Position numbers and translations under genes: made by a program. From NCBI RefSeq assembly GCF_016907695.1, contig NZ_JAFBCK010000001.1, positions 4,328,001 through 4,392,000 of the forward strand: a stretch of 64,000 nucleotides of DNA, read 5' to 3'. Origin of the DNA: Actinokineospora baliensis. GTDB lineage: Bacteria > Actinomycetota > Actinomycetes > Mycobacteriales > Pseudonocardiaceae. Below, in pieces: positions 1 through 64,000 of the stretch (its first letter is position 1; each line of letters opens with the position of its first letter). The notes below the pieces were generated by a model. The model ran no database searches, had not been told where the DNA came from, and saw nothing but the letters and a program-made list of their open reading frames with translations.

Positions 1-3000
1 TACAGCTGGGACGGCGACAGCACCCACCAGCCCGTGCCGCGCTCCGGCTCGCTCGACGCGTTCGCCCCGGTCGGCAAGCCCGAGGCCGTCGTGGACGTGC
101 CGAACCCGCTGACTGACAGCTCCACCGTGCAGGTCCTCACCGACGACGGCGACACCGTCTTCTACGGCGACGGCACCATCGCCAAGGAACTCCCGCAGTG
201 GCAGCGCAAGGCCGTCGGCGCCACCGTCGCGGTCGGTGCCGCCCCGCCGTGCACCTCGCCGGTGGGCACCGTCGGCGCCGTGCAGGGAACCGGTGACATC
301 ACGCCCAAGAACGGTCAGACCGTGACCGTCCGCGGCACCGTCGTCGGCGACTACGAAGGCGCCCAGCCCGCGCTGCGCGGCTTCTACCTGCAGGACGGCG
401 GCGACGGCGACCCCGCCACCTCCGACGGCGTCTTCGTCTTCGACAACGGCGCCAACCTCGTCGCCAACGGCGACGTCGTCCAGGTGACCGGCACCGCCTC
501 GGAGTTCCAGGGCCAGACCCAGATCACCGCCACCGCGACCGGCGTGCAGTCCTGCGGCGTGCAGGCCGTGGTCACCCCGACCTCGGTGACCCTGCCGCTG
601 TCCAGTGCCACCGACCTCGAGCGGGTCGAGGGCATGCTGGTGAAGGTCGCGCAGACCCTCACGGTCACCGAGCACTTCCAGCTCGGCCGCTTCGGCCAGG
701 TCGTGGTGTCCTCCGGTGGCAGGCTGCAGCAGCCGACCTCGGTCATCCGGGCCACCGACCAGGCCGCGGTGCAGGCCAAGCAGGCCGCCAACAACCTCAA
801 CCGGCTGATCATCGACGACGCCACCAACGGCCAGAACCCCGACCCGATCGTCTTCGGCCGCGGCGGCCAGCCGCTGTCGGCGGGCAACACGCTGCGCGGC
901 GGCGACACCGTCACCGCACCGGTCGGCGTGCTCACCTACACCTGGGCGGGCAACGCGGCCAGCGGCAACGCCTACCGGCTGCGCCCGATCGGCGCGCTCG
1001 GCGGCACCGCGGTGTTCGACGCGGTCAACCAGCGCCCGACCACCCGACCGGACACCGGCGCCGCCACCGTCCACGTCGCGGGCGCGAACCTGCTGAACTT
1101 CTTCAACACCTACACCGGCTGCAAGTTGGGCACCCAGGGCGCGGTCACCGACTGCCGCGGCGCGGGCGACGACACCGAGTACCAGCGCCAGCTGGCCAAG
1201 GAGGTCGCCGCGATCCGCTCGCTCGACGCCGACGTCACCGGGGTCATGGAGCTGGAGAACGACGGCTACGGCCCCGGCAGCGCCATCCAGGCCCTGGTCG
1301 CGGCCCTCAACACCGCCGAGGGGTCGGCCGTGTGGTCGTTCGTCGACGCCGACGCCGCCACCGGCGTGGTCGACGTCGCGGGCACCGACGCGATCAAGGT
1401 GGCCGTGCTCTACCGCAACGACCGGGTCACCCCGGTCGCGGGCACCACCTTCGTCGACCAGAACCCGGTCTTCGAGCGGCGGCCGGTCGCGCAGACCTTC
1501 GCCACCGCAGGCGGGTCCCGGTTCACCGTGACCGCCAACCACTTCAAGTCCAAGGGCTCCTGCCCGACCAGCGGCCCGGACACCGACCAGGGCGACGGGC
1601 AGAGCTGCTGGAACGTCCGCCGCACCGCGCAGGCCACCGAGCTGGCGAAGTGGCTGCGCGAGACCGTCGTGCCCGCCGCGGGCGACGAGGACGTCCTGAT
1701 CGTGGGCGACCTCAACTCCTACGCGGGTGAGGACCCGATCGCGGTCCTGGAGGACGCGGGCTACGTCAACCTGCCCAAGGCCTTCGGCGGCGCCGAGGCG
1801 TACTCCTACGTCTTCGACGGCCAGTGGGGCTACCTCGACCACGCCCTCGCGTCGCGGTCGCTCGCCCCGCAGGTCACCGGTGCGGGCGAGGCCCACACCA
1901 ACGCCGACGAGCCGTCGGTGCTCGACTACAACACCGACTTCAAGACCCCGGGCCAGGTCCAGTCGCTCTACGCGCCGGACCGCTTCCGCACCAGCGACCA
2001 CGACCCGGTCCTGGTCGGCATCCGCCCGGGCAGCCCCGCCGCGATCACCGGCACCCCGACCCCGGCGACCGTCGGCGAGGCCTACTCCTTCGCCTTCGGC
2101 CTGAGCTCCCCGGCGGTCGTCTCGCTCGCCGAGGGCACGTTGCCCTCGGGTCTGTTCCTGAGCGAGGAAGGCGTCATCAGCGGTACGCCCACCGAGGCCG
2201 GTGACCGGACCTTCACAGTCCGCGCCACCAACGCCTACGGCTCGACCGACGCCGCTGCCACCATCCGCGTCGCCAAGGGCGCAAGCTCGACGACGCTGAC
2301 CGCAACCCCCAACCCGCTCGCTGCGGGCGCGGAGTTGACTCTGTCCGCGCGTGTCGATTCGGCTGTTGGCGCTTCGGGTGTTGTGACCTTCTTGGACGGG
2401 ACCACCGTTCTCGGGCAGGCGACCCTGGCTGACCGCACCGCGACCCTGCGCACCACGCTGGCCGCGGGCTCGCACGTGATCACGGCCTCTTACGCGGGTT
2501 CAGCCGCGCTGGAGCCGTCGGTTTCCGCACCGGTCACCGTGTCGGCGCTGGCACCGGTCACCATCAGCGGCTCCCTGGCGGACGGCCGCGTCGGCACGCC
2601 CTACACGGGCGCGCTGACCATCACCGGCTCGCCGCAGACCACCGGCGCCACCGGTCTCCCGCAGGGCCTGTCGATCGGGCAGGACGGCCGGGTGACGGGC
2701 GTGCCCACCACCGCGGGCACGTTCACGGTGACGGTCACCGCCACCAACGCGGTGTCCACGGCGACCAAGCAGTTCCCACTGCGCGTCACCGCCGCCACCA
2801 CCAGCACCACGGTCGTCGCCAACCCCAGCCCGTCGATCATCGGCGGCGCGGTCCGCTTCACCGCCCGCGTCTCCGGCCCAGCGGGCACCACCCCCGACGG
2901 CACCGTCCAGTTCGTCGTGGACGGCCGCCCGCTCGGCACCCCGGTGGCCCTCGTCGGCGGCACCGCCACCAGCCAGCCGGTGACGACCCTGACCATCGGC

Positions 3001-3402
3001 CAACACCAGGTCCGAGCCGACTACAGCGGCTCCGCCTCGTTCGCCGCCAGCACCGCCACCACCCCCCACCAGGTCCACCTGGGCGTCAAGTTCTTGTCGC
3101 CCACGACCCAGGTCCGAGCCGGTGACCTGGTCCCGGTCCGCTTCCAACTGACCGACGCCAACGGCACCCCGATCCCGCAGCTGGCCTCCGCACTCCTCCT
3201 GCTCACCGGCCGCATCACCGTGTCCATCGACGGTGCCCAAACGCTGCGGCCCACCACCCCCCTCTACGACCCCTTCACCGACAGCTTCGTGCTGCTCTGG
3301 AAGACCACCAAACGCCCCACCGGCCCCGCCACCATCACGGTGTCCATCACCCACCCGGACGCCCCGACCCAGAACACAGCCCACAGGGTGACCCTCAACT
3401 AA
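1..3402 (+). CDS. Extracellular nuclease (ExeM/NucH-like), 5' end outside window
   Basis: The frame is open from the first base, so this is the C-terminal 1,133 residues of a larger secreted protein. In order it shows an OB-fold-like nucleic-acid-binding domain (about bases 270-1000), an endonuclease/exonuclease/phosphatase domain (about 1066-2025), then alternating putative-Ig and Ig-like repeat modules (about 2040-3080) and a C-terminal beta-rich tail. Catalytic motifs are visible: GDLNSY around base 1707, YLDHAL around 1831 and SDHDPVLVG around 1993, which in this fold supply the metal-binding Asp/Asn and the catalytic His/Asp. Family knowledge says such proteins are exported DNases used for nutrient DNA or biofilm DNA turnover; the Ig-like tail probably spaces or attaches the enzyme at the wall. 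The signal peptide and any lamin-tail domain would lie left of the window. Confidence 0.88.
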   Translation, partial: YSWDGDSTHQPVPRSGSLDAFAPVGKPEAVVDVPNPLTDSSTVQVLTDDGDTVFYGDGTIAKELPQWQRKAVGATVAVGAAPPCTSPVGTVGAVQGTGDITPKNGQTVTVRGTVVGDYEGAQPALRGFYLQDGGDGDPATSDGVFVFDNGANLVANGDVVQVTGTASEFQGQTQITATATGVQSCGVQAVVTPTSVTLPLSSATDLERVEGMLVKVAQTLTVTEHFQLGRFGQVVVSSGGRLQQPTSVIRATDQAAVQAKQAANNLNRLIIDDATNGQNPDPIVFGRGGQPLSAGNTLRGGDTVTAPVGVLTYTWAGNAASGNAYRLRPIGALGGTAVFDAVNQRPTTRPDTGAATVHVAGANLLNFFNTYTGCKLGTQGAVTDCRGAGDDTEYQRQLAKEVAAIRSLDADVTGVMELENDGYGPGSAIQALVAALNTAEGSAVWSFVDADAATGVVDVAGTDAIKVAVLYRNDRVTPVAGTTFVDQNPVFERRPVAQTFATAGGSRFTVTANHFKSKGSCPTSGPDTDQGDGQSCWNVRRTAQATELAKWLRETVVPAAGDEDVLIVGDLNSYAGEDPIAVLEDAGYVNLPKAFGGAEAYSYVFDGQWGYLDHALASRSLAPQVTGAGEAHTNADEPSVLDYNTDFKTPGQVQSLYAPDRFRTSDHDPVLVGIRPGSPAAITGTPTPATVGEAYSFAFGLSSPAVVSLAEGTLPSGLFLSEEGVISGTPTEAGDRTFTVRATNAYGSTDAAATIRVAKGASSTTLTATPNPLAAGAELTLSARVDSAVGASGVVTFLDGTTVLGQATLADRTATLRTTLAAGSHVITASYAGSAALEPSVSAPVTVSALAPVTISGSLADGRVGTPYTGALTITGSPQTTGATGLPQGLSIGQDGRVTGVPTTAGTFTVTVTATNAVSTATKQFPLRVTAATTSTTVVANPSPSIIGGAVRFTARVSGPAGTTPDGTVQFVVDGRPLGTPVALVGGTATSQPVTTLTIGQHQVRADYSGSASFAASTATTPHQVHLGVKFLSPTTQVRAGDLVPVRFQLTDANGTPIPQLASALLLLTGRITVSIDGAQTLRPTTPLYDPFTDSFVLLWKTTKRPTGPATITVSITHPDAPTQNTAHRVTLN

Positions 3403-3414
3403 ACCCACCACACC

Positions 3415-3454
3415 GCCGATGGGGCGCACCCGGCGCGGGGTGCGCCCCATCGGC
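3415..3454 (+). terminator. 17-bp perfect hairpin after nuclease gene
   Basis: Arms 3415-3431 and 3438-3454 are perfectly complementary around a 6-base loop, starting 12 bases after the nuclease stop codon. No clear U-tract follows, as is usual in actinomycetes. Confidence 0.8.
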
Positions 3455-3480
3455 GTCTAACCACCCTTGGAGCACCAAAG

Positions 3481-4419
3481 TTCGCCACCCCCGACCTGCC
3501 GATTTCTCCATCCACAACCCCCGAATCCATCCCCAACTTTTCGCCGCACCCCTTTCCGCCCCCCACCCCCGCTAGACTGGCACCGGGGACGCCCCCCCCA
3601 GAGGTGTGGTGGGGGATGTGGACTCGTGGGGAGGGTCTCCGAAAGACGGCGAAGAAGGGCGGGGTGAGCTCAAACCCCCGAGCTGGCAACGCTGGAACGG
3701 TCACCGCTCCCGGAAGCCGTTGGGGTATCCCAGCCCTTGAGTCAGCCCCGCCAGTTCGACCACTGGACACACCGAACTTCGGTGCCAACCCGGCCCACCG
3801 AGTCAGCCACCCAAGGCAGCCGTCGCTCGCAGAAAGTCGCTGGTGCCAACCCAGCCCTCGAACCAGCCCACCAGCTCGACCACCGGACACACCGAACCTT
3901 CAGTGCCAACCCGGCCCCCGAGTCAGTCCCGCCAGCCTGACCGCCGCTCCCGGAAGCAGGCGTGCCACCTCACCCCCGACTCCGACAGCCTTGCCTGCCA
4001 CCGCTCCCGCAAGCCGCTGGGGCATCCAGGCCCTCGAGCCAGCCCTGCCAGCCCGGCGACGCCCGGAAGTCGTTGGCGCCAGCCAGCCCACCGAGCCAGT
4101 CCCGCCAGCCTGACCGCCGTTCCCAGAAGCAGGCGAGCCAGAACAACCACCCGAGCCCGCCCCGCCAGCCCGTCCACCGCTCCCAGAAGCGGGCGTGCCA
4201 ACCCAGCCCCCCGAGTCAGCCCCGCCAGCCCAACCACCCGACTCCGACAGCATTGCCGGCCACTGGACACTCGGAGTCGCTGGTGCCATCTGCTCGATGG
4301 GGTGGACCTGTTTTGTGTGGGGGGACGATAGTCGTAGCGTCGCCTCGCTGCAGGGCCATGCTTTTCGGCCCCTGCTTTGCGGTCCTGCCACGGCTGTCGT
4401 AGGGGCCCCGCGCAAAACA
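3481..4419 (+). repeat. Left arm of a ~1 kb inverted repeat, with ~60-bp degenerate internal units
   Basis: This 940-base gene-free stretch, continuing after the IS at 5881-6045, is the reverse complement of 8960-9860. It starts with a C-rich segment shared by both arms (3481-3660). It then carries a run of degenerate units with spacing near 60 bases (recurring GCCAACCC-like and CCGAGTCAGCCCCGCCAG motifs at about 3781, 3841, 3901, 4021, 4075, 4135 and 4194), and ends in a palindromic block. Long frames across it are low-complexity (Pro/Ser/Arg rich), appear on both strands, and are not credible genes. The arms have diverged, so the duplication is not very recent. Confidence 0.8.
4410..4419. 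repeat. Target-site duplication, left copy
   Basis: GCGCAAAACA at 4410-4419 is repeated exactly at 5881-5890 on the other side of the IS. Ten bases is within the size range of IS4-family target duplications. Confidence 0.9.
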
Positions 4420-5880
4420 CAATACCGTTGACTTAGCCCGGCGTGGAGTTTGGGCATGTTGTGTGGGTGTCGGTATGATGCGGGCCATGGTTGATCGTGG
4501 TCGCTTTGTCGATGGGATCTCGTTGGGTGTTCTTACGCGGGTGTTTCCGCGGGATCTTGTGGATGAGGTTGTCGCGGAGACTGGTTGCGGGGAGCGTCGT
4601 ATTCGTCTGTTGCCTGCTCGGGTTGTGGTGTACTACGTGTTGGGGTTGTCGTTGTTCTTTGGTGATTCGTATGAGGAGGTGATGCGGAAGCTGGTTAATG
4701 GGTTGAGTTTTCTCGGCACATGGAAAGAGGGGTGGCAGGTTCCCACGCCGGGTGCGATATCGAGGGCTCGGCAACGTTTGGGTGCGGCGCCGTTGCGGGC
4801 GTTGTTCGAGCGAGTGGCGGTTCCGCTGGGAGGCCCGGGGACGCGGGGGTCGTGGTTTCACGGGTTTCGGGTGATGGCTGTCGACGGGGTTGTTCTTGAT
4901 ATTCAGGACACGCCGGAAAATGTCGCCGTGTTCGGGGCGAGGCGCTCCGGTGGATATCCTCAGGTCCGGGTCGTGGGTATCGGCGAGTGCGGGACGCACG
5001 CGGTGGTCGGCGCGGCGTTGGATGGGATGTCGGTCGGTGAACGGGAGTTGTTGCTCCGGTGTTCCGACGTGCTGGAGCCGGGCATGTTGTTGCTGGCGGA
5101 CAGGGGATTCTACGGCTACGACGTGGTGTCCCACGTGGTCGACACGGGCGCTGACCTGCTCTGGCGTGTGAAGGACGACCTGATCTTGCCCGTGCTCGAA
5201 TGGCTCCCGGACGGTTCTTATGTCGCGGAGTTGCTGCCGTCGAGAATCCGGGAAAGAATGACCGCGTCCTCGCGTCCGGCCCGCGCCGACGAGATGTCCA
5301 TTCCGGTTCGTGTCGTGGAGTACATGGTCACGAATCGCGGCGAGTCCGAGACGATCCGACTGGTGACGTCCATCGCTGATCACACCCTCGCTCCGGCGAT
5401 CGAACTCGCCGAACTCTACCAGCAGCGGTGGGAGTTCGAGATCACCTTGGATGAGATCGAGACCCATCAGATCGCGGGATCGCGCGTACTCAGATCACGA
5501 CTTCCCGACCTTGTCGAACAAGAGATATGGGCGACACTGCTCACCCACTACGCCATTCGACATTTCATGGTCGACGCCGCCGACGATCTCGGCGAGGACC
5601 CCGACCGACTCTCCTTCATCCGCACCATCCGCGTGGTCCGCCGACAAGTGACGAACCAAGCGGGTTTTTCCCCCTGAACGCCTGAAGGCCGCGATCACCG
5701 ACACACTCGCCGAGATCGTACGACACCTCAACCCACGGCGAAGAAACCGCCACAATCCGCGCGTCATCAAACGCTACACCATCGGCCAGAAACGAATCAG
5801 AAGACCGCACCACCGACAAACGAAATACCTCGAACCGCCGACGATCCACGTCTTCGGAGCAGTCTAAGTCAACGGCATTG
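4420..5880 (+). mobile_element. IS4-family insertion sequence, 1,461 bp, complete ends
   Basis: The terminal inverted repeats are CAATACCGTTGACTTAG (4420-4436) and, read on the other strand, CAATGCCGTTGACTTAG (5864-5880), differing at one of 17 positions. The perfect 10-bp target duplication (4410-4419 / 5881-5890) shows both ends and an undisturbed insertion. It landed in the right inverted repeat of the MITE-like element; the uninterrupted version of the site can be read near 9155-9170. The single transposase gene inside is frameshifted near its 3' end. Confidence 0.93.
4475..5867 (+). pseudogene. IS4-family transposase, frameshifted at CCC-TGA
   Basis: The first 400 residues (4475-5674) contain the IS4 N-terminal domain and a DDE catalytic core: MAVDGVVLDIQDTPEN carries the first Asp, LLLADRGFY the second, and a Y-x2-R-x3-E signature in YQQRWEFEITLDE carries the Glu. 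The zero frame stops at TGA 5675-5677, directly after AGFSP. The +1 frame continues from GAA 5676 for 63 residues (ERLKAAITDTLAEI... to FGAV) up to TAA 5865-5867, just inside the right terminal repeat. That is the normal C-terminus of this family. Base T5675 is the single surplus base. It may be an inactivating insertion, a sequencing error after T5C5, or a programmed +1 shift. ATG 4475 was taken as start; ATG 4478 and 4487 are alternatives. Confidence 0.88.
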
Positions 5881-6179
5881 GCGCAAAACAGGTCCACCGC
5901 ATCGAGCCTGCACCAAAATCGCGGACCGGACCCGATGGCGCAGCCGAGGCGAAGATCATCTACCCCGAAAGCCCCCGATACCCATCCTACCGAGGCACAC
6001 CGACAGAAACGGTCACAGCAGAAGCCCCTGTGCACAACCAAGCGCCTTGTGCACACCCCCCTCAAACCCAACCATCCACAACGAACACCCCTACTCCCAG
6101 CCACAACCCAAGCAGCCATCGCATGAACATCCGGTGCGCGCCCTAGCCCCCTCCCCACCACCGTCGTAGGAACAGATGC
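5881..6179. repeat. Remainder of left repeat arm and phoD leader
   Basis: Bases 5881-6045 match, in inverse orientation, roughly 8960-9165; shared landmarks are the GATGGCGCAGCCGAGGCGA block and the CTACCGAGGCACACCGACA block. From about 6045 to 6179 the sequence is unique and should contain the phoD promoter. I saw no clear Pho box. Confidence 0.6.
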
Positions 6180-7682
6180 ATGACACTGCATCGAAGGACC
6201 TTCCTACTCGGTGGTCTGGCCAGCGCCGGAGTCGTGCTCGCGGGCCCCGCCGTCGCCAATGCTGTCGCGTATCCCTTCACCCTCGGCGTGGCGTCCGGTG
6301 AGCCGACCTCGGATGGGTTCGTGTTGTGGACGCGGCTCGCGCCCAGTCCGCTCAACGCCGATGGGCTTGGCGGCATGAGCAGTGCGAGTGTCGCTGTGGA
6401 GTGGCAGGTTTCCACCGACCAGTACTTCACCCAGTTGGCCGCGTCGGGCACGTTCACCGCTACGCAGGCGTGGGCGCACAGCGTGCACGTGGAGGTGGCT
6501 GGGCTCGCGGCGGGTCGTGAGTACTGGTACCGGTTCCGCGCGCTGGGGCACATTTCGCAGGTCGGCCGGACCCGCACCGCGCCCGCGACCGGGTCGTCTC
6601 CCGCGTTGACGATGCTGTTCGCGTCGTGCTCGCATTACGAGGCGGGGTACTTCACGGCCTATAGGCGGATGGCTGAGGAGAACCCGGATCTGATCCTGCA
6701 CCTCGGTGACTACATCTATGAGGGCGGTGCGGGCTCAGGCGTACGCACTCACCAGCCGTCCGGAGAAATCACCAGTCTGGCGAACTACCGGGTGCGGCAC
6801 GCGCTCTATAAGCGAGATGTGGACCTGCAGGCCGCGCACGCCGTGGCGCCCTGGCTGGTTGTGTGGGATGACCATGAGGTCGAAAACAACTACGCCAACA
6901 TGATCCGCGCCGACAGCTCCCCGGCTGGCGACTTCGCTGCGCGGCGGGCGGCTGCCTATAAGGCCTACTACGAGAACATGCCGCTGCGTTCGGCTCAAGC
7001 GCCGTCCGGGTCCAACTTGCAGCTCTACCGGCGGTTGCGGTGGGGCAGCCTCGCCACCCTGCACATGCTCGACACCCGCCAGTACCGCGACGACCAGGCC
7101 TGTGGCGACGGCACCAAGGTGTGTCCGGCCGCGGACAACCCGGCGCGCACGTTGACCGGTGCGGCGCAAGAGTCGTGGTTGCTCGATGGGCTCGGTCAGG
7201 GGTTGGCGACCTGGGACCTGATCGGGCAGCAGGTCTTCTTCGCGCAGAAGCTGGCGGCGGCCGACGGGTCCAAGAGCATGGATTCCTGGGACGGTTACAC
7301 GGCCAACCGGGGCCGGATCCAGGCGGGGTGGCAGGCGCGGGGCAACACGCCGGTGGTGCTGACCGGCGACGTCCACCGGCACTGGGCGTCGAACATCATG
7401 GACAACTACGCGACCCAGAACAAGGTGATCGGCACCGAGCTGGTCACCACGTCGATCACCTCGAGCGGCGACGGCAACGCCGCCGACACGGGGACGTCCA
7501 GCCTCAACCCGCACGTGAAGTTCTACAAGAACCAGCGCGGCTACGTGCGCACGGTGACCACATCCACGCAGATGAACGTCGATTTCCGCGTGCTGGACAA
7601 GGTGACCGTGCGGGACTACCCGGTCAAGACCGCGCAGAGCTACGTCATCCAGGCGGGCAACCCGGGCCTGCAGGCACCGTGA
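6180..7682 (+). CDS. phoD: Tat-exported PhoD-family alkaline phosphatase/phosphodiesterase
   Basis: This 500-residue protein begins with a twin-arginine signal (HRRTFLLGG, a hydrophobic stretch, then AVANA), so it should be exported folded through Tat. The PhoD N-terminal domain starts at FTLGVASGEPTSDGFVLWTR. The metallophosphatase core shows LFASCSHYEAG, LHLGDYIYE, WDDHEVENNYA and VVLTGDVHRHWA, which in PhoD provide the calcium/iron ligands and phosphate-binding residues. Length is typical for the family. The likely role is release of phosphate from phosphodiesters outside the cell. The gene sits between two inverted repeat arms and is followed after 11 bases by a second secreted protein gene, so the two probably form a unit. 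Confidence 0.93.
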   Translation: MTLHRRTFLLGGLASAGVVLAGPAVANAVAYPFTLGVASGEPTSDGFVLWTRLAPSPLNADGLGGMSSASVAVEWQVSTDQYFTQLAASGTFTATQAWAHSVHVEVAGLAAGREYWYRFRALGHISQVGRTRTAPATGSSPALTMLFASCSHYEAGYFTAYRRMAEENPDLILHLGDYIYEGGAGSGVRTHQPSGEITSLANYRVRHALYKRDVDLQAAHAVAPWLVVWDDHEVENNYANMIRADSSPAGDFAARRAAAYKAYYENMPLRSAQAPSGSNLQLYRRLRWGSLATLHMLDTRQYRDDQACGDGTKVCPAADNPARTLTGAAQESWLLDGLGQGLATWDLIGQQVFFAQKLAAADGSKSMDSWDGYTANRGRIQAGWQARGNTPVVLTGDVHRHWASNIMDNYATQNKVIGTELVTTSITSSGDGNAADTGTSSLNPHVKFYKNQRGYVRTVTTSTQMNVDFRVLDKVTVRDYPVKTAQSYVIQAGNPGLQAP

Positions 7683-7693
7683 ACAGGAGAAGC

Positions 7694-8899
7694 ATGCGTG
7701 CACTGATCGTGGCGGGCGCTACCGCCGTGTGTTCTGTCCTGCTGGCGGGCCAAGCCCTGGCCGATGGCACCACCCCGGCCGACATCACCTGGGTCACCGC
7801 CAACTCCGACTCCACCGGCGACCAGGACAACTCCGCCATCGCCACCGTCCGCACCGGCTACACCGCGGTCGTCTGGGAGGACGACCGCGACACCACCAAC
7901 CCGACAGACCCCGTCCACAGCGAGGTCTACCTGCGCCTCTACCGCGATGGCGTTTCGCAGTACGAGAAGAAGCTCTCCGCGGGTGGCACCGGCAACTGGC
8001 GTCACGTGCAACCAGACGTGTCCCTGCACGAAGACGGCAGCGCTGTCGTCGTGTGGTCGGAAGACCCTGACGCCAACGGCTACTACAACATCGCCGTGCG
8101 CGCGGTGAACACCGCGGGAACCGTGACAGGCAGCACCACCGCGAACGCCAGCGCCGACGGCCAACAACTCAACCCGTCAGTGGCAGCCGACCCCGACGGC
8201 CCGGGTTTCGCGGTCGCCTTCGAAGACAAGCAAGGCACAGCCGCCCCAACCGTCCGCCTCTCCGGCTTCGCGTCCATCACCTCGAAGACCTACGAGGTCC
8301 AGGTCAACAACACCGGCGGCACCCACCAGCGCCCGGACGTCGCCATGGGCGCCCCCGGCAACGCCGTGGTCGCCTGGGACGAAGACGGCGACGCCAACGG
8401 CTCCTTCAACATCGGCCGCAAGATCGTCACCCCCACGGGCGCCGTCAAACTCGCCCAGGGGGTCGCCAACGTGACCACCGCGGGCCAACAACGGCACCCC
8501 TCGATCGCGGCGAACTTCAACGGTGACTTCGTGATCGCATGGGAGTCGGACACACAGGTCGGCGTGCGCTCGTTCACGGCCACGGGTGTCGCGCGCGCTG
8601 CCGCCGACACGCTGGTGCCCGGTGCGGATCCCCAGGCGGGCATCGACGACCAGCTGAACGTGGTCGTGGGGTGGTCCGAGGCCGCTGACATCTGGGCCCA
8701 GGGCCTGAACCCGAACGGAAGCACGACAGGGCGGCTGCCTCGGCTGCGGGTGCACACGGTTGTGGCGGGTAGTCAGACGGAGCCTGCGGTCGCGGTGAGC
8801 GCGTTTGGGCAGGTTGTGTTGGCGTACACGGATGACAACGATGGGAACGGGTTCGACCAGGTTCGGCTGGGGACGGGGTTGATCAACTCTACGTGGTAG
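7694..8899 (+). CDS. Secreted beta-propeller-like repeat protein
   Basis: ATG 7694 follows CAGGAGAAG, a good ribosome binding site, and gives a classic signal peptide (MRALIVAGATAVCSVLLAGQ, cleavage after ALA). The mature part repeats a blade-like motif of the type AVVVWSEDPDANGYYNI, AVVAWDEDGDANG, FVIAWESDTQVGV, VVVGWSEAADIWA and VVLAYTDDNDGNG at intervals of about 50 residues, with Asp-rich loops that could bind calcium. No catalytic motif was recognised. It lies 11 bases after phoD in the same direction, so co-expression is likely. The function is unknown; a binding or adhesive propeller is a guess. Confidence 0.85.
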   Translation: MRALIVAGATAVCSVLLAGQALADGTTPADITWVTANSDSTGDQDNSAIATVRTGYTAVVWEDDRDTTNPTDPVHSEVYLRLYRDGVSQYEKKLSAGGTGNWRHVQPDVSLHEDGSAVVVWSEDPDANGYYNIAVRAVNTAGTVTGSTTANASADGQQLNPSVAADPDGPGFAVAFEDKQGTAAPTVRLSGFASITSKTYEVQVNNTGGTHQRPDVAMGAPGNAVVAWDEDGDANGSFNIGRKIVTPTGAVKLAQGVANVTTAGQQRHPSIAANFNGDFVIAWESDTQVGVRSFTATGVARAAADTLVPGADPQAGIDDQLNVVVGWSEAADIWAQGLNPNGSTTGRLPRLRVHTVVAGSQTEPAVAVSAFGQVVLAYTDDNDGNGFDQVRLGTGLINSTW

Positions 8900-8908
8900 C
8901 GGTGGGCT

Positions 8909-8941
8909 GCTTCGCCCTCGCTCGGGTGGCGGGGGCGAAGC
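8909..8941 (+). terminator. Hairpin after the secreted repeat protein
   Basis: A 9-bp stem (8909-8917 with 8933-8941, GCTTCGCCC/GGGCGAAGC) begins 10 bases after the stop codon. Confidence 0.6.
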
Positions 8942-8959
8942 TGCTCTTCGCGGTGGGTT

Positions 8960-9860
8960 GTCCACATGGGTTGCGTTTGTCCACAGGGTTCTGTTGCTGT
9001 GGCTGGATTGTCGGTGTGCCTCGGTAGGGTGGATATCGGGGGCTTCTCAGCGCGTTGATCTTGGGCGCGGGTCTCTTGTTTCGGCTTCGCCGTCGGATCG
9101 TCGCCTCGGCTGCGCCATCGGGCCCGGTCGCGAGTTAACTGCCAGCTCGATGTGGTGGACCTGTTTTGCGTGGGGCCCCTACGACAGCCGTGGCAGGACC
9201 GCAAAGCAGGGGCCGAAAAGCGTGGCCCTGTCCGCGCAGGAACGCTACGACTGCCGCCACCCCACACAAAACAGGTCCACCCCATCGAGCATCTGGCACC
9301 AGCGACTTCCGGGGGCGGTGGTCGGGCTGGCGGGGTTGGCTCGGTGGGTTGGGTTGGCACCAGCGACTTCCGAGTGTCCAGTGGCTGGCAATGCTGTCGG
9401 GGTCGGGTGGTGGGGCTGGCACCTGAGCTCCGAGTGTCCAGTGGTCGGCTGGCGGGGCCGACTTGGGGGGCTGGCGGGCGCCAACGACTTCTGTGAGCGA
9501 CGGCTGGCCTTGGGTGGGTTGGCTCGGTGGGCCGGGTTGGCACTGAAGGTTCGGTGTGTCCAGTGGTCGAACTCGCGGGGCTGACTCGAGGGCCGGGATG
9601 CCCCAGCGGCTTCCGGGAGCGATGGCCGCTCCGGGGCTGGCTCGGGGTTGAGCTCGCCAAGTCGCCCCGCCCTTTTCGCCGTCTTTCGGAGACCCTCCCC
9701 GCGAGTCCACATCCCCCACCGCACCTCTGGGGGGCGTCCCCGGTGCCAGTCTACCCGGGGTGGGGGGCGGAGAGGGGGTGGCGAAAAGTTGGGGATGGAT
9801 TCGGGGGTTGTGGATGGAGAAATCGGCAGGTCGGGGTGGGGAGATCGCCTGAACGGGGGC
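8960..9860 (-). repeat. Right arm of the ~1 kb inverted repeat
   Basis: Read on the minus strand this matches 3481-4419 plus 5881-6045 in the same order: the C-rich block (9860-9680), the ~60-base degenerate units (about 9620-9300), the 144-base palindromic element (9289-9146), then the GATGGCGCAGCCGAGG region. It has no IS, so it shows the pre-insertion state. No gene is supported between 8900 and 9886. Confidence 0.8.
9146..9289. repeat. Intact copy of the MITE-like palindromic element
   Basis: The ends are inverted copies: CTCGATGTGGTGGACCTG at 9146 and the complementary form of CTCGATGGGGTGGACCTG ending at 9289. The centre contains the same block as 4323-4405. This intact copy defines the length and target context of the IS-split copy. 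Confidence 0.6.
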
Positions 9861-9886
9861 AACGCGGGGGCTGGGATGATCGGGGG

Positions 9887-11098
9887 ATGGGTGTTGGGGG
9901 TGTGCTTCGGGATCGGAACGCGGCGGTGTATCTGGGTGCGGTGGTGGTGTCGAGCTTCGGCAGCGGGGCTTTGACGCTGGCGGCTGGGGTTTGGGTTATG
10001 ACGCTGACGGGGGATAGTTCGTTGGCGGCGTTGGTTGTGGTGTTGTTGTGGGCGCCTACGGTGGCGGGGCCGTTCATCGGGGCGGTTATTGATCGGATCG
10101 GGCGGTACCGGGCCGTGTTGGTGGGGACCATGGCCGGTACCGGGGTACTGGTGCTGTCGCTGGGCGCCGTGACTTCGGCGGGGTGGTTGTGGTTGTTGTA
10201 CACCGTGATGCTCATCGATGGCATCGCCTACGTCGCCATCTTCGCGGCGGAAACCGCCTTGCTGCCCCAGGTCGTGGCGCCCGCTCTGCTCGGCGACGTC
10301 AACGGGTTGCGGATGTCGGCGGCGGAGGGCACCAAGTTGGCCGCGCCTTTGGTTGGGGCGGCGTTGTTCGCCGCGTGGGGTGGTGCGGCCGTGGCCGTAC
10401 TCGATGCCGCTTCCTTTGGGATCGCGGCGCTCTTGTGCCTTCTCATGAAGCCGGTGGAGGCCGCGCCGGTGCGGCGGGAGCGGGTCAGGGTTCGGGACGG
10501 TCTACGTTATCTCGTGGAGAGGGTGCACCTCCGTCGCGTTGTCGTTTCCGCCGCGGTTGCGCTGGTCTTGGCTGGTTTCGCGGGCACGATGACCTTCGCG
10601 CTCGTCGACGAGGGTCTGGGGCTGGCGCCGACGTTCGTTGGTGTTCTCGTTGCGGTGCAAGGGGTGGGGTCCGTGCTGTCGGGGATCTTCTCCGGCGCGG
10701 TGTTGCGCAGGCTCAGCCCGCTGGGCTTCGCGGCAGTGGGGCTCACCTTGTTCTCCGTCGGCATCCTGCTCCGGATGACCACTGTGGTGCCCCTCGTGCT
10801 CATCGGCACCGCGATAGCCGGGCTCGGGTTGCCCGCGCCACTGGTCGCGGCGACGACCACGATGCAGATCGACAGCCCACCGGAGCTCCTGGCCCGGATC
10901 ACCGGATCCGTGCAGCTGGTCATGTACGCGCCCAACGCGCTCGCCCAAGCCCTTGGCGTCGTCGTGGTCGGGTTCGTCGACTTCCGGATCTCGCTGGGTG
11001 TCGTGGGTGTCGTGGGGCTGGCGGCGGCGGGTTGGGCGACGTGGACCGTACTGGTGAGGCGGGAAGACCGTTCGCGAGCGCGGGTGGCGGGCGCGTAG
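9887..11098 (+). CDS. Major facilitator superfamily transporter
   Basis: A 403-residue, very hydrophobic protein with about 12 predicted membrane segments. The loop DRIGRYRAVLVGT after the second to third helix matches the MFS motif A region (D-R-x-G-R). It resembles multidrug-type MFS permeases of actinomycetes with a short cytoplasmic N-terminus (MGVGGVLRDRN). The start at ATG 9887 was chosen because it places the first helix at the N-terminus; upstream in-frame sequence belongs to the repeat arm. G-rich sequence precedes the ATG but there is no clean ribosome binding site. The substrate cannot be told. Confidence 0.85.
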   Translation: MGVGGVLRDRNAAVYLGAVVVSSFGSGALTLAAGVWVMTLTGDSSLAALVVVLLWAPTVAGPFIGAVIDRIGRYRAVLVGTMAGTGVLVLSLGAVTSAGWLWLLYTVMLIDGIAYVAIFAAETALLPQVVAPALLGDVNGLRMSAAEGTKLAAPLVGAALFAAWGGAAVAVLDAASFGIAALLCLLMKPVEAAPVRRERVRVRDGLRYLVERVHLRRVVVSAAVALVLAGFAGTMTFALVDEGLGLAPTFVGVLVAVQGVGSVLSGIFSGAVLRRLSPLGFAAVGLTLFSVGILLRMTTVVPLVLIGTAIAGLGLPAPLVAATTTMQIDSPPELLARITGSVQLVMYAPNALAQALGVVVVGFVDFRISLGVVGVVGLAAAGWATWTVLVRREDRSRARVAGA

Positions 11099-11202
11099 CC
11101 CGGGTGGCTGAACTCCGCCGGTGGCACTCAACGCGAGGCGCCCCTTGGGCCATCTTGGCGGTGGACGCCCGCGCCCGCGGTCGCCGACACGATGGGGAGA
11201 CC

Positions 11203-12066
11203 ATGCGCAAGCTTCGACTCACTGCACTAGCCCTCGCCGCGCTCACCCTGCCGATCGCCCTCTCTGGGGTCGCGGCGGGGGCGACCGCCGCGGGAACCAT
11301 CCGCGGGGACGTCAACGGGGACCGGATCGCCGACCTGGTCACGCTCGGCCCGAACGGCACCACCCCCACCTGCACCATCAAGGTCGCCTACGGCCGCGCC
11401 AACGGGACCTTCGGCCCGCCCGTCGAGTCCCGCTACACCTCGCCGCAGGTGGCGGCGCCGTACTGCCCGGACATGGCGGTGATCGTCGACCTCGGCGGTG
11501 ACGGCACCAAGGAGATCGTGACCACCGGCTTCGGCTGGGGCGACGCGAGCAAGGCGTTCCTGGTGCTGCGCAAGAACACCAACAACAACACGATCCGCGT
11601 GGTCACCACCCACGCCGGGTTGGCCTACCCGAGCACCATCCGCGCCGCCGACTTCACCGGTGACGGCCGCCAAGACATCTGGGTGTCCTCGGACCAGAGC
11701 GTGCGGCTGCGCTCGTTCACCAACACCGCGGCGGGCGGCATCGAGCCCGGGTCCATCGACGTGTGCTCCCGGCGGCCCATCCCGCAGTACGTGATCGCCG
11801 ACTTCGACGGTGACGGCGGCCAGGACATCCTGCTGTCGCGCCAATGCGGCTTCGGCTACACCACAGCGGAACTGAACTTCGGCAACGGCAAACCCGCCGT
11901 CACCTTCGCCCGCGACGACGACGGCATCGCCCAGTACGAGGTCTACGCCAACGAGCAGACCGGCGACGAATCGCTCGACGTCGGCGTCATCACGACCCTG
12001 GACGAGCGGAGCACGATCCGCCGCTTCCACAACGACGGCACGGGCACCTTCTACGAGGTGGCCTGA
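11203..12066 (+). CDS. Secreted FG-GAP/VCBS repeat protein
   Basis: The 287-residue product starts with a signal peptide (MRKLRLTALALAALTLPIAL, cleavage near AGATAA). It carries Asp-rich calcium-binding FG-GAP-type motifs: DVNGDRIADLVTLG, DLGGDGTKEIV, DFTGDGRQDIWVS and DFDGDGGQDILLS, spaced as in an integrin-like propeller. No enzyme motif was seen. ATG 11203 follows GGGGAGACC. It precedes the galactose-oxidase-like gene by 135 bases in the same direction; a joint extracellular role is possible but not shown. Confidence 0.85.
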   Translation: MRKLRLTALALAALTLPIALSGVAAGATAAGTIRGDVNGDRIADLVTLGPNGTTPTCTIKVAYGRANGTFGPPVESRYTSPQVAAPYCPDMAVIVDLGGDGTKEIVTTGFGWGDASKAFLVLRKNTNNNTIRVVTTHAGLAYPSTIRAADFTGDGRQDIWVSSDQSVRLRSFTNTAAGGIEPGSIDVCSRRPIPQYVIADFDGDGGQDILLSRQCGFGYTTAELNFGNGKPAVTFARDDDGIAQYEVYANEQTGDESLDVGVITTLDERSTIRRFHNDGTGTFYEVA

Positions 12067-12201
12067 CTGGTAGCGGTGGTTTCACTCGACTGCCGTGACA
12101 TTGCGCTGATCGCCGCTGTCCCTGCCGACGGGTGGGGGCAGCGGTCCGGTGAGGTGGGTCTCATCGGGTAACGATCTTCGCCTGCGGGCGAACCGGTGAT
12201 C

Positions 12202-15200
12202 ATGCGAGTCGGACGGCTTGTCGTGGCGTTGGCGGTCGGGGTGGTTTCCACCCCCTACCTGATGCAGGCGTTGGAGCACCAACAACCTGAGGGGCACTCG
12301 GCGGACCACCGGCACGTGGTGGCCAACGCCGAGGCGCTCATCCCCACCGCGACGGAACTCCCGCGTGACGGGTGGGAGGCGGTCGGCAGCAGCGAGGAGA
12401 CGGCGGGGGAGAACGGGCGCGCCTCGAACGTCCTCGACGGCGATCCGGCGACCTTCTGGCACAGCCAGTGGACGGCCCCGGCCCCGCTGCCCCAGTCGAT
12501 CACCATTGACACCCGGGCGACGCAACGCGTCTCCGGGATCGTCTACACACCGCGCCCCGGTGGTGGCAACGGCACGATCGGCCGGTACGAGGTTCGGCTC
12601 AGCGTGGACGGGACCACGTGGGGCAACCCGGTCGCCGCCGGTACCGCCGCCGACGACCCGACCGTGAAGACGTTCAGCTTCGCGGTGAGCGGCGCACGGT
12701 TCGTGCGGCTGACATCCCTGGCCGAGGCGGGCAACCGGGGGTCGTGGGCCAGCGCGGCCGAGATCGGCATCCTGGGCGACCCGGGCGCCCCCGCGCAAAC
12801 GATTCCGTTGCCGCGTACCGGGTGGACCGCCACCGCGAGCGACCAGGAGACGGTCCGCGAGAACGGTGTCGCCGCCAACGCGCTCGACGGCAACCCCGCC
12901 ACCTACTGGCACAGCCGCTACGACGTGCTGGCTCCCCTGCCGCACAGCATCACCGTCGACCTGAAGCAGCCGACTGTCGTCAATGGACTCGTCTACCGGT
13001 CCCGCCCCGAACCGGTGCGCAACGGCAACATCGGCGAGTACCTGATCGCGACGTCGTTGGATGGCACCAACTTCGGCGTCCCGGTGTCGTCAGGGCGGTG
13101 GGCCGATGACGCTGCCCTCAAGCACGCCCTCTTCGCGGGACCGGTCACCGCTCGCTACGTGCGGCTGACGGCCCTCACCGAGTCCGGCAACCGCGGCACG
13201 TGGTCGAACGCCGCCGAGATCGAACTCCTCGGTTCGCCCACCAAGGCAGACCCGCCGTTGTCCCGCACCGGCTGGGTGGCGACCGCCTCGACCGCGGCCG
13301 CGGGGCACCCCGCCGCTGACGCGGTCGACAACCGCCACACCACCTACTGGCAGAGTGCCGCCGTCGGCTCGCAGACCTTCACCGTCGACCTCCAGCGCGA
13401 GCAGCAGGTCACCGCGATCGTCGCGACACCTGGCCCCACCAACCGGATCTCTACCTACGCCGTGGCCCTGAGCACCAATGGTTCCACCTTCGGTTCCCCT
13501 GTCGCGCAAGGAACCTGGGCGGCCGACGGTAGCCCGAAGTCCGCGCAGTTCACCGGCAACGCCCGCTACATCCGCCTGACTGTCCAAGGCGCCGCTATCA
13601 CGGAGTTCTACGCCTACGGGCCTTCCGCCGCCCCGGGCTCGGTCGCCCCGCTCCCGCGCACAGGCTGGACCGCCGTGGCCAGCGACGAGGAAACGGGCAG
13701 CGAGAACGGCCGCGCCGCCAACGTCCTCGACGGCAGCGACCGCACCATCTGGCACTCCCGGTACTCGACGACCACACCGCTGCCGCACTGGATCACCCTC
13801 GACATGCAGGCGGCCAAGATCGTCGCGGGCATCTCGGTCCGCCCCCGGGGCGACGGCGGCAACGGCAACATCGGCCAGTACCGCGTCCAGATCAGCAGCG
13901 ACGGCACGACCTTCGGTCCCGCACTCGCGGAGGGCTCGTGGCCGGACAGCTCCAACGTGCAGACCGCGCTCTTCGACGTGCCGGTCACCGCCCGCTACGT
14001 GCGGCTGACCGCACTGACCGAAGCGGGCAACCGGGGCCCGTGGACCACGGCCTCCGAGATCAACGTGCTCACCCCGGCGGCCGCGCCCGACGCGAGCGCG
14101 GTCGGTTCCTGGGGGCCGATGATCGGCTTCCCGCTGGTCCCGGTCGCTTCCGCGCTGCTGCCGAACAACAAGCTGCTGACGTGGTCCGCCTACGCCGCCG
14201 ACACCTTCGGCGGCAGCAACGGGTACACGCAGACCGCGATCTACGACCTCACCACCGGCCAGGTCACCCAGCGCCGCATCGACAACACCGGCCACGACAT
14301 GTTCTGCCCCGGTACCTCCACCCTGCCGGACGGGCGGATCCTGGTCACCGGCGGCAGCAACGCCGACAAGGCCTCCATCTACAACCCCTACAACGACACC
14401 TGGACCGCCGCCGCGCCGATGCGGGTGGCCCGCGGCTACCAGGGGCAGACGACCCTGGCCAACGGGGAAGCGTTCACCGTCGGCGGCTCGTGGAGCGGGG
14501 GAGAGGGCGGCAAGCTCGCCGAGGTCTACTCCCCGGCCACGAACACGTGGCGCACCCTGCCCGGAGTCCCCGCCGACCCGTTCCTCACCGCCGACCCGCG
14601 CGGGCCGTACCGCGCCGACAACCACACCTGGCTCTTCGCGGCCTCCGGTGGACGCCTCTTCCACGCGGGTCCGAGCAAGCAGATGCACTGGATCACCACC
14701 ACCGGCAACGGAACCGTGACGAACGCAGGCCTGCGCGGCGACAGCGACGACGCGATGAACGGCAACGCGGTCCTCTACGACATCGGCAAGATCCTGACCG
14801 TGGGCGGCGCGACCGCCTACCAGGACGTCGAAGCGACCACCCGTGCGTACACCGTCGACATCAACGGTTCGAGCCCGGTGGTCACCAGAGTCGGTGACAT
14901 GGCCCTGGGCCGTGCTTTCGCCAACAGCGTCGTCCTGCCCGACGGCAAAGTGGTTGTCATCGGCGGACAACAGCGACCCGTGCCGTTCAGCGACCAGACA
15001 GCGGTCTTGACGCCGGAGCTGTGGAACCCCGCCACGGGCACCTTCACCGCGCTCGCCCAGGTGGCCGTTCCCCGGACCTACCACAGCGTCGCCAACCTGC
15101 TCCCCGACGGCCGGGTGTTCTCGGGCGGCGGCGGGCTCTGCGGGAACTGCGCCACGAACCACTTCGACGGGCAAATCCTCACCCCGCCCTACCTGCTCAA

Positions 15201-15510
15201 CCCGGACGGCACCCCCCGGCCGCGCCCGGGCATCACCACGGCCCCGACCACCGCGGCCAACGGCGCCACCATCCGCGTCACCACCGACCGCCCGGTCACC
15301 CGGTTCGCCCTGGTCCGCACGAGTTCGGCCACGCACTCGGTGGACAACGACCAACGGCGCGTACCCATCACCCCGGTCACCGTGGGCACCAACGCCTACC
15401 AACTCACCATCCCCGCCGACCGCGGCATCGCCCTACCCGGGCACTATCTGCTGTTCGCGCTGGACGCGGCGGGAGTGCCCAGCGTCGCCACCACGGTGCG
15501 CGTCGGCTAG
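12202..15510 (+). CDS. Secreted copper-radical oxidase (galactose oxidase-like) with four CBM32-type modules
   Basis: 1,102 residues with a signal-like hydrophobic N-terminus. Four F5/8-type (CBM32-like) modules follow, at about 12352-12780, 12805-13240, 13255-13610 and 13645-14075; modules 1, 2 and 4 share a GW..AxSxxET..ENG...LDG....WHS pattern, while module 3 is divergent. Then comes a kelch propeller and a C-terminal DUF1929 domain. All active-site residues known from fungal galactose oxidase are present: Cys702 and Tyr746 (thioether cofactor pair, spaced 44 as in the fungal enzyme), Trp764 (GSWSGG), Tyr960-His961 (TYHS) and His1045 (SATHSVDNDQRR). It should oxidise a primary alcohol, probably on a polysaccharide, producing H2O2. 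ATG 12202 was preferred over GTG 12196. Confidence 0.93.
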   Translation: MRVGRLVVALAVGVVSTPYLMQALEHQQPEGHSADHRHVVANAEALIPTATELPRDGWEAVGSSEETAGENGRASNVLDGDPATFWHSQWTAPAPLPQSITIDTRATQRVSGIVYTPRPGGGNGTIGRYEVRLSVDGTTWGNPVAAGTAADDPTVKTFSFAVSGARFVRLTSLAEAGNRGSWASAAEIGILGDPGAPAQTIPLPRTGWTATASDQETVRENGVAANALDGNPATYWHSRYDVLAPLPHSITVDLKQPTVVNGLVYRSRPEPVRNGNIGEYLIATSLDGTNFGVPVSSGRWADDAALKHALFAGPVTARYVRLTALTESGNRGTWSNAAEIELLGSPTKADPPLSRTGWVATASTAAAGHPAADAVDNRHTTYWQSAAVGSQTFTVDLQREQQVTAIVATPGPTNRISTYAVALSTNGSTFGSPVAQGTWAADGSPKSAQFTGNARYIRLTVQGAAITEFYAYGPSAAPGSVAPLPRTGWTAVASDEETGSENGRAANVLDGSDRTIWHSRYSTTTPLPHWITLDMQAAKIVAGISVRPRGDGGNGNIGQYRVQISSDGTTFGPALAEGSWPDSSNVQTALFDVPVTARYVRLTALTEAGNRGPWTTASEINVLTPAAAPDASAVGSWGPMIGFPLVPVASALLPNNKLLTWSAYAADTFGGSNGYTQTAIYDLTTGQVTQRRIDNTGHDMFCPGTSTLPDGRILVTGGSNADKASIYNPYNDTWTAAAPMRVARGYQGQTTLANGEAFTVGGSWSGGEGGKLAEVYSPATNTWRTLPGVPADPFLTADPRGPYRADNHTWLFAASGGRLFHAGPSKQMHWITTTGNGTVTNAGLRGDSDDAMNGNAVLYDIGKILTVGGATAYQDVEATTRAYTVDINGSSPVVTRVGDMALGRAFANSVVLPDGKVVVIGGQQRPVPFSDQTAVLTPELWNPATGTFTALAQVAVPRTYHSVANLLPDGRVFSGGGGLCGNCATNHFDGQILTPPYLLNPDGTPRPRPGITTAPTTAANGATIRVTTDRPVTRFALVRTSSATHSVDNDQRRVPITPVTVGTNAYQLTIPADRGIALPGHYLLFALDAAGVPSVATTVRVG

Positions 15511-15527
15511 GCCGTTCGGGACCCACC

Positions 15528-15577
15528 AGCGGGGCGTGGTCATGGGCGGTTCACCACGCCCGGGACCACGCCCCGCT
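15528..15577 (+). terminator. 14-bp perfect hairpin after the oxidase gene
   Basis: Arms 15528-15541 and 15564-15577 are perfectly complementary with a 22-base loop. It sits 17 bases after the oxidase stop, and argues that the sigma factor start lies downstream of it. Confidence 0.65.
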
Positions 15578-15580
15578 GCC

Positions 15581-16216
15581 GTGGAACCAACCCGAGTCCG
15601 CCGGTGTAGGTGCGGTACGGGCTCAACGACATCGAGGGTTGGGGGCGCCACGGACGAGGACGGGCAATTGGTGTCGCGGACGTGCGCCGGTGACCTGGGC
15701 GCGTTCGCCGACCTCGTGCGCCGCCACCACTCGGCGGCCAGGAGGCTGGCCCTGGTCTCCGGGGCGGGCAACGACGCCGAAGACGTCGTGCAGGAGGCGT
15801 TCGTCCGCGCGTTCGCCGCGTTGCCCGGCTTCCGGGCGGGCGCCGCGTTCCGGCCGTGGTTGCTGCGCATCGTCGTCAACCTCACCCGCAACTCCTACCG
15901 GTCCCGGATCCGCCGGGCCGGGCTGGTGCTGCGGGCGGCCGAACTGCGCGAGCACCTCGACGCCGTGGACGTGGCCGACCCGCAGGGCGCGGCGCTGGTG
16001 GCCGAGCGCGACCGGCGGCTGTGGGCGATGCTGCGCACGCTGCCGGACAAGGACCGGCAGGTGCTCGGGTGCCGCTACCTGCTCGACCTGTCCGAGGCCG
16101 AGACCGCCGACGTGCTCGGCTGGCCCAAGGGCTCGGTCAAGTCGCGCACGTCCCGGGCGCTGACCCGGCTGCGCGCACTGGTGGAACCTGAACTGGCGGG
16201 GGAACGGCATGGCTGA
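15581..16216 (+). CDS. ECF RNA polymerase sigma factor
   Basis: Region 2 is seen in LVSRTCAGDLGAFADLVRRHH...DAEDVVQEAFVRAFAAL, including the DAEDVVQEAF core-binding helix. Region 4 is LPDKDRQVLGCRYLLDLSEAETADVLGWPKGSVKSRTSRAL, a helix-turn-helix for the -35 element. A Pro/Arg-rich N-terminus of uncertain reality precedes region 2. GTG 15581 was taken as start because it lies after the terminator and keeps all of region 2; GTG 15671 would cut into region 2.1. It overlaps the next gene by 8 bases, the usual arrangement with an anti-sigma factor. Confidence 0.85.
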   Translation: MEPTRVRRCRCGTGSTTSRVGGATDEDGQLVSRTCAGDLGAFADLVRRHHSAARRLALVSGAGNDAEDVVQEAFVRAFAALPGFRAGAAFRPWLLRIVVNLTRNSYRSRIRRAGLVLRAAELREHLDAVDVADPQGAALVAERDRRLWAMLRTLPDKDRQVLGCRYLLDLSEAETADVLGWPKGSVKSRTSRALTRLRALVEPELAGERHG

Positions 16217-16928
16217 GCACGAGGAGCCGACACTGGCCCGCGACCTGGTCGAACTCGGTCGCGCCATGGACCAACCGCCGTCCGCCCGCACCGTGGCCAC
16301 CATCGTGGCGGCGGCCGCGGAACAAGCGCCTCCGCGCCCGCGCACCGCACGCGTCCTGCTCGCGGCCGCCTCCGTTGCCGCCGTGCTCGCTCTGAGCGTG
16401 CACGCGGAATCCCTGCTGCGCGACCAGGCGACCGAACCGGCCACCGCGGCCGAGACCGGGATGGGCGACTGCTCGGGGTGGGCCACGATGGACGTGGTCT
16501 CCCTCTCGGACCTGAACCTGCACACCGGCTGGAACCCGCCGTCGATGCTGGGCCTGTGGTCGGCGCAGCAGTACTTCACCCGCGCCAGCAAGTCCTCCTG
16601 GCCCGCCGCGATGGTCCACTACACGCGCGGGGCGGACATGCTCAGCCTCGAGCGCTACGCGCCGGGCACCCAGATCGACTCGCACCCCACCAACGCCGCC
16701 GCGGTGGTGCCCACCCAGGTCGGGCCGTACCCGGGGCAGTGGGCCCGGTCCCACAAGGGCAGCTTCTACCGGGTCAACACCGGCCTGTGGGAGGGCGGCG
16801 CCGACCTGGTCTCGATCATCTGCGACGGCAGCAGGCTCAGTTGGACCTCGGACGACGGCAGCGTCTACGCGCTGTCCGGGTCGGTCTCCGAGGGCGCGCT
16901 GCTGGCGGTGGCCGAGTCCCTGCCGTGA
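16209..16928 (+). CDS. Probable anti-sigma / membrane-anchored partner of the ECF sigma factor
   Basis: 239 residues. The N-terminal 45 residues are short and cytoplasmic, then one membrane segment (VLLAAASVAAVLALSVHA) and a ~170-residue outer domain with two cysteines (GDCSGW, SIICDGS) that may form a disulfide. The gene overlaps the sigma gene by 8 bases (ATGGCTGA). Position, topology and size fit an anti-sigma factor, but no HCC zinc motif is visible. A sensor lipoprotein-like role is the alternative. Confidence 0.7.
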   Translation: MAEHEEPTLARDLVELGRAMDQPPSARTVATIVAAAAEQAPPRPRTARVLLAAASVAAVLALSVHAESLLRDQATEPATAAETGMGDCSGWATMDVVSLSDLNLHTGWNPPSMLGLWSAQQYFTRASKSSWPAAMVHYTRGADMLSLERYAPGTQIDSHPTNAAAVVPTQVGPYPGQWARSHKGSFYRVNTGLWEGGADLVSIICDGSRLSWTSDDGSVYALSGSVSEGALLAVAESLP

Positions 16929-16970
16929 CCTGGGGGTGGCGCGGGCGGTCTGCCCATATCGCCCCCGCCA

Positions 16971-17013
16971 GACCGGGGCCGCGTCCGAGGGGGAGTCGGG
17001 TGCGGCCCCGGTC
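16971..17013 (+). terminator. 12-bp hairpin between anti-sigma gene and htpG
   Basis: GACCGGGGCCGC (16971-16982) pairs perfectly with GCGGCCCCGGTC (17002-17013). The 16929-17251 gap otherwise holds only the htpG leader; no HrcA-type CIRCE element was recognised in it. Confidence 0.7.
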
Positions 17014-17251
17014 ACTTCTCCTGTGAGCCGGTGGAATGCCGCTATCGAGTTGCGCAATCTGGTATCTAGATAATGGGCATCCAGCAGGGAGTGTCCGGGA
17101 GATATCGGGGTGCGATTGGAGCCCAAGACGAGGTCTTCGGTGGGCGAGAGGTGCGCCACACGGGGGGTGGGTGGGGCGGATCGGGCGTGGGCGGCGGTGG
17201 GTTTCGCTAGGATTCCGGCGCTGTTGTCCCAGACCGGACGAGGGGTTTTGC

Positions 17252-19117
<1,866 letters not shown>

Positions 19118-19167
19118 TCGCCCGCGCCACGCGGCCCACCGGGACACGACGGGAACGCGGTCGTACG

Positions 19168-19809
19168 GTGGGCTGCGTGGCAGGGGCATCCGAGCGGCGG
19201 GTCGAGGTGGTGGCGGTCACCGCCGCTGTGGGCAGCGAGGTCCTCTTCGCCGACGTCACGTTCGCCGTGGGCCCCGGGGAGTGCGTTGTGGTCTCCGGCC
19301 GCAACGGTTCGGGTAAGTCCACGCTGCTCGGGTGCCTCTACGGCACGCGGCAGGTGTCGTCGGGCGTTGTCCGCGTCGGGGGGATGACGCCCGACGAGCG
19401 GAAGGTGGGGTTCCGCCGCCGCGTGTCGGTGGTCTTGGACGACTCGGCGCTGTTCGACGAGTTGAGCGCCCGCCAGCACCTCGACCTGCTGCTGCGGTCG
19501 TTCCCCGCCGTGGACCACCGGGGCGTCGACGGGTGGCTGCGGCTGGCCGGGTTGGACGAGCGGGCGGACGTGCCCGCCCTGGGGCTGTCGGCCGGGCAGC
19601 GGCGGCGGTTGCTGCTCACCGGTGCCGTCGCGCGTGACCACGACGTGCTGCTGTTGGACGAACCGGAGCGGGCGCTGGACACCGCCGGGCGCGAGTGGCT
19701 CACCGGGCTGATCGCGGCGGAGCGGCGGCGGGGGACGGCCGTTGTCGTCGCCAGCCACCACGGGCCGTTGGCGGATCGGGTGGGCGCGGCGCGGGTCGAA
19801 CTCGGGTGA
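19168..19809 (+). CDS. ABC transporter ATP-binding protein
   Basis: A single 213-residue nucleotide-binding domain: Walker A GRNGSGKST, signature LSAGQRRRLLL, Walker B VLLLDEPE and switch His in ASHHG. It is short but has all motifs needed for ATP hydrolysis. GTG 19168 or GTG 19177 may be the start. Its stop overlaps the start of the next membrane-protein gene by four bases (GTGA), so the two are translated together and probably form one exporter. Confidence 0.88.
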   Translation: MGCVAGASERRVEVVAVTAAVGSEVLFADVTFAVGPGECVVVSGRNGSGKSTLLGCLYGTRQVSSGVVRVGGMTPDERKVGFRRRVSVVLDDSALFDELSARQHLDLLLRSFPAVDHRGVDGWLRLAGLDERADVPALGLSAGQRRRLLLTGAVARDHDVLLLDEPERALDTAGREWLTGLIAAERRRGTAVVVASHHGPLADRVGAARVELG

Positions 19810-21038
19810 GTGACACGGTCAGCCGGGTTCTGGCGCTCGTGCTCGCCGTGGGTATCGGTGGGCTGCCCTTCTACCAACCTGACGCCACGCGGGTCGCACT
19901 GGTGGGTGATACCGCGCCACCGCATGGCGCGCTGGTGGCGGTCGTGTGCCTTGGTGTCGCGGTCGCGTGGTGGTCGACCCAGGGGCGCGGCTACCTCTGG
20001 GCCGACCCGGCCTGGTTGACGTGGAACGACTTCACCACCACCCGCACGACCGCCCTCACCAGGCGGATGGTGCGCGGCTGGCTCGCCCGCTGGGCTGCCC
20101 TTGGCTACGGCACCGCTGTCGCCGGGATGGTCTTGGGCTGGAGCGGGATCCTTTACGCCGCTGCACTTTTCGCCGGGTACGGCTTGTTGGCCATCGCCGC
20201 GGGCAGGGTGAAGTCGCCGGGCATGTGGGAAAGCGTCTTGCCGTTGTTGCTGGCGGCATCGGCGGCATGGCCGATTCCGTTGGCGGTCAGTGCTGCGGCC
20301 GCGACTGCGGCGGGGATCCTGTTGCTGCGCAAGGAGTCGCTAGCGGAGACCGCCGGGCGTGAGGAACTCGTTCGAGGCTTTTCCGCCCGGATGACCCAGC
20401 GCGTCTCGGTCGCGTTCCTCGACGTCTGGGGTCTGCTCCCGGCGGCGCGACCCTTGTCCCTGGAACGGTTCTTCGCCCGTCGACCCGTTTTGCCACGCTA
20501 CTTGCTGGCAGGGGTCTTCACCCGCGCGCGAGCGGTTGTGGGAGCCGGGCTGATCGCCGTGGTGGTGGCGAACCTGCACTGGATCTTTCCCGGAGTGCCG
20601 GGTGTGTGGTGGGTCGGTATCGGCTGCTACCTCGCCGCGATCCCGTTCGCCGCGCCCGTCGCGCAACTGCACCGCACGCCGGGGTTGCGGCGCTGGCTCA
20701 ACCACTCGCCCCTCGCGGTCAAGACCACCGCGGCTGCCCTATTGGCTGTTGTCGCCGCCCTCTGGCTCGCGCTGGTGACCGCCCTCGGCGTCGACTTCCA
20801 CCCGGCCGCCTTGGTCGCTGTGCCGTTGGCCGCCGCGGCGGCCGTCCGGTCGGTCACCCGGGACCCGATCGACTTCGCCAACGTCGGGGTGGTCGACGTC
20901 GGCGGGGTCCTGGTGCCGATGGGACTGGTGGTGCAGGTGGCGCGCGGGATCGACGCGTTGCTGCTCGGGATCTTGTTGCTCGGCGCGGGATTGGTGCCGC
21001 TCGCGGGCGTGGTGTGTGCGGCAGCTCTGCTGTTCTGA
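19806..21038 (+). CDS. Multi-spanning membrane protein, partner of the ABC ATPase
   Basis: 410 residues with about ten hydrophobic segments and no recognised extracytoplasmic domain. It starts with GTG overlapping the stop of the upstream ATPase, which marks it as the likely permease half of an ABC exporter, though the sequence does not match common permease families that I can name. Arg/Trp-rich cytoplasmic loops (TRRMVRGWLARW, LERFFARRPVLPRY) separate two hydrophobic halves. Substrate unknown. Confidence 0.75.
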   Translation: MSDTVSRVLALVLAVGIGGLPFYQPDATRVALVGDTAPPHGALVAVVCLGVAVAWWSTQGRGYLWADPAWLTWNDFTTTRTTALTRRMVRGWLARWAALGYGTAVAGMVLGWSGILYAAALFAGYGLLAIAAGRVKSPGMWESVLPLLLAASAAWPIPLAVSAAAATAAGILLLRKESLAETAGREELVRGFSARMTQRVSVAFLDVWGLLPAARPLSLERFFARRPVLPRYLLAGVFTRARAVVGAGLIAVVVANLHWIFPGVPGVWWVGIGCYLAAIPFAAPVAQLHRTPGLRRWLNHSPLAVKTTAAALLAVVAALWLALVTALGVDFHPAALVAVPLAAAAAVRSVTRDPIDFANVGVVDVGGVLVPMGLVVQVARGIDALLLGILLLGAGLVPLAGVVCAAALLF

Positions 21039-21140
21039 CCGGAAGCTCCCGGAGCTGAGAGTGCTCGCGCTGGTACCGTGGGTTAACAGCCCCTAGACGC
21101 TACGGGTCGGCTGGGGATCGGCCCGGGAACAGGAGCTCCC

Positions 21141-22415
21141 ATGGCCACGCCCACCACTTCCGTCGAGCAGCACGACAAGCCGCGCTCGACCCGCCTGCTC
21201 GGACTCCCGCCGGAGCTCACCGATCGCCCGGCCGGGTGCCCGTTCGCCCCCGCGGCCAAGCTCACCGAGCTCGGCGCCGCGGGCCCTGTGCACCGCGTCG
21301 CCGGGCCAGACGGCGAGGACATCTGGTTGATCACCGGGCACGCCGAGGCCAGGGCCGTGCTGGCCGACCCGAGGTTCAGCTCCGACATCACCCGCTCGCC
21401 CGCGGCCATGTCCCGGCTGCCGGAGCGGCTGCGCGAGCAACTGCGGTCGACCCGCTCGCGCGCGGGCAGCTTCATCGGCATGGACGCCCCCGAGCACACC
21501 CGCTACCGCAAGCTGCTCACCGGCCAGTTCACCGTCCGCCGGATGCGGCAGCTGGAACCCAGGATCACCCAGATCGTCACCGAACACCTCGACGCGCTCG
21601 TGGCCGCGGGCCCGGTCGCGGACCTGGTGCCGACCTTCGCGCTGCCGGTGCCGTCGCTGGTCATCTCCGAACTGCTCGGCGTCGACTACGCCGACCGCGA
21701 GGAGTTCCAGCGGCGCACCGCCACCGTGCTCAACCTCGACACCCCGCTCGACGAGGTGTTCGACGTGTTCGAGGAGCTCCGCCGGTTCATGGCCGACCTG
21801 GTCGCGGCGAAGCGGGCCAACCCCGCCGACGACCTGCTCTCCGGGCTGGTGCACGCCGACCAGGACAACCCGCTCACCGACGACGAGCTCGTCGGGATGG
21901 CCAACCTGCTGCTCATCGCGGGCCACGAGACCACGGCGAACATGCTCGCGCTCGGCACCTTCGCGCTGCTCGAACACCCCGACCAGCTGGCCCTGCTGCG
22001 CGACAACCCGGCGTTGATCGCGACGGCGGTGGAGGAGCTGCTGCGCTTCCTGACCATCATCCACCTCGGCATCCGGCGCACCCCGCTGACCGAGGTCGAG
22101 GTGGCGGGCCACCGGATCCCGGGGGGCTCGAACGTGATGATCTCCGCGCAGATGGCCAACCTCGACCCCGAGCAGTACGGGCACCCGGAGGAGCTGGACC
22201 TCACCCGTCCCCGAGCCCCGCACCTGTCCTTCGGCCACGGCATCCACCAGTGCCTCGGCCAGCAACTGGCCAGGGTCGAGATGACCACCGGTTTCACCGA
22301 ACTGCTGCGCAGACTGCCCGGCCTGCGGCTGGCGGTGCCCGCCGACCAGGTCCCGGTGCGCGACAACATGGCCATCTACGGCGTGCACTCGCTGCCGGTC
22401 ACCTGGGACGCGTGA
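21141..22415 (+). CDS. Cytochrome P450 (CYP105/CYP107-like class I)
   Basis: 424 residues with all canonical elements: the I-helix AGHETT near residue 260, the K-helix ExxR (EELLR), and the haem loop FGHGIHQCLGQQLAR with the axial Cys371. It is a soluble bacterial P450 needing ferredoxin. A small ferredoxin gene ends 8 bases away on the opposite strand (22423-22614) and is the obvious candidate partner even though it is convergent. No other biosynthetic genes surround it, so the substrate is unknown. Confidence 0.95.
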   Translation: MATPTTSVEQHDKPRSTRLLGLPPELTDRPAGCPFAPAAKLTELGAAGPVHRVAGPDGEDIWLITGHAEARAVLADPRFSSDITRSPAAMSRLPERLREQLRSTRSRAGSFIGMDAPEHTRYRKLLTGQFTVRRMRQLEPRITQIVTEHLDALVAAGPVADLVPTFALPVPSLVISELLGVDYADREEFQRRTATVLNLDTPLDEVFDVFEELRRFMADLVAAKRANPADDLLSGLVHADQDNPLTDDELVGMANLLLIAGHETTANMLALGTFALLEHPDQLALLRDNPALIATAVEELLRFLTIIHLGIRRTPLTEVEVAGHRIPGGSNVMISAQMANLDPEQYGHPEELDLTRPRAPHLSFGHGIHQCLGQQLARVEMTTGFTELLRRLPGLRLAVPADQVPVRDNMAIYGVHSLPVTWDA

Positions 22416-22422
22416 CCCGGGG

Positions 22423-22614
22423 TCACCGAGCGCTGATGGCCTGCGCCGGACAGGCGTGCACCGCGTCGAGCACGTCCCGCTCCTGCTCCGGCGCGGGCTC
22501 CGCGCGCAACAGCACAACGGTGCCGTCGTCCTCGCTCTGGTCGAACACCTCGGGCTGGGTGAGTACGCACATCCCAGCCCCCACGCAGCGGTCGCTGTCC
22601 ACCTCGACCCTCAT
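22423..22614 (-). CDS. Small ferredoxin, 3Fe-4S type
   Basis: 63 residues with cysteines at 10, 16 and 55: C-x5-C (CVGAGMC) and a C-terminal CP (HACPAQAI). The lack of a fourth cysteine in the CxxxxxC loop is typical of the 3Fe-4S ferredoxins that feed actinomycete P450s. It is convergent to the P450 gene, with 7 bases between the stops, so the two would need separate promoters. Confidence 0.92.
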   Translation of the reverse strand: MRVEVDSDRCVGAGMCVLTQPEVFDQSEDDGTVVLLRAEPAPEQERDVLDAVHACPAQAISAR

Positions 22615-23073
22615 CGACCTACCTCCCCCGAGTCGGTGCTACACATCCCATGATGCACCCACCGCACCGACCCGGGCACACCCCGTGGACGTGCTGCCGC
22701 CCGATCACCGCCCCGGCCACCGAGCCCGGAGGGGCCCGAGGACGGCGACGCGGTGCGCCGCTGCGGGGTTGGTCGGTGGCTCCGGCGGTGCCGCCAGGTC
22801 GCGCCTCGCCCTGCTCACCCTGGCGCTCGGGTTCGGTGGCCTGGTGCGATCTCATCGGAGTCCGGCGATGTGGTGCGCTGCGGCGAGGCAGCCCGCACGT
22901 CGTCGGGCCCGCTTGTGACCGGCTGCCGCGCGACCCCCAGCCTGTTGGCCCGGCGGCCTGCAGAGCCCGGCGCGCCACGAGAGCGCGGCGGGGTTGGCTG
23001 GCCGCTGTCCGGCCGCGCGACCTGGCGTTCGGTCACCCGCCAGGTCGCGCGGCCTTGCCCGGGCGTTCTGGCC
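22615..23073. other. Gene-free stretch with a degenerate copy of the 3' end of the AhpD-like gene
   Basis: No credible gene is present. Bases 22852-22885 match 23074-23107, the last codons of the AhpD-like gene, at 26 of 34 positions including the stop codon position (read on the minus strand ..AAHHIAG.. against ..AVHQVAG..). A GCCAGGTCGCGC string near 22795 resembles the terminator arm at 23041. It looks like an old partial duplication of the gene edge. Confidence 0.5.
23011..23054 (-). terminator. 17-bp perfect hairpin downstream of the AhpD-like gene
   Basis: Arms 23011-23027 and 23038-23054 (GGCCGCGCGACCTGGCG and its complement) are perfectly matched with a 10-base loop. It lies 20 bases past the stop of the minus-strand gene. 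Confidence 0.8.
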
Positions 23074-23526
23074 TCACCAGGATCCGGCGACCTGGTGCAC
23101 CGCGGCGTTGAGGCGGTTCCAGACGTTGATGTTGGCGATGGCCACCAGGAGTGCCGAGGTCTGCCGCTCGTCGTAGTGCTCGCGGACCCGGGTCCACAGC
23201 TCGTCCGACACCGGGTTGGCCGAGTCGGCCAGGCGGGTCAGCACCTCGGTCAGTTCCAGCGCGACCCGCTCCGCGTCGGTGAAGAAGGGCGCCTCCCGCC
23301 ACGCCGCGACCGTGAACAGGCGCTCGTCGGTCTCGCCCGCCTTGCGCATGTCCCTGGCGTGCATGTGGACGCACGCGCTGCACCCGTTGATCTGGCTCGC
23401 GCGCAGCTTCACCAGTTCGATGGTCGACTCCTCGACGCCCTTGCCCGAGGCGGCCTTGCCGAAGGCGAGCAGCGCCTTCATGGCCTCCGGGATGACGGCG
23501 GTCGGGTTGTCCATCCGTGCCTGCAT
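23074..23526 (-). CDS. AhpD-like carboxymuconolactone decarboxylase family protein
   Basis: 150 residues with the CxxC-type redox motif and following helix of AhpD-like proteins (GCSACVHMHARDMRKAG), preceded by ELVKLRASQING and followed by WREAPFFTDAERVALELTE. Family members are all-helical peroxidases or decarboxylases; the CxxCxxxH arrangement points to peroxide reduction. The ATG at 23526 follows GGAGGG; an internal ATG four codons later is possible. Confidence 0.88.
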   Translation of the reverse strand: MQARMDNPTAVIPEAMKALLAFGKAASGKGVEESTIELVKLRASQINGCSACVHMHARDMRKAGETDERLFTVAAWREAPFFTDAERVALELTEVLTRLADSANPVSDELWTRVREHYDERQTSALLVAIANINVWNRLNAAVHQVAGSW

Positions 23527-23594
23527 GATCGTGCCCTCCGGTGCTCTCGTCGCTGTCACGGGGAAGACGGGGCGACGGGCGGGGGCGTGACAGG

Positions 23595-24170
23595 TCAGTT
23601 CTTGCTGGGCGTGTGATCCACGACACCGGTGGGCCCGGTGTAGGGCACCAGCTTGCCGAGCTTGCGGTCCCGGCGCGGCGCCCGGGCGTCGGCGGTCGGG
23701 AAGACCCACTTCTTGAAGGCCCACCACCGGAACACCATCGCGATGACCGTGCCCACGATCGACCCGAACAGGAAGTCCGCGACCTCCTGCGACAACGCGC
23801 TCACGTGCGGCTGCTCCAGGTCGAACACGTACCGCGACACGTAGAGCGGCGCGGTGTAGAAGAACAGCGACGCACCGCTGATGGCGAAGAACAGCGCCGC
23901 CTCGTGGTGGCGCTCCCGGCCACCGCGGGTGTCGAAGGACCACTCGCGGTTGAGGATGTAGGACACGATCGTGGCCAGGATGACCCCGATGGCCTTCGCG
24001 ACCACCGGCTTGGGCTCGAGCACGGTCAGCTTCAGCAGGTACCAGGTGCCGTTGTCCACCAGGTAGGCGACACTGCCGACGACGCCGAACTTGAGCAGCT
24101 CGCGGTGCTTGAGCGCGAGCGGTCGCAGCCGAGCGGGCAACACGCGCAGGGCCACGTCGCGGAGGGACAT
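23595..24170 (-). CDS. GtrA-family membrane protein
   Basis: 191 residues with four membrane segments in the GtrA pattern (LLKFGVVGSVAYLVDNGTWYLL, AKAIGVILATIVSYILNREWSF, then two more including FRWWAFKKWVF). GtrA-like proteins move or flip polyprenyl-linked sugars in wall or teichoic acid glycosylation. No glycosyltransferase is adjacent here, so the specific pathway is open. It is followed on the same strand by the AhpD-like gene after 68 bases. Confidence 0.88.
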   Translation of the reverse strand: MSLRDVALRVLPARLRPLALKHRELLKFGVVGSVAYLVDNGTWYLLKLTVLEPKPVVAKAIGVILATIVSYILNREWSFDTRGGRERHHEAALFFAISGASLFFYTAPLYVSRYVFDLEQPHVSALSQEVADFLFGSIVGTVIAMVFRWWAFKKWVFPTADARAPRRDRKLGKLVPYTGPTGVVDHTPSKN

Positions 24171-24501
24171 GGGCCCCAGGCTAGCCCACCCGCCCCGGTA
24201 TCCACCGGCGCGAACGCAAATAGGTCTGGACCAATCGGCGCCACCCCACCAGCCCCGCACAGCCGGTTTGTCCACAACGCCCGCACCCCTCCACAGCCCA
24301 CCCGCCACCCCCTTGACACCCCGCCCCGGCCGATATCCTCAAACGTGGGACCTCAAACCCCGGGTGGGCGGGCTCCCGGCCGCGGGGTGATCATGAACCG
24401 CGGGTGATCATCGCCGTGGGCCGTGGGCCGTGGGCCGTGGGCCGTGGGCCGTGGGCCGGTCGGTGGGGTGTGTGTCTCGGCGCGCTGGGGGAGCGGCGGA
24501 G
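24171..24501. other. Intergenic stretch containing a heptamer array
   Basis: This region between GtrA (start 24170) and the 3' end of the dioxygenase holds the GtrA promoter region and the short tandem array listed separately. No gene and no clear hairpin were seen. Confidence 0.5.
24414..24455. repeat. Six perfect tandem heptamers CCGTGGG
   Basis: Six head-to-tail copies of CCGTGGG, followed by a partial copy. It lies just past the stop of the dioxygenase gene. Such perfect heptamers are prone to slippage and should vary between strains. Confidence 0.95.
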
Positions 24502-25272
24502 TCAGCGGGTGGGCATCGGCATGGGGCCCATGGCGTCGTCGGTGCCGACCTTGGTGTTGGTCAGGTCTAGGGCCAGGGTGAAGGCTGCTCGGTAGCCGCG
24601 GGTGCCGTCCACGTCGGCTTCGGTGGGGGTGAGGAGGAGTTGGTCGCCGCCCTGTTGGTAGAGCTGGTCCGTTTTGTTCGTCGTGTCGGCGGGGCCGTGG
24701 GCCTGGTAGGGGGCGGTGGCCAGGTAGCGGGCCGTCAGCTCGTCGGGGAAGTAGAGCTGCGAGGTGAACTCGTAGGCCTTGCCGTCGGCGCCGGTGGTGC
24801 GGATCTTGACGTGGATGTGGACCGTGCGGCCCTCGTACCAGCCGGGCAGGACCGTGGTGAACGCGGTGCGGCCGGAGGTGCCGCTGACCTGGAGGCCGCG
24901 CAGGTGCTTGGTGCCGGTCGTGCCCTCGCTCGCGATGTCGGAGTAGTCGCCCGCGGCGTCGCAGTGCCAGATGTCGACCACGGCGCCCGGTAGCGGTTGG
25001 CAGCCGCCGCCGTCGGCGCGCAGGACGGTCAGGGTCAGGGCCAGGGGTGTGCCCGCGACCCGGACCCCGGTTGCCGGGTCGGACCGGATGTCGGAGCGGT
25101 CGAGGTTCTCGTCGACGAAGTACGGGCCCTCCATCTGCTCCGGTCGGACCACGCAGTCCACCGGCGCCTCGGTCGAGCAGCCCGCCAGGGCCAGCGCCCC
25201 CACACCGAGCAGGACCAATGCCTGCCGCCGCCCCAGGACCCGGCCGACCGGTTCGTCGTCGTCGTGGGACAT
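24502..25272 (-). CDS. Exported intradiol ring-cleavage dioxygenase-like protein
   Basis: 256 residues. The N-terminus has arginines, a hydrophobic stretch and a lipobox-like LALAGC, so it is probably a lipoprotein (RRQALVLLG also resembles a Tat signal). The dioxygenase fold shows VVDIWHCDAAGDYSD and LPGWYEGRTVHIHVKI, which supply the two Tyr and two His ligands of the Fe(III) site in this family. Secreted members of the family are known in actinomycetes and act on catechol-like compounds. It lies 4 bases after the amidohydrolase gene on the same strand, so the two are an operon. Confidence 0.88.
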   Translation of the reverse strand: MSHDDDEPVGRVLGRRQALVLLGVGALALAGCSTEAPVDCVVRPEQMEGPYFVDENLDRSDIRSDPATGVRVAGTPLALTLTVLRADGGGCQPLPGAVVDIWHCDAAGDYSDIASEGTTGTKHLRGLQVSGTSGRTAFTTVLPGWYEGRTVHIHVKIRTTGADGKAYEFTSQLYFPDELTARYLATAPYQAHGPADTTNKTDQLYQQGGDQLLLTPTEADVDGTRGYRAAFTLALDLTNTKVGTDDAMGPMPMPTR

Positions 25273-25276
25273 GGCG

Positions 25277-26608
25277 TCAGCTCTCGTAGACGACGCGGCC
25301 GCCGACGACGGTCAGGTGCACCCCGACGTGCGGGAGGTCGGCGGGGGAGACCTCGAGCGGGTTGGCCTCCAGCACGCACAGGTCGGCGACCTTGCCGACC
25401 TCCAGCGAGCCCTTCCACGACTCGGCGCCGTCCTGCTCCGCGGGGATCACCGTGTAGGCGCGCAGCAGCTGCCGCATCAGCTCCGGGCTCGCCTTGGTAC
25501 CCATCCACTCGGCGGCCGCGGCCACCCAGCGCCGCCAGTCCGGCTCGATCACCGGCGCGTCGGAGCTCAGGCACACCCGCACGCCCAGCTCGAAGGCCCG
25601 GCGCAGCGGCCACGCCCCGGCCAGGGCTTCCTCGCCGAGGGCGGCGGAGAGCCAGTCGCCGGTCATCACCGCGATGCCGGGCTGGGTGTTGAGGCCGATG
25701 CCCAGTTCCGGCAGCCGGGCCAGGACCTCGGTGCCGACCAGGTCGCCGTGGATGAGGTAGTGCCTGCCGCCGGGGCCGTGCGCGGCGATGGCGTCGGCCA
25801 TGGCCGAGACGGTGACCTCGATGGACCGGTCGCCGGTGGCGTGCACGCCGATCTGCGCGCCCGCCCGGTGCGCCAGGTCGATCATGCGGCGCAGGTTGGC
25901 CTCGCGCTCGGCCAGGTCGGTGCCCTCGACCAGCAGGTGGCCCTGGGACCCGTCAGCGTAGCAGCGGTGCGTCCACGCCGAGCGCATCGGCGGGATGCCG
26001 TCGGCGAAGATCTTCACGCCCGCGATCCGCAGCACGCTCGGGTCGGTGGCGGGGGTCGCCGAGGCCATGCCCGCCTCGAAGTCGGCGAGCGTGCTGGGGC
26101 CGTCGAGCTCGCCGAACAGCCGTAAGACGGTGACCCTGGCGCGCAGCAGGCCCTCGTTGGCCATCGCGGCGTACTCGTCGAGCACGCCGCTGGAGAAGCA
26201 GCCGGTCTGCCCGTCGTCCTCGCCGGGGCCCAGGCCGGGTTCGGTGTAGCTGGTGATGCCGAGGGCGGCGACCACGTCACCGGCGCGCTGGATGGCGGCG
26301 CGGCGTTCGGCCGGGGTGGTCAGCTTCGGCGCCCCCGCGCCCGCCATGCCGCCCGCGCCGAGCAGGGTGCCCGGCCACAGCGCGCCGAGCCAGGCGCCGT
26401 GCAGGTGGGAGTCGTTGATGCCGGGCAGCACGGTGCGGCCGTGCAGGTCGACGACCTGGGTGTTCGGTCCGATCAGGTGCGCCACCTCGCCGACGGCAAC
26501 GACCCGCCCGTCCGCCACGGCCAGCGCGGTGCTCTCGGTGTCGGCGGCGTCGAAGGTGAGCACCGTGCCACCGGTGAGCACGAGGTCGGCGGTCTTGGGG
26601 TCGGCCAC
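25277..26608 (-). CDS. Amidohydrolase, YtcJ-like
   Basis: 443 residues of the Amidohydro_3 group: a metal-binding HxH in INDSHLHG (residues 68-70), further ligands in GVHATGDRS and YLIHGD, and a late CLSSDAPVIEPDW Asp. GTG at 26608 has GGAGG five bases upstream and starts right at the beta-sandwich domain. Such enzymes hydrolyse C-N bonds of amides or carbamates. It heads an operon with the exported dioxygenase and is divergent from an aldo/keto reductase across a palindromic operator, suggesting shared control. Confidence 0.9.
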   Translation of the reverse strand: MADPKTADLVLTGGTVLTFDAADTESTALAVADGRVVAVGEVAHLIGPNTQVVDLHGRTVLPGINDSHLHGAWLGALWPGTLLGAGGMAGAGAPKLTTPAERRAAIQRAGDVVAALGITSYTEPGLGPGEDDGQTGCFSSGVLDEYAAMANEGLLRARVTVLRLFGELDGPSTLADFEAGMASATPATDPSVLRIAGVKIFADGIPPMRSAWTHRCYADGSQGHLLVEGTDLAEREANLRRMIDLAHRAGAQIGVHATGDRSIEVTVSAMADAIAAHGPGGRHYLIHGDLVGTEVLARLPELGIGLNTQPGIAVMTGDWLSAALGEEALAGAWPLRRAFELGVRVCLSSDAPVIEPDWRRWVAAAAEWMGTKASPELMRQLLRAYTVIPAEQDGAESWKGSLEVGKVADLCVLEANPLEVSPADLPHVGVHLTVVGGRVVYES

Positions 26609-26688
26609 GGTGTCCTCCGTCAACAGCTGTAGATCAAGCGAGGTGGTGCGGGCACAGCATAAGCGCACTAACCGGGTTCTCCCAGTTT

Positions 26689-26710
26689 TTAGTCTATGTA
26701 TGTAGACTAA
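26689..26710. promoter_or_regulatory. 22-bp palindromic operator (TetR-type) in divergent promoter
   Basis: TTAGTCTA (26689-26696), six bases, then TAGACTAA (26703-26710): perfect 8-bp arms. It lies midway between the amidohydrolase start (26608) and the reductase start (26739), in an otherwise AT-richer stretch. The TetR gene at 27909-28502 is the nearest candidate regulator. Confidence 0.75.
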
Positions 26711-26738
26711 CCCAACCATTTCACGGGTAGGAGGACGC

Positions 26739-27704
26739 ATGGCGCAGGCCAACCGCATCCCGGTCCGGCCACTGGGGCCCGGCGGACCGGACGTCTCGCT
26801 GTTCGGGCTGGGCTCGTGGAACACCTGGGACCGGATGGAGTTCGACGACGCGGTGGCCCTGCTGCGCCGCGCGCTCGAGGCCGGGGTGACCCTGTTCGAC
26901 GTCGCGCACTACAACATGGGCCCGCACGCCGAGCAGGCCCGCACCGACATCATCTTCGGCGAGGTGGTGCGCGCCGCGGGCGTGGCCCGCGACGAGTACC
27001 ACCTGTGCGGCAAGCTCTGGCTGTGGGAGTACCCCACGACCAGCTTCGAGCAGCAGATGACCACCTCCCTCGAGCGCATCGGTGTCGAGCGCGCCGACAG
27101 CGTCGTGGTCGGCGACTACATGTCGCCCCCCGACATCGCCCAGATCGTCACCGACGTCAACGAGCAGATCCGCGCGGGCCGCTTCGCGGTCTGGGGGGTC
27201 AACAACTGGGTGGCCGCCGACCTGGACCGCGCGCTGGAGTTCGCCGCCGAAGAGGGCATGGTGGCGCCGATCTTCGCCCAGCTCAAGTACAGCGTCGCCC
27301 GCCGCAGCATGGCCGAGGGCCAGTACTACCTGCCGCACTTCACCGGGGGCAGGCTCGCCCTGCAGGCCTCCGACGTGTTCGAGGGCGGCATCCTGGCCGG
27401 TCGCAAGTTCCCCGAGCGCAAGATCGGTGCCGACCCCGGTGGCATCCGCGACACCATCCGGGCCGCCGCCGACGTGGTCGCCGAGGTCGCCGCCAGGCAC
27501 GACGCCACCGCGGCGCAGGTGGCCATCGCCTTCTGCCTGCTCAACCCGGCCGTGTCGAACGTGCTCTTCGGCGTCAGCAGGCTCTCCCAACTGGAGGACA
27601 ACCTCGCCGCGATCGCCCTCGCCGAGGCGCACGGACCCGACCTGCGCGCCGCGCTGGATCCGCTGTGGGCGGACAAGGCGGTCAACGCGGACGGCTCCTG
27701 GTAG
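26739..27704 (+). CDS. Aldo/keto reductase with altered active site
   Basis: 321 residues in the AKR TIM-barrel fold. Asp54 and Tyr58 (LFDVAHYNMG) and Lys92 (CGKLWLW) fit the usual catalytic set. The canonical His, normally in an LHxP-like strand end, is not present: the matching segment reads VVVGDYMSP (residues 122-130). The nearest family branch is the voltage-gated K+ channel beta-subunit-like AKRs. NADP(H)-dependent carbonyl or alcohol chemistry is expected, but the missing His may shift substrate preference. The ATG at 26739 follows AGGAGGACGC. It probably shares control with the divergent amidohydrolase operon. Confidence 0.88.
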   Translation: MAQANRIPVRPLGPGGPDVSLFGLGSWNTWDRMEFDDAVALLRRALEAGVTLFDVAHYNMGPHAEQARTDIIFGEVVRAAGVARDEYHLCGKLWLWEYPTTSFEQQMTTSLERIGVERADSVVVGDYMSPPDIAQIVTDVNEQIRAGRFAVWGVNNWVAADLDRALEFAAEEGMVAPIFAQLKYSVARRSMAEGQYYLPHFTGGRLALQASDVFEGGILAGRKFPERKIGADPGGIRDTIRAAADVVAEVAARHDATAAQVAIAFCLLNPAVSNVLFGVSRLSQLEDNLAAIALAEAHGPDLRAALDPLWADKAVNADGSW

Positions 27705-27830
27705 CCGATCGGTCCTCTGTGGACCCCGCGCTGTTGTGCGTCTACGCGCGGGGACCGGGAGAATCGGCCGAGTCGATCACGCACCGCGGCGTGGTGGCTT
27801 CCCCGACGGCGTGCTCGCCTGAGGGGAGGC

Positions 27831-27867
27831 GGGTGGGGGACCTGCCTGTCGAACAGGTCCCCCACCC
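27831..27867. terminator. 14-bp bidirectional hairpin between AKR and TetR genes
   Basis: GGGTGGGGGACCTG (27831-27844) pairs perfectly with 27854-27867 around a 9-base loop, in the gap between two convergent genes. Confidence 0.8.
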
Positions 27868-27908
27868 GTCGCCCGCGCACCGGGTCTACGGGTGTTGGCG
27901 GCCGGGGG

Positions 27909-28502
27909 TCACGGCTGGGCGACGCGCTCGAAGAAGGCGTCCAAGTGGGCCTTCTGCAGCTTGCGGGTGGAGTAGCGGGCCCCGACCAGGCTCATCACGT
28001 TCGCGCCCGCGTGCAGCAGCACCAGCTCGTCGACCAGCTGCGCGTCCGGCACGGCGGTGCGGATGTCGCCCTCGGCGCGGGCCCGCCGGATGTGGTCGGT
28101 GAGCAGAGCCCGCCAGGCCTTGAGGTGGACCAGGTAGCGGTCGTGCAGGCGCTTGTTCGACAGCGACATCTCCCAGAACGCGAGCAGGACTCGCCCCGCG
28201 GTCACCCGCTTGGCGTCCAGCGGCATGGTCGCCGAGCACAGCGCGCGCAGCGCCTCGAACGCCGACCGCTGCTCGACCGGCTCGCCGACCTCGGTGTTGA
28301 CCATGCTCAGCGCGCGCTCGAAGGTGGCTTCCACCAGGACGTCCTTGCTGGGGAAGTACCGCTTGAGCGCCCCGTTGGCGAACCCGGCGGCCTCGGCGAT
28401 CTCGCGCATGGTGGCGGCTTCCAGGCCGCCGCGCATGATCAGGCCCCAGGTCACCTCCACGATGTGCGCGCGACGCTCGTCGTGGTCGATGACCTTGGGC
28501 AT
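27909..28502 (-). CDS. TetR-family transcriptional regulator
   Basis: 197 residues. The N-terminal helix-turn-helix reads ATMREIAEAAGFANGALKRYFPSKDVLVEATF, typical of the family; the C-terminal helical domain binds an unknown ligand. The start ATG at 28502 follows GAGGAG. It lies downstream of, and convergent to, the aldo/keto reductase, and is the likely regulator of the amidohydrolase/reductase divergent promoter. Control of its own promoter through the small palindrome at 28557 is also possible. Confidence 0.93.
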   Translation of the reverse strand: MPKVIDHDERRAHIVEVTWGLIMRGGLEAATMREIAEAAGFANGALKRYFPSKDVLVEATFERALSMVNTEVGEPVEQRSAFEALRALCSATMPLDAKRVTAGRVLLAFWEMSLSNKRLHDRYLVHLKAWRALLTDHIRRARAEGDIRTAVPDAQLVDELVLLHAGANVMSLVGARYSTRKLQKAHLDAFFERVAQP

Positions 28503-28986
28503 CGTGCTCCTCGGAGGACAAGAGGGGGCGGACAGTGGCCGATAGTGTAACGGTCAACCGGTATCCGGTGTCCCCTGCCGCGCGGACCGGATGGCGCAAT
28601 CCTGCCACGAGCGGGCCCCGCGCGGCGGTTTCCCGCCGGAGCGGCGCCGCCGCCGTGTCCTTTGCCGACCCGGGCGCGCCGGTGTCAAGGGACAGAACCC
28701 GGTCGCTGTGGACCCCGCACATCGGACAGGACCAGGACTGGTCGCCCGGGCGCGGCGGTGGCCGCGCTCGGCGGGGTGGGGCAGTGGTGCCGCACGCGGC
28801 GGCTCGATTCGTCCAGGACGGCACGGACGTGATACATCGAATTGTTGTCGCGGAGGCAAGTGGCGTTGTGGTTGTTGCGTCCCTGGTGGCCGTGTGCGGG
28901 CGGGCAGCGCCCAGGGGGTCCACTGTGGATGTCGCACCCCGCCTGTGGCCGTCACGCGGGACGTGGCGGCCACAGGCGAGGAATGC
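28503..28986. other. Gene-free stretch upstream of tetR
   Basis: It contains the tetR promoter region with a 13-bp palindrome at 28557-28569 (ACCGG TAT CCGGT). Frames of 100-160 codons cross it but have no supporting start, ribosome site or recognisable domain. Confidence 0.45.
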
Positions 28987-29649
28987 TCAGCAGTCGTGGC
29001 CGATGCGGACGTCGTAGACGCGGACCGGTCGCTTGGGGGCGCCGTCGGTCGCGCCGTCGGGGGTGATGCCCGCGGCGACGATGCGGTCGAGGACCTCGAT
29101 GCCGCGGGTGACCCGGCCCATCACCGTGTACACCGGGCTGATCTGGGCGACCGAGTGCACGATGAACCACTCGCTGCCGTTGGTGCCGGGGCCCTGGTTG
29201 CCCATCGCGATGGTGCCGCGCGGGTAGGTCTCCTTGCCGGTCACCTCGTCGGGGAACTTGTAGCCGGGGCCGCCCTCCTCGGCGCGGTAGATGTCGCCGC
29301 ACTGCAGGACGCCCAGGCGCGCGCTGGTGGTGAGGCGGAAGCACTGCGAGTTGTCGTAGAAGTCCGCGCGGGCCAGGTGCAGCAGGTTGTGCACGGCGCA
29401 CGGGGCGTTGTCGCGGTTGAGGACCAGGTCCATCCGGCCGTAGTTGGTGCGGATGGTCACCGACACGTTCCCGTGCGCCTTCGCGCGCGCCTTGGGCACG
29501 GTCACCGGCCGGGCGGCCGGGTTCTCCGGCGTCGGGGTGAACTGGCACTGGACGTTGCCGCCTCCGCCGGTGGCGGCGGCGACTGCGGGGACGACGGGCA
29601 GGGTCGCGGCCGCCAGCGCGAGGGTAGCGACGAGCAGGATTCGCTTCAT
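28987..29649 (-). CDS. Secreted cyclophilin-type peptidyl-prolyl isomerase
   Basis: 220 residues with a signal peptide (MKRILLVATLALAAATLPVV) and a cyclophilin domain: YDNSQCFRLTT for the catalytic-region Phe-Arg, FPDEVTGKETYPRGTIAMGNQGPGTNGSEWFIV in the core, and VMGRVTRGIEVLDRI near the end. It should catalyse proline cis-trans isomerisation of exported proteins outside the membrane. ATG 29649 was preferred over the ATG three codons upstream because the signal starts with MKR. Confidence 0.92.
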   Translation of the reverse strand: MKRILLVATLALAAATLPVVPAVAAATGGGGNVQCQFTPTPENPAARPVTVPKARAKAHGNVSVTIRTNYGRMDLVLNRDNAPCAVHNLLHLARADFYDNSQCFRLTTSARLGVLQCGDIYRAEEGGPGYKFPDEVTGKETYPRGTIAMGNQGPGTNGSEWFIVHSVAQISPVYTVMGRVTRGIEVLDRIVAAGITPDGATDGAPKRPVRVYDVRIGHDC

Positions 29650-29697
29650 TCCCCGCACGCTAGCGGCCCGCGCAATCCCCCTGGGTTGCCCGGATCA

Positions 29698-30741
29698 TTA
29701 CCCGAGCCAGTGCGGATCCGGGATCGTCTTGGACAACACCGGCGCGATCTCGGCCTGGAACAGCTCCAGCGTCGCCCGGTGCTGCGCCCCGGTCAGCCCC
29801 TCGCCGTCCGCGCTGATGTGCAGCACCTGGTGGCCGAACCGCTCGTGGTAGCGGCCGACCTTGTCCACGATCTGCTCCGGGCTGCCCACCAGCGCCGAAC
29901 TGCGCGCGACGAAGTCCTCCAGCGACTCGAACACCGGCTCCACCCCCAACCGCAGGCTCAGGTTCAGCCGCGCCTCGAAGATCGGCCGGTAGGTCTCCAG
30001 CGCTTCTTGCGAGGTCTTGGCCGCGTAGTAGCCCGCGGTACCCGCCCCGACGATCGCGTCCGCGGGTTTGTGGCCGTAGTGGGCCCACCGCTCGCGGTAG
30101 TGGGCGATCAGGTCGGCGTAGGGCTCGATCGGGTTGGTCACGTTGGCCGAGAACAGCGGGTCGCCCCACTTGGCGGCCAGCTCGACGGAGTCGCGGCTGG
30201 TGGCGCTGCCGTGCCACACGCGGATGGGCCGCTGCACCGGCTTCGGCCACACCTCGGCGTCGACCAGCGGCGGGCGGAACCGCCCGGACCAGGTGACCCT
30301 GTCTTCCCGCCACAACCGGCGGAACAGTTCGTACCCCTCGGCGTTGCGCGCCCACTGGTCCTTTGGCGTGACGTGGAACAGCTCCCGCTGCGCGCTCCCG
30401 TTGCCCTTGCCGATGATCAGTTCCAACCGGCCGTCGGCGAGGTTGTCCAGCGTCGCGTAGTCCTCGTAGGCGCGCACCGGGTCCAGCAGGCTCAGCGTGG
30501 TCACCGCGGTGAACAGCCGGATCCGCGACGTGCGGGCCGCGATGTGGCTGAGCACCACCGGCGGCGACGAGGAGATGAACGGCCGCTCGTGCCGCTCACC
30601 CACCCCGAAGCCGTCGAAGCCCAACTCCTCGGCCAGCACCGCGTTGTCCACCACCGCGCGCAGCCGATCCCTGGTGCTGGCCTGGATCCCGGTCACCGGG
30701 TCCGCGGTGTGCGTGATCAGCGTGATCAGCAGGAACTTCAC
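29698..30741 (-). CDS. LLM-class flavin-dependent oxidoreductase (third of operon)
   Basis: 347 residues of the bacterial luciferase-like fold: FLLITLITHTAD at the first strand, EELGFDGFGVGERH, YATLDNLADGRLELIIGKGNG and VWPKPVQRPIRVWHGSA. It uses reduced FMN and oxygen. It begins at a GTG that overlaps the stop of the upstream monooxygenase (GTGA), so it is translationally coupled to it. The substrate is unknown; related enzymes attack sulfonates, alkanes or amines. Confidence 0.88.
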   Translation of the reverse strand: MKFLLITLITHTADPVTGIQASTRDRLRAVVDNAVLAEELGFDGFGVGERHERPFISSSPPVVLSHIAARTSRIRLFTAVTTLSLLDPVRAYEDYATLDNLADGRLELIIGKGNGSAQRELFHVTPKDQWARNAEGYELFRRLWREDRVTWSGRFRPPLVDAEVWPKPVQRPIRVWHGSATSRDSVELAAKWGDPLFSANVTNPIEPYADLIAHYRERWAHYGHKPADAIVGAGTAGYYAAKTSQEALETYRPIFEARLNLSLRLGVEPVFESLEDFVARSSALVGSPEQIVDKVGRYHERFGHQVLHISADGEGLTGAQHRATLELFQAEIAPVLSKTIPDPHWLG

Positions 30742-32087
30742 GCCGGAACACCGTCCAGGCCCAGGTGGTCGCGCAGCGTCGGCCCGGTGTACTCGGTGCG
30801 GAACACGCCGCGCTCCTGCAGCAGCGGCACCACGGTGTCGGCGAACTCGTCGAGCCCGCCCGGGGTCACATAGGGCACCAGGATGAACCCGTCGGCGGCG
30901 TCGGCCTGCACCAGCTCGTCGATGCGCGCGGCCACCGTCGCCGCCGAGCCGACGAACGTCTGCCGCCCGCTGACCTGGATGATCAGCTCCCGGATGGACA
31001 GGTTCTTCGCCTCGGCCAGCGCCCGGTACTCGCGCGCGGTCGCCAGCGGGTCGCGGTGCATCCGCACGCTGGCCCGCCCGCGCGAGATCGTGTTCTCGCC
31101 GACCACCGGGTCGAACGAGGGCAGCGGCCCGTCCGGGTCGTGGTCGGACAGGTCCGCGTTCCACAGCTGCTCCAACAGCTTGATGGCGGTCTGCCCGCTG
31201 TACTGCTGGTGGCGCACCACGTCCGCGCGTTCCTGGGCCTCGGCGTCGGTGTCGCCGAGCACGAAGGTGGCCGCGGGCAGCACGACCAGCTGGTCGTGGC
31301 GGCGCCCGTACTTGGCCAGCCGCCCCTTGACGTCGGCGTAGAACGCCTGCCCCTTCTCCAGCGTCCCGTGCCTGCTGAAGATCGCGTCGGCCGAGGCCGC
31401 GGCGAACTCACGGCCCCCGTCGGAGTCCCCCGCCTGCAGGATCACCGGTTTGCCCTGCGGTGAGCGCGGTACCGAGAACCGGCCGGAGATGTCGAAGTGC
31501 GCGTCCTGGTGCGCGAACGACCCGGCCGCCGGGTCGCGCAGGAACACCCCGGTCGCCGCGTCGGCCGCGACCTCGTCGCCGCGCCACGAACCGAACAGCT
31601 CCAGCGCCGTGTCCAGGAACGTCTGCGCCCGCTCGTAGCGCTGGTCCTGCGGCAGGAAGCCGCCGCGGCGGAAGTTCTCCCCGGTGAAGGCGTCCCAGGA
31701 GGTCACCACGTTCCACGCCGCCCGCCCGGCCGAGAGGTGGTCGAGCGAGGCGAACTGGCGGGCGACCTCGTAGGGCTCGTTGAACGTGGAGTTGATGGTT
31801 CCGGCCAACCCGAGCCGTTCGGTGACCGCGGCCAGCGCGGCGAGCACCGTGAAGGTGTCCGGGCGCCCCACCACGTCGAGGTCGTAGATCTGGCCGCCCT
31901 GCTCGCGCAGCCGCAGGCCCTCTGCCAGGAAGAAGAAGTCGAACTTCGCCCGCTCGGCGGTCTGCGCCAAGCGCACGAAGGAGCTGAACTCGATGTGGCT
32001 GCCCGCCTCCGGGTCGCTCCACACCGTGGTGTTGTTGACGCCGGGGAAGTGCGCGGCGAGGTGAACCTGCTTGATCGGCTTGCCCAT
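30738..32087 (-). CDS. NtaA/SnaA/DszA-family FMN-dependent monooxygenase
   Basis: 449 residues, the usual length for the nitrilotriacetate/dibenzothiophene-sulfone monooxygenase group. Family signatures seen: FFFLAEGLRLREQGG, LEPxT-like VVGRPDTFTVLAALAAVTERLGL, NEPYEVARQFASLDHLSAGRAAWNVVTS and PQGKPVILQAGDSDGGREFAA. The start ATG at 32087 is preceded by GAGGAGGACGG. It lies 11 bases after the first LLM gene and overlaps the third by four bases. No flavin reductase is adjacent, so FMNH2 must come from elsewhere. Confidence 0.92.
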   Translation of the reverse strand: MGKPIKQVHLAAHFPGVNNTTVWSDPEAGSHIEFSSFVRLAQTAERAKFDFFFLAEGLRLREQGGQIYDLDVVGRPDTFTVLAALAAVTERLGLAGTINSTFNEPYEVARQFASLDHLSAGRAAWNVVTSWDAFTGENFRRGGFLPQDQRYERAQTFLDTALELFGSWRGDEVAADAATGVFLRDPAAGSFAHQDAHFDISGRFSVPRSPQGKPVILQAGDSDGGREFAAASADAIFSRHGTLEKGQAFYADVKGRLAKYGRRHDQLVVLPAATFVLGDTDAEAQERADVVRHQQYSGQTAIKLLEQLWNADLSDHDPDGPLPSFDPVVGENTISRGRASVRMHRDPLATAREYRALAEAKNLSIRELIIQVSGRQTFVGSAATVAARIDELVQADAADGFILVPYVTPGGLDEFADTVVPLLQERGVFRTEYTGPTLRDHLGLDGVPA

Positions 32088-32098
32088 GTCCGTCCTCC

Positions 32099-33295
32099 TC
32101 ACACAGCCGCGTAGCGGTTCGCGGGCCTGCCCAGCCCAAGCAGGCCGCGCAGTGTGGTCGCTTCGTAGTCGCTGCGGAACGCGCCCCTGGAGCGCAGTTC
32201 CGGCACCAGGGCGCGGGTGATCGCGTTCAGGTCGTGCGGGATCGCGGCGGGCCGCAACCGGAACCCGGACAGGCCAGCGGCGTGCAGGTCGAGCAGTTCG
32301 TCGGCCAACTCCGCTGGGGTGCCGACGAAAACCCGCGTGTCCGAGGCGTACTCGGCGCCCGCCCAGTCGTCCAGCCGCGCCTTGTGGTCGCGAGCCGCTT
32401 GCGGCGTCTCGCCGAGGAACACCACCAGGTCGGCGAAGACGTGCAGCGTGTCGCGCTCGCGCCCGGCGACGGCCTGCTCGTGGCGCACCACGGCCAGGGT
32501 GTCCGCGGCCTCGGCGCGCTCCAGCGGCGTGATGTAGACGACGTCGGCCGACCGCGCGGCCAGCCGGTACGGGATCACCGCGTGCGCCAGGGAAGTCACC
32601 ACCGGCTGCCCCTGCGGCGGCCGCGGCGTGATCGAGGGTCCCTTGACCGAGAACCACTTGCCCGCGAAGTCGATGTAGTGCAGCTTGTCCCGGTCGACGA
32701 ACCGCCCGGTCGCCGCGTCGCGGATCTCGGCGTCGTCCTCCCAGCTGTCCCACAGCCGCCGCAGCACCTCGACGTAGTCCGCGGTCTCGTCGAACAGCTC
32801 CGACAGCGGGCTGACCAGGTCACCGTCCTTGGCGTCGGCCAGGTCCACCACGCCGATGTCGCGCCTGCCGAAGAGCCGGTTGTCCTCCGGCGTCCACGCC
32901 ACCCGCACCCGCACACCCGCGCGGCCGGAGCTCACGTAGTCGAGCGTGGCGATCGCCTTCGACAAGTGGAACGGCTCGGTGTGGGTGACCACCGCGGTCG
33001 GCACGATGCCGATCCGCGACGTCAGCGGCGCCACCCTGGCCGCGACGAGCACCGCGTCCAGGTGCCCGTCGACCTGGTCGGTTCCCCCGCGCGAGGGGTT
33101 GAACGGGTCGGTCCTGGGTCCGAGGGTGTCCTCGATGGTGACGAAGTCCAGCGCGGCGGATTCGGCCTCGCGCACCAGGTCCGCCCAGTACGCCGCGGTG
33201 AGCAGCTCGCGCGGGCGGGCGTCCTCGGCCCGCCACGCCGCGGGGTGCCAGCCCGCCGCGTCCAACGCCACCGCCAGATGTGGTCCGGTTGTCAC
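32099..33295 (-). CDS. LLM-class flavin-dependent oxidoreductase (first of operon)
   Basis: 398 residues with LLM features: AALDFVTIEDTLG, LTSRIGIVPTAVVTHTEPFHLSKAIATLDYVSSGRAGVRVRVA and a C-terminal VGTPAELADELLDLHAAGLSGFRLRP. Start taken at GTG 33295 because homology begins there (TTGPHLAVALDAAGWHP); an upstream ATG at 33385 would add 30 residues of unrelated sequence. First gene of a three-gene operon of flavin monooxygenases that lacks an uptake system. Confidence 0.87.
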   Translation of the reverse strand: MTTGPHLAVALDAAGWHPAAWRAEDARPRELLTAAYWADLVREAESAALDFVTIEDTLGPRTDPFNPSRGGTDQVDGHLDAVLVAARVAPLTSRIGIVPTAVVTHTEPFHLSKAIATLDYVSSGRAGVRVRVAWTPEDNRLFGRRDIGVVDLADAKDGDLVSPLSELFDETADYVEVLRRLWDSWEDDAEIRDAATGRFVDRDKLHYIDFAGKWFSVKGPSITPRPPQGQPVVTSLAHAVIPYRLAARSADVVYITPLERAEAADTLAVVRHEQAVAGRERDTLHVFADLVVFLGETPQAARDHKARLDDWAGAEYASDTRVFVGTPAELADELLDLHAAGLSGFRLRPAAIPHDLNAITRALVPELRSRGAFRSDYEATTLRGLLGLGRPANRYAAV

Positions 33296-33424
33296 CGGCG
33301 GCCCCTTCCCCAGTAGGTCTTCCCGCGGTGCGTCCGCGCAGTCGGATTCTGCGCCGCGCGGGGGCCCGTGAGCAGGGACGGCCAAGTCGTGGGAATCAGA
33401 CCGGGGCCGGGAATAAACGCCGGT

Positions 33425-33799
33425 TCACAGCGATAAGCCCGCGTACAGGTAGGCGCCGGTGGACGGATCGGTGACCAGCACGACCGCCTCGCCCTGGCGC
33501 GGCACGGTGATCCTGGGCACGACGGTGCGCAGCGGCACCGGGCGCTGCCGACGGCCGGAGTCCAGGCTCACCAGCAGGTCCACCACCGGGTCCTGGTCGA
33601 CGACGTACCCGGTCACGGTCACCGACTCGATCCTGGCGCGGGTGGCAGGGGCACCCATCGCCAGCATGTGCTGAGCGGTCGCGGGCAGCGACACCGCGCC
33701 GGGCGCGACCGCCGGGGCTGACCCCGTGACCGCACCGGCGTTGTCCTGCCGTTCACCCGAGTGTCGCCCGTGCTTGCGCTCCCGGCCGAACAACCCCAT
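33425..33799 (-). CDS. Conserved-looking small hypothetical protein
   Basis: 124 residues. The N-terminal 35 residues are charged and disordered (MGLFGRERKHGRHSGERQ), followed by a compact beta-rich domain (ARIESVTVTGYVVDQDPVVDLLVSL, TVVPRITVPRQGEAVVLVTDPSTGAYLYAGL). No membrane segment or signal peptide. I do not recognise the family; the fold looks like a small beta-barrel. It stands alone between the LLM operon and the CGNR gene. Confidence 0.6.
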   Translation of the reverse strand: MGLFGRERKHGRHSGERQDNAGAVTGSAPAVAPGAVSLPATAQHMLAMGAPATRARIESVTVTGYVVDQDPVVDLLVSLDSGRRQRPVPLRTVVPRITVPRQGEAVVLVTDPSTGAYLYAGLSL

Positions 33800-33901
33800 C
33801 CGACGCCCTCTCCCGACCGTTGCTCCGCGCGGACACCCAGCGCGCTGACTGTCCGAAGTGTACGGCCGGGCGCGGACGGGGCCGCCGCCGGGCGCTGCGG
33901 G

Positions 33902-34444
33902 TCAGCCCGCCATCGCCATCGCCCGCTGCCTGGCCCGGTGGCGCACCGCGTTGACCCGGTTGGCGCACCTGGTCGTGCAGAACTGGCGGTTGCCGCCCTT
34001 GGAGATGTCGATGAACACGACCGCGCACCGGTCGTCGGCGCAGCGGCCGAGGCGGTGGCCGCCCTCGTCGCAGAGCACGTAGGCCAGGCCGGTCGCGGTG
34101 ACCGCGCGGACCCGGTTGACCACGCCCTCGCCCTCACCGTGGTAGTGCAGGTGCGGTGGCTGGTTGTCGTGGGTGGAGATCATCGGTCGGCTGGCGGCCT
34201 GCTGCAGCAGCGCGTTGATCACGTCGACCCGGCGCTGCTGGGACATCTCGCCGAAGGCGGCGTCCAGCTGCTGGGTCCACTGCATGATCCGCGCCGCTTC
34301 CGGCCCGGTCGGTTCGGGGAGCGTGGGGGCGTGGCGGGAGATGACGGCGGCGACCTGGTCGCGGTCGAAGGTGCCGCCCCGGCCCAGGTTCACCAGGTCC
34401 GCGGCCATCGCCGCGGCCGCTCCGCCATAAGTGTTGAAGCGCAT
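33902..34444 (-). CDS. CGNR zinc-finger transcriptional regulator
   Basis: 180 residues with the C-terminal CGNR zinc finger: RCADDRCAVVFIDISKGGNRQFCTTRCANRVNAVRHRAR, where the four cysteines bind zinc and the GNR-type loop gives the family name. The N-terminal ABATE-like domain starts MRFNTYGGAAAAMAADLVNL. Such proteins are stress- or ligand-responsive regulators in actinomycetes. The ATG at 34444 was chosen for homology start. It is divergent from the EamA exporter gene, which may be its target. Confidence 0.9.
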   Translation of the reverse strand: MRFNTYGGAAAAMAADLVNLGRGGTFDRDQVAAVISRHAPTLPEPTGPEAARIMQWTQQLDAAFGEMSQQRRVDVINALLQQAASRPMISTHDNQPPHLHYHGEGEGVVNRVRAVTATGLAYVLCDEGGHRLGRCADDRCAVVFIDISKGGNRQFCTTRCANRVNAVRHRARQRAMAMAG

Positions 34445-34621
34445 ATTGCCATTACTCCACACTCCCGGCATGTTTGGCAATGACCAACCTGGGAACGACC
34501 GTCCGGCCTTATCGGTTACGCCGCCCGCCCGGCGAGGGGGGACCGGGTGGCGCACGCGGCGCGCGGCCGATCCGCCGATACCCCGTCCCCGCCCTGCTCA
34601 GGCGGGTTCCGGCGGCCGCGG

Positions 34622-35464
34622 ATGAGCTCCCCGAGGACGGCGAACCCGCTGGTGCTCGTCGCGGTCCAGATGCTGAGCCTGCAGGTCGGTGCCGCGGTCG
34701 CGGTGGGTCTCATGGCGCACGTGGGCATCGTCGGGGCGGCCTTCGCCAGGGTCGCGCTGGCGTGCGCGCTGGTCGGGGTGCTGCTGCGGCCCAAGCCCCG
34801 GGTGCCGGACCGGCGGTCGCTGCTGCTGGCGGGCGCGCTCGGGGTGGTGATCGCGGTGATGAACACCGCATACTTCGGCGCGGTCGTCCACTTGGGACTG
34901 GGGCTGGCAACGACGATCGAGTTCCTCGGCCCGTTCCTGGTCGCGGTGGTCTCGGCGGGGCACGCCTCGGACGTGCTGTGGTCGCTGGTGGCCGCCGCCG
35001 GGGTGGTGCTGATCGCGGGCGTCGGCGAGGTGAGCGCGCTCGGGCTGGTGCTCGGGTTGCTCGCGGCGGGCTGCCGCGCCGGGTACATCCTGCTCACCAG
35101 GGCCGTGGGCGGCGCCTTCGACGGCGCCACGGGGTTGTTCGTGGCACTGGCCGTGGGAACCCTGGTGGCGGCGCCGTTCGCGCTGGAAACCCTGCCGGGC
35201 TTCGGGAACGTGGGCGTGCTCGGCCTCGCGGCCGCGGTCGCGGTGCTGTCCTCGGCGGTGCCTTACCTGTGCGACATGGTGTCGCTGCGCAAGCTGCGCA
35301 CGACCTCGTTCAGCGTGCTGCTGGCGCTCTCACCGGCGGTCAGCGCGCTCGCGGGGCTGGTGCTGCTCGGCCAGACGCTGTCCGCGCCGCAGTGGTGCGG
35401 GGTGGGCGCGGTCGTGCTCGCGGGGACCGCGAGCGTGCTCACCACGGTCCGCGCGCCCGACTAG
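34622..35464 (+). CDS. EamA/RhtA-like drug/metabolite exporter
   Basis: 280 residues with ten membrane segments in two EamA repeats (first half to about residue 140; second half starting near LVLGLLAAGCRAGYILLTRAVGG). The FLGPFLVAVVS and SLRKLRTTSFSVLLALSPAVSALAGLVLLGQ segments are typical of RhtA-like amino acid exporters. The stop shares CTAG with the stop of the convergent LysR gene. Confidence 0.9.
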   Translation: MSSPRTANPLVLVAVQMLSLQVGAAVAVGLMAHVGIVGAAFARVALACALVGVLLRPKPRVPDRRSLLLAGALGVVIAVMNTAYFGAVVHLGLGLATTIEFLGPFLVAVVSAGHASDVLWSLVAAAGVVLIAGVGEVSALGLVLGLLAAGCRAGYILLTRAVGGAFDGATGLFVALAVGTLVAAPFALETLPGFGNVGVLGLAAAVAVLSSAVPYLCDMVSLRKLRTTSFSVLLALSPAVSALAGLVLLGQTLSAPQWCGVGAVVLAGTASVLTTVRAPD

Positions 35465-36441
35465 TCGGCCGGTGCCGACGGCGCGGGCAACGAGATCACG
35501 CCCGGTGGGTGCGCGCCGCCCGGCGATCCCGACATCAGCGCCGCGGTTTCCCGGCCCGCCTGGCACAGCCCGCGTACGGCGACGCACACCGCCGAGTTGT
35601 CCGCGGTCGAGCGCCACACCACCACCAACTCCGAGTCCACGCCCTCGATCGGCACGAACCGCAGGTCCCGGTTCACCGCGTCCCACTCCGCCAGCCGCGG
35701 GCACAGCGCGAGGCCGACCCCGGCGGAGACCGCGGCCAGGGTGTCCACCGCGTAGTCGGCGGTGTGCTCGACGAAGCGCAGACCCGCCACCGGGAACCCC
35801 TCGGTGCTGCCGACCCGGATCAACCGCTCCGCGCCGACCTCGGCCACCGCGACCGACGACCGCGACGCCAGCGGGTGGTCCCAGGGCATCACCAGGCAGG
35901 TCGGCACCACCGCGGCGGTGGCCTGCTCGACGTCGCCGGGGAACTTCGGCAGGTGCGGCCGCCACAGCAGCGCCGTGTCGACCTGGCCGTGGCGCAACTG
36001 GTTGAGCTGGTTGCCGAAGCCGGTGTAGGTCGGCACCAGCTGCATCGGCTCGTGCGCCACCAGCCGCGCGGCGCGGGCGATCACCTGCCCGGTGCCCCAC
36101 CCGACGTGCCCGATGCGCACCGCCCGCCTGCCCGCCCCCGCCCGCCTGCGCACGTCGGCGAGCCCGGTGTCGAGCACCGAGATCGCCGACGTCGCCACGG
36201 CGAGCAGGTCGCGGCCCGCCTCGGTCAGCCGCACCGAGCGGGTGCTGCGGTGGAACAGCCGCAGGCCGATCTCGCGCTCGAACGCCGCGATCTGCTGGCT
36301 CAGCGCGGGCTGGCTCAGGTGCAGGTACCGCGCGGCGCGGCCGAAGTGCAGCTCGTCGGCCAGCACCAGGAAGGACCGCACCTTCTCGGTACCGGGGAAT
36401 CGGTCGCTCACCACCGCAGCACCGCCTCGGCGGCGTCGCAC
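35461..36441 (-). CDS. LysR-family transcriptional regulator
   Basis: Winged helix-turn-helix at the N-terminus (FLVLADELHFGRAARYLHLSQPALSQQIAAFEREIGLRLFHR), then a periplasmic-binding-like effector domain (VRIGHVGWGTGQVIARAARL...). With the GTG at 36441 it has 326 residues; the GTG at 36411 gives 316 and fits the family start (SDRFPGTEKVRSFL) better. It is convergent with the EamA exporter and shares the CTAG stop with it. Confidence 0.92.
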   Translation of the reverse strand: MRRRRGGAAVVSDRFPGTEKVRSFLVLADELHFGRAARYLHLSQPALSQQIAAFEREIGLRLFHRSTRSVRLTEAGRDLLAVATSAISVLDTGLADVRRRAGAGRRAVRIGHVGWGTGQVIARAARLVAHEPMQLVPTYTGFGNQLNQLRHGQVDTALLWRPHLPKFPGDVEQATAAVVPTCLVMPWDHPLASRSSVAVAEVGAERLIRVGSTEGFPVAGLRFVEHTADYAVDTLAAVSAGVGLALCPRLAEWDAVNRDLRFVPIEGVDSELVVVWRSTADNSAVCVAVRGLCQAGRETAALMSGSPGGAHPPGVISLPAPSAPAD

Positions 36442-36713
36442 TCAATGGGCATGGAAATCCCCAGTCGGCGTGTCCGCGCAAATCCGTTGTTCGCTCGTTG
36501 TCGCCACCGAAAAGGGCGAGTCGAGGTCAAAAATATCGACGCGGAAGGACGCCCGGCTACCGCCGATCGGGTGATCGCCTCCGTTGACGGTTAGATTGTT
36601 TGGTCACAGTCCCTTGGGTCGCGCGCGGGGGTGACCTGGAGTTTTCCGCCACGCGGCGGGAAATATCGGTCTATTTTCTCCGGTGTTCCCAGTTATCCAT
36701 CAGAAATAGTGCT

Positions 36714-37487
36714 TTACATCACCCGGGAATCGTCGTCGGCCTCGGCGACGGCGCGGTGCACGCCGCGCCAGTAGTCGGCGGTGAGGGTGAGGAACGTGTC
36801 GTAGCCAGACACCAGCACCGCGAAGTCGCCCTCGGTGCGGCACACCGCGGCCGCCGAGGTGATCGCCTCGCGCTTGTGCTCCTTCTCCGCCTCGCCGATG
36901 TGGACGTAGAAGTACTCGCACGCCTCGTGGAAGTCGTCCTCGCGCCGCCACAGCGGTTTGTAGTTGCGCACCCCCTCGTAGAGCCGGGTCAGCATCGCGA
37001 ACGCCAGGTGTTCCTGGGCCAGCAGCGCGCCCTGCACCACCCGCTGGTCGGTCGAGGAGAACAGCTCCCGCTGGCCCGCGCTGAACGCCGAGGTGCTCGG
37101 CAGCGGTTGCTCCAGCGACAGCTCCGCGGTGCTGACCTCGTGGCCCGCCAGCCGCGAGAGCAGGTCGCACAGGAAGTTCTCCAGCAGCACCAGGTGCGCC
37201 TTCTCGACGTTGCCGTTGCCGTACTCGGAGTACAGGTTGCGCACGCACTCCACCCGCGCGGCCAGGTCGGTGGTGTTGAGCACCGACAGCGCCACCATGA
37301 CGGCGGTGAACCTGGTGCGCGACAAGTACTCCCTGGCGAACACCCGCACCGCGGGGTAGCTCAGCGGGCCGCCCATCCACAGCTTGTAGAAGTCGTTGTC
37401 GATGGCGGGCGTGGTGTCGATGTCGGCGACGACGGCGGACACGCGCGCGGCGCGGTCGGTCGTGGCGTGGGGTTGGACCAGCGTCAT
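36714..37487 (-). CDS. Haem-oxygenase-like diiron (HDO-type) protein
   Basis: 257 residues, all-helical, matching the iron-containing redox enzyme group related to TenA/PqqC. Candidate metal ligands are Glu88 (YSEYGNGN), His98 (EKAHLVLLENFL), Glu159 (LAQEHLAFAML), His196 and His204 (FYVHIGEAEKEHKREA). The final H-x-D/E-x-H spacing differs slightly from CADD/UndA, so the metal site is not certain. HDO enzymes cleave C-C bonds or oxidise amines using Fe2 and O2. The gene follows the sugar importer on the same strand after 180 bases and may belong to it. ATG 37487 was chosen for homology. Confidence 0.75.
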   Translation of the reverse strand: MTLVQPHATTDRAARVSAVVADIDTTPAIDNDFYKLWMGGPLSYPAVRVFAREYLSRTRFTAVMVALSVLNTTDLAARVECVRNLYSEYGNGNVEKAHLVLLENFLCDLLSRLAGHEVSTAELSLEQPLPSTSAFSAGQRELFSSTDQRVVQGALLAQEHLAFAMLTRLYEGVRNYKPLWRREDDFHEACEYFYVHIGEAEKEHKREAITSAAAVCRTEGDFAVLVSGYDTFLTLTADYWRGVHRAVAEADDDSRVM

Positions 37488-37667
37488 CGGAGCTTCGATC
37501 CCCTTCGCTGTGGGTGGCGCCCGTGCGGCGCGGCGTGCCCGGCGACCGTAACGACGGCGCGCGGCGCCGGTCCAGTCGCTTTGGCTGATGACCATTATTC
37601 CGTTCCGCTATCGCCCCCGGTCACCGCCCGCGGCCGGTGCGCGCGGTGCGCCGGGGGGCGGTGCGGA

Positions 37668-38510
37668 TCACCCCTTGACCGACCCGGCGAGACCGGAGAC
37701 CAGCTTGCGCCGCACCAAAACGAAGAATACGAGGACCGGGATCGTCATCAAGGTGGAGCCCGCCATGATGGCGCCCCAGTCGTTCTGGTCGGGTTTGACG
37801 AACACCTGCAGCGCCAGCGGCAGCGTCTGGTTGTCCTCGGCGGAGATGATGAACGTCTTGGCGAACAGGAAGTCGTTCCAGGCGTGGATGAACGACAGCA
37901 CGCTGGTGGCCACCAGGCCGGGCGCCACCAGCGGGAACAGGATCCGCCAGAGGAACACCGAGCGGCTCGCACCGTCCACTGTGGCCGCTTCCTCGAGCTC
38001 GACGGGCACCGCGGCGACGAACCCGCGCAGCATCCAGATCGCGAACGGCAGGCTGAACGCCAGGTGCACCAGCACCAGCGACCCGAGGTGGTTGAGCCCG
38101 AACGCCGGGACGGATTCGCCGACCGAGCGCATCAGGAAGAACAGCGGAACGGTCAGCGCCTCCACCGGCACCATTTGCACGACCAGCAGCATGACCAACA
38201 TGGTCGTGCGTCCGCGAAAGCGCAGCCGGGTGAGCGCGGCGGCGGCCAGGAATGCCACCAGCATGCTCAACGCCACCACCGCCAGCGCCACGATCACGCT
38301 GTTGAGGAAATAGCGGCCCAGGTTCTGCACGGTCAGCGCCCGCACGAAGCTGTCCAGGCTCGGCCGCAGCGTCCACGGCACCGGGTCCGCGGAGATCACC
38401 TCGTCCTGGGGTTTGACCGCGGTCAGCACCATCCAGAACAGCGGGAAGGCCACCACGCCCGCGACCACCACGGTCACCACCTCGGCGAGACCGCGGCGCG
38501 CCCCGCTCAC
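37668..38510 (-). CDS. Sugar ABC transporter permease, MalG type
   Basis: 280 residues, six membrane segments. The ABC-binding EAA loop is ELEEAATVDGASRSVFLWRILFPLVAPGL. The N-terminal segment VVTVVVAGVVAFPLFWMVLTAVKP is typical for the second permease of carbohydrate importers (CUT1). Its GTG start overlaps the upstream permease stop (GTGA). No ATPase gene is in this operon; actinomycete CUT1 systems usually share the MsiK ATPase encoded elsewhere. Confidence 0.93.
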   Translation of the reverse strand: MSGARRGLAEVVTVVVAGVVAFPLFWMVLTAVKPQDEVISADPVPWTLRPSLDSFVRALTVQNLGRYFLNSVIVALAVVALSMLVAFLAAAALTRLRFRGRTTMLVMLLVVQMVPVEALTVPLFFLMRSVGESVPAFGLNHLGSLVLVHLAFSLPFAIWMLRGFVAAVPVELEEAATVDGASRSVFLWRILFPLVAPGLVATSVLSFIHAWNDFLFAKTFIISAEDNQTLPLALQVFVKPDQNDWGAIMAGSTLMTIPVLVFFVLVRRKLVSGLAGSVKG

Positions 38511-39403
38511 AGCACCTCCCCGGACCGGCGCAGCGCGCGCAGGTAGAACCCGGTGACGGCCAACAGGATCAGCGTCATCACGACCCCGATCGCCGACCCG
38601 AGGCCGTACTCCGATGCCGCGAACGCCTCCTGGTAGGCGTAGACGTTGAGCACCAGGTTGCGCCCGGCGATGCCGCCGCCCCCGGTCATCACGTAGACCT
38701 GGGTGAACACCTTGAAGTCCCAGATGATCGACTGGATGGTGACCACGACCAGCAGCGGCCGCAGCAGCGGCAGCACCACCGAGCGCGCCGTGCGCCACGC
38801 CGAGGCCCCGTCGAGCGCGGCGGCCTCGAGCACTTCCGGTGGGATGGCCCGGATCCCGGCGAACAGGGTGATCATCACGAACGGGAACGAGCACCAGACG
38901 ACCTCGGCGGCGACCAGGCCGAACGCGGTCCACTTGCCGTAGGTCCAGGAGAACCCGTCGAGGCCGAGCAGGCTGTTGACCAACCCGAAGTTCGCGTCGA
39001 ACAGGAACAGCCAGATCGTCGAGCCCGCCACCGCGGGTGTTGCCCACGCGCCCAGCGCCGCCAGGAACAGCGCCCCGCGCGCCCACGGCCGCACCCGGGT
39101 GGCCAGCACCGCCAGCGCGGTGCCGAGGGCCAGCGAGCCGACCACGCACACCGCGGCGAAGCCGACCGTCTGCCCCAGCACCGACCAGAACTTGGCGCTG
39201 CCCAACAGGGTGCCGTAGTTGGCCAGGCCGAGGAACGTCAGCGGCGCGCCGCCGCTGACCTGCTCCTGCCCGTAGTCGTAGAGCGAGATGACCACGAGTT
39301 GGTACACGGGGTAGCCGAGCAGGGCGACGAGCACGAGCAGCGCGGGCGCCAGGTACGCCAGCGCCGCCCGGCCCTGTCCCCGGGTGGCGGGCCCGGCGGT
39401 CAC
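38507..39403 (-). CDS. Sugar ABC transporter permease, MalF type
   Basis: 298 residues with six membrane segments. The EAA loop is PEVLEAAALDGASAWRTARSVVLPLLRPLL. The N-terminus AALAYLAPALLVLVALLGYPVYQLVVISLYDY is typical of MalF-like CUT1 permeases. Its start overlaps the stop of the binding-protein gene by four bases and its stop overlaps the MalG-type start, giving a tightly coupled three-gene operon. Confidence 0.93.
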   Translation of the reverse strand: MTAGPATRGQGRAALAYLAPALLVLVALLGYPVYQLVVISLYDYGQEQVSGGAPLTFLGLANYGTLLGSAKFWSVLGQTVGFAAVCVVGSLALGTALAVLATRVRPWARGALFLAALGAWATPAVAGSTIWLFLFDANFGLVNSLLGLDGFSWTYGKWTAFGLVAAEVVWCSFPFVMITLFAGIRAIPPEVLEAAALDGASAWRTARSVVLPLLRPLLVVVTIQSIIWDFKVFTQVYVMTGGGGIAGRNLVLNVYAYQEAFAASEYGLGSAIGVVMTLILLAVTGFYLRALRRSGEVL

Positions 39404-40680
39404 GACGAGAACGCCGCGTTCATCGCCTCGGCGGCGGTCGTGGTGGCCGCGTCGACGTCCTTGCCCCCGCTGGCGATCTCCTGGAGCATGGTCGGCAGCA
39501 CGGCCTGCGCGTCGATCTTGGCCCAGCTCGGGGTGACCGGGACGAACCGCGTCCCCGCCTCCAGCGTGGTGGTGAACGGCTTGAGGAAGGGGTCGGCATC
39601 GGCGACCGCGCGCTGCACGTCGGCGAAGGTGGGCAGGTTGCCCATCGCGTCGTACATCTTGCGCTGGTACTGCTTGCCCGCCAGCAGTTGGGTGAACTCC
39701 TTGGCCAGCGTGCGGCGCTTGGTGCCCGACAGCACGCCGAGCAGGTTGCCCCCGGCGAACGCGGGCGCGACCGAGCCGGGGCTCTTGCCGGGCAACGGGA
39801 CCACGCCGTACTTGCCCGCCGCGGCGCTCGCGTCCACCGACTTGCGGTTGAAGTCGCCGCCGATGGTCATCGCCGCCTTGCCGCCGCGGAAGTTCTCCAC
39901 GCTGGCGTCGCCGCCGTTGCCCGCGCACTGCGCCGGCGGGCAGATGTCGTCGCGCAGCAGCTCGGTGTACTGGGCGATCCCGGCCCTGGCCTGCGGCGAC
40001 CCGATCGCGGAGGCGTACTTGTCGCCCTCGCGGGTCGCGACGTCGCCGCCGTTGGCCCACACGAACGGCAACGCGCCGTAGACGTACTTGCCGCCGACCG
40101 AGATGCCGATCAGCTCCGGCTTGGCGGCCCGGATCCGGCGCGCCAGCGGGGCGATCTCGTCCAAAGTGGACGGCGGCTGGACGCCGAGCTCGGCGAACAC
40201 GTCGGTGCGGTAGTAGAGCGCGCGGACCCCGACGTACCAGGGCACCCCGTGCACCTTGCCGTCGACCTTCGCGGTGTCGAGCACGGCGGGCAACAGGTCC
40301 TTGCCCTCGGCCCAGCCCTCGACGTCGGCGGTGATGTCGGCGAACCCGCCCGCGGCGACGTAGCCCGCCAGGTCGGTGTTGCCGAACTCGGCGACGTCGG
40401 GCGCGCTGGCCGGGTCGCTGAACGCGGCCTTGAACCGCTCCGCCCGCGAGGACACCTGGATGTACTGCACGTCGACGGTGACCCCGGCGTGCGCGCCCTG
40501 GAACTGCGCGACCGCCTCCGCGACCACCTTCTCCTTGGCCGCGCGGTTGACCTCGTCGAACAGCCACACCCGCAGCTGACCGGTGGTCTCATCGGTTCCC
40601 GACCGCTGCGGACCGGACTGCACCGGGGCGCACCCGGCTGTCGCCACCACCGCCGCCAGGCAGGCTAACCACTTGCGCAT
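39400..40680 (-). CDS. Sugar ABC transporter substrate-binding lipoprotein
   Basis: 426 residues with a lipoprotein signal ending in TAGC (MRKWLACLAAVVATAGC). The mature domain fits cluster B solute-binding proteins: VWLFDEVNRAAKEKVVAEAVAQFQ, APDVAEFGNTDLAGYVAAGG, GVPWYVGVRALYYRTDVFAELG and WAKIDAQAVLPTMLQEI. It delivers an oligosaccharide or glycoside to the MalF/MalG-type pair. First gene of the operon. Confidence 0.94.
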   Translation of the reverse strand: MRKWLACLAAVVATAGCAPVQSGPQRSGTDETTGQLRVWLFDEVNRAAKEKVVAEAVAQFQGAHAGVTVDVQYIQVSSRAERFKAAFSDPASAPDVAEFGNTDLAGYVAAGGFADITADVEGWAEGKDLLPAVLDTAKVDGKVHGVPWYVGVRALYYRTDVFAELGVQPPSTLDEIAPLARRIRAAKPELIGISVGGKYVYGALPFVWANGGDVATREGDKYASAIGSPQARAGIAQYTELLRDDICPPAQCAGNGGDASVENFRGGKAAMTIGGDFNRKSVDASAAAGKYGVVPLPGKSPGSVAPAFAGGNLLGVLSGTKRRTLAKEFTQLLAGKQYQRKMYDAMGNLPTFADVQRAVADADPFLKPFTTTLEAGTRFVPVTPSWAKIDAQAVLPTMLQEIASGGKDVDAATTTAAEAMNAAFSS

Positions 40681-41012
40681 CTCTCGACCCCGTCCCCGAG
40701 TGTTGCACTAGGCGCAACTCGTGTTTCATGGAGAGCAACGTGTCGGCGATGGTAGGGGGGTGGCCTGGGCATGGCAAGGTCTGAACCAATTAGGCCGGGT
40801 CCCGGTTTCCCGTCGACCACGGCCCGGCGCGGGCGTGGCACCATGGACGGCGGCCGAGTCGGCGACCCCGACGGCCACCCCTCGGCCCGGCGCGCGGGCG
40901 ATCCGCCGCACCCGGCCCCTTCGACCCCGCAACCCCTGGCCGCGGACACCCCGCGCCGCGGCCGTTCTCGCGCGGGGGCACGCGCAGATCCCCACCATGA
41001 AGGAGGCCGCGC
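40681..41012. other. Divergent promoter region of the sugar importer
   Basis: 332 bases between two divergent genes. It contains a LacI-like palindrome at 40702-40718 and a strong ribosome binding site (AAGGAGG near 40998) for the plus-strand gene. No gene was recognised. Confidence 0.5.
40702..40718. promoter_or_regulatory. Candidate LacI-type operator upstream of the sugar importer
   Basis: GTTGC (40702-40706) and GCAAC (40714-40718) flank a 7-base centre about 22 bases upstream of the binding-protein start codon. Sugar-importer operons are commonly repressed by LacI proteins at such sites; no lacI-type gene is in the window. Confidence 0.4.
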
Positions 41013-41432
41013 ATGCTCGCGGTGAGCACCTACAGCCAGGACTACCTCGACGCCTGCCGCGCCCGCGTCGCCGACCACATCGAGGTGTACCGGGCGATGG
41101 TGGGCACCGGCGACGGGGCCGACTTCACCGCGGCGGTGGCGGCCTTCGAACCGGTCTTCTTCAACAACCTGGTGCTGGTGCTGGAGACGTCGTTCGTCCA
41201 CCGCTTGCGCGGCAAGGAGAACAAGGACGGCAACCCGCTCAACGAGGTCCGCATGCTCAGCGGCTCACTGCTGACCAACGACGGGGTGCTGCGCGTCGAC
41301 GAGGGGATCGCGTGGGACCCGGCGCGGTCGGTGCTCGGCTACGCCGCGGGCGAGCGGATCCGGGTCCGCGAGCGGGGGTTCTTGGCGCTGGCCGAGGCGT
41401 TCTTCGCCGACTTGGCCGCGAAGTACCTCTAG
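41013..41432 (+). CDS. Small conserved-looking hypothetical protein
   Basis: 139 residues with an acidic composition, no signal peptide or membrane segment. Hydrophobic helices VFFNNLVLVLETSFVHRLRG and ERGFLALAEAFFADLAAKYL suggest a compact helical fold. The ATG has AAGGAGG seven bases upstream. I do not recognise the family. It shares the CTAG stop with the convergent MHYT gene. Confidence 0.7.
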   Translation: MLAVSTYSQDYLDACRARVADHIEVYRAMVGTGDGADFTAAVAAFEPVFFNNLVLVLETSFVHRLRGKENKDGNPLNEVRMLSGSLLTNDGVLRVDEGIAWDPARSVLGYAAGERIRVRERGFLALAEAFFADLAAKYL

Positions 41433-42232
41433 TTCTTGTCGGCGCGCTCGCCGAGGAGCTTGCGCAGCTGCTGCTCGGCCCAGAGGTCTTCCTCGATCTC
41501 CTTCTCCGTGGAGCCGATGCCGACCGCGAGCAGCGACAGCGCGGTCAGCACGCCCAGGACCATCGCCAGCGGACCGAAGAACGCGGCGGCGTCGACCCCG
41601 GTGATGGCGCCGGGTCGCTCCGAGAGGGTGCTGACGATCATCGCCGCCATGCCGGTGTAGTGCATGCCGTTGACCGCGATGCCCATGATCAGCGCGGCCG
41701 CCGCGGTCGCGGCGATGCCTCGCACGTTGAGCGTCGCCCACAGCGCGGCGGTCGCGGCGACGACCGCGATCACCACCGACAGGACCACGACGGCGATGTT
41801 GTAGTCCACCGTCGCGCCCATGCGCATCGCCGAGATGCCCAGGTAGTGCATCGACGCGACACCGATCCCGGTGATGGCGCCCGCGCCGATCAACCGGCCC
41901 CAACTCGCCTTGCCGTGCACCACCGCGGTCAGGCCGATGGCCACGATGCCGACCGCGACCAGCAGGCTGAGGATGGTGCGCGGCAGGTCGTAGCGGATCT
42001 CGGTGCCGTCGACGGCGAACCCGGTCATCGCCACGAAGTGCATCACCCAGATGCCGGTGCCGCCGATGGACAACGCGCCCAGCGTCAGCCAGCCCCGCCG
42101 CGACCAGCCGCTGTGCGCGCGGGCGCGCTGCATGCTCATCAGACCGAGCGCGCAGCCCAGGCAGGACATGAGGTACGACAACGCCGGGGTCACCGCTCCC
42201 GCCGAGAAGTGGTGCACGTGGTCCATGGTCAT
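41429..42232 (-). CDS. MHYT-domain membrane sensor protein
   Basis: 267 residues with seven hydrophobic segments and three MHYT signatures: WVMHFVAMTGF, ASMHYLGISAM and GMHYTGMAAM. MHYT domains are thought to bind copper and sense O2, CO or NO at the membrane. There is no attached GGDEF/EAL domain here; the short C-terminal tail (STEKEIEEDLWAEQQLRKLL) is charged. ATG 42232 (MTMDHVHHFSAG) was chosen; an upstream in-frame start at 42277 exists. Confidence 0.9.
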   Translation of the reverse strand: MTMDHVHHFSAGAVTPALSYLMSCLGCALGLMSMQRARAHSGWSRRGWLTLGALSIGGTGIWVMHFVAMTGFAVDGTEIRYDLPRTILSLLVAVGIVAIGLTAVVHGKASWGRLIGAGAITGIGVASMHYLGISAMRMGATVDYNIAVVVLSVVIAVVAATAALWATLNVRGIAATAAAALIMGIAVNGMHYTGMAAMIVSTLSERPGAITGVDAAAFFGPLAMVLGVLTALSLLAVGIGSTEKEIEEDLWAEQQLRKLLGERADKN

Positions 42233-42406
42233 CCGTTCGACGGTCGAGACAGCCTCCGGCGAGGAGACCACGCGCACCCGCGCCGAACCAATTCCTCAGC
42301 GTGAGAGATGACTCATAATCACTGTTTCTTGTGGACGGAGTTGACCAGGGGTTATAGCGATTTCCGCGCGGGTGTCGCGGCCGCGTCGCTACGGTCGGTG
42401 ACCGGT

Positions 42407-43597
42407 TCACGGTGACCCGAGGGCTTCGGTCGGGGAGAGTCTCGCCGCGCGGACCGCCGGGTACAACCCGGCGACCGCGCCGATCACCAGGGTCGCCGCC
42501 ACACCGCCCGCGCTGGCCCACACCGGGACCAGCGCCGCCCAGGACCGGGTGGACGCGTAGAGCGTGGTCGCCACGACCCCCAGCAGCACCCCGCCGACCC
42601 CGCCGAGCGCCGACAACAGCAGCGACTCGGTCAGGAACTGCGCCCGGATCTGACCCCGGGTCGCGCCCAACGCCCGGCGCAACCCGATCTCCGCGCGCCG
42701 CTCCAACACCGAGATCACCATCGTGTTCGCCACCCCCACGCCGCCGACCAGCAGCGCCACCGCGCCCAAGCCGAGCAGCAACCCGGTGAACGCCTTCGAC
42801 GTGGCCCGGCGCGCCGCCAGCGCGTCGGAGGGGCGGGAGACCTTGACCTCGCTGGGCGCCGCCGGGTTCGCGGTCGCGGCGAGAACGGCCCGCACCGCCT
42901 CCACCGCCGAATCCGCCGTGCGCGTGTAGACCGTGGTCGGGTTCCCGTCGAACTTGAGGTACGTCCGCGCGGCGGTCCACCCGACGAGCACCGACGAGTC
43001 CAACTCCGGCGCCAACGCGACCGCGTCGAGCACCCCCACGACGGTGAACCACATCGACCCGACGTAGACCTGCCCGCCCGCCGCGGTGATCCCCAACCGC
43101 CGCGCCGCCGCGGACCCCAGCACGGCCGCCGGGTACCGCTCGGTCGCCGCGTTGAGCCACGCCCCGGCGGCCAGCTCGGCGCCCACCGCCGCCGGGAGGT
43201 CCAGGTGCGCCGCCTGGACCGAGATCCCACCGGTCTGCGCCTCGGGGATCCGGTCGGTCCGGTAGGCGTGGGTGTCGGGCACCTTGCCGGTGGCCGCCAC
43301 CCGCCGCACCGGCCCGATCCGGCCGACCATCGCCACCGACTCGGGCGGCAGCGAGGCGGTGCCGCCGAGGAGGGTGGAACCGGGGGAGACGGTGAGCAGG
43401 TTCGTCCCCAACGCCGCCAACTGCCGATCCACCTCCGCCTGACTCGACGCCGAGATCCCCACCACCGCGGTCATCGCCGCGATCCCGATCGCGATCCCCA
43501 ACGCCGACAAGAACACCCGCAACGGGCGCGTCCTGAGTCCCGCGCTGCCGACCTGCAAGACGTCCCTGGGCCTGAGCCGTGCCGGAGTGAGCCTCAC
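42407..43597 (-). CDS. MacB/FtsX-type ABC transporter permease
   Basis: 396 residues. The N-terminal segment RTRPLRVFLSALGIAIGIAAMTAVVGISAS, a large periplasmic MacB-PCD-like domain, and three C-terminal membrane segments (GLLLGLGAVALLVGGVGVANTMVISVLERRAEIGLRRALGATRGQI...) define the family. It works with the ATPase at 44320-44979 and the adaptor at 44976-46025 in export. Unlike the other members of this operon it is separated from the ATPase gene by about 720 bases of degenerate repeats; its GTG start (43597) overlaps the stop of the last repeat ORF. Confidence 0.93.
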   Translation of the reverse strand: MRLTPARLRPRDVLQVGSAGLRTRPLRVFLSALGIAIGIAAMTAVVGISASSQAEVDRQLAALGTNLLTVSPGSTLLGGTASLPPESVAMVGRIGPVRRVAATGKVPDTHAYRTDRIPEAQTGGISVQAAHLDLPAAVGAELAAGAWLNAATERYPAAVLGSAAARRLGITAAGGQVYVGSMWFTVVGVLDAVALAPELDSSVLVGWTAARTYLKFDGNPTTVYTRTADSAVEAVRAVLAATANPAAPSEVKVSRPSDALAARRATSKAFTGLLLGLGAVALLVGGVGVANTMVISVLERRAEIGLRRALGATRGQIRAQFLTESLLLSALGGVGGVLLGVVATTLYASTRSWAALVPVWASAGGVAATLVIGAVAGLYPAVRAARLSPTEALGSP

Positions 43598-43773
43598 TTC
43601 AGGCCACCTCCCCGTCGCGTGGTGTTCTGGCGCCGGAGTGCCGCTTCCCGGTTGTGGGTGGTGGCCGGGGCCGTCGCGCCCGCTGTGGTCAGGGCGCTCA
43701 GGTGCGCCACCGCTCTCGCGCTGCCGACCCGCGAGACGTCCCTGGGCCTGAGCCGTGCCGGAGTGAGCCTCAC
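43594..43773 (-). other. 59-codon chimeric repeat ORF 1
   Basis: The ORF starts with the permease N-terminus (MRLTPARLRPRDV), continues into sequence matching the ATPase C-terminus (AHLSALTTAGAT against [12 protein letters not shown]) and ends RRGGGLK, where the frame slips relative to the ATPase. Its stop overlaps the real permease start by GTGA, so it could couple translation. It may be translated or may be a relic. Confidence 0.5.
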
Positions 43774-43949
43774 TTCAGGCCACCTCCCCGTCGTGCGGTG
43801 TTCTGGCGCCGGAGTGCCGCTTCCCGGTTGTGGGTGGTGGCCGGGGTCGTCGCGCCTGCTGTGGTCAAGGCGCTCAGGTGCGCCACCGCTCTCGCGCTGC
43901 CGACCCGCGAGACGTCGCTGGGCCTGAGCTGCTTTGGTGCAGGTCTCAC
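43770..43949 (-). other. 59-codon chimeric repeat ORF 2
   Basis: Same structure and length as the neighbouring repeat ORF (MRPAPKQLRPSDVSRVG...RRGGGLK), differing at about seven residues, mostly in the first eleven. Its stop overlaps the start of repeat ORF 1 by GTGA. Upstream copies (43950-44319) are further decayed and do not keep the 59-codon frame. Confidence 0.5.
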
Positions 43950-44319
43950 TTCAGGCCACCTCTCCGTCGCGTGGCGTGTTCTGGCGTGAGTCCCACCTCA
44001 GACCACCTCCCCGTCGTGCAACGTGATCTGGCGCGGCAGTGCCGCCGCGACTCCCGGTCGTGGGTGATGACCGGGACCGTTGCGCCCGCCGCGTTCAGCA
44101 CGTTCAGGCGCGCCGTGGCCTCCGCGTTGCCGACCCGCGAGGTGCCGATTGGCCTGAGCCGTGGTGGCGTGGGGTCCCATCTCAGACCGCTTCTCCGTCG
44201 TGCAGCGTGGTCTGGGGTGGTAGCGCCGCCGCGGCCTCCCGCTCAGGCGCGCCCTTGCCCCCGCGTTCCCGACCTGCGAGGTGTCGCTTGGCCTGAGCCG
44301 TGCCGGAGTGGATCCCACC

Positions 44320-44979
44320 TCAGACCACCTCCCCGTCGCGGAGTGTGATCTGGCGCGGTAGTGCTGCCGCGACGTCCCGGTCGTGGGTGATGATCAGGAC
44401 CGTTGCGCCCGCCGCGTTCAGCGCGCTCAGGAGCGCCATCACCCCCGTGCCCGCCGCCGAGTCGAGGTTTCCTGTTGGTTCGTCGGCGAGCAGTAAGGCG
44501 GGGGAGCCGACCACCGCGCGGGCGATCGCGACCCGTTGCCGCTCCCCGCCCGACAACTCGTTCGGCACGTGCGTCACCCGATCGGCCAGACCGACCTCGC
44601 TCAGCGCCTCTTCTGCCCGCCGCAGTCGCTCCCGTCGTGCGATGCCCGCGTAGAGCAGCCCGTCGGCTACGTTCTCCAGGGCCGAAAGCCCTGGTGTCAG
44701 GTGGAACTGCTGGAACACGAACCCGATCCGCCGGGCGCGCAACGCCGAGAGCGCGCGGTCGCTCAGCGCGGCCACGTCGTGCCCGTCCACCCGGACGACA
44801 CCGGTCGAGGGCCGGTCGAGGGTGCCGATCAGGTGCAGCATGGTCGACTTGCCCGACCCGGACGGACCCACGATCGCCGCCAACTCCCCGTGCGCGACCG
44901 ACAGCGACACCCCGCGCACCGCTGTCACCCCGCCCGGGTACACCTTGCTGACGTCTTCCAGTTCGACCACCGCGCTCAC
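44320..44979 (-). CDS. MacB-type ABC transporter ATPase
   Basis: 219 residues: Walker [11 protein letters not shown]-loop [14 protein letters not shown], signature LSGGERQR, Walker [15 protein letters not shown], and switch His in IITHDRD. It is of the LolD/MacB exporter class. Its start overlaps the adaptor stop by four bases. It should form an efflux pump with the adaptor and the permease downstream of the repeat array. Confidence 0.94.
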
Positions 44980-46025
44980 GCGGGAACCCCCACTACCTGA
45001 CCCTCGACCACGCCGGTCACCTCGACGCGGCCCGAGGCGAACAACCCGGTCTCCACCGCCACCACCCGACGTGACCCGCCCTCGACCACCTCGACCCCGT
45101 ACCCGCCTTCGGCCAACGCCAGCAGCGCGCCCACCGGCACGGTCACCACGTTCTCCCGCCTGGACGAGACGAACCCGACCTTCACCGACGCCTGGTCGAG
45201 GCCTGCGAGGGCCGCCTCGTCGTCGGGGGTGACCGTGACCCGCAGCCGCGTCGACGGCTCCGCGTCGGGGCCGCTGCCCTCGTCGACCACGGTGGCGGTC
45301 GAGGTCACCTTCCCCTGCACCGACTTCCCGCCCGGTAGCCCCACCGCGACCGCGGCGCCCTTCGCGGCGATCGTCTGGTCCGCCAGGTCCAGGTCCACCG
45401 TCACCACCCGCGCCGAACCCGTGTACTCCAACAACTCCCCACCCGGTCGTACCTCGTCGCCTACGTTCGCCTTGGCCTTGTCGACCCTCACCGCGCCCGG
45501 CGCGTAGTGCACCCGCCCCAGGTCGACGACCCCTGTCTCGGTGAGGCCCAGTGCCTTCTGCCACTTCTTCACGGCGGTGGTCGTCGCCGAGGAGAACTTG
45601 TTGTCGACCGTGAATCCCTTGTAGCCCAACGCTGCCAGGTTCTCCTCGAACTGCTTGACGTCCGCGCCCTCCATGTCGACCCCAAGCGTCCTGTACGCGG
45701 GGAGGGAGCCGTAGAGCAGCACAACGGGGGTGTTGTCCACCTGGCACAGTGTCTGTCCACGTTGGACAACACTGCCTATCGTGGGCACACTCGTCAGTGT
45801 TCCTTGCAGTCGAACGGAAACGGCTGTCTTGTCGCCGTAACCGAGTGACCCGTTCTCCTCGCGCGTGTCCACCAGCGTCTGCCGGGTCACCTTCGCCGTG
45901 GCCGACGGTGCGGGCTGCGGGCTCTCCTCGGGCGCGGCACCGGATCCGAACCCGGTCGCGGCCACCACGGCACCCCCGACCGCGAGCACCACCGTCGCCC
46001 CGACGGCGATCCTGCCCCGGCTCAC
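44976..46025 (-). CDS. Peptidoglycan-binding/HlyD-type adaptor of the exporter
   Basis: 349 residues. One N-terminal membrane segment ([22 protein letters not shown]), then a barrel/lipoyl-like part ([36 protein letters not shown]), a peptidoglycan-binding domain ([19 protein letters not shown]...[18 protein letters not shown]) and a second barrel half. This layout is common for adaptors of MacB-type exporters in actinomycetes. Start overlaps the lipoprotein stop (GTGA). Confidence 0.9.
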
Positions 46026-46582
46026 CCCTCGCTCCTGGTCTCCTGCCGCGGCCCCGCGCCGTCGGCGGGCTTGGGCAGGAACTGGTCGCATTTCTGCTGG
46101 GCGGCCTTGAACTCCGGGCTTTCGGGGTTGATCCCGCCGTCCTTGCGCGCCTCGATGCGGATGCCGCCGTTCTCGTCGGGATCGGGGAACTCGGAGACCC
46201 CGTTCTCCCGCATGCATTGCGCCATCTTGCGGGCCTGCTCGACCATCCCCGGGTCCGCCTTTCCCGGCTCGCCGCCGTTGGGCAGGTGCGCGCGGCAGGT
46301 CGCGTTGGCCTCGTCCACCTTCCCCTTGTCCATGCCCTCCGGCACCCGCACCTGGATCCCGCCCTGCCCGCCCGGCTCCGGATCGGGCACATCGATCCCG
46401 TGCTCGCGCATGCACTGGGCGAACGCCAGCACCCGTTCCTCGTCCGACCGGGTGTCGGCCGGTTCCGCCGCCGTGCTCCCGGACCCGTCCGCCGAGGCCA
46501 CCTTGTCCACCCCGGCGTCACCACCCGACCCGCAGCCCGCCAACCCGATGGAGAGCAGGGCGATCACCACCAGCACCCGCAT
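46022..46582 (-). CDS. Lipoprotein heading the exporter operon
   Basis: 186 residues with a lipobox (LLSIGLAGC). The mature protein has two related repeats: [17 protein letters not shown]...[10 protein letters not shown] and [26 protein letters not shown], each followed by a further cysteine, suggesting disulfide-closed modules. No enzyme motif. Position and coupling (GTGA with the adaptor) suggest it senses or presents the exporter substrate at the outer face of the membrane. Confidence 0.85.
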
Positions 46583-46704
46583 GACGTTCCCTCCCGCGCC
46601 GGGGCCGTCCCGACGCGGGTCGAAGTAGAGCGGTCCGCCCGTTTCCCGGCCGTCGACCGAAACGTTGACGCCGAGGAAACGGGGGGAGCGGTCACCATGG
46701 GCGG

Positions 46705-47361
46705 ATGCGGATCCTGGTGGTGGAGGACGAGCCGCTGCTGGCGGGCGCGGTGGCGCACTGGCTGCGCGGCGACGCCCACGCGGTAGACGTGGTGCACGAC
46801 GGCGCGGCGGCGCTGGAGCGGATCGGGGTGCACGACTACGACGTGGTGGTGCTCGACCGCGACCTGCCCGCCGTCCACGGCGACGACGTGTGCCGCCGCA
46901 TCGCCGACGGGGACGGCACCGCCCGGGTGCTCATGCTCACCGCGGCCGCCGACATCGACGACCGGGTCGCGGGCCTGGCCATCGGCGCCGACGACTACCT
47001 GCCCAAGCCGTTCGCCTTCGTGGAACTGGCCGCCCGCGTGGTCGCCCTCGGCCGCCGGTCCCGCCCGGCCGCGCCACCGGTGCTGCGGCGCGCGGGCATC
47101 CGGCTCGACCCGCACCGCCGCGAGGTCTTCCGCGACGGCCGCTATGTGCCGCTTTCCCGCAAGGAGTTCGCGGTGCTCACCGAACTGCTGCGCGCCGACG
47201 GGGCCGCCGTGTCCGCGGAAGTGCTGCTGGAGAAGGCGTGGGACGAGCACACCGACCCGTTCACCAACGCGGTCCGGATGACGGTGCTCAAACTCCGCCG
47301 CAAACTCGGCGACCCGCCGATCGTGGTCACCGAACCGGGCGTGGGGTACCGCATCCCGTGA
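46705..47361 (+). CDS. OmpR-family response regulator
   Basis: 218 residues. Receiver domain with acidic pocket Glu7-Asp8 and phospho-acceptor Asp51 (VVVLDRDLPA), switch region LTAAADI and Lys in LPKPF; C-terminal winged helix (LSRKEFAVLTELLRADG...VRMTVLKLRRKLGDPPIVVTEPGVGYRI). Overlaps the kinase start by four bases. It is divergent from the MacB-type exporter operon, which it probably controls. Confidence 0.95.
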   Translation: MRILVVEDEPLLAGAVAHWLRGDAHAVDVVHDGAAALERIGVHDYDVVVLDRDLPAVHGDDVCRRIADGDGTARVLMLTAAADIDDRVAGLAIGADDYLPKPFAFVELAARVVALGRRSRPAAPPVLRRAGIRLDPHRREVFRDGRYVPLSRKEFAVLTELLRADGAAVSAEVLLEKAWDEHTDPFTNAVRMTVLKLRRKLGDPPIVVTEPGVGYRIP

Positions 47362-48584
47362 GCACCGCCCGACTGACCCTGCGCACCCGCCTCACCCTGG
47401 TCTACGGCGGCCTGTTCTTCGTCGCGGGCGTGGTGCTGCTCGCCGTCACCTTCGCCCTCGTCGCCCAGCGGCTGCCGACCGCCGACAAGATCGTGATGGC
47501 CGGGACGGACCCGGGGGAGCTGCTCGGCGAGCCCCGGATGTTCATCGGTCAACTGCACCAGGTCGCCTTGGACACCCGGGACTCGGCGCTGCAGGCGCTG
47601 CTCACCCAGGGCGGGATCGCGCTGCTGCTGGTCGGCGCCGCCGCTGCCGCGTTCGGCTGGCTCGTCGGCGGGCGGGTGCTGCAGCCGCTGCACCGGGTCA
47701 CCGACACCGCCAGGCGCATCGCCCACGCCGCCGACCGCGGCCTGCACGAGCGCATCGCCCTCGACGGGCCGCGCGACGAGGTGCGCGAGCTCGCCGACAC
47801 CTTCGACGCCATGCTCGCCCACCTCGACCGCGCCTTCGACAGCCAGCGCCGGTTCATCGCCAACGCCTCCCACGAACTGCGCACCCCGCTGACCCTCAAC
47901 CGGGCGCTGCTGGAGGTCGCGGTGCACCGCTCGCCCGCCTCCGCCGAGGTCCGCCACCTGGGCACCACCCTGCTGGAGATCAACGCCAGGCACGAGCGGC
48001 TCATCGACGGCCTGCTGCTGCTCGCCCGCGCCGAGAGCGCCCCGCTGGAGAAGTCCTACCTGGACCTCGCCGACGTCGCCGAGCACGTCCTCGCGCACAC
48101 CCCGACCGACCCGGTCACCGTCGAGACCGACCTCGCCGAGGCCCCCGCCTCCGGCGCCGCGGTACTGCTGGAGCGGCTGGTGCAGAACCTGGTGAACAAC
48201 GCGATCCGGCACAACACCGGTCCGGCGCCGTGGCTGCGGGTCACCACCGGCACCGACCCGTCCGGCCGCGCGGTGCTGGCGGTGGCCAACACCGGACCGG
48301 TCATCCCGCGCTACGACATCCCAGCCCTGTTCGAACCGTTCCGCCGCCACGCGGGCGACCGCACAACGCCCGCGGCGGGCGCGGGCCTCGGCCTGTCCAT
48401 CGTCGCCGCCGTCGCCCGCGCCCACGACGGCACCGTCACCGCCGAACCCCGCCCCGGCGGCGGCCTGCTGGTCACCGTCACCCTGCCGGTCGTGCCCGGT
48501 CAGTCCAGTTCCCTGCCGTGGACCACGACCGCCCAGATCACCAGGACGTCGAGCGCGATCGCCACCAACGACCACGCCGGGTAG
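47358..48584 (+). CDS. Sensor histidine kinase
   Basis: 408 residues: two membrane segments (about residues 15-35 and 90-110) bound a short outer sensor domain, then HAMP (GGRVLQPLHRVTDTARRIAH), the phospho-acceptor His172 in NASHELRTPL, N-box NLVNNAIRHN and a glycine-rich GAGLGLSIVAAVARAHDG. Its GTG start overlaps the regulator stop. The last 85 bases overlap the 3' end of the gene on the other strand. Confidence 0.95.
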   Translation: MSTARLTLRTRLTLVYGGLFFVAGVVLLAVTFALVAQRLPTADKIVMAGTDPGELLGEPRMFIGQLHQVALDTRDSALQALLTQGGIALLLVGAAAAAFGWLVGGRVLQPLHRVTDTARRIAHAADRGLHERIALDGPRDEVRELADTFDAMLAHLDRAFDSQRRFIANASHELRTPLTLNRALLEVAVHRSPASAEVRHLGTTLLEINARHERLIDGLLLLARAESAPLEKSYLDLADVAEHVLAHTPTDPVTVETDLAEAPASGAAVLLERLVQNLVNNAIRHNTGPAPWLRVTTGTDPSGRAVLAVANTGPVIPRYDIPALFEPFRRHAGDRTTPAAGAGLGLSIVAAVARAHDGTVTAEPRPGGGLLVTVTLPVVPGQSSSLPWTTTAQITRTSSAIATNDHAG

Positions 48585-48904
48585 GCGGGCAGGAAAGCGA
48601 TCTGGCTGATCGCGTTGACCCCCGCCAACACCACCGCGGCGACCTTCGCCCAGGTCGCCCCACCCAGCAACGCGAACCCGGCGAACGCCGCGACGGCCCC
48701 GACGACCAGGTGCACCCAACCCCAGCCGGTCAGGTCGAACACCAGCAGCCCACCGGGGACCGCCAGGTAGTGATCCCCCTGGAACAACGCGACCAACCCG
48801 AAGATGACGGTCGACAACCCCGCCAACACCATCATGATCGCCCCGAAGAAGATCCACCCAACCCACCCCGTCCGCTGCTCGCTCTGGTGTGCCGGTGCGC
48901 CCAT
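48500..48904 (-). CDS. Small four-helix membrane protein, DUF7144-like
   Basis: 134 residues with four membrane segments (WVGWIFFGAIMMVLAGLSTVIFGLVALF, GGLLVFDLTGWGWVHLVVGAVAAFAGFALL, TWAKVAAVVLAGVNAISQIAFL, WSLVAIALDVLVIWAVVVHG). The pattern is frequent in actinomycetes and of unknown function. ATG 48904 follows GGGAGGGTTCCG; an upstream ATG at 48934 is possible. Its 3' end overlaps the kinase gene by 85 bases on the opposite strand. Confidence 0.85.
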   Translation of the reverse strand: MGAPAHQSEQRTGWVGWIFFGAIMMVLAGLSTVIFGLVALFQGDHYLAVPGGLLVFDLTGWGWVHLVVGAVAAFAGFALLGGATWAKVAAVVLAGVNAISQIAFLPAYPAWSLVAIALDVLVIWAVVVHGRELD

Positions 48905-49198
48905 CGGAACCCTCCCAACCCTCGTACTCCCCATGACGCCCCAACCCTGCGCGCCCCGCCCGCAACCCGACATCCCCCAACCCCGGTGAACCGGACCCGT
49001 GGAGCGCTGTCAGCGGGTGAGGAGGCATCCGCGTCACCGCCGCACGTCGCATGCGACGAGTGGGTCGATGACCACTGGGGTCGGTGGGGTGTGCGGGTTG
49101 GAGTGCCGCCTGCGGGCGGTGGCGGTGTCCGCCTCGTTGCCGCGCGGTGGCGCACTCCCCGCTCAGCTGCCCCGTCCGCGCCGTGCCACGGTGTGCCG

Positions 49199-49366
49199 TC
49201 AGCGGGTGAGGAGGCGTCCGCCCCATTGCCACACCTCGAAGACGTCCAGGACGGCGGTGACGACCGGGTTGGGTGGGTCGTCCGGGTTGGCGGATCTCTT
49301 GTGGGCGGCCAGGACCAGGAGCACGAACAGCAGTGACAGCAGGGGTTTCGCTCGTCTGCCGTTCAT
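49199..49366 (-). CDS. 55-residue hydrophobic peptide
   Basis: The frame starts MNGRRAKPLLSLLFVLLVLA and continues with a Pro/Asp-rich stretch and DVFEVWQWGGRLLTR. One membrane or signal segment. The last 24 bases, including the stop, recur with a single mismatch at 49010-49033 in gene-free sequence. It lies just past the luxR terminator hairpin; the ribosome binding site is weak. Real but unrecognised, or spurious: about even. Confidence 0.4.
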   Translation of the reverse strand: MNGRRAKPLLSLLFVLLVLAAHKRSANPDDPPNPVVTAVLDVFEVWQWGGRLLTR

Positions 49367-49381
49367 CCGGCCGACCCCGGC

Positions 49382-49413
49382 CGAGGCGGGCGGGCGCCTG
49401 CGCGCCCGCCTCG
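49382..49413 (-). terminator. 11-bp hairpin after luxR
   Basis: CGAGGCGGGCG (49382-49392) pairs with 49403-49413 around a 10-base loop, about 60 bases past the minus-strand luxR stop. Confidence 0.65.
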
Positions 49414-49474
49414 CGGATTTCCCTGTGCCTGCATGGGAGTCCTCCCTCCGTGCACGGGTGTCGCCTTGGCGGGC

Positions 49475-52072
49475 TCAGAGCAGGCCCTGCCGTCGGGCGA
49501 CGACCACGGCGTCGCGGCGTTGGCGGACGCCGAGTTTTCGGTAGATGCCGCGCAGGTGGGTTTTGACCGTGTTGGCGGAGACGAACATCGATTCGGCGAT
49601 CTCGTCCACCGTGCGCATCGACGGCAGTTCCAGCAGCAGTTCCAGTTCGCGGCTGGTGAGCGGGTCGGCGGTGGCGGTGTCCACCGGCAGCGCCGAGAGC
49701 GTGCGCACCGCGAACCCGTCCAGCCGCCCGAAGCGGCCAGCGCCCTCGGCGAGCATGTCGCGCACCGAGCGGCGGGCGGTCAGGAACGGGCGCACCGCGT
49801 GGATCGGCTCCGCGGCCTGCAGTGCCCGGCCCAGCGCCTCGTGCGCCTTGGCCGGGTTCTCCGCGCGGTCGATCAGGGTCGCTTCCAGCAGCCACGCGTC
49901 GATCGTGGTCGTGGTGACCAGCGCGGTGGTGGCACCGGTCAGCACCGGGACCAGCAACCGGCGCGCCTGGCTCACCCGGCCGTGGTGGGCGTGCATCAGC
50001 GCGTGCAGCACCGACAGCTCCGCCCGGCCCGCCAGCGCGGCGTGGCACCCGTCGACGAGTTCGACGGCGCGGCCCGGTTCGCCGACGCGCAGCGTCATCC
50101 GCACCAGTGTCGGCAGCAGCAGGGCCACGACCTGCGGGCACACCCGGCCGCCTGCCAACCGCTGCCAGTGCTCGACCGCGGTCCGCACGACCTTGTGCGG
50201 GTCTTCGCTCTCCTCGAAGTCCACGAACGCGGTGAGCGAGTGCCCGGCCAGCGCGACCGTCGGCTCCTGGTTCGACGGTGCCGTCTGGACGGCGAGGTCG
50301 GCCATCCGCCTGGCCTCGCCGGTGTCGCCGCGCTGGTAGGCGTATCCGCCGAGCAGTGTGTAGAGCACCGAGCACGGCCAGCTCCGCTGCCACCCGCGGG
50401 TCGTCGCCAGGTGCAACGCCCGGCGGGCCCGCCGTTCCATCTCGGGCAGGTCCGAGCGCAACGCCGCCGCCACCGCGAAATGCGACTTCGCGCGCATCGC
50501 CAACCACGGCAGGTTGTCCCGCAGGCACGTTTGCACCACCCGGCTCAATTCCGATTCGGCCGTCTCCAGGTCGCCCGCCCACAGCGCCGACGCTCCCCGC
50601 GCGTGCCTGGACAAGACGTCGACGTGACCGTCGCCGGTCGGTTTCGCCCGGCCTTGGGGCGGTACCCGCGACGAGTTCAGGTGGGCGCGTCTGAGCAGGA
50701 CGGTCTCGTGCAGCGCGCGAATCCGATCCGGCATCGGCGCCCCGTCGGTGTCCGGGATCCGGGCCAGGAACGACTCCGCGGCGATCGGGTCGGGGACCTC
50801 CAGCGCCGCCAACGCGGCGGTCAGCGCGAACAGCGGGGTCGCCAACCGCTCTTCCGGCAGAGTCCCCACCACCGCGGCCAGGCGCGCACCCTGCCCCCGG
50901 GTGATCGCGCTGATCCCGTCGGACTCGATCAGGTCGGCCGTCAGGTCCGGGTCCTGGGCGAGTTCGGCGTGCTCGAGCGCGGCGGCGAGGTCACCGCCGT
51001 CGCGGAACCACCTGGCAGCGGCGCGGTGCAGCCGCTGCGGGGCGCCGGGGCGGGTCCTGGCCAGCTCGGCGCGCAGGTGGTCGCGCAGCAGCGGGTGGTA
51101 GCGGTACCACTCGCCGGGGCTGTCGTCGCAGCGCACCACCATGGAGTTGCCGCGCGCCAAGCCGTGCAGCACCGTGCCCGCGTGCCGCAGCCCGGACAGC
51201 GCCGTAGCGAGGTCCGCGCTGACCCGCTCGCAGATGCTCGTCGACAGCAGGAACTGCCGGGTGTGCGGGGGATGGGCGCCGAGGATTTCCTCGGCGATGT
51301 AGTCGGTCGCCAGCGGGTCCTCCGCGGGGAACCCGGCCAGGTCCCGGTCTTCCGCGGCCAACCACAGCGCCGCGAGCCGGGTCCCGGCGACCCACCCGCG
51401 CGTGCGCTCCCACAGCGCGCCGACCCGCTCGGGCCCCACCTCGGTCTGCTCGGCCAGCAGCGCCGAGACCTCGGTGGTGGTCATCGCGAGCTGGTGCCCG
51501 TCGATCTCGCGCAGCCTGCCCTCCAGGCTCAACCGCGACAGGTGCACCGGCGGGGTCCGCCCCGCGATCACCAGCCGCAGGTTGTCCGGGGTGTGCCGGA
51601 TCAGCGCCGACAGCACCCGCAGCACCGCGGGCTCCCGCAGTTCGTGCACGTCGTCGAGCACCAGGCAGAGCGGGTCGGCCAGCCCTTCGACCGCGCGCAC
51701 CAGCTCGCCCGCGGGGTCGCTCGACTGCGGCGCGGGGGTGGGCTCGCCGCCGTCGAGCGCGGCCTTGATGGTCGCCCACAACCGGTTCGGGTCGTTGTCG
51801 CGCTGGTCGAGCGTGGCCCACCGCACCGGGGTGCTCGCCGCGCCCGCCCACGCCGCGATCGCCGTGGTCTTGCCGGACCCGGCCGGGCCGTGCACCACCG
51901 TCACCGGCGGCGGGGTGCCCTGGGCGCGCACGCCCCGCTCCAGCGCCGCGGTCACCCGGTCGCGCCACGGGCCGCTCGCCGAGGTGGTCGGGACGCGCAC
52001 CTTTCCCGCTGGCACCGCCGTTTCGGCCGGATCGCCGTCCACCCGGTACCCGGTCGTCTCCTGCTCGGACAT
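49475..52072 (-). CDS. Large LuxR-family (LAL/MalT-like) regulator
   Basis: 865 residues. Walker A VHGPAGSGKTT at residues 60-70 and Walker B CLVLDDVHEL mark a STAND ATPase; a long helical repeat region follows; the last 65 residues are a LuxR helix-turn-helix (LTSRELELLLELPSMRTVDEIAESMFVSANTVKTHLRGIYRKLGV). Such regulators oligomerise with ATP and an inducer. ATG 52072 was preferred over an upstream start at 52267 because AGGAGCAG precedes it and homology starts with SEQETTGYRVDG. The targets are unknown; a 16-bp palindrome lies at 52213-52228 upstream. Confidence 0.93.
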   Translation of the reverse strand: MSEQETTGYRVDGDPAETAVPAGKVRVPTTSASGPWRDRVTAALERGVRAQGTPPPVTVVHGPAGSGKTTAIAAWAGAASTPVRWATLDQRDNDPNRLWATIKAALDGGEPTPAPQSSDPAGELVRAVEGLADPLCLVLDDVHELREPAVLRVLSALIRHTPDNLRLVIAGRTPPVHLSRLSLEGRLREIDGHQLAMTTTEVSALLAEQTEVGPERVGALWERTRGWVAGTRLAALWLAAEDRDLAGFPAEDPLATDYIAEEILGAHPPHTRQFLLSTSICERVSADLATALSGLRHAGTVLHGLARGNSMVVRCDDSPGEWYRYHPLLRDHLRAELARTRPGAPQRLHRAAARWFRDGGDLAAALEHAELAQDPDLTADLIESDGISAITRGQGARLAAVVGTLPEERLATPLFALTAALAALEVPDPIAAESFLARIPDTDGAPMPDRIRALHETVLLRRAHLNSSRVPPQGRAKPTGDGHVDVLSRHARGASALWAGDLETAESELSRVVQTCLRDNLPWLAMRAKSHFAVAAALRSDLPEMERRARRALHLATTRGWQRSWPCSVLYTLLGGYAYQRGDTGEARRMADLAVQTAPSNQEPTVALAGHSLTAFVDFEESEDPHKVVRTAVEHWQRLAGGRVCPQVVALLLPTLVRMTLRVGEPGRAVELVDGCHAALAGRAELSVLHALMHAHHGRVSQARRLLVPVLTGATTALVTTTTIDAWLLEATLIDRAENPAKAHEALGRALQAAEPIHAVRPFLTARRSVRDMLAEGAGRFGRLDGFAVRTLSALPVDTATADPLTSRELELLLELPSMRTVDEIAESMFVSANTVKTHLRGIYRKLGVRQRRDAVVVARRQGLL

Positions 52073-52427
52073 CAGTGGTTCTGCTCCTGTTCGACAGTCG
52101 ATGCCCCGGACATTTCCGTCGTGAATACGCGGCGGCGTCGAGGGCCGATATCTTCTTGTCGGCGAGTAGATCGGTGCTCCTGAATGACCGGCGTCACCTC
52201 CGGCGGGCGAAAGACCGCGATCGCGGTCAACCGGATCGGTTTGCGACACGCCGATTCGGCCGCGCACGGGCGATCTTGTGATTCACGCAACTCGGGCGCG
52301 GTGGGGAATCCGCGACAAAGCGACGCCGGGTGGCCTTGTGTGTATTCACAGTATTTGTTCGTCGAATGGGAACGCCAACCGGATATCACCCGGCCAGGGT
52401 GACGATCATGGACGGTGGTGACACGGA
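52073..52427. other. luxR upstream region
   Basis: No gene was recognised. A perfect 16-bp palindrome, GACCGCGATCGCGGTC, lies at 52213-52228, about 140 bases upstream of the luxR start, and could be an operator. Confidence 0.45.
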
Positions 52428-52461
52428 GCGCCCCCGTGTCCCAGGTGGGACACGGGGGCGC
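52428..52461 (-). terminator. 15-bp hairpin with 4-base loop
   Basis: GCGCCCCCGTGTCCC (52428-52442) pairs perfectly with 52447-52461. It begins 16 bases past the stop of the 56-residue minus-strand ORF, which supports that ORF as a real transcript. Confidence 0.85.
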
Positions 52462-52477
52462 GGGTCTTCGCGGTGGG

Positions 52478-52648
52478 TCAGCCGGTGAACACCGCGCTGG
52501 CCGCGGCCAGCGAGGGCAGGGCGGCGATGGCCAAGCCGATGCCGATGGTTCCCGAGATCAGGGCCAGTCGGACCGAAGCGCGTAGTCGTCGTCGGCGGGC
52601 GCGCGGGCGGGAGAGCGCGTAGGCGGCGTCGAGAGTTCTGCTGCTCAT
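52478..52648 (-). CDS. 56-residue membrane/secreted peptide
   Basis: MSSRTLDAAYALSRPRARRR followed by a basic patch and one hydrophobic segment (LALISGTIGIGLAIAALPSL) ending ASAVFTG. AAGGGGACACC precedes the ATG. A strong terminator follows directly. It could be a small membrane protein or a leader peptide. I do not recognise it. Confidence 0.6.
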   Translation of the reverse strand: MSSRTLDAAYALSRPRARRRRLRASVRLALISGTIGIGLAIAALPSLAAASAVFTG

Positions 52649-52856
52649 CGGTGTCCCCTTCGGTCTTTCCGGCTGGGTGGAGAAGGGCTCGGTGTCGGGC
52701 CCGGTGCCGCGCGCAACGACCGCGACCCCGACTTCGCGGGTGCGCCGCGCGCACCGGACCCGACACCGGCGACGGGTGACCTGGGGCCCGCTGTGCCGTG
52801 GTTGGCCCGGTCGCTCCGTCTGCCAAGATCGTGCCGGGCTCAGCCCACCAAGATCG

Positions 52857-53570
52857 TCACCTGTCCCGGGTGGGATCGAGCGCCAGCACCGCCGCGCCGT
52901 GCAGACCCGGTGCGGCGACGAGGAAGTCCGGCGCGTCCCCGGTCCACCGCGACCCGTCCGCGGTGGACACCACCGCGCCCGCCTCGGCGGCGATCAGCGC
53001 CCCGCCGAGCAGGTTCTCCGCGTCCCGGCCGAACAACCAGAACAGGTCCATCCGCCCCGAGGCCACCTCCGCCACCTGCCACGAGGTCGGCCCGAGCCCC
53101 CGCACCGCCCCGACCGCGTCGAGCATCCCCGGCAGCGCCCGCCCCGCGGCCGCGTTGGCCTCCGGCTGCCGGTGGTGCGGATGACTCGTCCCCGCCAACG
53201 CCGCGGCCAGGGATGTCTTGCCAGAAGCCGAAATCACCCGCCCGTCGCGCCACGCCCCCTTGCCCCGCTCGGCCGCGTAGGTCTCACCGAGGGCGGGGGA
53301 GTGGGTCACGCTGAGGACGGCCTCCCCGTCGCGCACGAGCGTCACGGTCGTACACCACTGCGGAAGCCCTTGCAGGTACTGCACAGCGCCGTCGATCGCA
53401 TCGATGACCCACTCGCCACCGGGCAACCGCTCGCGCAGGGCGTCGGCGAGCGGGCGATCGACCTCGGTGAACCTCTGGAGGAGTTCGGACAACGTCACGG
53501 GCGCGGGCCCGACCGGTGCGGGCACGGTGGCGGCGATCTTCTCGACGGTCTGGATCACATGGGTCAGCAT
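52857..53570 (-). CDS. Inositol-monophosphatase-like protein with altered metal site
   Basis: 237 residues. Motif WVIDAIDGAVQYLQGLP corresponds to the family WVIDPIDGTxNFxxGxP, so both metal-binding Asp are kept but the Thr that orients the nucleophilic water is Ala. The GEE-type Glu that normally lies upstream is absent, the segment there being short (RERLPGGEW). The second motif FGRDAENLLGGALIAAEAGA resembles WDxAAGxLIxxEAGG. It may be a weak phosphatase or a non-catalytic paralogue. The start is not well marked; ATG 53570 (MLTHVIQTV) is used. Confidence 0.75.
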   Translation of the reverse strand: MLTHVIQTVEKIAATVPAPVGPAPVTLSELLQRFTEVDRPLADALRERLPGGEWVIDAIDGAVQYLQGLPQWCTTVTLVRDGEAVLSVTHSPALGETYAAERGKGAWRDGRVISASGKTSLAAALAGTSHPHHRQPEANAAAGRALPGMLDAVGAVRGLGPTSWQVAEVASGRMDLFWLFGRDAENLLGGALIAAEAGAVVSTADGSRWTGDAPDFLVAAPGLHGAAVLALDPTRDR

Positions 53571-53621
53571 GCGGACAGGCTGCGCCCCGGATGGCAGGAT
53601 GGGGTCGTGCTTCAAGCCGTG

Positions 53622-54036
53622 ATGAGCGGAAGCGGACACCGATGACGGCTGGAACGAGCGATTCTGACTAGCAGGCGCAGTGCGCTGCCGGAGGGGCTGC
53701 CGGGGACGAGCGGAAGGAGACACCGATGACCACCGAGTTGAGCGAGCTCGACTACCGGGCGCAGAGCGCTGCCGGGAGGGACTGCGGCAGTTCTCTTGGT
53801 GGCTTGGGCAGCTGGGTCGGCAAGCGGCCAGGGTGCGCGTGTTGGCCGGGGATGAGCGGAAGCGGACACCGGTGTCCACTGCGCCGGGCAGGCGTGCCAG
53901 CGGGCGCCTTGCGCTGCGGGGGCTGGCCGCGCGCATCGCGGCGATGTCTTGGGCGGTCTGGGTGGCGTGGCCCAGGTGTGTGCTCTGGTGCCTCGGTGGG
54001 TGTGCGCCTGCCGAAGATGAGCGGAAAGCGACAGAC
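53622..54036 (+). repeat. Four degenerate copies of the Lrp-gene leader and N-terminus
   Basis: The string GATGAGCGGAAGCGGACACC followed by ATG or GTG recurs at about 53622, 53708, 53850 and, as the real leader, 54016. The copy at 53726 continues MTTELSELDYRAQ, clearly a decayed version of the real [13 protein letters not shown]. Spacing is 86, 142 and 166 bases. The copies are frameshifted and not credible genes. Confidence 0.65.
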
Positions 54037-54936
54037 ATGGCCACCGAACTGAGCGAGCTCGACCAGCAGGTCGCGTCCGCGTTGCAGGTCGACGGGCGGG
54101 CGGGCCCGGGGCGGATCGCGGGGGTGTTGGGGGTTTCGGGGCGGACGGTGGCCAGGAGCCTTGCCAGGATGGGCTCATCGGTGCGGGTCGTGCGGGTGCC
54201 GGACCGGGCTCGGTTGCCTGAGGTGACCCTGTTGCGGGTGCGGGTCCTGCGCGGCCGGGTCGAGGTGCTCGCGGATGCGCTCGCCAGGCGCCCGGAGGTG
54301 CTCTTCGTCGACGTCATCACCGGGGGTGAGGAGATCAGCGCGGTCACCGTCGGCGGCGCGCCCGCGTTGCCCACCGGTCAGGCGGTCACCAGCGTCCGCG
54401 CCCACGCCGTCTTGCACGTCTTCTCCGACGCCGCTGACTGGCGGACCCGTCTGCTCACCGCCGACGAGGTCGCCGCGCTCACCCCGCCCCCGCCCGCGGA
54501 GACGCACACCCCCGACGCGTTGGACGAGAAGCTGATCGAGCTCCTCACCGCCGACGCCAGGACCGGGCCCGGGCCCCTCGCCGCCGCGGTGCGCGCGCCC
54601 GAGTCGACCGTCCGCCGCCGCCTCGACCGGCTCGCCGACAGCGGGCTGCTGCGGACCTGCGTCGTCGCCGACCCGCGGTTGTTCGGTCTCGCGGTGGACG
54701 CCAACGTCTGGATGGCCGTGCCGCCCGATCGCCTCCCCGAGTTCGGCGAGCGCCTCGCCGCGGACCCGCTCGTGCACGGTGTCCTGGCCACCACGGGCGC
54801 CACCAACCTGATGGCCGCCGTGTTCTGCCGCGACCTGGCGCAGCTGTACGGGTTCGTGACCCGGCTGACCGACATCCCCTCGGCCGAGGTGACCGTCGTC
54901 GGCGGCGCGGTGAAGCGCGCCGGGCACCGCTTCTAG
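54037..54936 (+). CDS. Lrp/AsnC-family regulator with two HTH halves
   Basis: 299 residues. Two AsnC-like helix-turn-helix segments: residues ~5-50 ([39 protein letters not shown]) and ~165-215 ([45 protein letters not shown]), each followed by an effector-like part. Double-length Lrp proteins of this type are known in actinomycetes. It starts at ATG 54037 after GAGCGGAAAGCG. Its stop shares CTAG with the stop of the convergent P450 homologue. Confidence 0.9.
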
Positions 54937-56105
54937 CCCAGCACCACCGGCAGCTCCACCAGGCCGCGGTTGCGGAACGACGGCTGCCAGCGCAGGTCCG
55001 CCAGGTCCACCGCCGCCCGGAGGCCCCTCGACAGCAGGGCCCCGAACGCCGCCGCCGCCTCGACCTGGCTCAGCCGGGACCCGAAGCTGCGGTGGATGCC
55101 GTGCCCGTAGCTCAGGTGCGGGTTGGGATCGCGGTCGAGGACCAGCGACTCCGCGTCGGGGAACACCTCTTCGTCGTGGTTGGCCGAGGCGATCCCCAGC
55201 AGCACCGTCTCACCCGCGGGCACCTCGACCCCCGCGATCTCCACCTCGCGGGTCGGGAACCGCCGGATCGCCCACTGCAGCGGCTGGTCGTAGCGGGTCA
55301 GCTCCTCCACCGCCCTGGGCAGCAGCGTCTCGTCCCGCAGGCACTCCGCGCTCTCGGGGTGCGCCAGCAGCGCCCGCGTGCCGTTGCCGATCAGGTTGAC
55401 CAGGTTCTCGTACCCGGCCCACAGCGCCAGGAACGCCATCGACACCAGTTCCGCCTCGCTGAGCCGGTCCTCGTCGTCGCGCACCGCGATCAGCCCGGAC
55501 AACAGGTCCGGCCCCGGTTCGGCGCGCTTGCGGGCCACGAGGTCCACCAGGTACGCGTGCATCCCGGCCACCGCGTCGCGCGCCGCGGTGGCGGGCTGGT
55601 CCGGGCGCGGGGTCAGCAGGGTCGTCGTCCAGCCGCGGAAGCGGGCCCGGTCGGTCGGGGCGACCCCCAGCAGGTCGCCGATCACCCGCAGCGGCAGCGG
55701 GGCGGCGAAGCGCTCGATCAGGTCGACCGGTTCACCGGAGGGCAACGCCGCCAGCAGGTCCTCGGTCGCCGCGTGGATCGCCGGGGCGAGTTCCTGGACC
55801 CGGCGCGGGGTGAACTCGCCCGCGATGAGCGTGCGCAGCCGGGTGTGGTCGGGCGGGTCGAGGTTGAGCAGGTTGGCGTCGAGCGCGGGCGGTAGCGCGA
55901 AACCGCGGTAGCCCTCGCCCGCGTTGTCCCGGCTCAGCGACAGCCGGGGGTCGGCCAACCCGGCCCGCACGTCGGCGTGGCGGGTGACCACCCACGCAGG
56001 CGATCCGTCCGGTGTGGACACCCGGCGGATCCCGCCATCGGCGCGCAACCGCGCGTAGGTCGGGTACGGGTCGGCGTGGAACGCGGACCCGAACAGCTCA
56101 CTCAT
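54933..56105 (-). CDS. Cytochrome P450 homologue lacking the haem-ligand cysteine
   Basis: 390 residues with clear P450 architecture: the ExxR helix (VEELTRYD) and a haem loop [18 protein letters not shown]. The axial Cys of FGHGIHxCLG is Ser340 here (codon AGC). The I-helix AGHETT equivalent is AGYENL, so the Thr of proton delivery is also absent. The rest of the loop, including GHGIH, is intact, so this is a specific replacement and not general decay. It may bind haem through Ser, or serve as a binding or partner protein as in the EryCII-type P450 homologues. Last gene of a four-gene operon; the start overlaps the membrane-protein stop (ATGA). Confidence 0.92.
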
Positions 56106-57268
56106 CGCCTGCTCCGTTGATCTCTACCGCCGTGCTGGTCGAGGTCGGCGAACGCCCGCGCGACCCGCACCAGCCACGCCGTGTCGGTGTCCTCCGGCGG
56201 TGGCTGGGGCATCGGGGTGCCCGCCGCTGGGGGAGTCGCCGCCGGGCGCCCCGGCATTGCATTCCCCTGCTCAGCGAGGGCGTCGGCGATGGCCGCGGCC
56301 GCGAAGTGGGCGCGCAGGTCGGCTCCCGCCGCCGCGGCGTCGCCGTCGCGGACCGGGTGCAGCCAGCGCAGCCCGTCCTGGATCTCGATCACCCGCCGGT
56401 GCAGCCGGAAGTCGAGGTCGCGGACCGCGCGCCTGCCCGCGGTCCGGTCGAGCGCCAGGTCCGGGTTGGCCGCCACCAACGCCGTCCACAGCGGGTACAG
56501 CGCCTGGTACGCCCGGCGATCGCGCCACCACAGCCGCAACCGCCCCACCTGCGGGCCCCACCCGGGCAGGCTCCACCCGATGAGCGTGCAGATCCCGCCC
56601 AGCCCGGCGCCCAACCGCGCCACGACCTCCCACCGCTGCGGGTCCAACCCCAGCGGCCCGGCCAGCACGTCGGCGTAGCGGGCCAGCACGTAGGCGAGTC
56701 CGCCGAGCGCGCCCGCCGCCGCCAGCCGCAGCCCTCGCCGCAGCCACGCCCCGGTCACCGCGCGCGCGTACCGCAGGCAGCGCACCACGATCAGGTACTC
56801 CGTCACGGCGAACGCGGTCACGTAGAGCATGAGGTACACCGAGTACAACCCGTGCCCGGCGTAGCGGACCGCGGCCGTGGTGGTGTCCTCCTCGGTGAGG
56901 TCCGCCGCCGCGAACAGCACCACCATCGCCGCGAACACCGCGCCGAACGCCCAGATCCGGCGCCGCACCAGCGGTCGAGCCCGCTGCGGTTCCACGGCCC
57001 AGTACGTCAACGCGGCCAACTGGCTGGCCGCGACCCCGATGACGCTGCCCTGCGACAGCACCAGCGCCAGGTTCGGTATCCCCGTCACCCGGTCGAGGGC
57101 CGCCCACACCCGGGGATCGCTGATGGTGAACGTCAACCCCATGAACAGGTAGAAGAACCCGACCGCCACCGCCGCCGGGCCCCGGTCCCGGCGCAGCAGC
57201 GCGGGCAGCTTGAACAGCAGGCTCACCCACGCCACCGCCGCGCACAGCGGGTAGAGGACCCCGTTCAT
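56102..57268 (-). CDS. MAB_1171c-like membrane protein
   Basis: 388 residues. About seven N-terminal membrane segments ([22 protein letters not shown]..., [20 protein letters not shown], ...), then a ~150-residue cytoplasmic helical region ([25 protein letters not shown]..., [18 protein letters not shown]) and a Pro-rich tail. This layout matches the MAB_1171c putative transporter family found in actinomycetes beside XRE and ImmA/IrrE genes. Function unknown; the cytoplasmic part could interact with the IrrE protein or the P450 homologue. Overlaps both neighbours by four bases. Confidence 0.8.
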
Positions 57269-57807
57269 CCGGCCGCGTTCACCCCGGGCACGGGCGGCGC
57301 CGAGTGGTCGAGCGAGTCGGCGATGCGCGCGGCGACCCCGTCCGGCCTGGCGGGCGCCCGCCGCAGCCGCGCCGCCAGCAGGTAGGCCATCACCTCGGCC
57401 TGTTGTTCCTGCTCGTCGCTGTAGTCCTTGCGCGCCAGCATGTCGCGCACCAGGTCCGGGTCGATGTCGGGGAAGAACACCGCCGCCGTGTCCTCGTCGA
57501 GGTGCCCGCCGCCGCGGTGGCAGCAGATCATGTGCCCGATCTCGTGCAGGATGATGTGCTCCCGGTGCGCTCGCGCGGTGGTCTCGTCGTAGAAGATGAA
57601 GTCCGCTTCCCGCGTGGCCACCCAGAGACCGCACGGCTCGGACGCGCGCATCGGCACCGGCACCACGTGCAGCGGCCGCCCGCGCACGGCGGCCAGGTGC
57701 TCGCACAACGCGGCGAGATCGAGCCCGGCGGGCAAGTCGAACTGGGCCAGCAGTTCCGCGCAGCCGCGCCGCAGCGCGCGCAGGTCCCGCCGCGACACCC
57801 CGGTCAC
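57265..57807 (-). CDS. ImmA/IrrE-family metallopeptidase
   Basis: 180 residues. Zinc motif HEIGH at residues 88-92 in HIILHEIGHMICCH, and a later Glu in EQEQQAEVMAYLLAARL which completes the site in this family. ImmA cleaves the ICE repressor ImmR and IrrE cleaves the XRE repressor DdrO, so the XRE protein encoded immediately upstream (GTGA overlap) is the obvious substrate or partner. The start GTG at 57807 lies inside the XRE stop. Confidence 0.93.
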   Translation of the reverse strand: MTGVSRRDLRALRRGCAELLAQFDLPAGLDLAALCEHLAAVRGRPLHVVPVPMRASEPCGLWVATREADFIFYDETTARAHREHIILHEIGHMICCHRGGGHLDEDTAAVFFPDIDPDLVRDMLARKDYSDEQEQQAEVMAYLLAARLRRAPARPDGVAARIADSLDHSAPPVPGVNAAG

Positions 57808-58262
57808 GGCTCGGGGTTCTCGGTGCTCGGGTCGGCGTCGGTGACCGGCGGCAGACCGCGCTGCCTGCGCGCCTGGTCGAGCAGCGCGGTGATCAGGTCC
57901 AGGTTCGACTGGGGCAGCCCCATCGCGCGCTGCGCGATGCCGACCACGCCCCGGTCGCGCAACATCGCCAGGTGCTCGAGCTGCTCGCGCACCCGCTCGC
58001 CCTGGCCGTCCTCGTCGTCGAAGAAGTAGCTGGGGTTCACCCCGAAGAACCGCGCCAGCGCGACCAGCAGGTCCGTCGACGGGCTGCTCCGCTTGCCGGT
58101 GCGCAGCATCGACAGGTACGCGCCGCTGACCCGCAACTGCGGGTTGGCCCGCTTGATCTCGGCCGCGACCTCGGTGTTGGACCACTGCCGTCCCCGGGGT
58201 CGACTCAGCCGGAACAGCCGGTCCAGCCGCGCGGTCAACGGCGTGGTGGCGCCGTCGGACAT
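57804..58262 (-). CDS. XRE-family transcriptional regulator
   Basis: 152 residues. Helix-turn-helix near residues 15-75 (WSNTEVAAEIKRANPQLRVSGAYLSMLRTGKRSSPSTDLLVALARFFGVNPSYFFDDE). ATG 58262 (MSDGATTPLTARL) was chosen; an upstream ATG at 58289 adds nine residues. First gene of the XRE-IrrE-membrane-P450 operon. Its upstream region holds two related palindromes that could be its operators. Confidence 0.92.
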   Translation of the reverse strand: MSDGATTPLTARLDRLFRLSRPRGRQWSNTEVAAEIKRANPQLRVSGAYLSMLRTGKRSSPSTDLLVALARFFGVNPSYFFDDEDGQGERVREQLEHLAMLRDRGVVGIAQRAMGLPQSNLDLITALLDQARRQRGLPPVTDADPSTENPEP

Positions 58263-58314
58263 CCCATCCCCCCACCAGTGGGTCGTCACTCCAACTCGAC
58301 CAGTGTCGCAGGGT

Positions 58315-58325
58315 AACTGTCAGTT
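58315..58325. promoter_or_regulatory. Palindrome AACTGTCAGTT, candidate XRE operator 1
   Basis: A perfect AACTG/CAGTT palindrome that overlaps the first bases of a plus-strand TTGACA box (58324-58329). Confidence 0.5.
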
Positions 58326-58354
58326 GACAATTCGCCTACGCGGCTGGCTACGAT
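58324..58354 (+). promoter_or_regulatory. Candidate sigma-70-type promoter reading away from the XRE operon
   Basis: TTGACA (58324-58329), 19-base spacer, TACGAT (58349-58354). The spacer is long. It would start transcription near 58361, into a gene-free structured region. Confidence 0.4.
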
Positions 58355-58360
58355 GACCCA

Positions 58361-58640
58361 CAAGGGTTAACTCCCAGTTAGAGCACCAAACGCGAGTGCG
58401 CTCGGACTCCAGGCCACTGTGCGTGGGGGTGTGCCGTGTGGCGGGGTTCAAGGGGGTACCCCGCCACACGGGGCCCCGATTCCCTCACCCGCGGTACCCG
58501 TGGTGGTACCGGCTGTGGAGGTCTCCAGAAAGTAGGAGTTCCGCGCTCAACCGGCCTGGGGGTTACCGGGAGCGCGGAACTAGAACTAGCGTAGTACGCC
58601 ACCGGGCCCCGTGCACAGCGGCACGGGGAAATTTGTCGCA
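58361..58640 (+). ncRNA. Candidate structured non-coding transcript
   Basis: Downstream of the promoter-like boxes are a 13-bp hairpin (58434-58446 with 58459-58471), a 12-bp hairpin (58537-58548 with 58570-58581) and an 8-bp hairpin followed by AAATTT (58607-58628). The first two have stems too long to be chance in this context. No good ORF is present up to 58851. This is a prediction from structure only. Confidence 0.3.
58368..58380. promoter_or_regulatory. Palindrome TAACTCCCAGTTA, candidate XRE operator 2
   Basis: It shares TAACT..AGTT with the palindrome at 58315-58325; the centres are 54 bases apart, about five helical turns. Both lie between the XRE start and the structured region, fitting autoregulation. 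Confidence 0.5.
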
Positions 58641-58851
58641 CGGCGTGTCGCCCGCCCCCTCTTCGGGCGGGATGGCCTCCCGTGGCGCACGCCGGTCGCG
58701 CGGCCGCCGCACCCGCTCCCACCACGGGATCTTGACCTTGAACGGCCGTTGTGCGGGTTAACGCCGCGGCTCGGCCGATTGTGGCGCGAGGTTGTCGAAT
58801 GCGACGAAGGTCACGTCCGGGGTCGCTGATCAGTCCACAAAGGACGGCGCG

Positions 58852-60357
58852 CTAGTCGCCGGGGGAGCCCGCGAGCAGGACGACCCGGTCGCGGCCGGTC
58901 AGCTTGGCGGTGGCCAGGGCGCGGTCGGCCTGCAGTTGCAGGTCGGCGAGGTCCGTGCCGTGGTCGGGGGCGCAGGCGACGCCGATGGAGGTCGTGCACG
59001 GCGGGACGTCGTGGCCGAGGCGGACCCCCGGTCCCTTGCCCGGCAGGTCGATCTCGGTGTCCAGGCGGCGGATCGCGACGCGGATCCGCTCGGCGGCCGC
59101 GACCGCCGCCGAGGCCGAGGTGTTCGGCAGCACCACCGCCAGCTCCTCGCCGCCCCAGCGCGCCAGCAGGTCCGTCGGTCGGGTGCCCGCCCGCAGCGCG
59201 TCGGCCACCGCGCGCAGCACCTGGTCGCCGCCGAAGTGGGTGAGGCGGTCGTTCCAGGCCTTGAAGTGGTCCAGGTCCAGCATCAGCACCGCGGTGGGCC
59301 TGCCAGCCGCCCGGTCCGCGGCCACGGCGGCCACCGCGACCGGCTCGAACCCGCGCCGGTTGCGCAAACCGGTCAACGGGTCGGTGGTGGCGTCGATGCG
59401 CAACCGGTCGCGGTCGGCGGTGCGCACGGCCAGCCTGCCCAGCGTTCTCGTCTCCATCACCGCGACCGCCAGCACCGCGAACAGCGCGACCGGCGTGATC
59501 ATCGCGGCCACCACGGCGCCCAACCCGACCAGCAAGGTGTGCCCCAGCAACAGGTTGTCCTCGCGGCTGCCCAGCGTCGCGCCCGGGCTCCAGTCCCGGA
59601 ACCGCACGCCCCGGTACACCCCGACCAGCACGGCGTCGACGACGAAGTACACGACCGCGGCCAGGCCGAGCACCCCCATGAACCGCCACCCGTGCCCGGT
59701 GGCCAGCGTGGAGAAGTCGAGGGGCCACGGCTGGGTGATCAGCGCGCCGCGGACCAGGCTCACCGCCGCGATCGTCAGCAGCACGGCCGAGGTGTTGCTC
59801 ATCCACACCGCGATCGGGCGCCGCGCGATGCGGAACCGGCGGACCCGCACGAACACCACCAGCAGCGCGGCCAACAGCGGCGGCAGCAGCAGTGCCGAGC
59901 TGAAGAACCAGATCGACGCCTGATCGATGTACTCGACCGCCCCGCGTTGCGCCCGCACCAACCGGCGCCGCCGCTCACTGGCCTCGGTCAGCTCGGTGTA
60001 GATCAGCGCGCACGCCGCCAGCACCAGGAACAGGCCCCAGTCGCCCGGCGACGCCCCCGGCGCCCGCCACACGGCCGCGCCGAGCCCGAGCGTCCCACCG
60101 ATGTCCACCGACAGCAGGACCGCCATGGTCGCCCGGTCGAAGTCGCCGGTCCGGCGGCGCGGGGTCGCCCAGTGCTTGCGCGGCCCGGGGATCCCGCCCG
60201 CGTCGCCCGCCAGCCCGTCGATCGGCCGCGACAGCGCGAACGGGATCCCGGCGAAGCGGGCCGCGGCGAGCTCGCCGTGCCCGTGCCCGCCCAGACCGGT
60301 TGCCCGGTGGTCGTGGCCATGGCAGCGGTAGCCGGACCCCAGGCGGATTCCCCCCAT
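58852..60357 (-). CDS. Membrane-anchored diguanylate cyclase (GGDEF)
   Basis: 501 residues. About seven to eight membrane segments (residues ~80-300) followed by a GGDEF domain with the catalytic WGGEEL at 402-406 and metal Asp in LMLDLDHFKAWND. An inhibitory RxxD site (RPTD, 393-396) lies five residues upstream of GGEEL, as in c-di-GMP feedback-inhibited cyclases. The first ~74 residues resemble nothing; ATG at codon 78 could be the real start. It should make c-di-GMP in response to a membrane signal. Confidence 0.92.
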   Translation of the reverse strand: MGGIRLGSGYRCHGHDHRATGLGGHGHGELAAARFAGIPFALSRPIDGLAGDAGGIPGPRKHWATPRRRTGDFDRATMAVLLSVDIGGTLGLGAAVWRAPGASPGDWGLFLVLAACALIYTELTEASERRRRLVRAQRGAVEYIDQASIWFFSSALLLPPLLAALLVVFVRVRRFRIARRPIAVWMSNTSAVLLTIAAVSLVRGALITQPWPLDFSTLATGHGWRFMGVLGLAAVVYFVVDAVLVGVYRGVRFRDWSPGATLGSREDNLLLGHTLLVGLGAVVAAMITPVALFAVLAVAVMETRTLGRLAVRTADRDRLRIDATTDPLTGLRNRRGFEPVAVAAVAADRAAGRPTAVLMLDLDHFKAWNDRLTHFGGDQVLRAVADALRAGTRPTDLLARWGGEELAVVLPNTSASAAVAAAERIRVAIRRLDTEIDLPGKGPGVRLGHDVPPCTTSIGVACAPDHGTDLADLQLQADRALATAKLTGRDRVVLLAGSPGD

Positions 60358-60451
60358 ACCGCTCGCACCTCCCCGTGCGCAGCTCCCCCGACAAGTGCGG
60401 ACCCGCCGCTGGCCGGGGAACAGGCGAGGTGGCTACCGGGCGCGCCCAAGC

Positions 60452-60477
60452 GGGTGTCCCACGCGCGTGGGACACCC
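60452..60477. promoter_or_regulatory. 26-bp perfect palindrome upstream of the GGDEF gene
   Basis: GGGTGTCCCACGC and its exact complement abut with no spacer. It lies about 95 bases upstream of the cyclase start. A dimeric repressor site is likelier than a terminator because there is no loop. Confidence 0.5.
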
Positions 60478-60754
60478 CCCAGGAGCCCGGCTTCGCACGA
60501 TCACCACCCTGCGTTCCCCCGCGGGCGCAAGGTCCTCAGGAGAAACCCTAGGGCACAGGGGGATCTGGACAACGGCATTGCCGGAGGATCCCGGTCAACC
60601 ACTCATTCGGAGCAGCACGCGGACGGCGAACGGAGCACGCGCTCCGCCGCCGCGGGCTGACCGCCGGTGCGCGGCCGGAGCAATGGCGTGATGGTCGACC
60701 AAGCGCACGGTCATGCGGAGATCACGGTGCTGTGGCGGGGATTCGAGGCGAGGC

Positions 60755-60785
60755 CGCGGCGGTGGATTGGTGGACCACCGCCGCG
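60755..60785 (-). terminator. 11-bp hairpin after the cupin gene
   Basis: CGCGGCGGTGG (60755-60765) pairs with 60775-60785 around a 9-base loop, about 43 bases past the cupin stop. Confidence 0.65.
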
Positions 60786-60827
60786 ACCCTGCCCGGAATG
60801 TACCCCCCTCGCGGCGGTGGTCGCCGT

Positions 60828-61277
60828 TCAGTCGTGCTCGACCGGCGCCCACAGGCTCGGCAGGTTCACCACGATCCCCTCCTGGCTGCTCCGCGCGATG
60901 ATCACCACCGCCGGTTCGTCGCCCGGGTTCTCCTCGCGGTGCGGCACGTACGGCGGGACGAAGATGTAGTCGCCCGGCCCCGTCTCCAACCGGACCTCCT
61001 GGTCCCCCTCGGCGAAGACGAACACCGGGTGGCCCGACTTGATGTAGATCGCCGTCTCCGCCTCACCGTGGTGGTGGTCCCCCGAATTGGTCCCCGGCCC
61101 GACGTGCGTCTCGCCCATCCACACCTTGGTGGACCCGACCGTCTTGCCCGACACCGCTTCCAGCCGCGTCATCCCACTGGTCTGCATCGTGTCCCCGGAC
61201 AGGTCGGCGCCGCGGATGTGCCGCAGGGGCCGGTGCCAGTCCTCGGTCCCCGCCACCAGGTCCGCTCGCTCGCTCAC
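60828..61277 (-). CDS. Cupin-domain protein
   Basis: 149 residues with one cupin fold: motif 1 PGTNSGDHHHGEAETAIYIKSG (three consecutive His plus Glu as metal ligands) and motif 2 PGDYIFVPPYVPHREEN. The metal site looks complete, so an enzyme (isomerase or dioxygenase) or a sensor of small metabolites is possible. Start GTG 61277. It stands alone between the LPXTG gene and the cyclase. Confidence 0.88.
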   Translation of the reverse strand: MSERADLVAGTEDWHRPLRHIRGADLSGDTMQTSGMTRLEAVSGKTVGSTKVWMGETHVGPGTNSGDHHHGEAETAIYIKSGHPVFVFAEGDQEVRLETGPGDYIFVPPYVPHREENPGDEPAVVIIARSSQEGIVVNLPSLWAPVEHD

Positions 61278-61440
61278 GCGGTTCTCCCCAGTGGTCCACA
61301 GTGCACGGTCGTGTTCCGCATGCTTTTCCTTCCAGCACTTGCCATCCCGCCGGTACCGGGCCAGCGAACGACACCGGCCCCCACGGTGTCAACCGCGCGG
61401 ATCGCCGAGTCCAGCCACTGGACGCCGGGTTGGTCGTGCG

Positions 61441-64000
61441 CTACCGGGTCCGGCGCCGGGTCCTGCCGACCAGCAGCAGCCCGGCGCCGCCGACCAGCAG
61501 CCAGACGCCCAGCGCCGCGACCGGGGTCACCGCTGCGCCGGTGTCGGGCAGCGGGTCACCGGGTCGGGCTTGGCCCACCGGCGCGGCGGAGGTGGTCGTG
61601 CTGCTGGGAGCCGGTGGGAACCCGGTGGTCGGGTTGGCCGTGCTGGTCGGGCCCGTGGTGGTGTGCGTCGTGGACGGCGTTGTCGCGGTGGGCGTTGTCG
61701 TTGTGCTCGGACCGGTCGTGGGGGTGGTGCTGGAGGTCGGGGGAGTTGCGGTGGTGGGGGGAGTGGTGGTTGGGGGCTGCCCGGAGGCGAAGTCGACGAC
61801 CGCGGTCTCGCCCGGAGCGATGTGGACATCCGCGCTGGTTCCCGGGGGCGCGGGCTCGGTGTTCACCGTGATCGTCCAAGGGGCGAGGGCGGGGTCGGCG
61901 GTGATGGAGACCTCGACCCAGCCGGTCCCCGGCACCGCCAGCCGGTACGCACCGGTGGCATCGGTGCGGTCGTAGGCCGTGCCGGGGACCGCGATCACGG
62001 CACCGGCCAGTGGTGCGCCGCGGACGACGACGTGCCCGGTGACCAACCCGGCGGCCGCGAAGTCGTCCCACCGGTAGGCCGCGGTGGTCAGCGCCTCGGT
62101 CAGCACCGTCGCGGTGGTGTCCGAGTCGACCTCGTAGAGCGAGAGGTCCACCACCCGGTACGGACCGTCCACGCGGTGCCCGTTGATGAGCCTGCCGTCG
62201 TAGCGGATGGTGAGCGTGTGCGTGCCCGCGGCGAGGACTTGTTCGTCGCCGCTCCAGCCGATGTCCTTCCCGGTGGCCTCGACGAGCCGCGCGTTGACCG
62301 CGTAGGTCCCGGGCCGGGACACGACGACCCGGGCCGCGACGTCGAGCCAGTCGTAGGTCCCGGATCCGTCGGCGTCCACCGGGTGGTCGGTCAGCGAGTC
62401 GAGGAACACCCCGCCGCCCGGCCGGAACCCCGCCGCGGGGTAGACCGCCGTCCGGTGGGCCGCCAAGGCGAAGTCGACCTCGCCGGTGTTGTCGCGCAGC
62501 ACGACGTTCGACAGCAGGTACGGTCCGTCGACGCCGTGCCGCCGCAGGTCCTCGCCGGGGAAGTCCAACGCCAGGGCGCCCGCGCCCGCGGTCACCGTGC
62601 CGGTGGTGGTCGCCGTCGTGATGAACCGACCCGCCGCGTCGAACAACGCGCCGGTCAGCGTGTAGTCGCCCGGCCGGTGGACCGCCACCGCCGCGGTGAC
62701 CCGCACCCGGTCCGGTCGCCCGTCACCGTTGCCGTCCGCCGCCACGTCGGTGTAGGTCGCGGGCAGGGTGCCCGGGGGCGGGTCGAACCGCTCGGCGGGG
62801 TAGCCGTCGACGGTGTGCTCGACGGCCATCACCGTGGTGTCGGCGGCGTCGACCACCCGCAGCAGCAACCGGAACGCCGACTGCCCGGCGCGGCGCGCGA
62901 TCGCCCGCCCGTCGAAGTCCAGCACGGCCTGGCCGGGCGTCGCCGCGGCGGTCGCGGTGCCGATGACCTCCCCGCCCTGGCCGACCAGGGTGCCGCGCAG
63001 GGTGACCTGTCCACTGTCGACGGATCGGACCCGCGTGACCACCCGGAGCAGGTCGAACCCCCCGCTGCCGTCGAGGTCGACACCCGCGGGACTGATGTCG
63101 TGGTCCACTGACACCCGGGGCCGCTGGAAGGCGTCGACCGGGTAGGTGGCCGTCCGGTGCGTGATCGACGAGCTCGCGAAGCGGTCGTCGACCTGGATGG
63201 CCACCGTGTACGGGCCGCCGGTCCCGCGCGCCCACAGCTGTTCGCCCGCGAAGTCGAGCGTGGCGGTCCGTGTCCCGGGTGCGACCGCCAGTTCGCGCTC
63301 GACCACCGCGACCGGGACGTCGCCCGGTGCGACCAGGTCCGCCCGCAGCCGGACCGTGCCCGTCCCGGTCCCGGTGACCGGGACGGTGACCCTGAGCAGT
63401 TCCGCGCCCGCGACCCCGTCGGCGTCCACCAGCGCGTCGGCGGCCGCGCCGATCTCCGCCAGCGCGGTTTGGAACCGCCCGTGGTCGTAGGGTCCCGTGG
63501 TGTGCGTGGCCGCGGCCACCTCGGTGCCGTCGGTGGTGAACAGCCGCACCAGCACAGTGAACGGACCATCCACACCGGACCTCCGGATCGGCGCGCCGGG
63601 GAAGTGGATGGTGGCGGGACCGCCGTCGAGGGTCGTAGTGGGCGCCGGGTTCACCACCGCCTCCGGGTCGACCCGGCCCCGGGCGATCGCCCCACCGCCG
63701 CTGTCAAGCAGGCGGGCGTCGACGGTGTAGGTGCCCGCCGGCGCGGCGATCGGCACCTCCGCGCGCAGGAAGTCCCACTGCCCGTTGGCGTCCAGGTCGA
63801 CTCCGGTGTCGGTGCCCTCGACCGCGAGCGCGGTCACCGGCGCTGTTCGCGGCGCGGGCCCGACCGGTTCGAAAGTGACCAGTGCCCACCCCGTGGCGTT
63901 GCGCACCGTCCCGCCGCCGAGCCGGTAGGTCCGCCCCGGGTTCGCCACCTCGGTACACATGTCCTTGGCGGCGTCGACCTTGCAGAAGACGTTCTGCCGG
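61441..64000 (-). CDS. LPXTG-type cell-wall surface protein, 5' end outside window
   Basis: The frame is open to the right edge, so only the C-terminal ~852 residues are seen. It has beta-rich repeats of about 120-130 residues, each with a Y-P-x-x-x-F-type start (YPVDAFQRP, YPAERFDPP, YPAAGFRPG) and calcium-loop-like DxDGxGxxD motifs. A carboxypeptidase-regulatory-like domain follows (GHVVVRGAPLAGAVIAVPGTAYDRTDATGAYRLAVPG), then a Thr/Pro stalk of about 60 residues. The C-terminus is a sorting signal: LPDTG, hydrophobic stretch, RTRRRTR. Sortase attachment to the wall is expected. The N-terminal function is outside the window. Confidence 0.85.
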   Translation of the reverse strand, partial: RQNVFCKVDAAKDMCTEVANPGRTYRLGGGTVRNATGWALVTFEPVGPAPRTAPVTALAVEGTDTGVDLDANGQWDFLRAEVPIAAPAGTYTVDARLLDSGGGAIARGRVDPEAVVNPAPTTTLDGGPATIHFPGAPIRRSGVDGPFTVLVRLFTTDGTEVAAATHTTGPYDHGRFQTALAEIGAAADALVDADGVAGAELLRVTVPVTGTGTGTVRLRADLVAPGDVPVAVVERELAVAPGTRTATLDFAGEQLWARGTGGPYTVAIQVDDRFASSSITHRTATYPVDAFQRPRVSVDHDISPAGVDLDGSGGFDLLRVVTRVRSVDSGQVTLRGTLVGQGGEVIGTATAAATPGQAVLDFDGRAIARRAGQSAFRLLLRVVDAADTTVMAVEHTVDGYPAERFDPPPGTLPATYTDVAADGNGDGRPDRVRVTAAVAVHRPGDYTLTGALFDAAGRFITTATTTGTVTAGAGALALDFPGEDLRRHGVDGPYLLSNVVLRDNTGEVDFALAAHRTAVYPAAGFRPGGGVFLDSLTDHPVDADGSGTYDWLDVAARVVVSRPGTYAVNARLVEATGKDIGWSGDEQVLAAGTHTLTIRYDGRLINGHRVDGPYRVVDLSLYEVDSDTTATVLTEALTTAAYRWDDFAAAGLVTGHVVVRGAPLAGAVIAVPGTAYDRTDATGAYRLAVPGTGWVEVSITADPALAPWTITVNTEPAPPGTSADVHIAPGETAVVDFASGQPPTTTPPTTATPPTSSTTPTTGPSTTTTPTATTPSTTHTTTGPTSTANPTTGFPPAPSSTTTSAAPVGQARPGDPLPDTGAAVTPVAALGVWLLVGGAGLLLVGRTRRRTR

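Follow-up and report, generated by a model that had tools for sequence, protein, structure and literature searches.

The window analysed here, a stretch of 64,000 nucleotides from Actinokineospora baliensis, contains four genes arranged in the order XRE-type regulator, ImmA/IrrE-like putative metalloprotease, MAB_1171c-family membrane protein and cytochrome P450 (Table 1). Each of the three junctions between them is a 4-nt overlap, and the starts of the ImmA-like and MAB_1171c genes were assigned from these overlaps and from homologues. The regulator matches HTH_3 with 25.2 bits (cut-off 23). The ImmA-like protein scores 17.0 bits against Pfam M78 (PF06114), for which the cut-off is 22. The membrane protein matches NF042915 with 260.2 bits (cut-off 100) and PF20182 with 99 bits, and its predicted helices would fit about seven transmembrane segments followed by a C-terminal DUF6545 region.

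Table 1. Features of the P450 operon and its upstream region, in window coordinates.
Feature	Position	Strand	Basis
Putative serine-ligated cytochrome P450, 390 aa, orthologue of P450-G9 (Actinokineospora terrae)	54933..56105	-	PF00067, 9CJG match, AF2 model
Ser340 codon AGC at the haem-ligand position (+ strand gct)	55086..55088	-	Sequence; AGC/AGT in 9/9 orthologues
MAB_1171c-family membrane protein, 388 aa; 4-nt overlap with P450 gene	56102..57268	-	NF042915, PF20182, AF2 model
ImmA/IrrE-like putative metalloprotease, 180 aa, HEIGH; 4-nt overlaps on both sides	57265..57807	-	HExxH
XRE-type HTH regulator, up to 161 aa; start uncertain, internal ATG near 58262	57804..58289	-	HTH_3
Proximal palindrome, AACTGACAGTT core, putative operator; within promoter-like TTGTCA-N17-GACACT (- strand)	58314..58326	.	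Conservation
Distal palindrome, AACTGGGAGTT core, putative operator, 54 bp from proximal	58368..58380	.	Conservation

The P450 gene is convergent with an AsnC/Lrp-type regulator gene (54037-54936, + strand), which overlaps its end by 4 nt and encodes a protein of roughly doubled length, in which there are two AsnC-type helix-turn-helix stretches. Four degenerate direct copies of the leader and 5' end of this regulator gene (67-78% identity to the reference) lie at 53613-54070, and the start encoded by the copy at 53697 is very similar to that of the gene itself. On the other side of the four genes, an 839-aa repetitive protein encoded at 61441-63960 (- strand) has a DUF4785-type domain match and, by eye, a cell-wall-anchor-like C-terminus.

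The P450 open reading frame is intact, and its product belongs to the P450 superfamily, as indicated by a PF00067 match above the gathering score (44.5 bits, cut-off 22.8, residues 200-359), the P450 fold of the AF2 model (pLDDT 88.4), the ExxR pair and the GxGxH frame. The sequence-only reading of this locus had placed serine at residue 340, where the haem-ligating cysteine is expected, and the translation, the AGC codon and the comparison with homologues all bore this out: among the best 120 of 3558 homologues at E 1e-60, with the window protein counted, the ligand column holds serine in 17 and cysteine in 103. With Ser340, the window protein lacks the cysteine thiolate ligand that characterises haem-thiolate P450 monooxygenases. 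The serine proteins occupy ranks 1 to 16 and, as a truncated sequence, rank 46 of these best 120, and the 16 relatives of the window protein among them include ten from Actinokineospora and two from Haloechinothrix. The haem loop reads RSFGSRL in 16 of the 17, and RSFGAHL in the remaining one (P0016). Across nine orthologous genes the serine codon is AGC in six and AGT in three, and this use of both codons speaks against a read error. The same genome holds 16 other P450-like matches with cysteine in the haem loop of every one (15 read off the alignment, and one, L096, off the loop pattern only). A search with residues 322-362 as the query, which required exact 5-residue words, found no serine-loop P450 outside the clade; 14 of its 47 candidates had the serine loop, all of them from the clade.

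Retention of the ExxR helix and of the haem loop frame, which had also been noted from the sequence, extends to all 17 serine proteins (E268, R271, G334, G336 and H338). These residues and H87, R91, R281 and R282 are constant in serine and cysteine proteins alike where present; they comprise the ExxR pair and presumed haem-propionate contacts. Other positions separate the two groups. In the haem loop, Y333, R339, S340 and F341 are found in all serine proteins and in none of the 103 cysteine proteins; at position 333, seven before the ligand and in our assumption equivalent to F393 of BM3, the cysteine relatives have L or F. S343 is present in 16/17 serine versus 2/103 cysteine proteins and R344 in 16/17 versus 0/103, and R347 is replaced by Q in 14/17 serine proteins. 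Nine more group-separating positions lie outside the haem loop, including G25, R140, T270, Q274 and P327.

The proposed loss of the I-helix threonine held only in part. Threonine is indeed absent from residue 234, which we take to be the position of T252 in P450cam, but Asn234, the residue after the acid, is present in 92/103 cysteine relatives as well as in 17/17 serine proteins, and so does not belong to what changed in the serine clade. The acid itself, E233, is retained in the serine proteins. The loss that is specific to them is at residue 235, which is T or S in 100/103 cysteine relatives and L (13) or V (4) in the serine proteins. Loss of both the thiolate and T/S235, with the haem anchors kept, suggests a haem protein that has departed from ordinary oxygen activation.

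In a maximum-likelihood tree of 49 rows, the 16 full-length serine P450s were placed on one side of a single branch (support 100/100), corresponding to one change at the ligand position. This grouping persisted when the haem-loop columns were removed (SH-aLRT 100, one change). The trees contained 22 of the 103 cysteine proteins and the P450s of 11 of 22 distinct cysteine loci, and the truncated serine protein (P0046, 277 aa) was omitted. Comparison of the window gene with eight orthologues gave dN/dS values of 0.15-0.43, similar to those of the three operon partners (0.14-0.45), and low dN/dS in the P450 together with the conserved serine indicates purifying selection on a working protein. Serine at this position is common to one branch within a family that otherwise has cysteine, and its conservation is accompanied by that of the loop and of the four genes as a unit. 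From this we infer that cysteine gave way to serine once, in the CYP107-like protein ancestral to the Actinokineospora/Haloechinothrix clade.

The idea that the serine P450 is fixed in a tightly coupled operon with the XRE, ImmA-like and MAB_1171c genes was likewise supported. The four-gene order was found at 9/9 serine loci, namely the window, seven other Actinokineospora and Haloechinothrix halophila (L031-L038 are from the same genomes as L019-L026). Across 16 genomes of the genus the unit was present all or none: an orthologous MAB_1171c gene (69-100% identity) occurred in exactly the eight with a serine P450, and the eight without one had either a MAB_1171c paralogue of at most 35% identity or no match at E 1e-20. 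The match to the MAB_1171c orthologue crosses one TGA in two carrier genomes and is split into two pieces in a third, which indicates that the C-terminal end of this protein varies. AsnC, inositol-phosphatase, LuxR and GGDEF genes flank some of the serine loci but not all, which leaves the four genes as the conserved unit. We found no report of a P450 together with XRE and ImmA in the open-access papers searched.

The AF2 model of the MAB_1171c protein (pLDDT 71) contains about seven long helices, with pLDDT mostly under 50 from residue 273. The top Foldseek matches of this model were GPCRs, with a best E of 6.5e-3 and none reaching 0.001, and a receptor role for this 'putative transporter' may be taken as a lead only. 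Knockout of MAB_1171c in Mycobacterium abscessus is reported to be linked to reduced biofilm mass (PMC8707978). Anti-phage defence was considered as a role for the locus and set aside: PADLOC returned nothing for the P450 or the MAB_1171c protein, and its matches were marginal both for the ImmA-like protein (capP, E 0.015) and for the XRE regulator (HTH_VI, E 0.0015, the best; capH, E 0.02; RmrA, E 0.054).

It had been suggested that homologues from the same gene context be compared for conservation of Ser340. This comparison gave nine serine loci and eight more distant cysteine loci, so that cysteine is not the residue of nearly all syntenic homologues. In the eight cysteine cassettes, a MAB_1171c gene lies directly before a same-strand P450 gene whose product is 50-55% identical to the window protein; they come from Crossiella (two), a Kutzneria MAG, Nocardia sp. 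CDC159, Streptomyces lilacinus and three genomes of the same family (G016, G085 and G020). An ImmA-like gene is present in all eight and an XRE gene in six, and the HExxH motif of the ImmA-like protein was found in 9/9 serine operons and in the 8/8 cysteine loci tested. At fourteen other distinct cysteine loci there was no MAB_1171c match in the stretch examined. Duplicate loci were counted once (L039/L053, L041/L054, L044/L061 and L046/L066), mycobacterial loci of about 31% identity (L049-L051) were left out of the tree and synteny counts, and three plasmid-borne cysteine relatives (53-55% identity, no MAB_1171c annotated nearby) are uncounted. Seven of the cysteine-cassette P450s were scattered on the tree, requiring six changes, a number matched or bettered in 152/500 shuffles. 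The tree is compatible with a cassette that was ancestral to all and with one that was joined several times, and does not tell between them. The simplest reading is that serine replaced cysteine within a pre-existing arrangement of this kind.

MAB_1171c genes are common, with matches at E 1e-20 in 112 of the 160 family genomes drawn. At 20 other MAB_1171c loci a P450 gene was directly downstream in none, and one locus (L076) has a P450-like match further off on the other strand. These 20 loci were picked from those not already seen beside a P450, so this absence is partly built in, and the picking of open reading frames was crude. A single downstream gene could be assigned by family search, to PadR, and a 75-residue piece of L074 matched no family. 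By eye, the next genes at L078, L086 and L074 seem amidohydrolase-like or methyltransferase-like, as though different enzymes travelled with the MAB_1171c cassette at different loci.

Both palindromes upstream of the XRE gene have the form AACT-N3-AGTT. In 8/9 serine operons the proximal box matches at no fewer than 7 of its 8 positions, as the distal box does in 9/9, and where both boxes score (eight operons) their spacing is 54 bp in seven and 55 bp in one. The TTGTCA-N17-GACACT sequence around the proximal palindrome, present in 7/9 serine operons, resembles a -35/-10 pair; a sigma-70 scan found no promoter-like site by its rule, and the case for this candidate promoter is therefore one of conservation alone. 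Within the window, allowing at most one mismatch, the palindrome pattern occurs at these two sites only, giving four strand matches where 0.17 were expected and a count reached in 0/100 shuffles. A genome-wide search with a longer pattern and one mismatch found just these two sites, but because a backward control also matched twice, the genome-wide count alone proves nothing. A third box, matching at 7 of 8 positions, is located further up in the upstream stretch of the window and was not seen in the other eight serine operons. Of six upstream regions of cysteine cassettes examined, five had no palindrome, and that of Kutzneria had a single 7-of-8 box. ImmR/ImmA and DdrO/IrrE are known pairs switched by ImmA-type proteolysis. 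The simplest reading of the present arrangement would be an operon whose regulator represses it, has few targets elsewhere or none, and is switched in the same manner.

Judging from these sequence comparisons, the P450 has most likely ceased to be an ordinary monooxygenase while remaining a haem protein, under local XRE/ImmA control. The P450 would bind haem, and ordinary monooxygenation would have been lost with the thiolate on the proximal side and the alcohol of T/S235 on the distal side. The XRE protein may repress its own promoter via the two palindromes until it is removed by the ImmA-like protease in response to a signal, for which the membrane protein is a possible sensor; the enzymatic or ligand-binding output of this switch would then be the serine-haem P450. 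Taken whole, the reading of a natural serine-ligated P450, orthologous to P450-G9 and encoded by the last gene of the operon, that acts as an XRE/ImmA-switched haem protein other than an ordinary monooxygenase is the one we consider somewhat better than an even bet. We propose more tentatively, as a possibility that probably falls short, that the protein is a natural P411 derived from a CYP107-type monooxygenase, performing non-monooxygenase chemistry or ligand sensing under an XRE-ImmA-membrane-receptor switch, with the serine, the proximal loop (Y333, R339, F341 and R344) and the loss of T/S235 co-selected.

Several alternatives were weighed against these proposals. Instead of being an enzyme, the serine-haem P450 might use its haem to sense redox state, CO, NO or a small ligand and so act back on the XRE/ImmA switch. 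The strict coupling with a regulator, a protease and a membrane protein is consistent with such a role, as is the loss of both the thiolate and T/S235. However, the P450 fold has been retained, and the eight cysteine homologues with an ordinary haem loop in the same place indicate that this place can be an enzyme's, and we regard a sensor as rather unlikely. A slightly smaller chance attaches to persistence of substrate oxidation by a peroxide-driven route, peroxygenase- or peroxidase-like, that an oxygen-ligated haem would allow. E233 and the ExxR pair are retained and the fold is as in CYP107 enzymes, which would suit such a route, but the proximal thiolate and T/S235 are both missing, and the operon includes no recognised peroxide-handling gene. 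In known P450s, loss of the proximal thiolate and of T/S235 lowers O-O bond cleavage.

EryCII and DesVIII, which activate glycosyltransferases, are P450-derived proteins without the haem cysteine, and the sequence-only reading had pointed to partner proteins of this kind. A haem-free partner role fared poorly, and we consider it very improbable. TIGR04515 is among the below-cut-off matches of the window protein, which is no surprise if the protein is CYP107-like, but at 129.8 bits it is far below the cut-off of 343. The haem-anchoring residues, a second difference from EryCII and DesVIII, are kept and invariant, no glycosyltransferase is present among the other operon genes (XRE, ImmA-like and MAB_1171c), and the structure entry for the orthologue is titled as serine-ligated. 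Sequencing error or a decaying pseudogene, for which no supporting evidence was found, has a negligible chance, given serine in 16 relatives from other sequences, two serine codons (AGC and AGT) and dN/dS below 0.45 in 8/8 comparisons.

That structure entry also decides the question of novelty. A natural serine form kept in a regulatory operon had been put forward as one that would be new as a described system, but P450-G9 of A. terrae, from the same orthologous group, had already been deposited (PDB 9CJG, released 2025-03-12). The entry title, 'non-canonical, serine-ligated cytochrome P450', ligand-free and in a closed conformation, names no function, and it is on this title alone that the haem of the orthologue is reported by others to be ligated by serine. 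Over all 391 residues, the printed alignment shows no difference between 9CJG and the P450 encoded in the A. terrae operon, and the A. terrae locus is the same operon with the same neighbours as in the window. Together, the entry and this match place natural serine ligation in this orthologous group already on record. In the open-access papers searched we found none on a natural serine-ligated P450, P450-G9 or 9CJG, although a subscription paper may well exist. P450-G9, the best match to the window protein, is its direct orthologue in another species, with 81-83% identity, an identical haem loop and a shared operon and flanking genes, and we found no difference of kind between the two. The present analysis adds its setting in evolution and in the genome: a single branch, selection, a four-gene unit present all or none, and conserved operator-like sites. 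The operon, its likely operators and its all-or-none presence provide a handle on the purpose of the serine-haem P450, and the cysteine homologues from loci of like gene order could serve as natural controls.

The naturally fixed Cys-to-Ser P450 shows that evolution took the same step as laboratory engineering. To our knowledge, the chemistry performed by laboratory Cys-to-Ser P450s is not known from nature. The engineered P411 variants, such as serine-ligated P450BM3 and CYP119 C317S, have the same serine at the ligand position of the P450 fold. Engineered serine-ligated P450s are used for carbene and nitrene transfer (PMC12602113, PMC9837850). Spectra of CYP119 C317S have shown a band near 406 nm. 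For P411 the value is 411 nm, compared with 450 nm for ordinary P450s. The P411 variants are laboratory mutants, whereas the serine in the window protein is natural and is accompanied by other clade-specific residues, among them Y333, R339, F341 and R344. The cysteine cassettes of Crossiella, Kutzneria, Nocardia and Streptomyces lilacinus share the gene order and strand of the serine operon and differ in the cysteine of their P450. Cysteine is also the ligand in PikC, EryF and P450s generally. The CYP107-type cysteine P450s (CYP107X1, 7WEX; PikC; EryF) have a like fold and 40-51% identity to the window protein and are probably the ancestral kind; in the alignment, 7WEX has the cysteine ligand where the window protein has serine.
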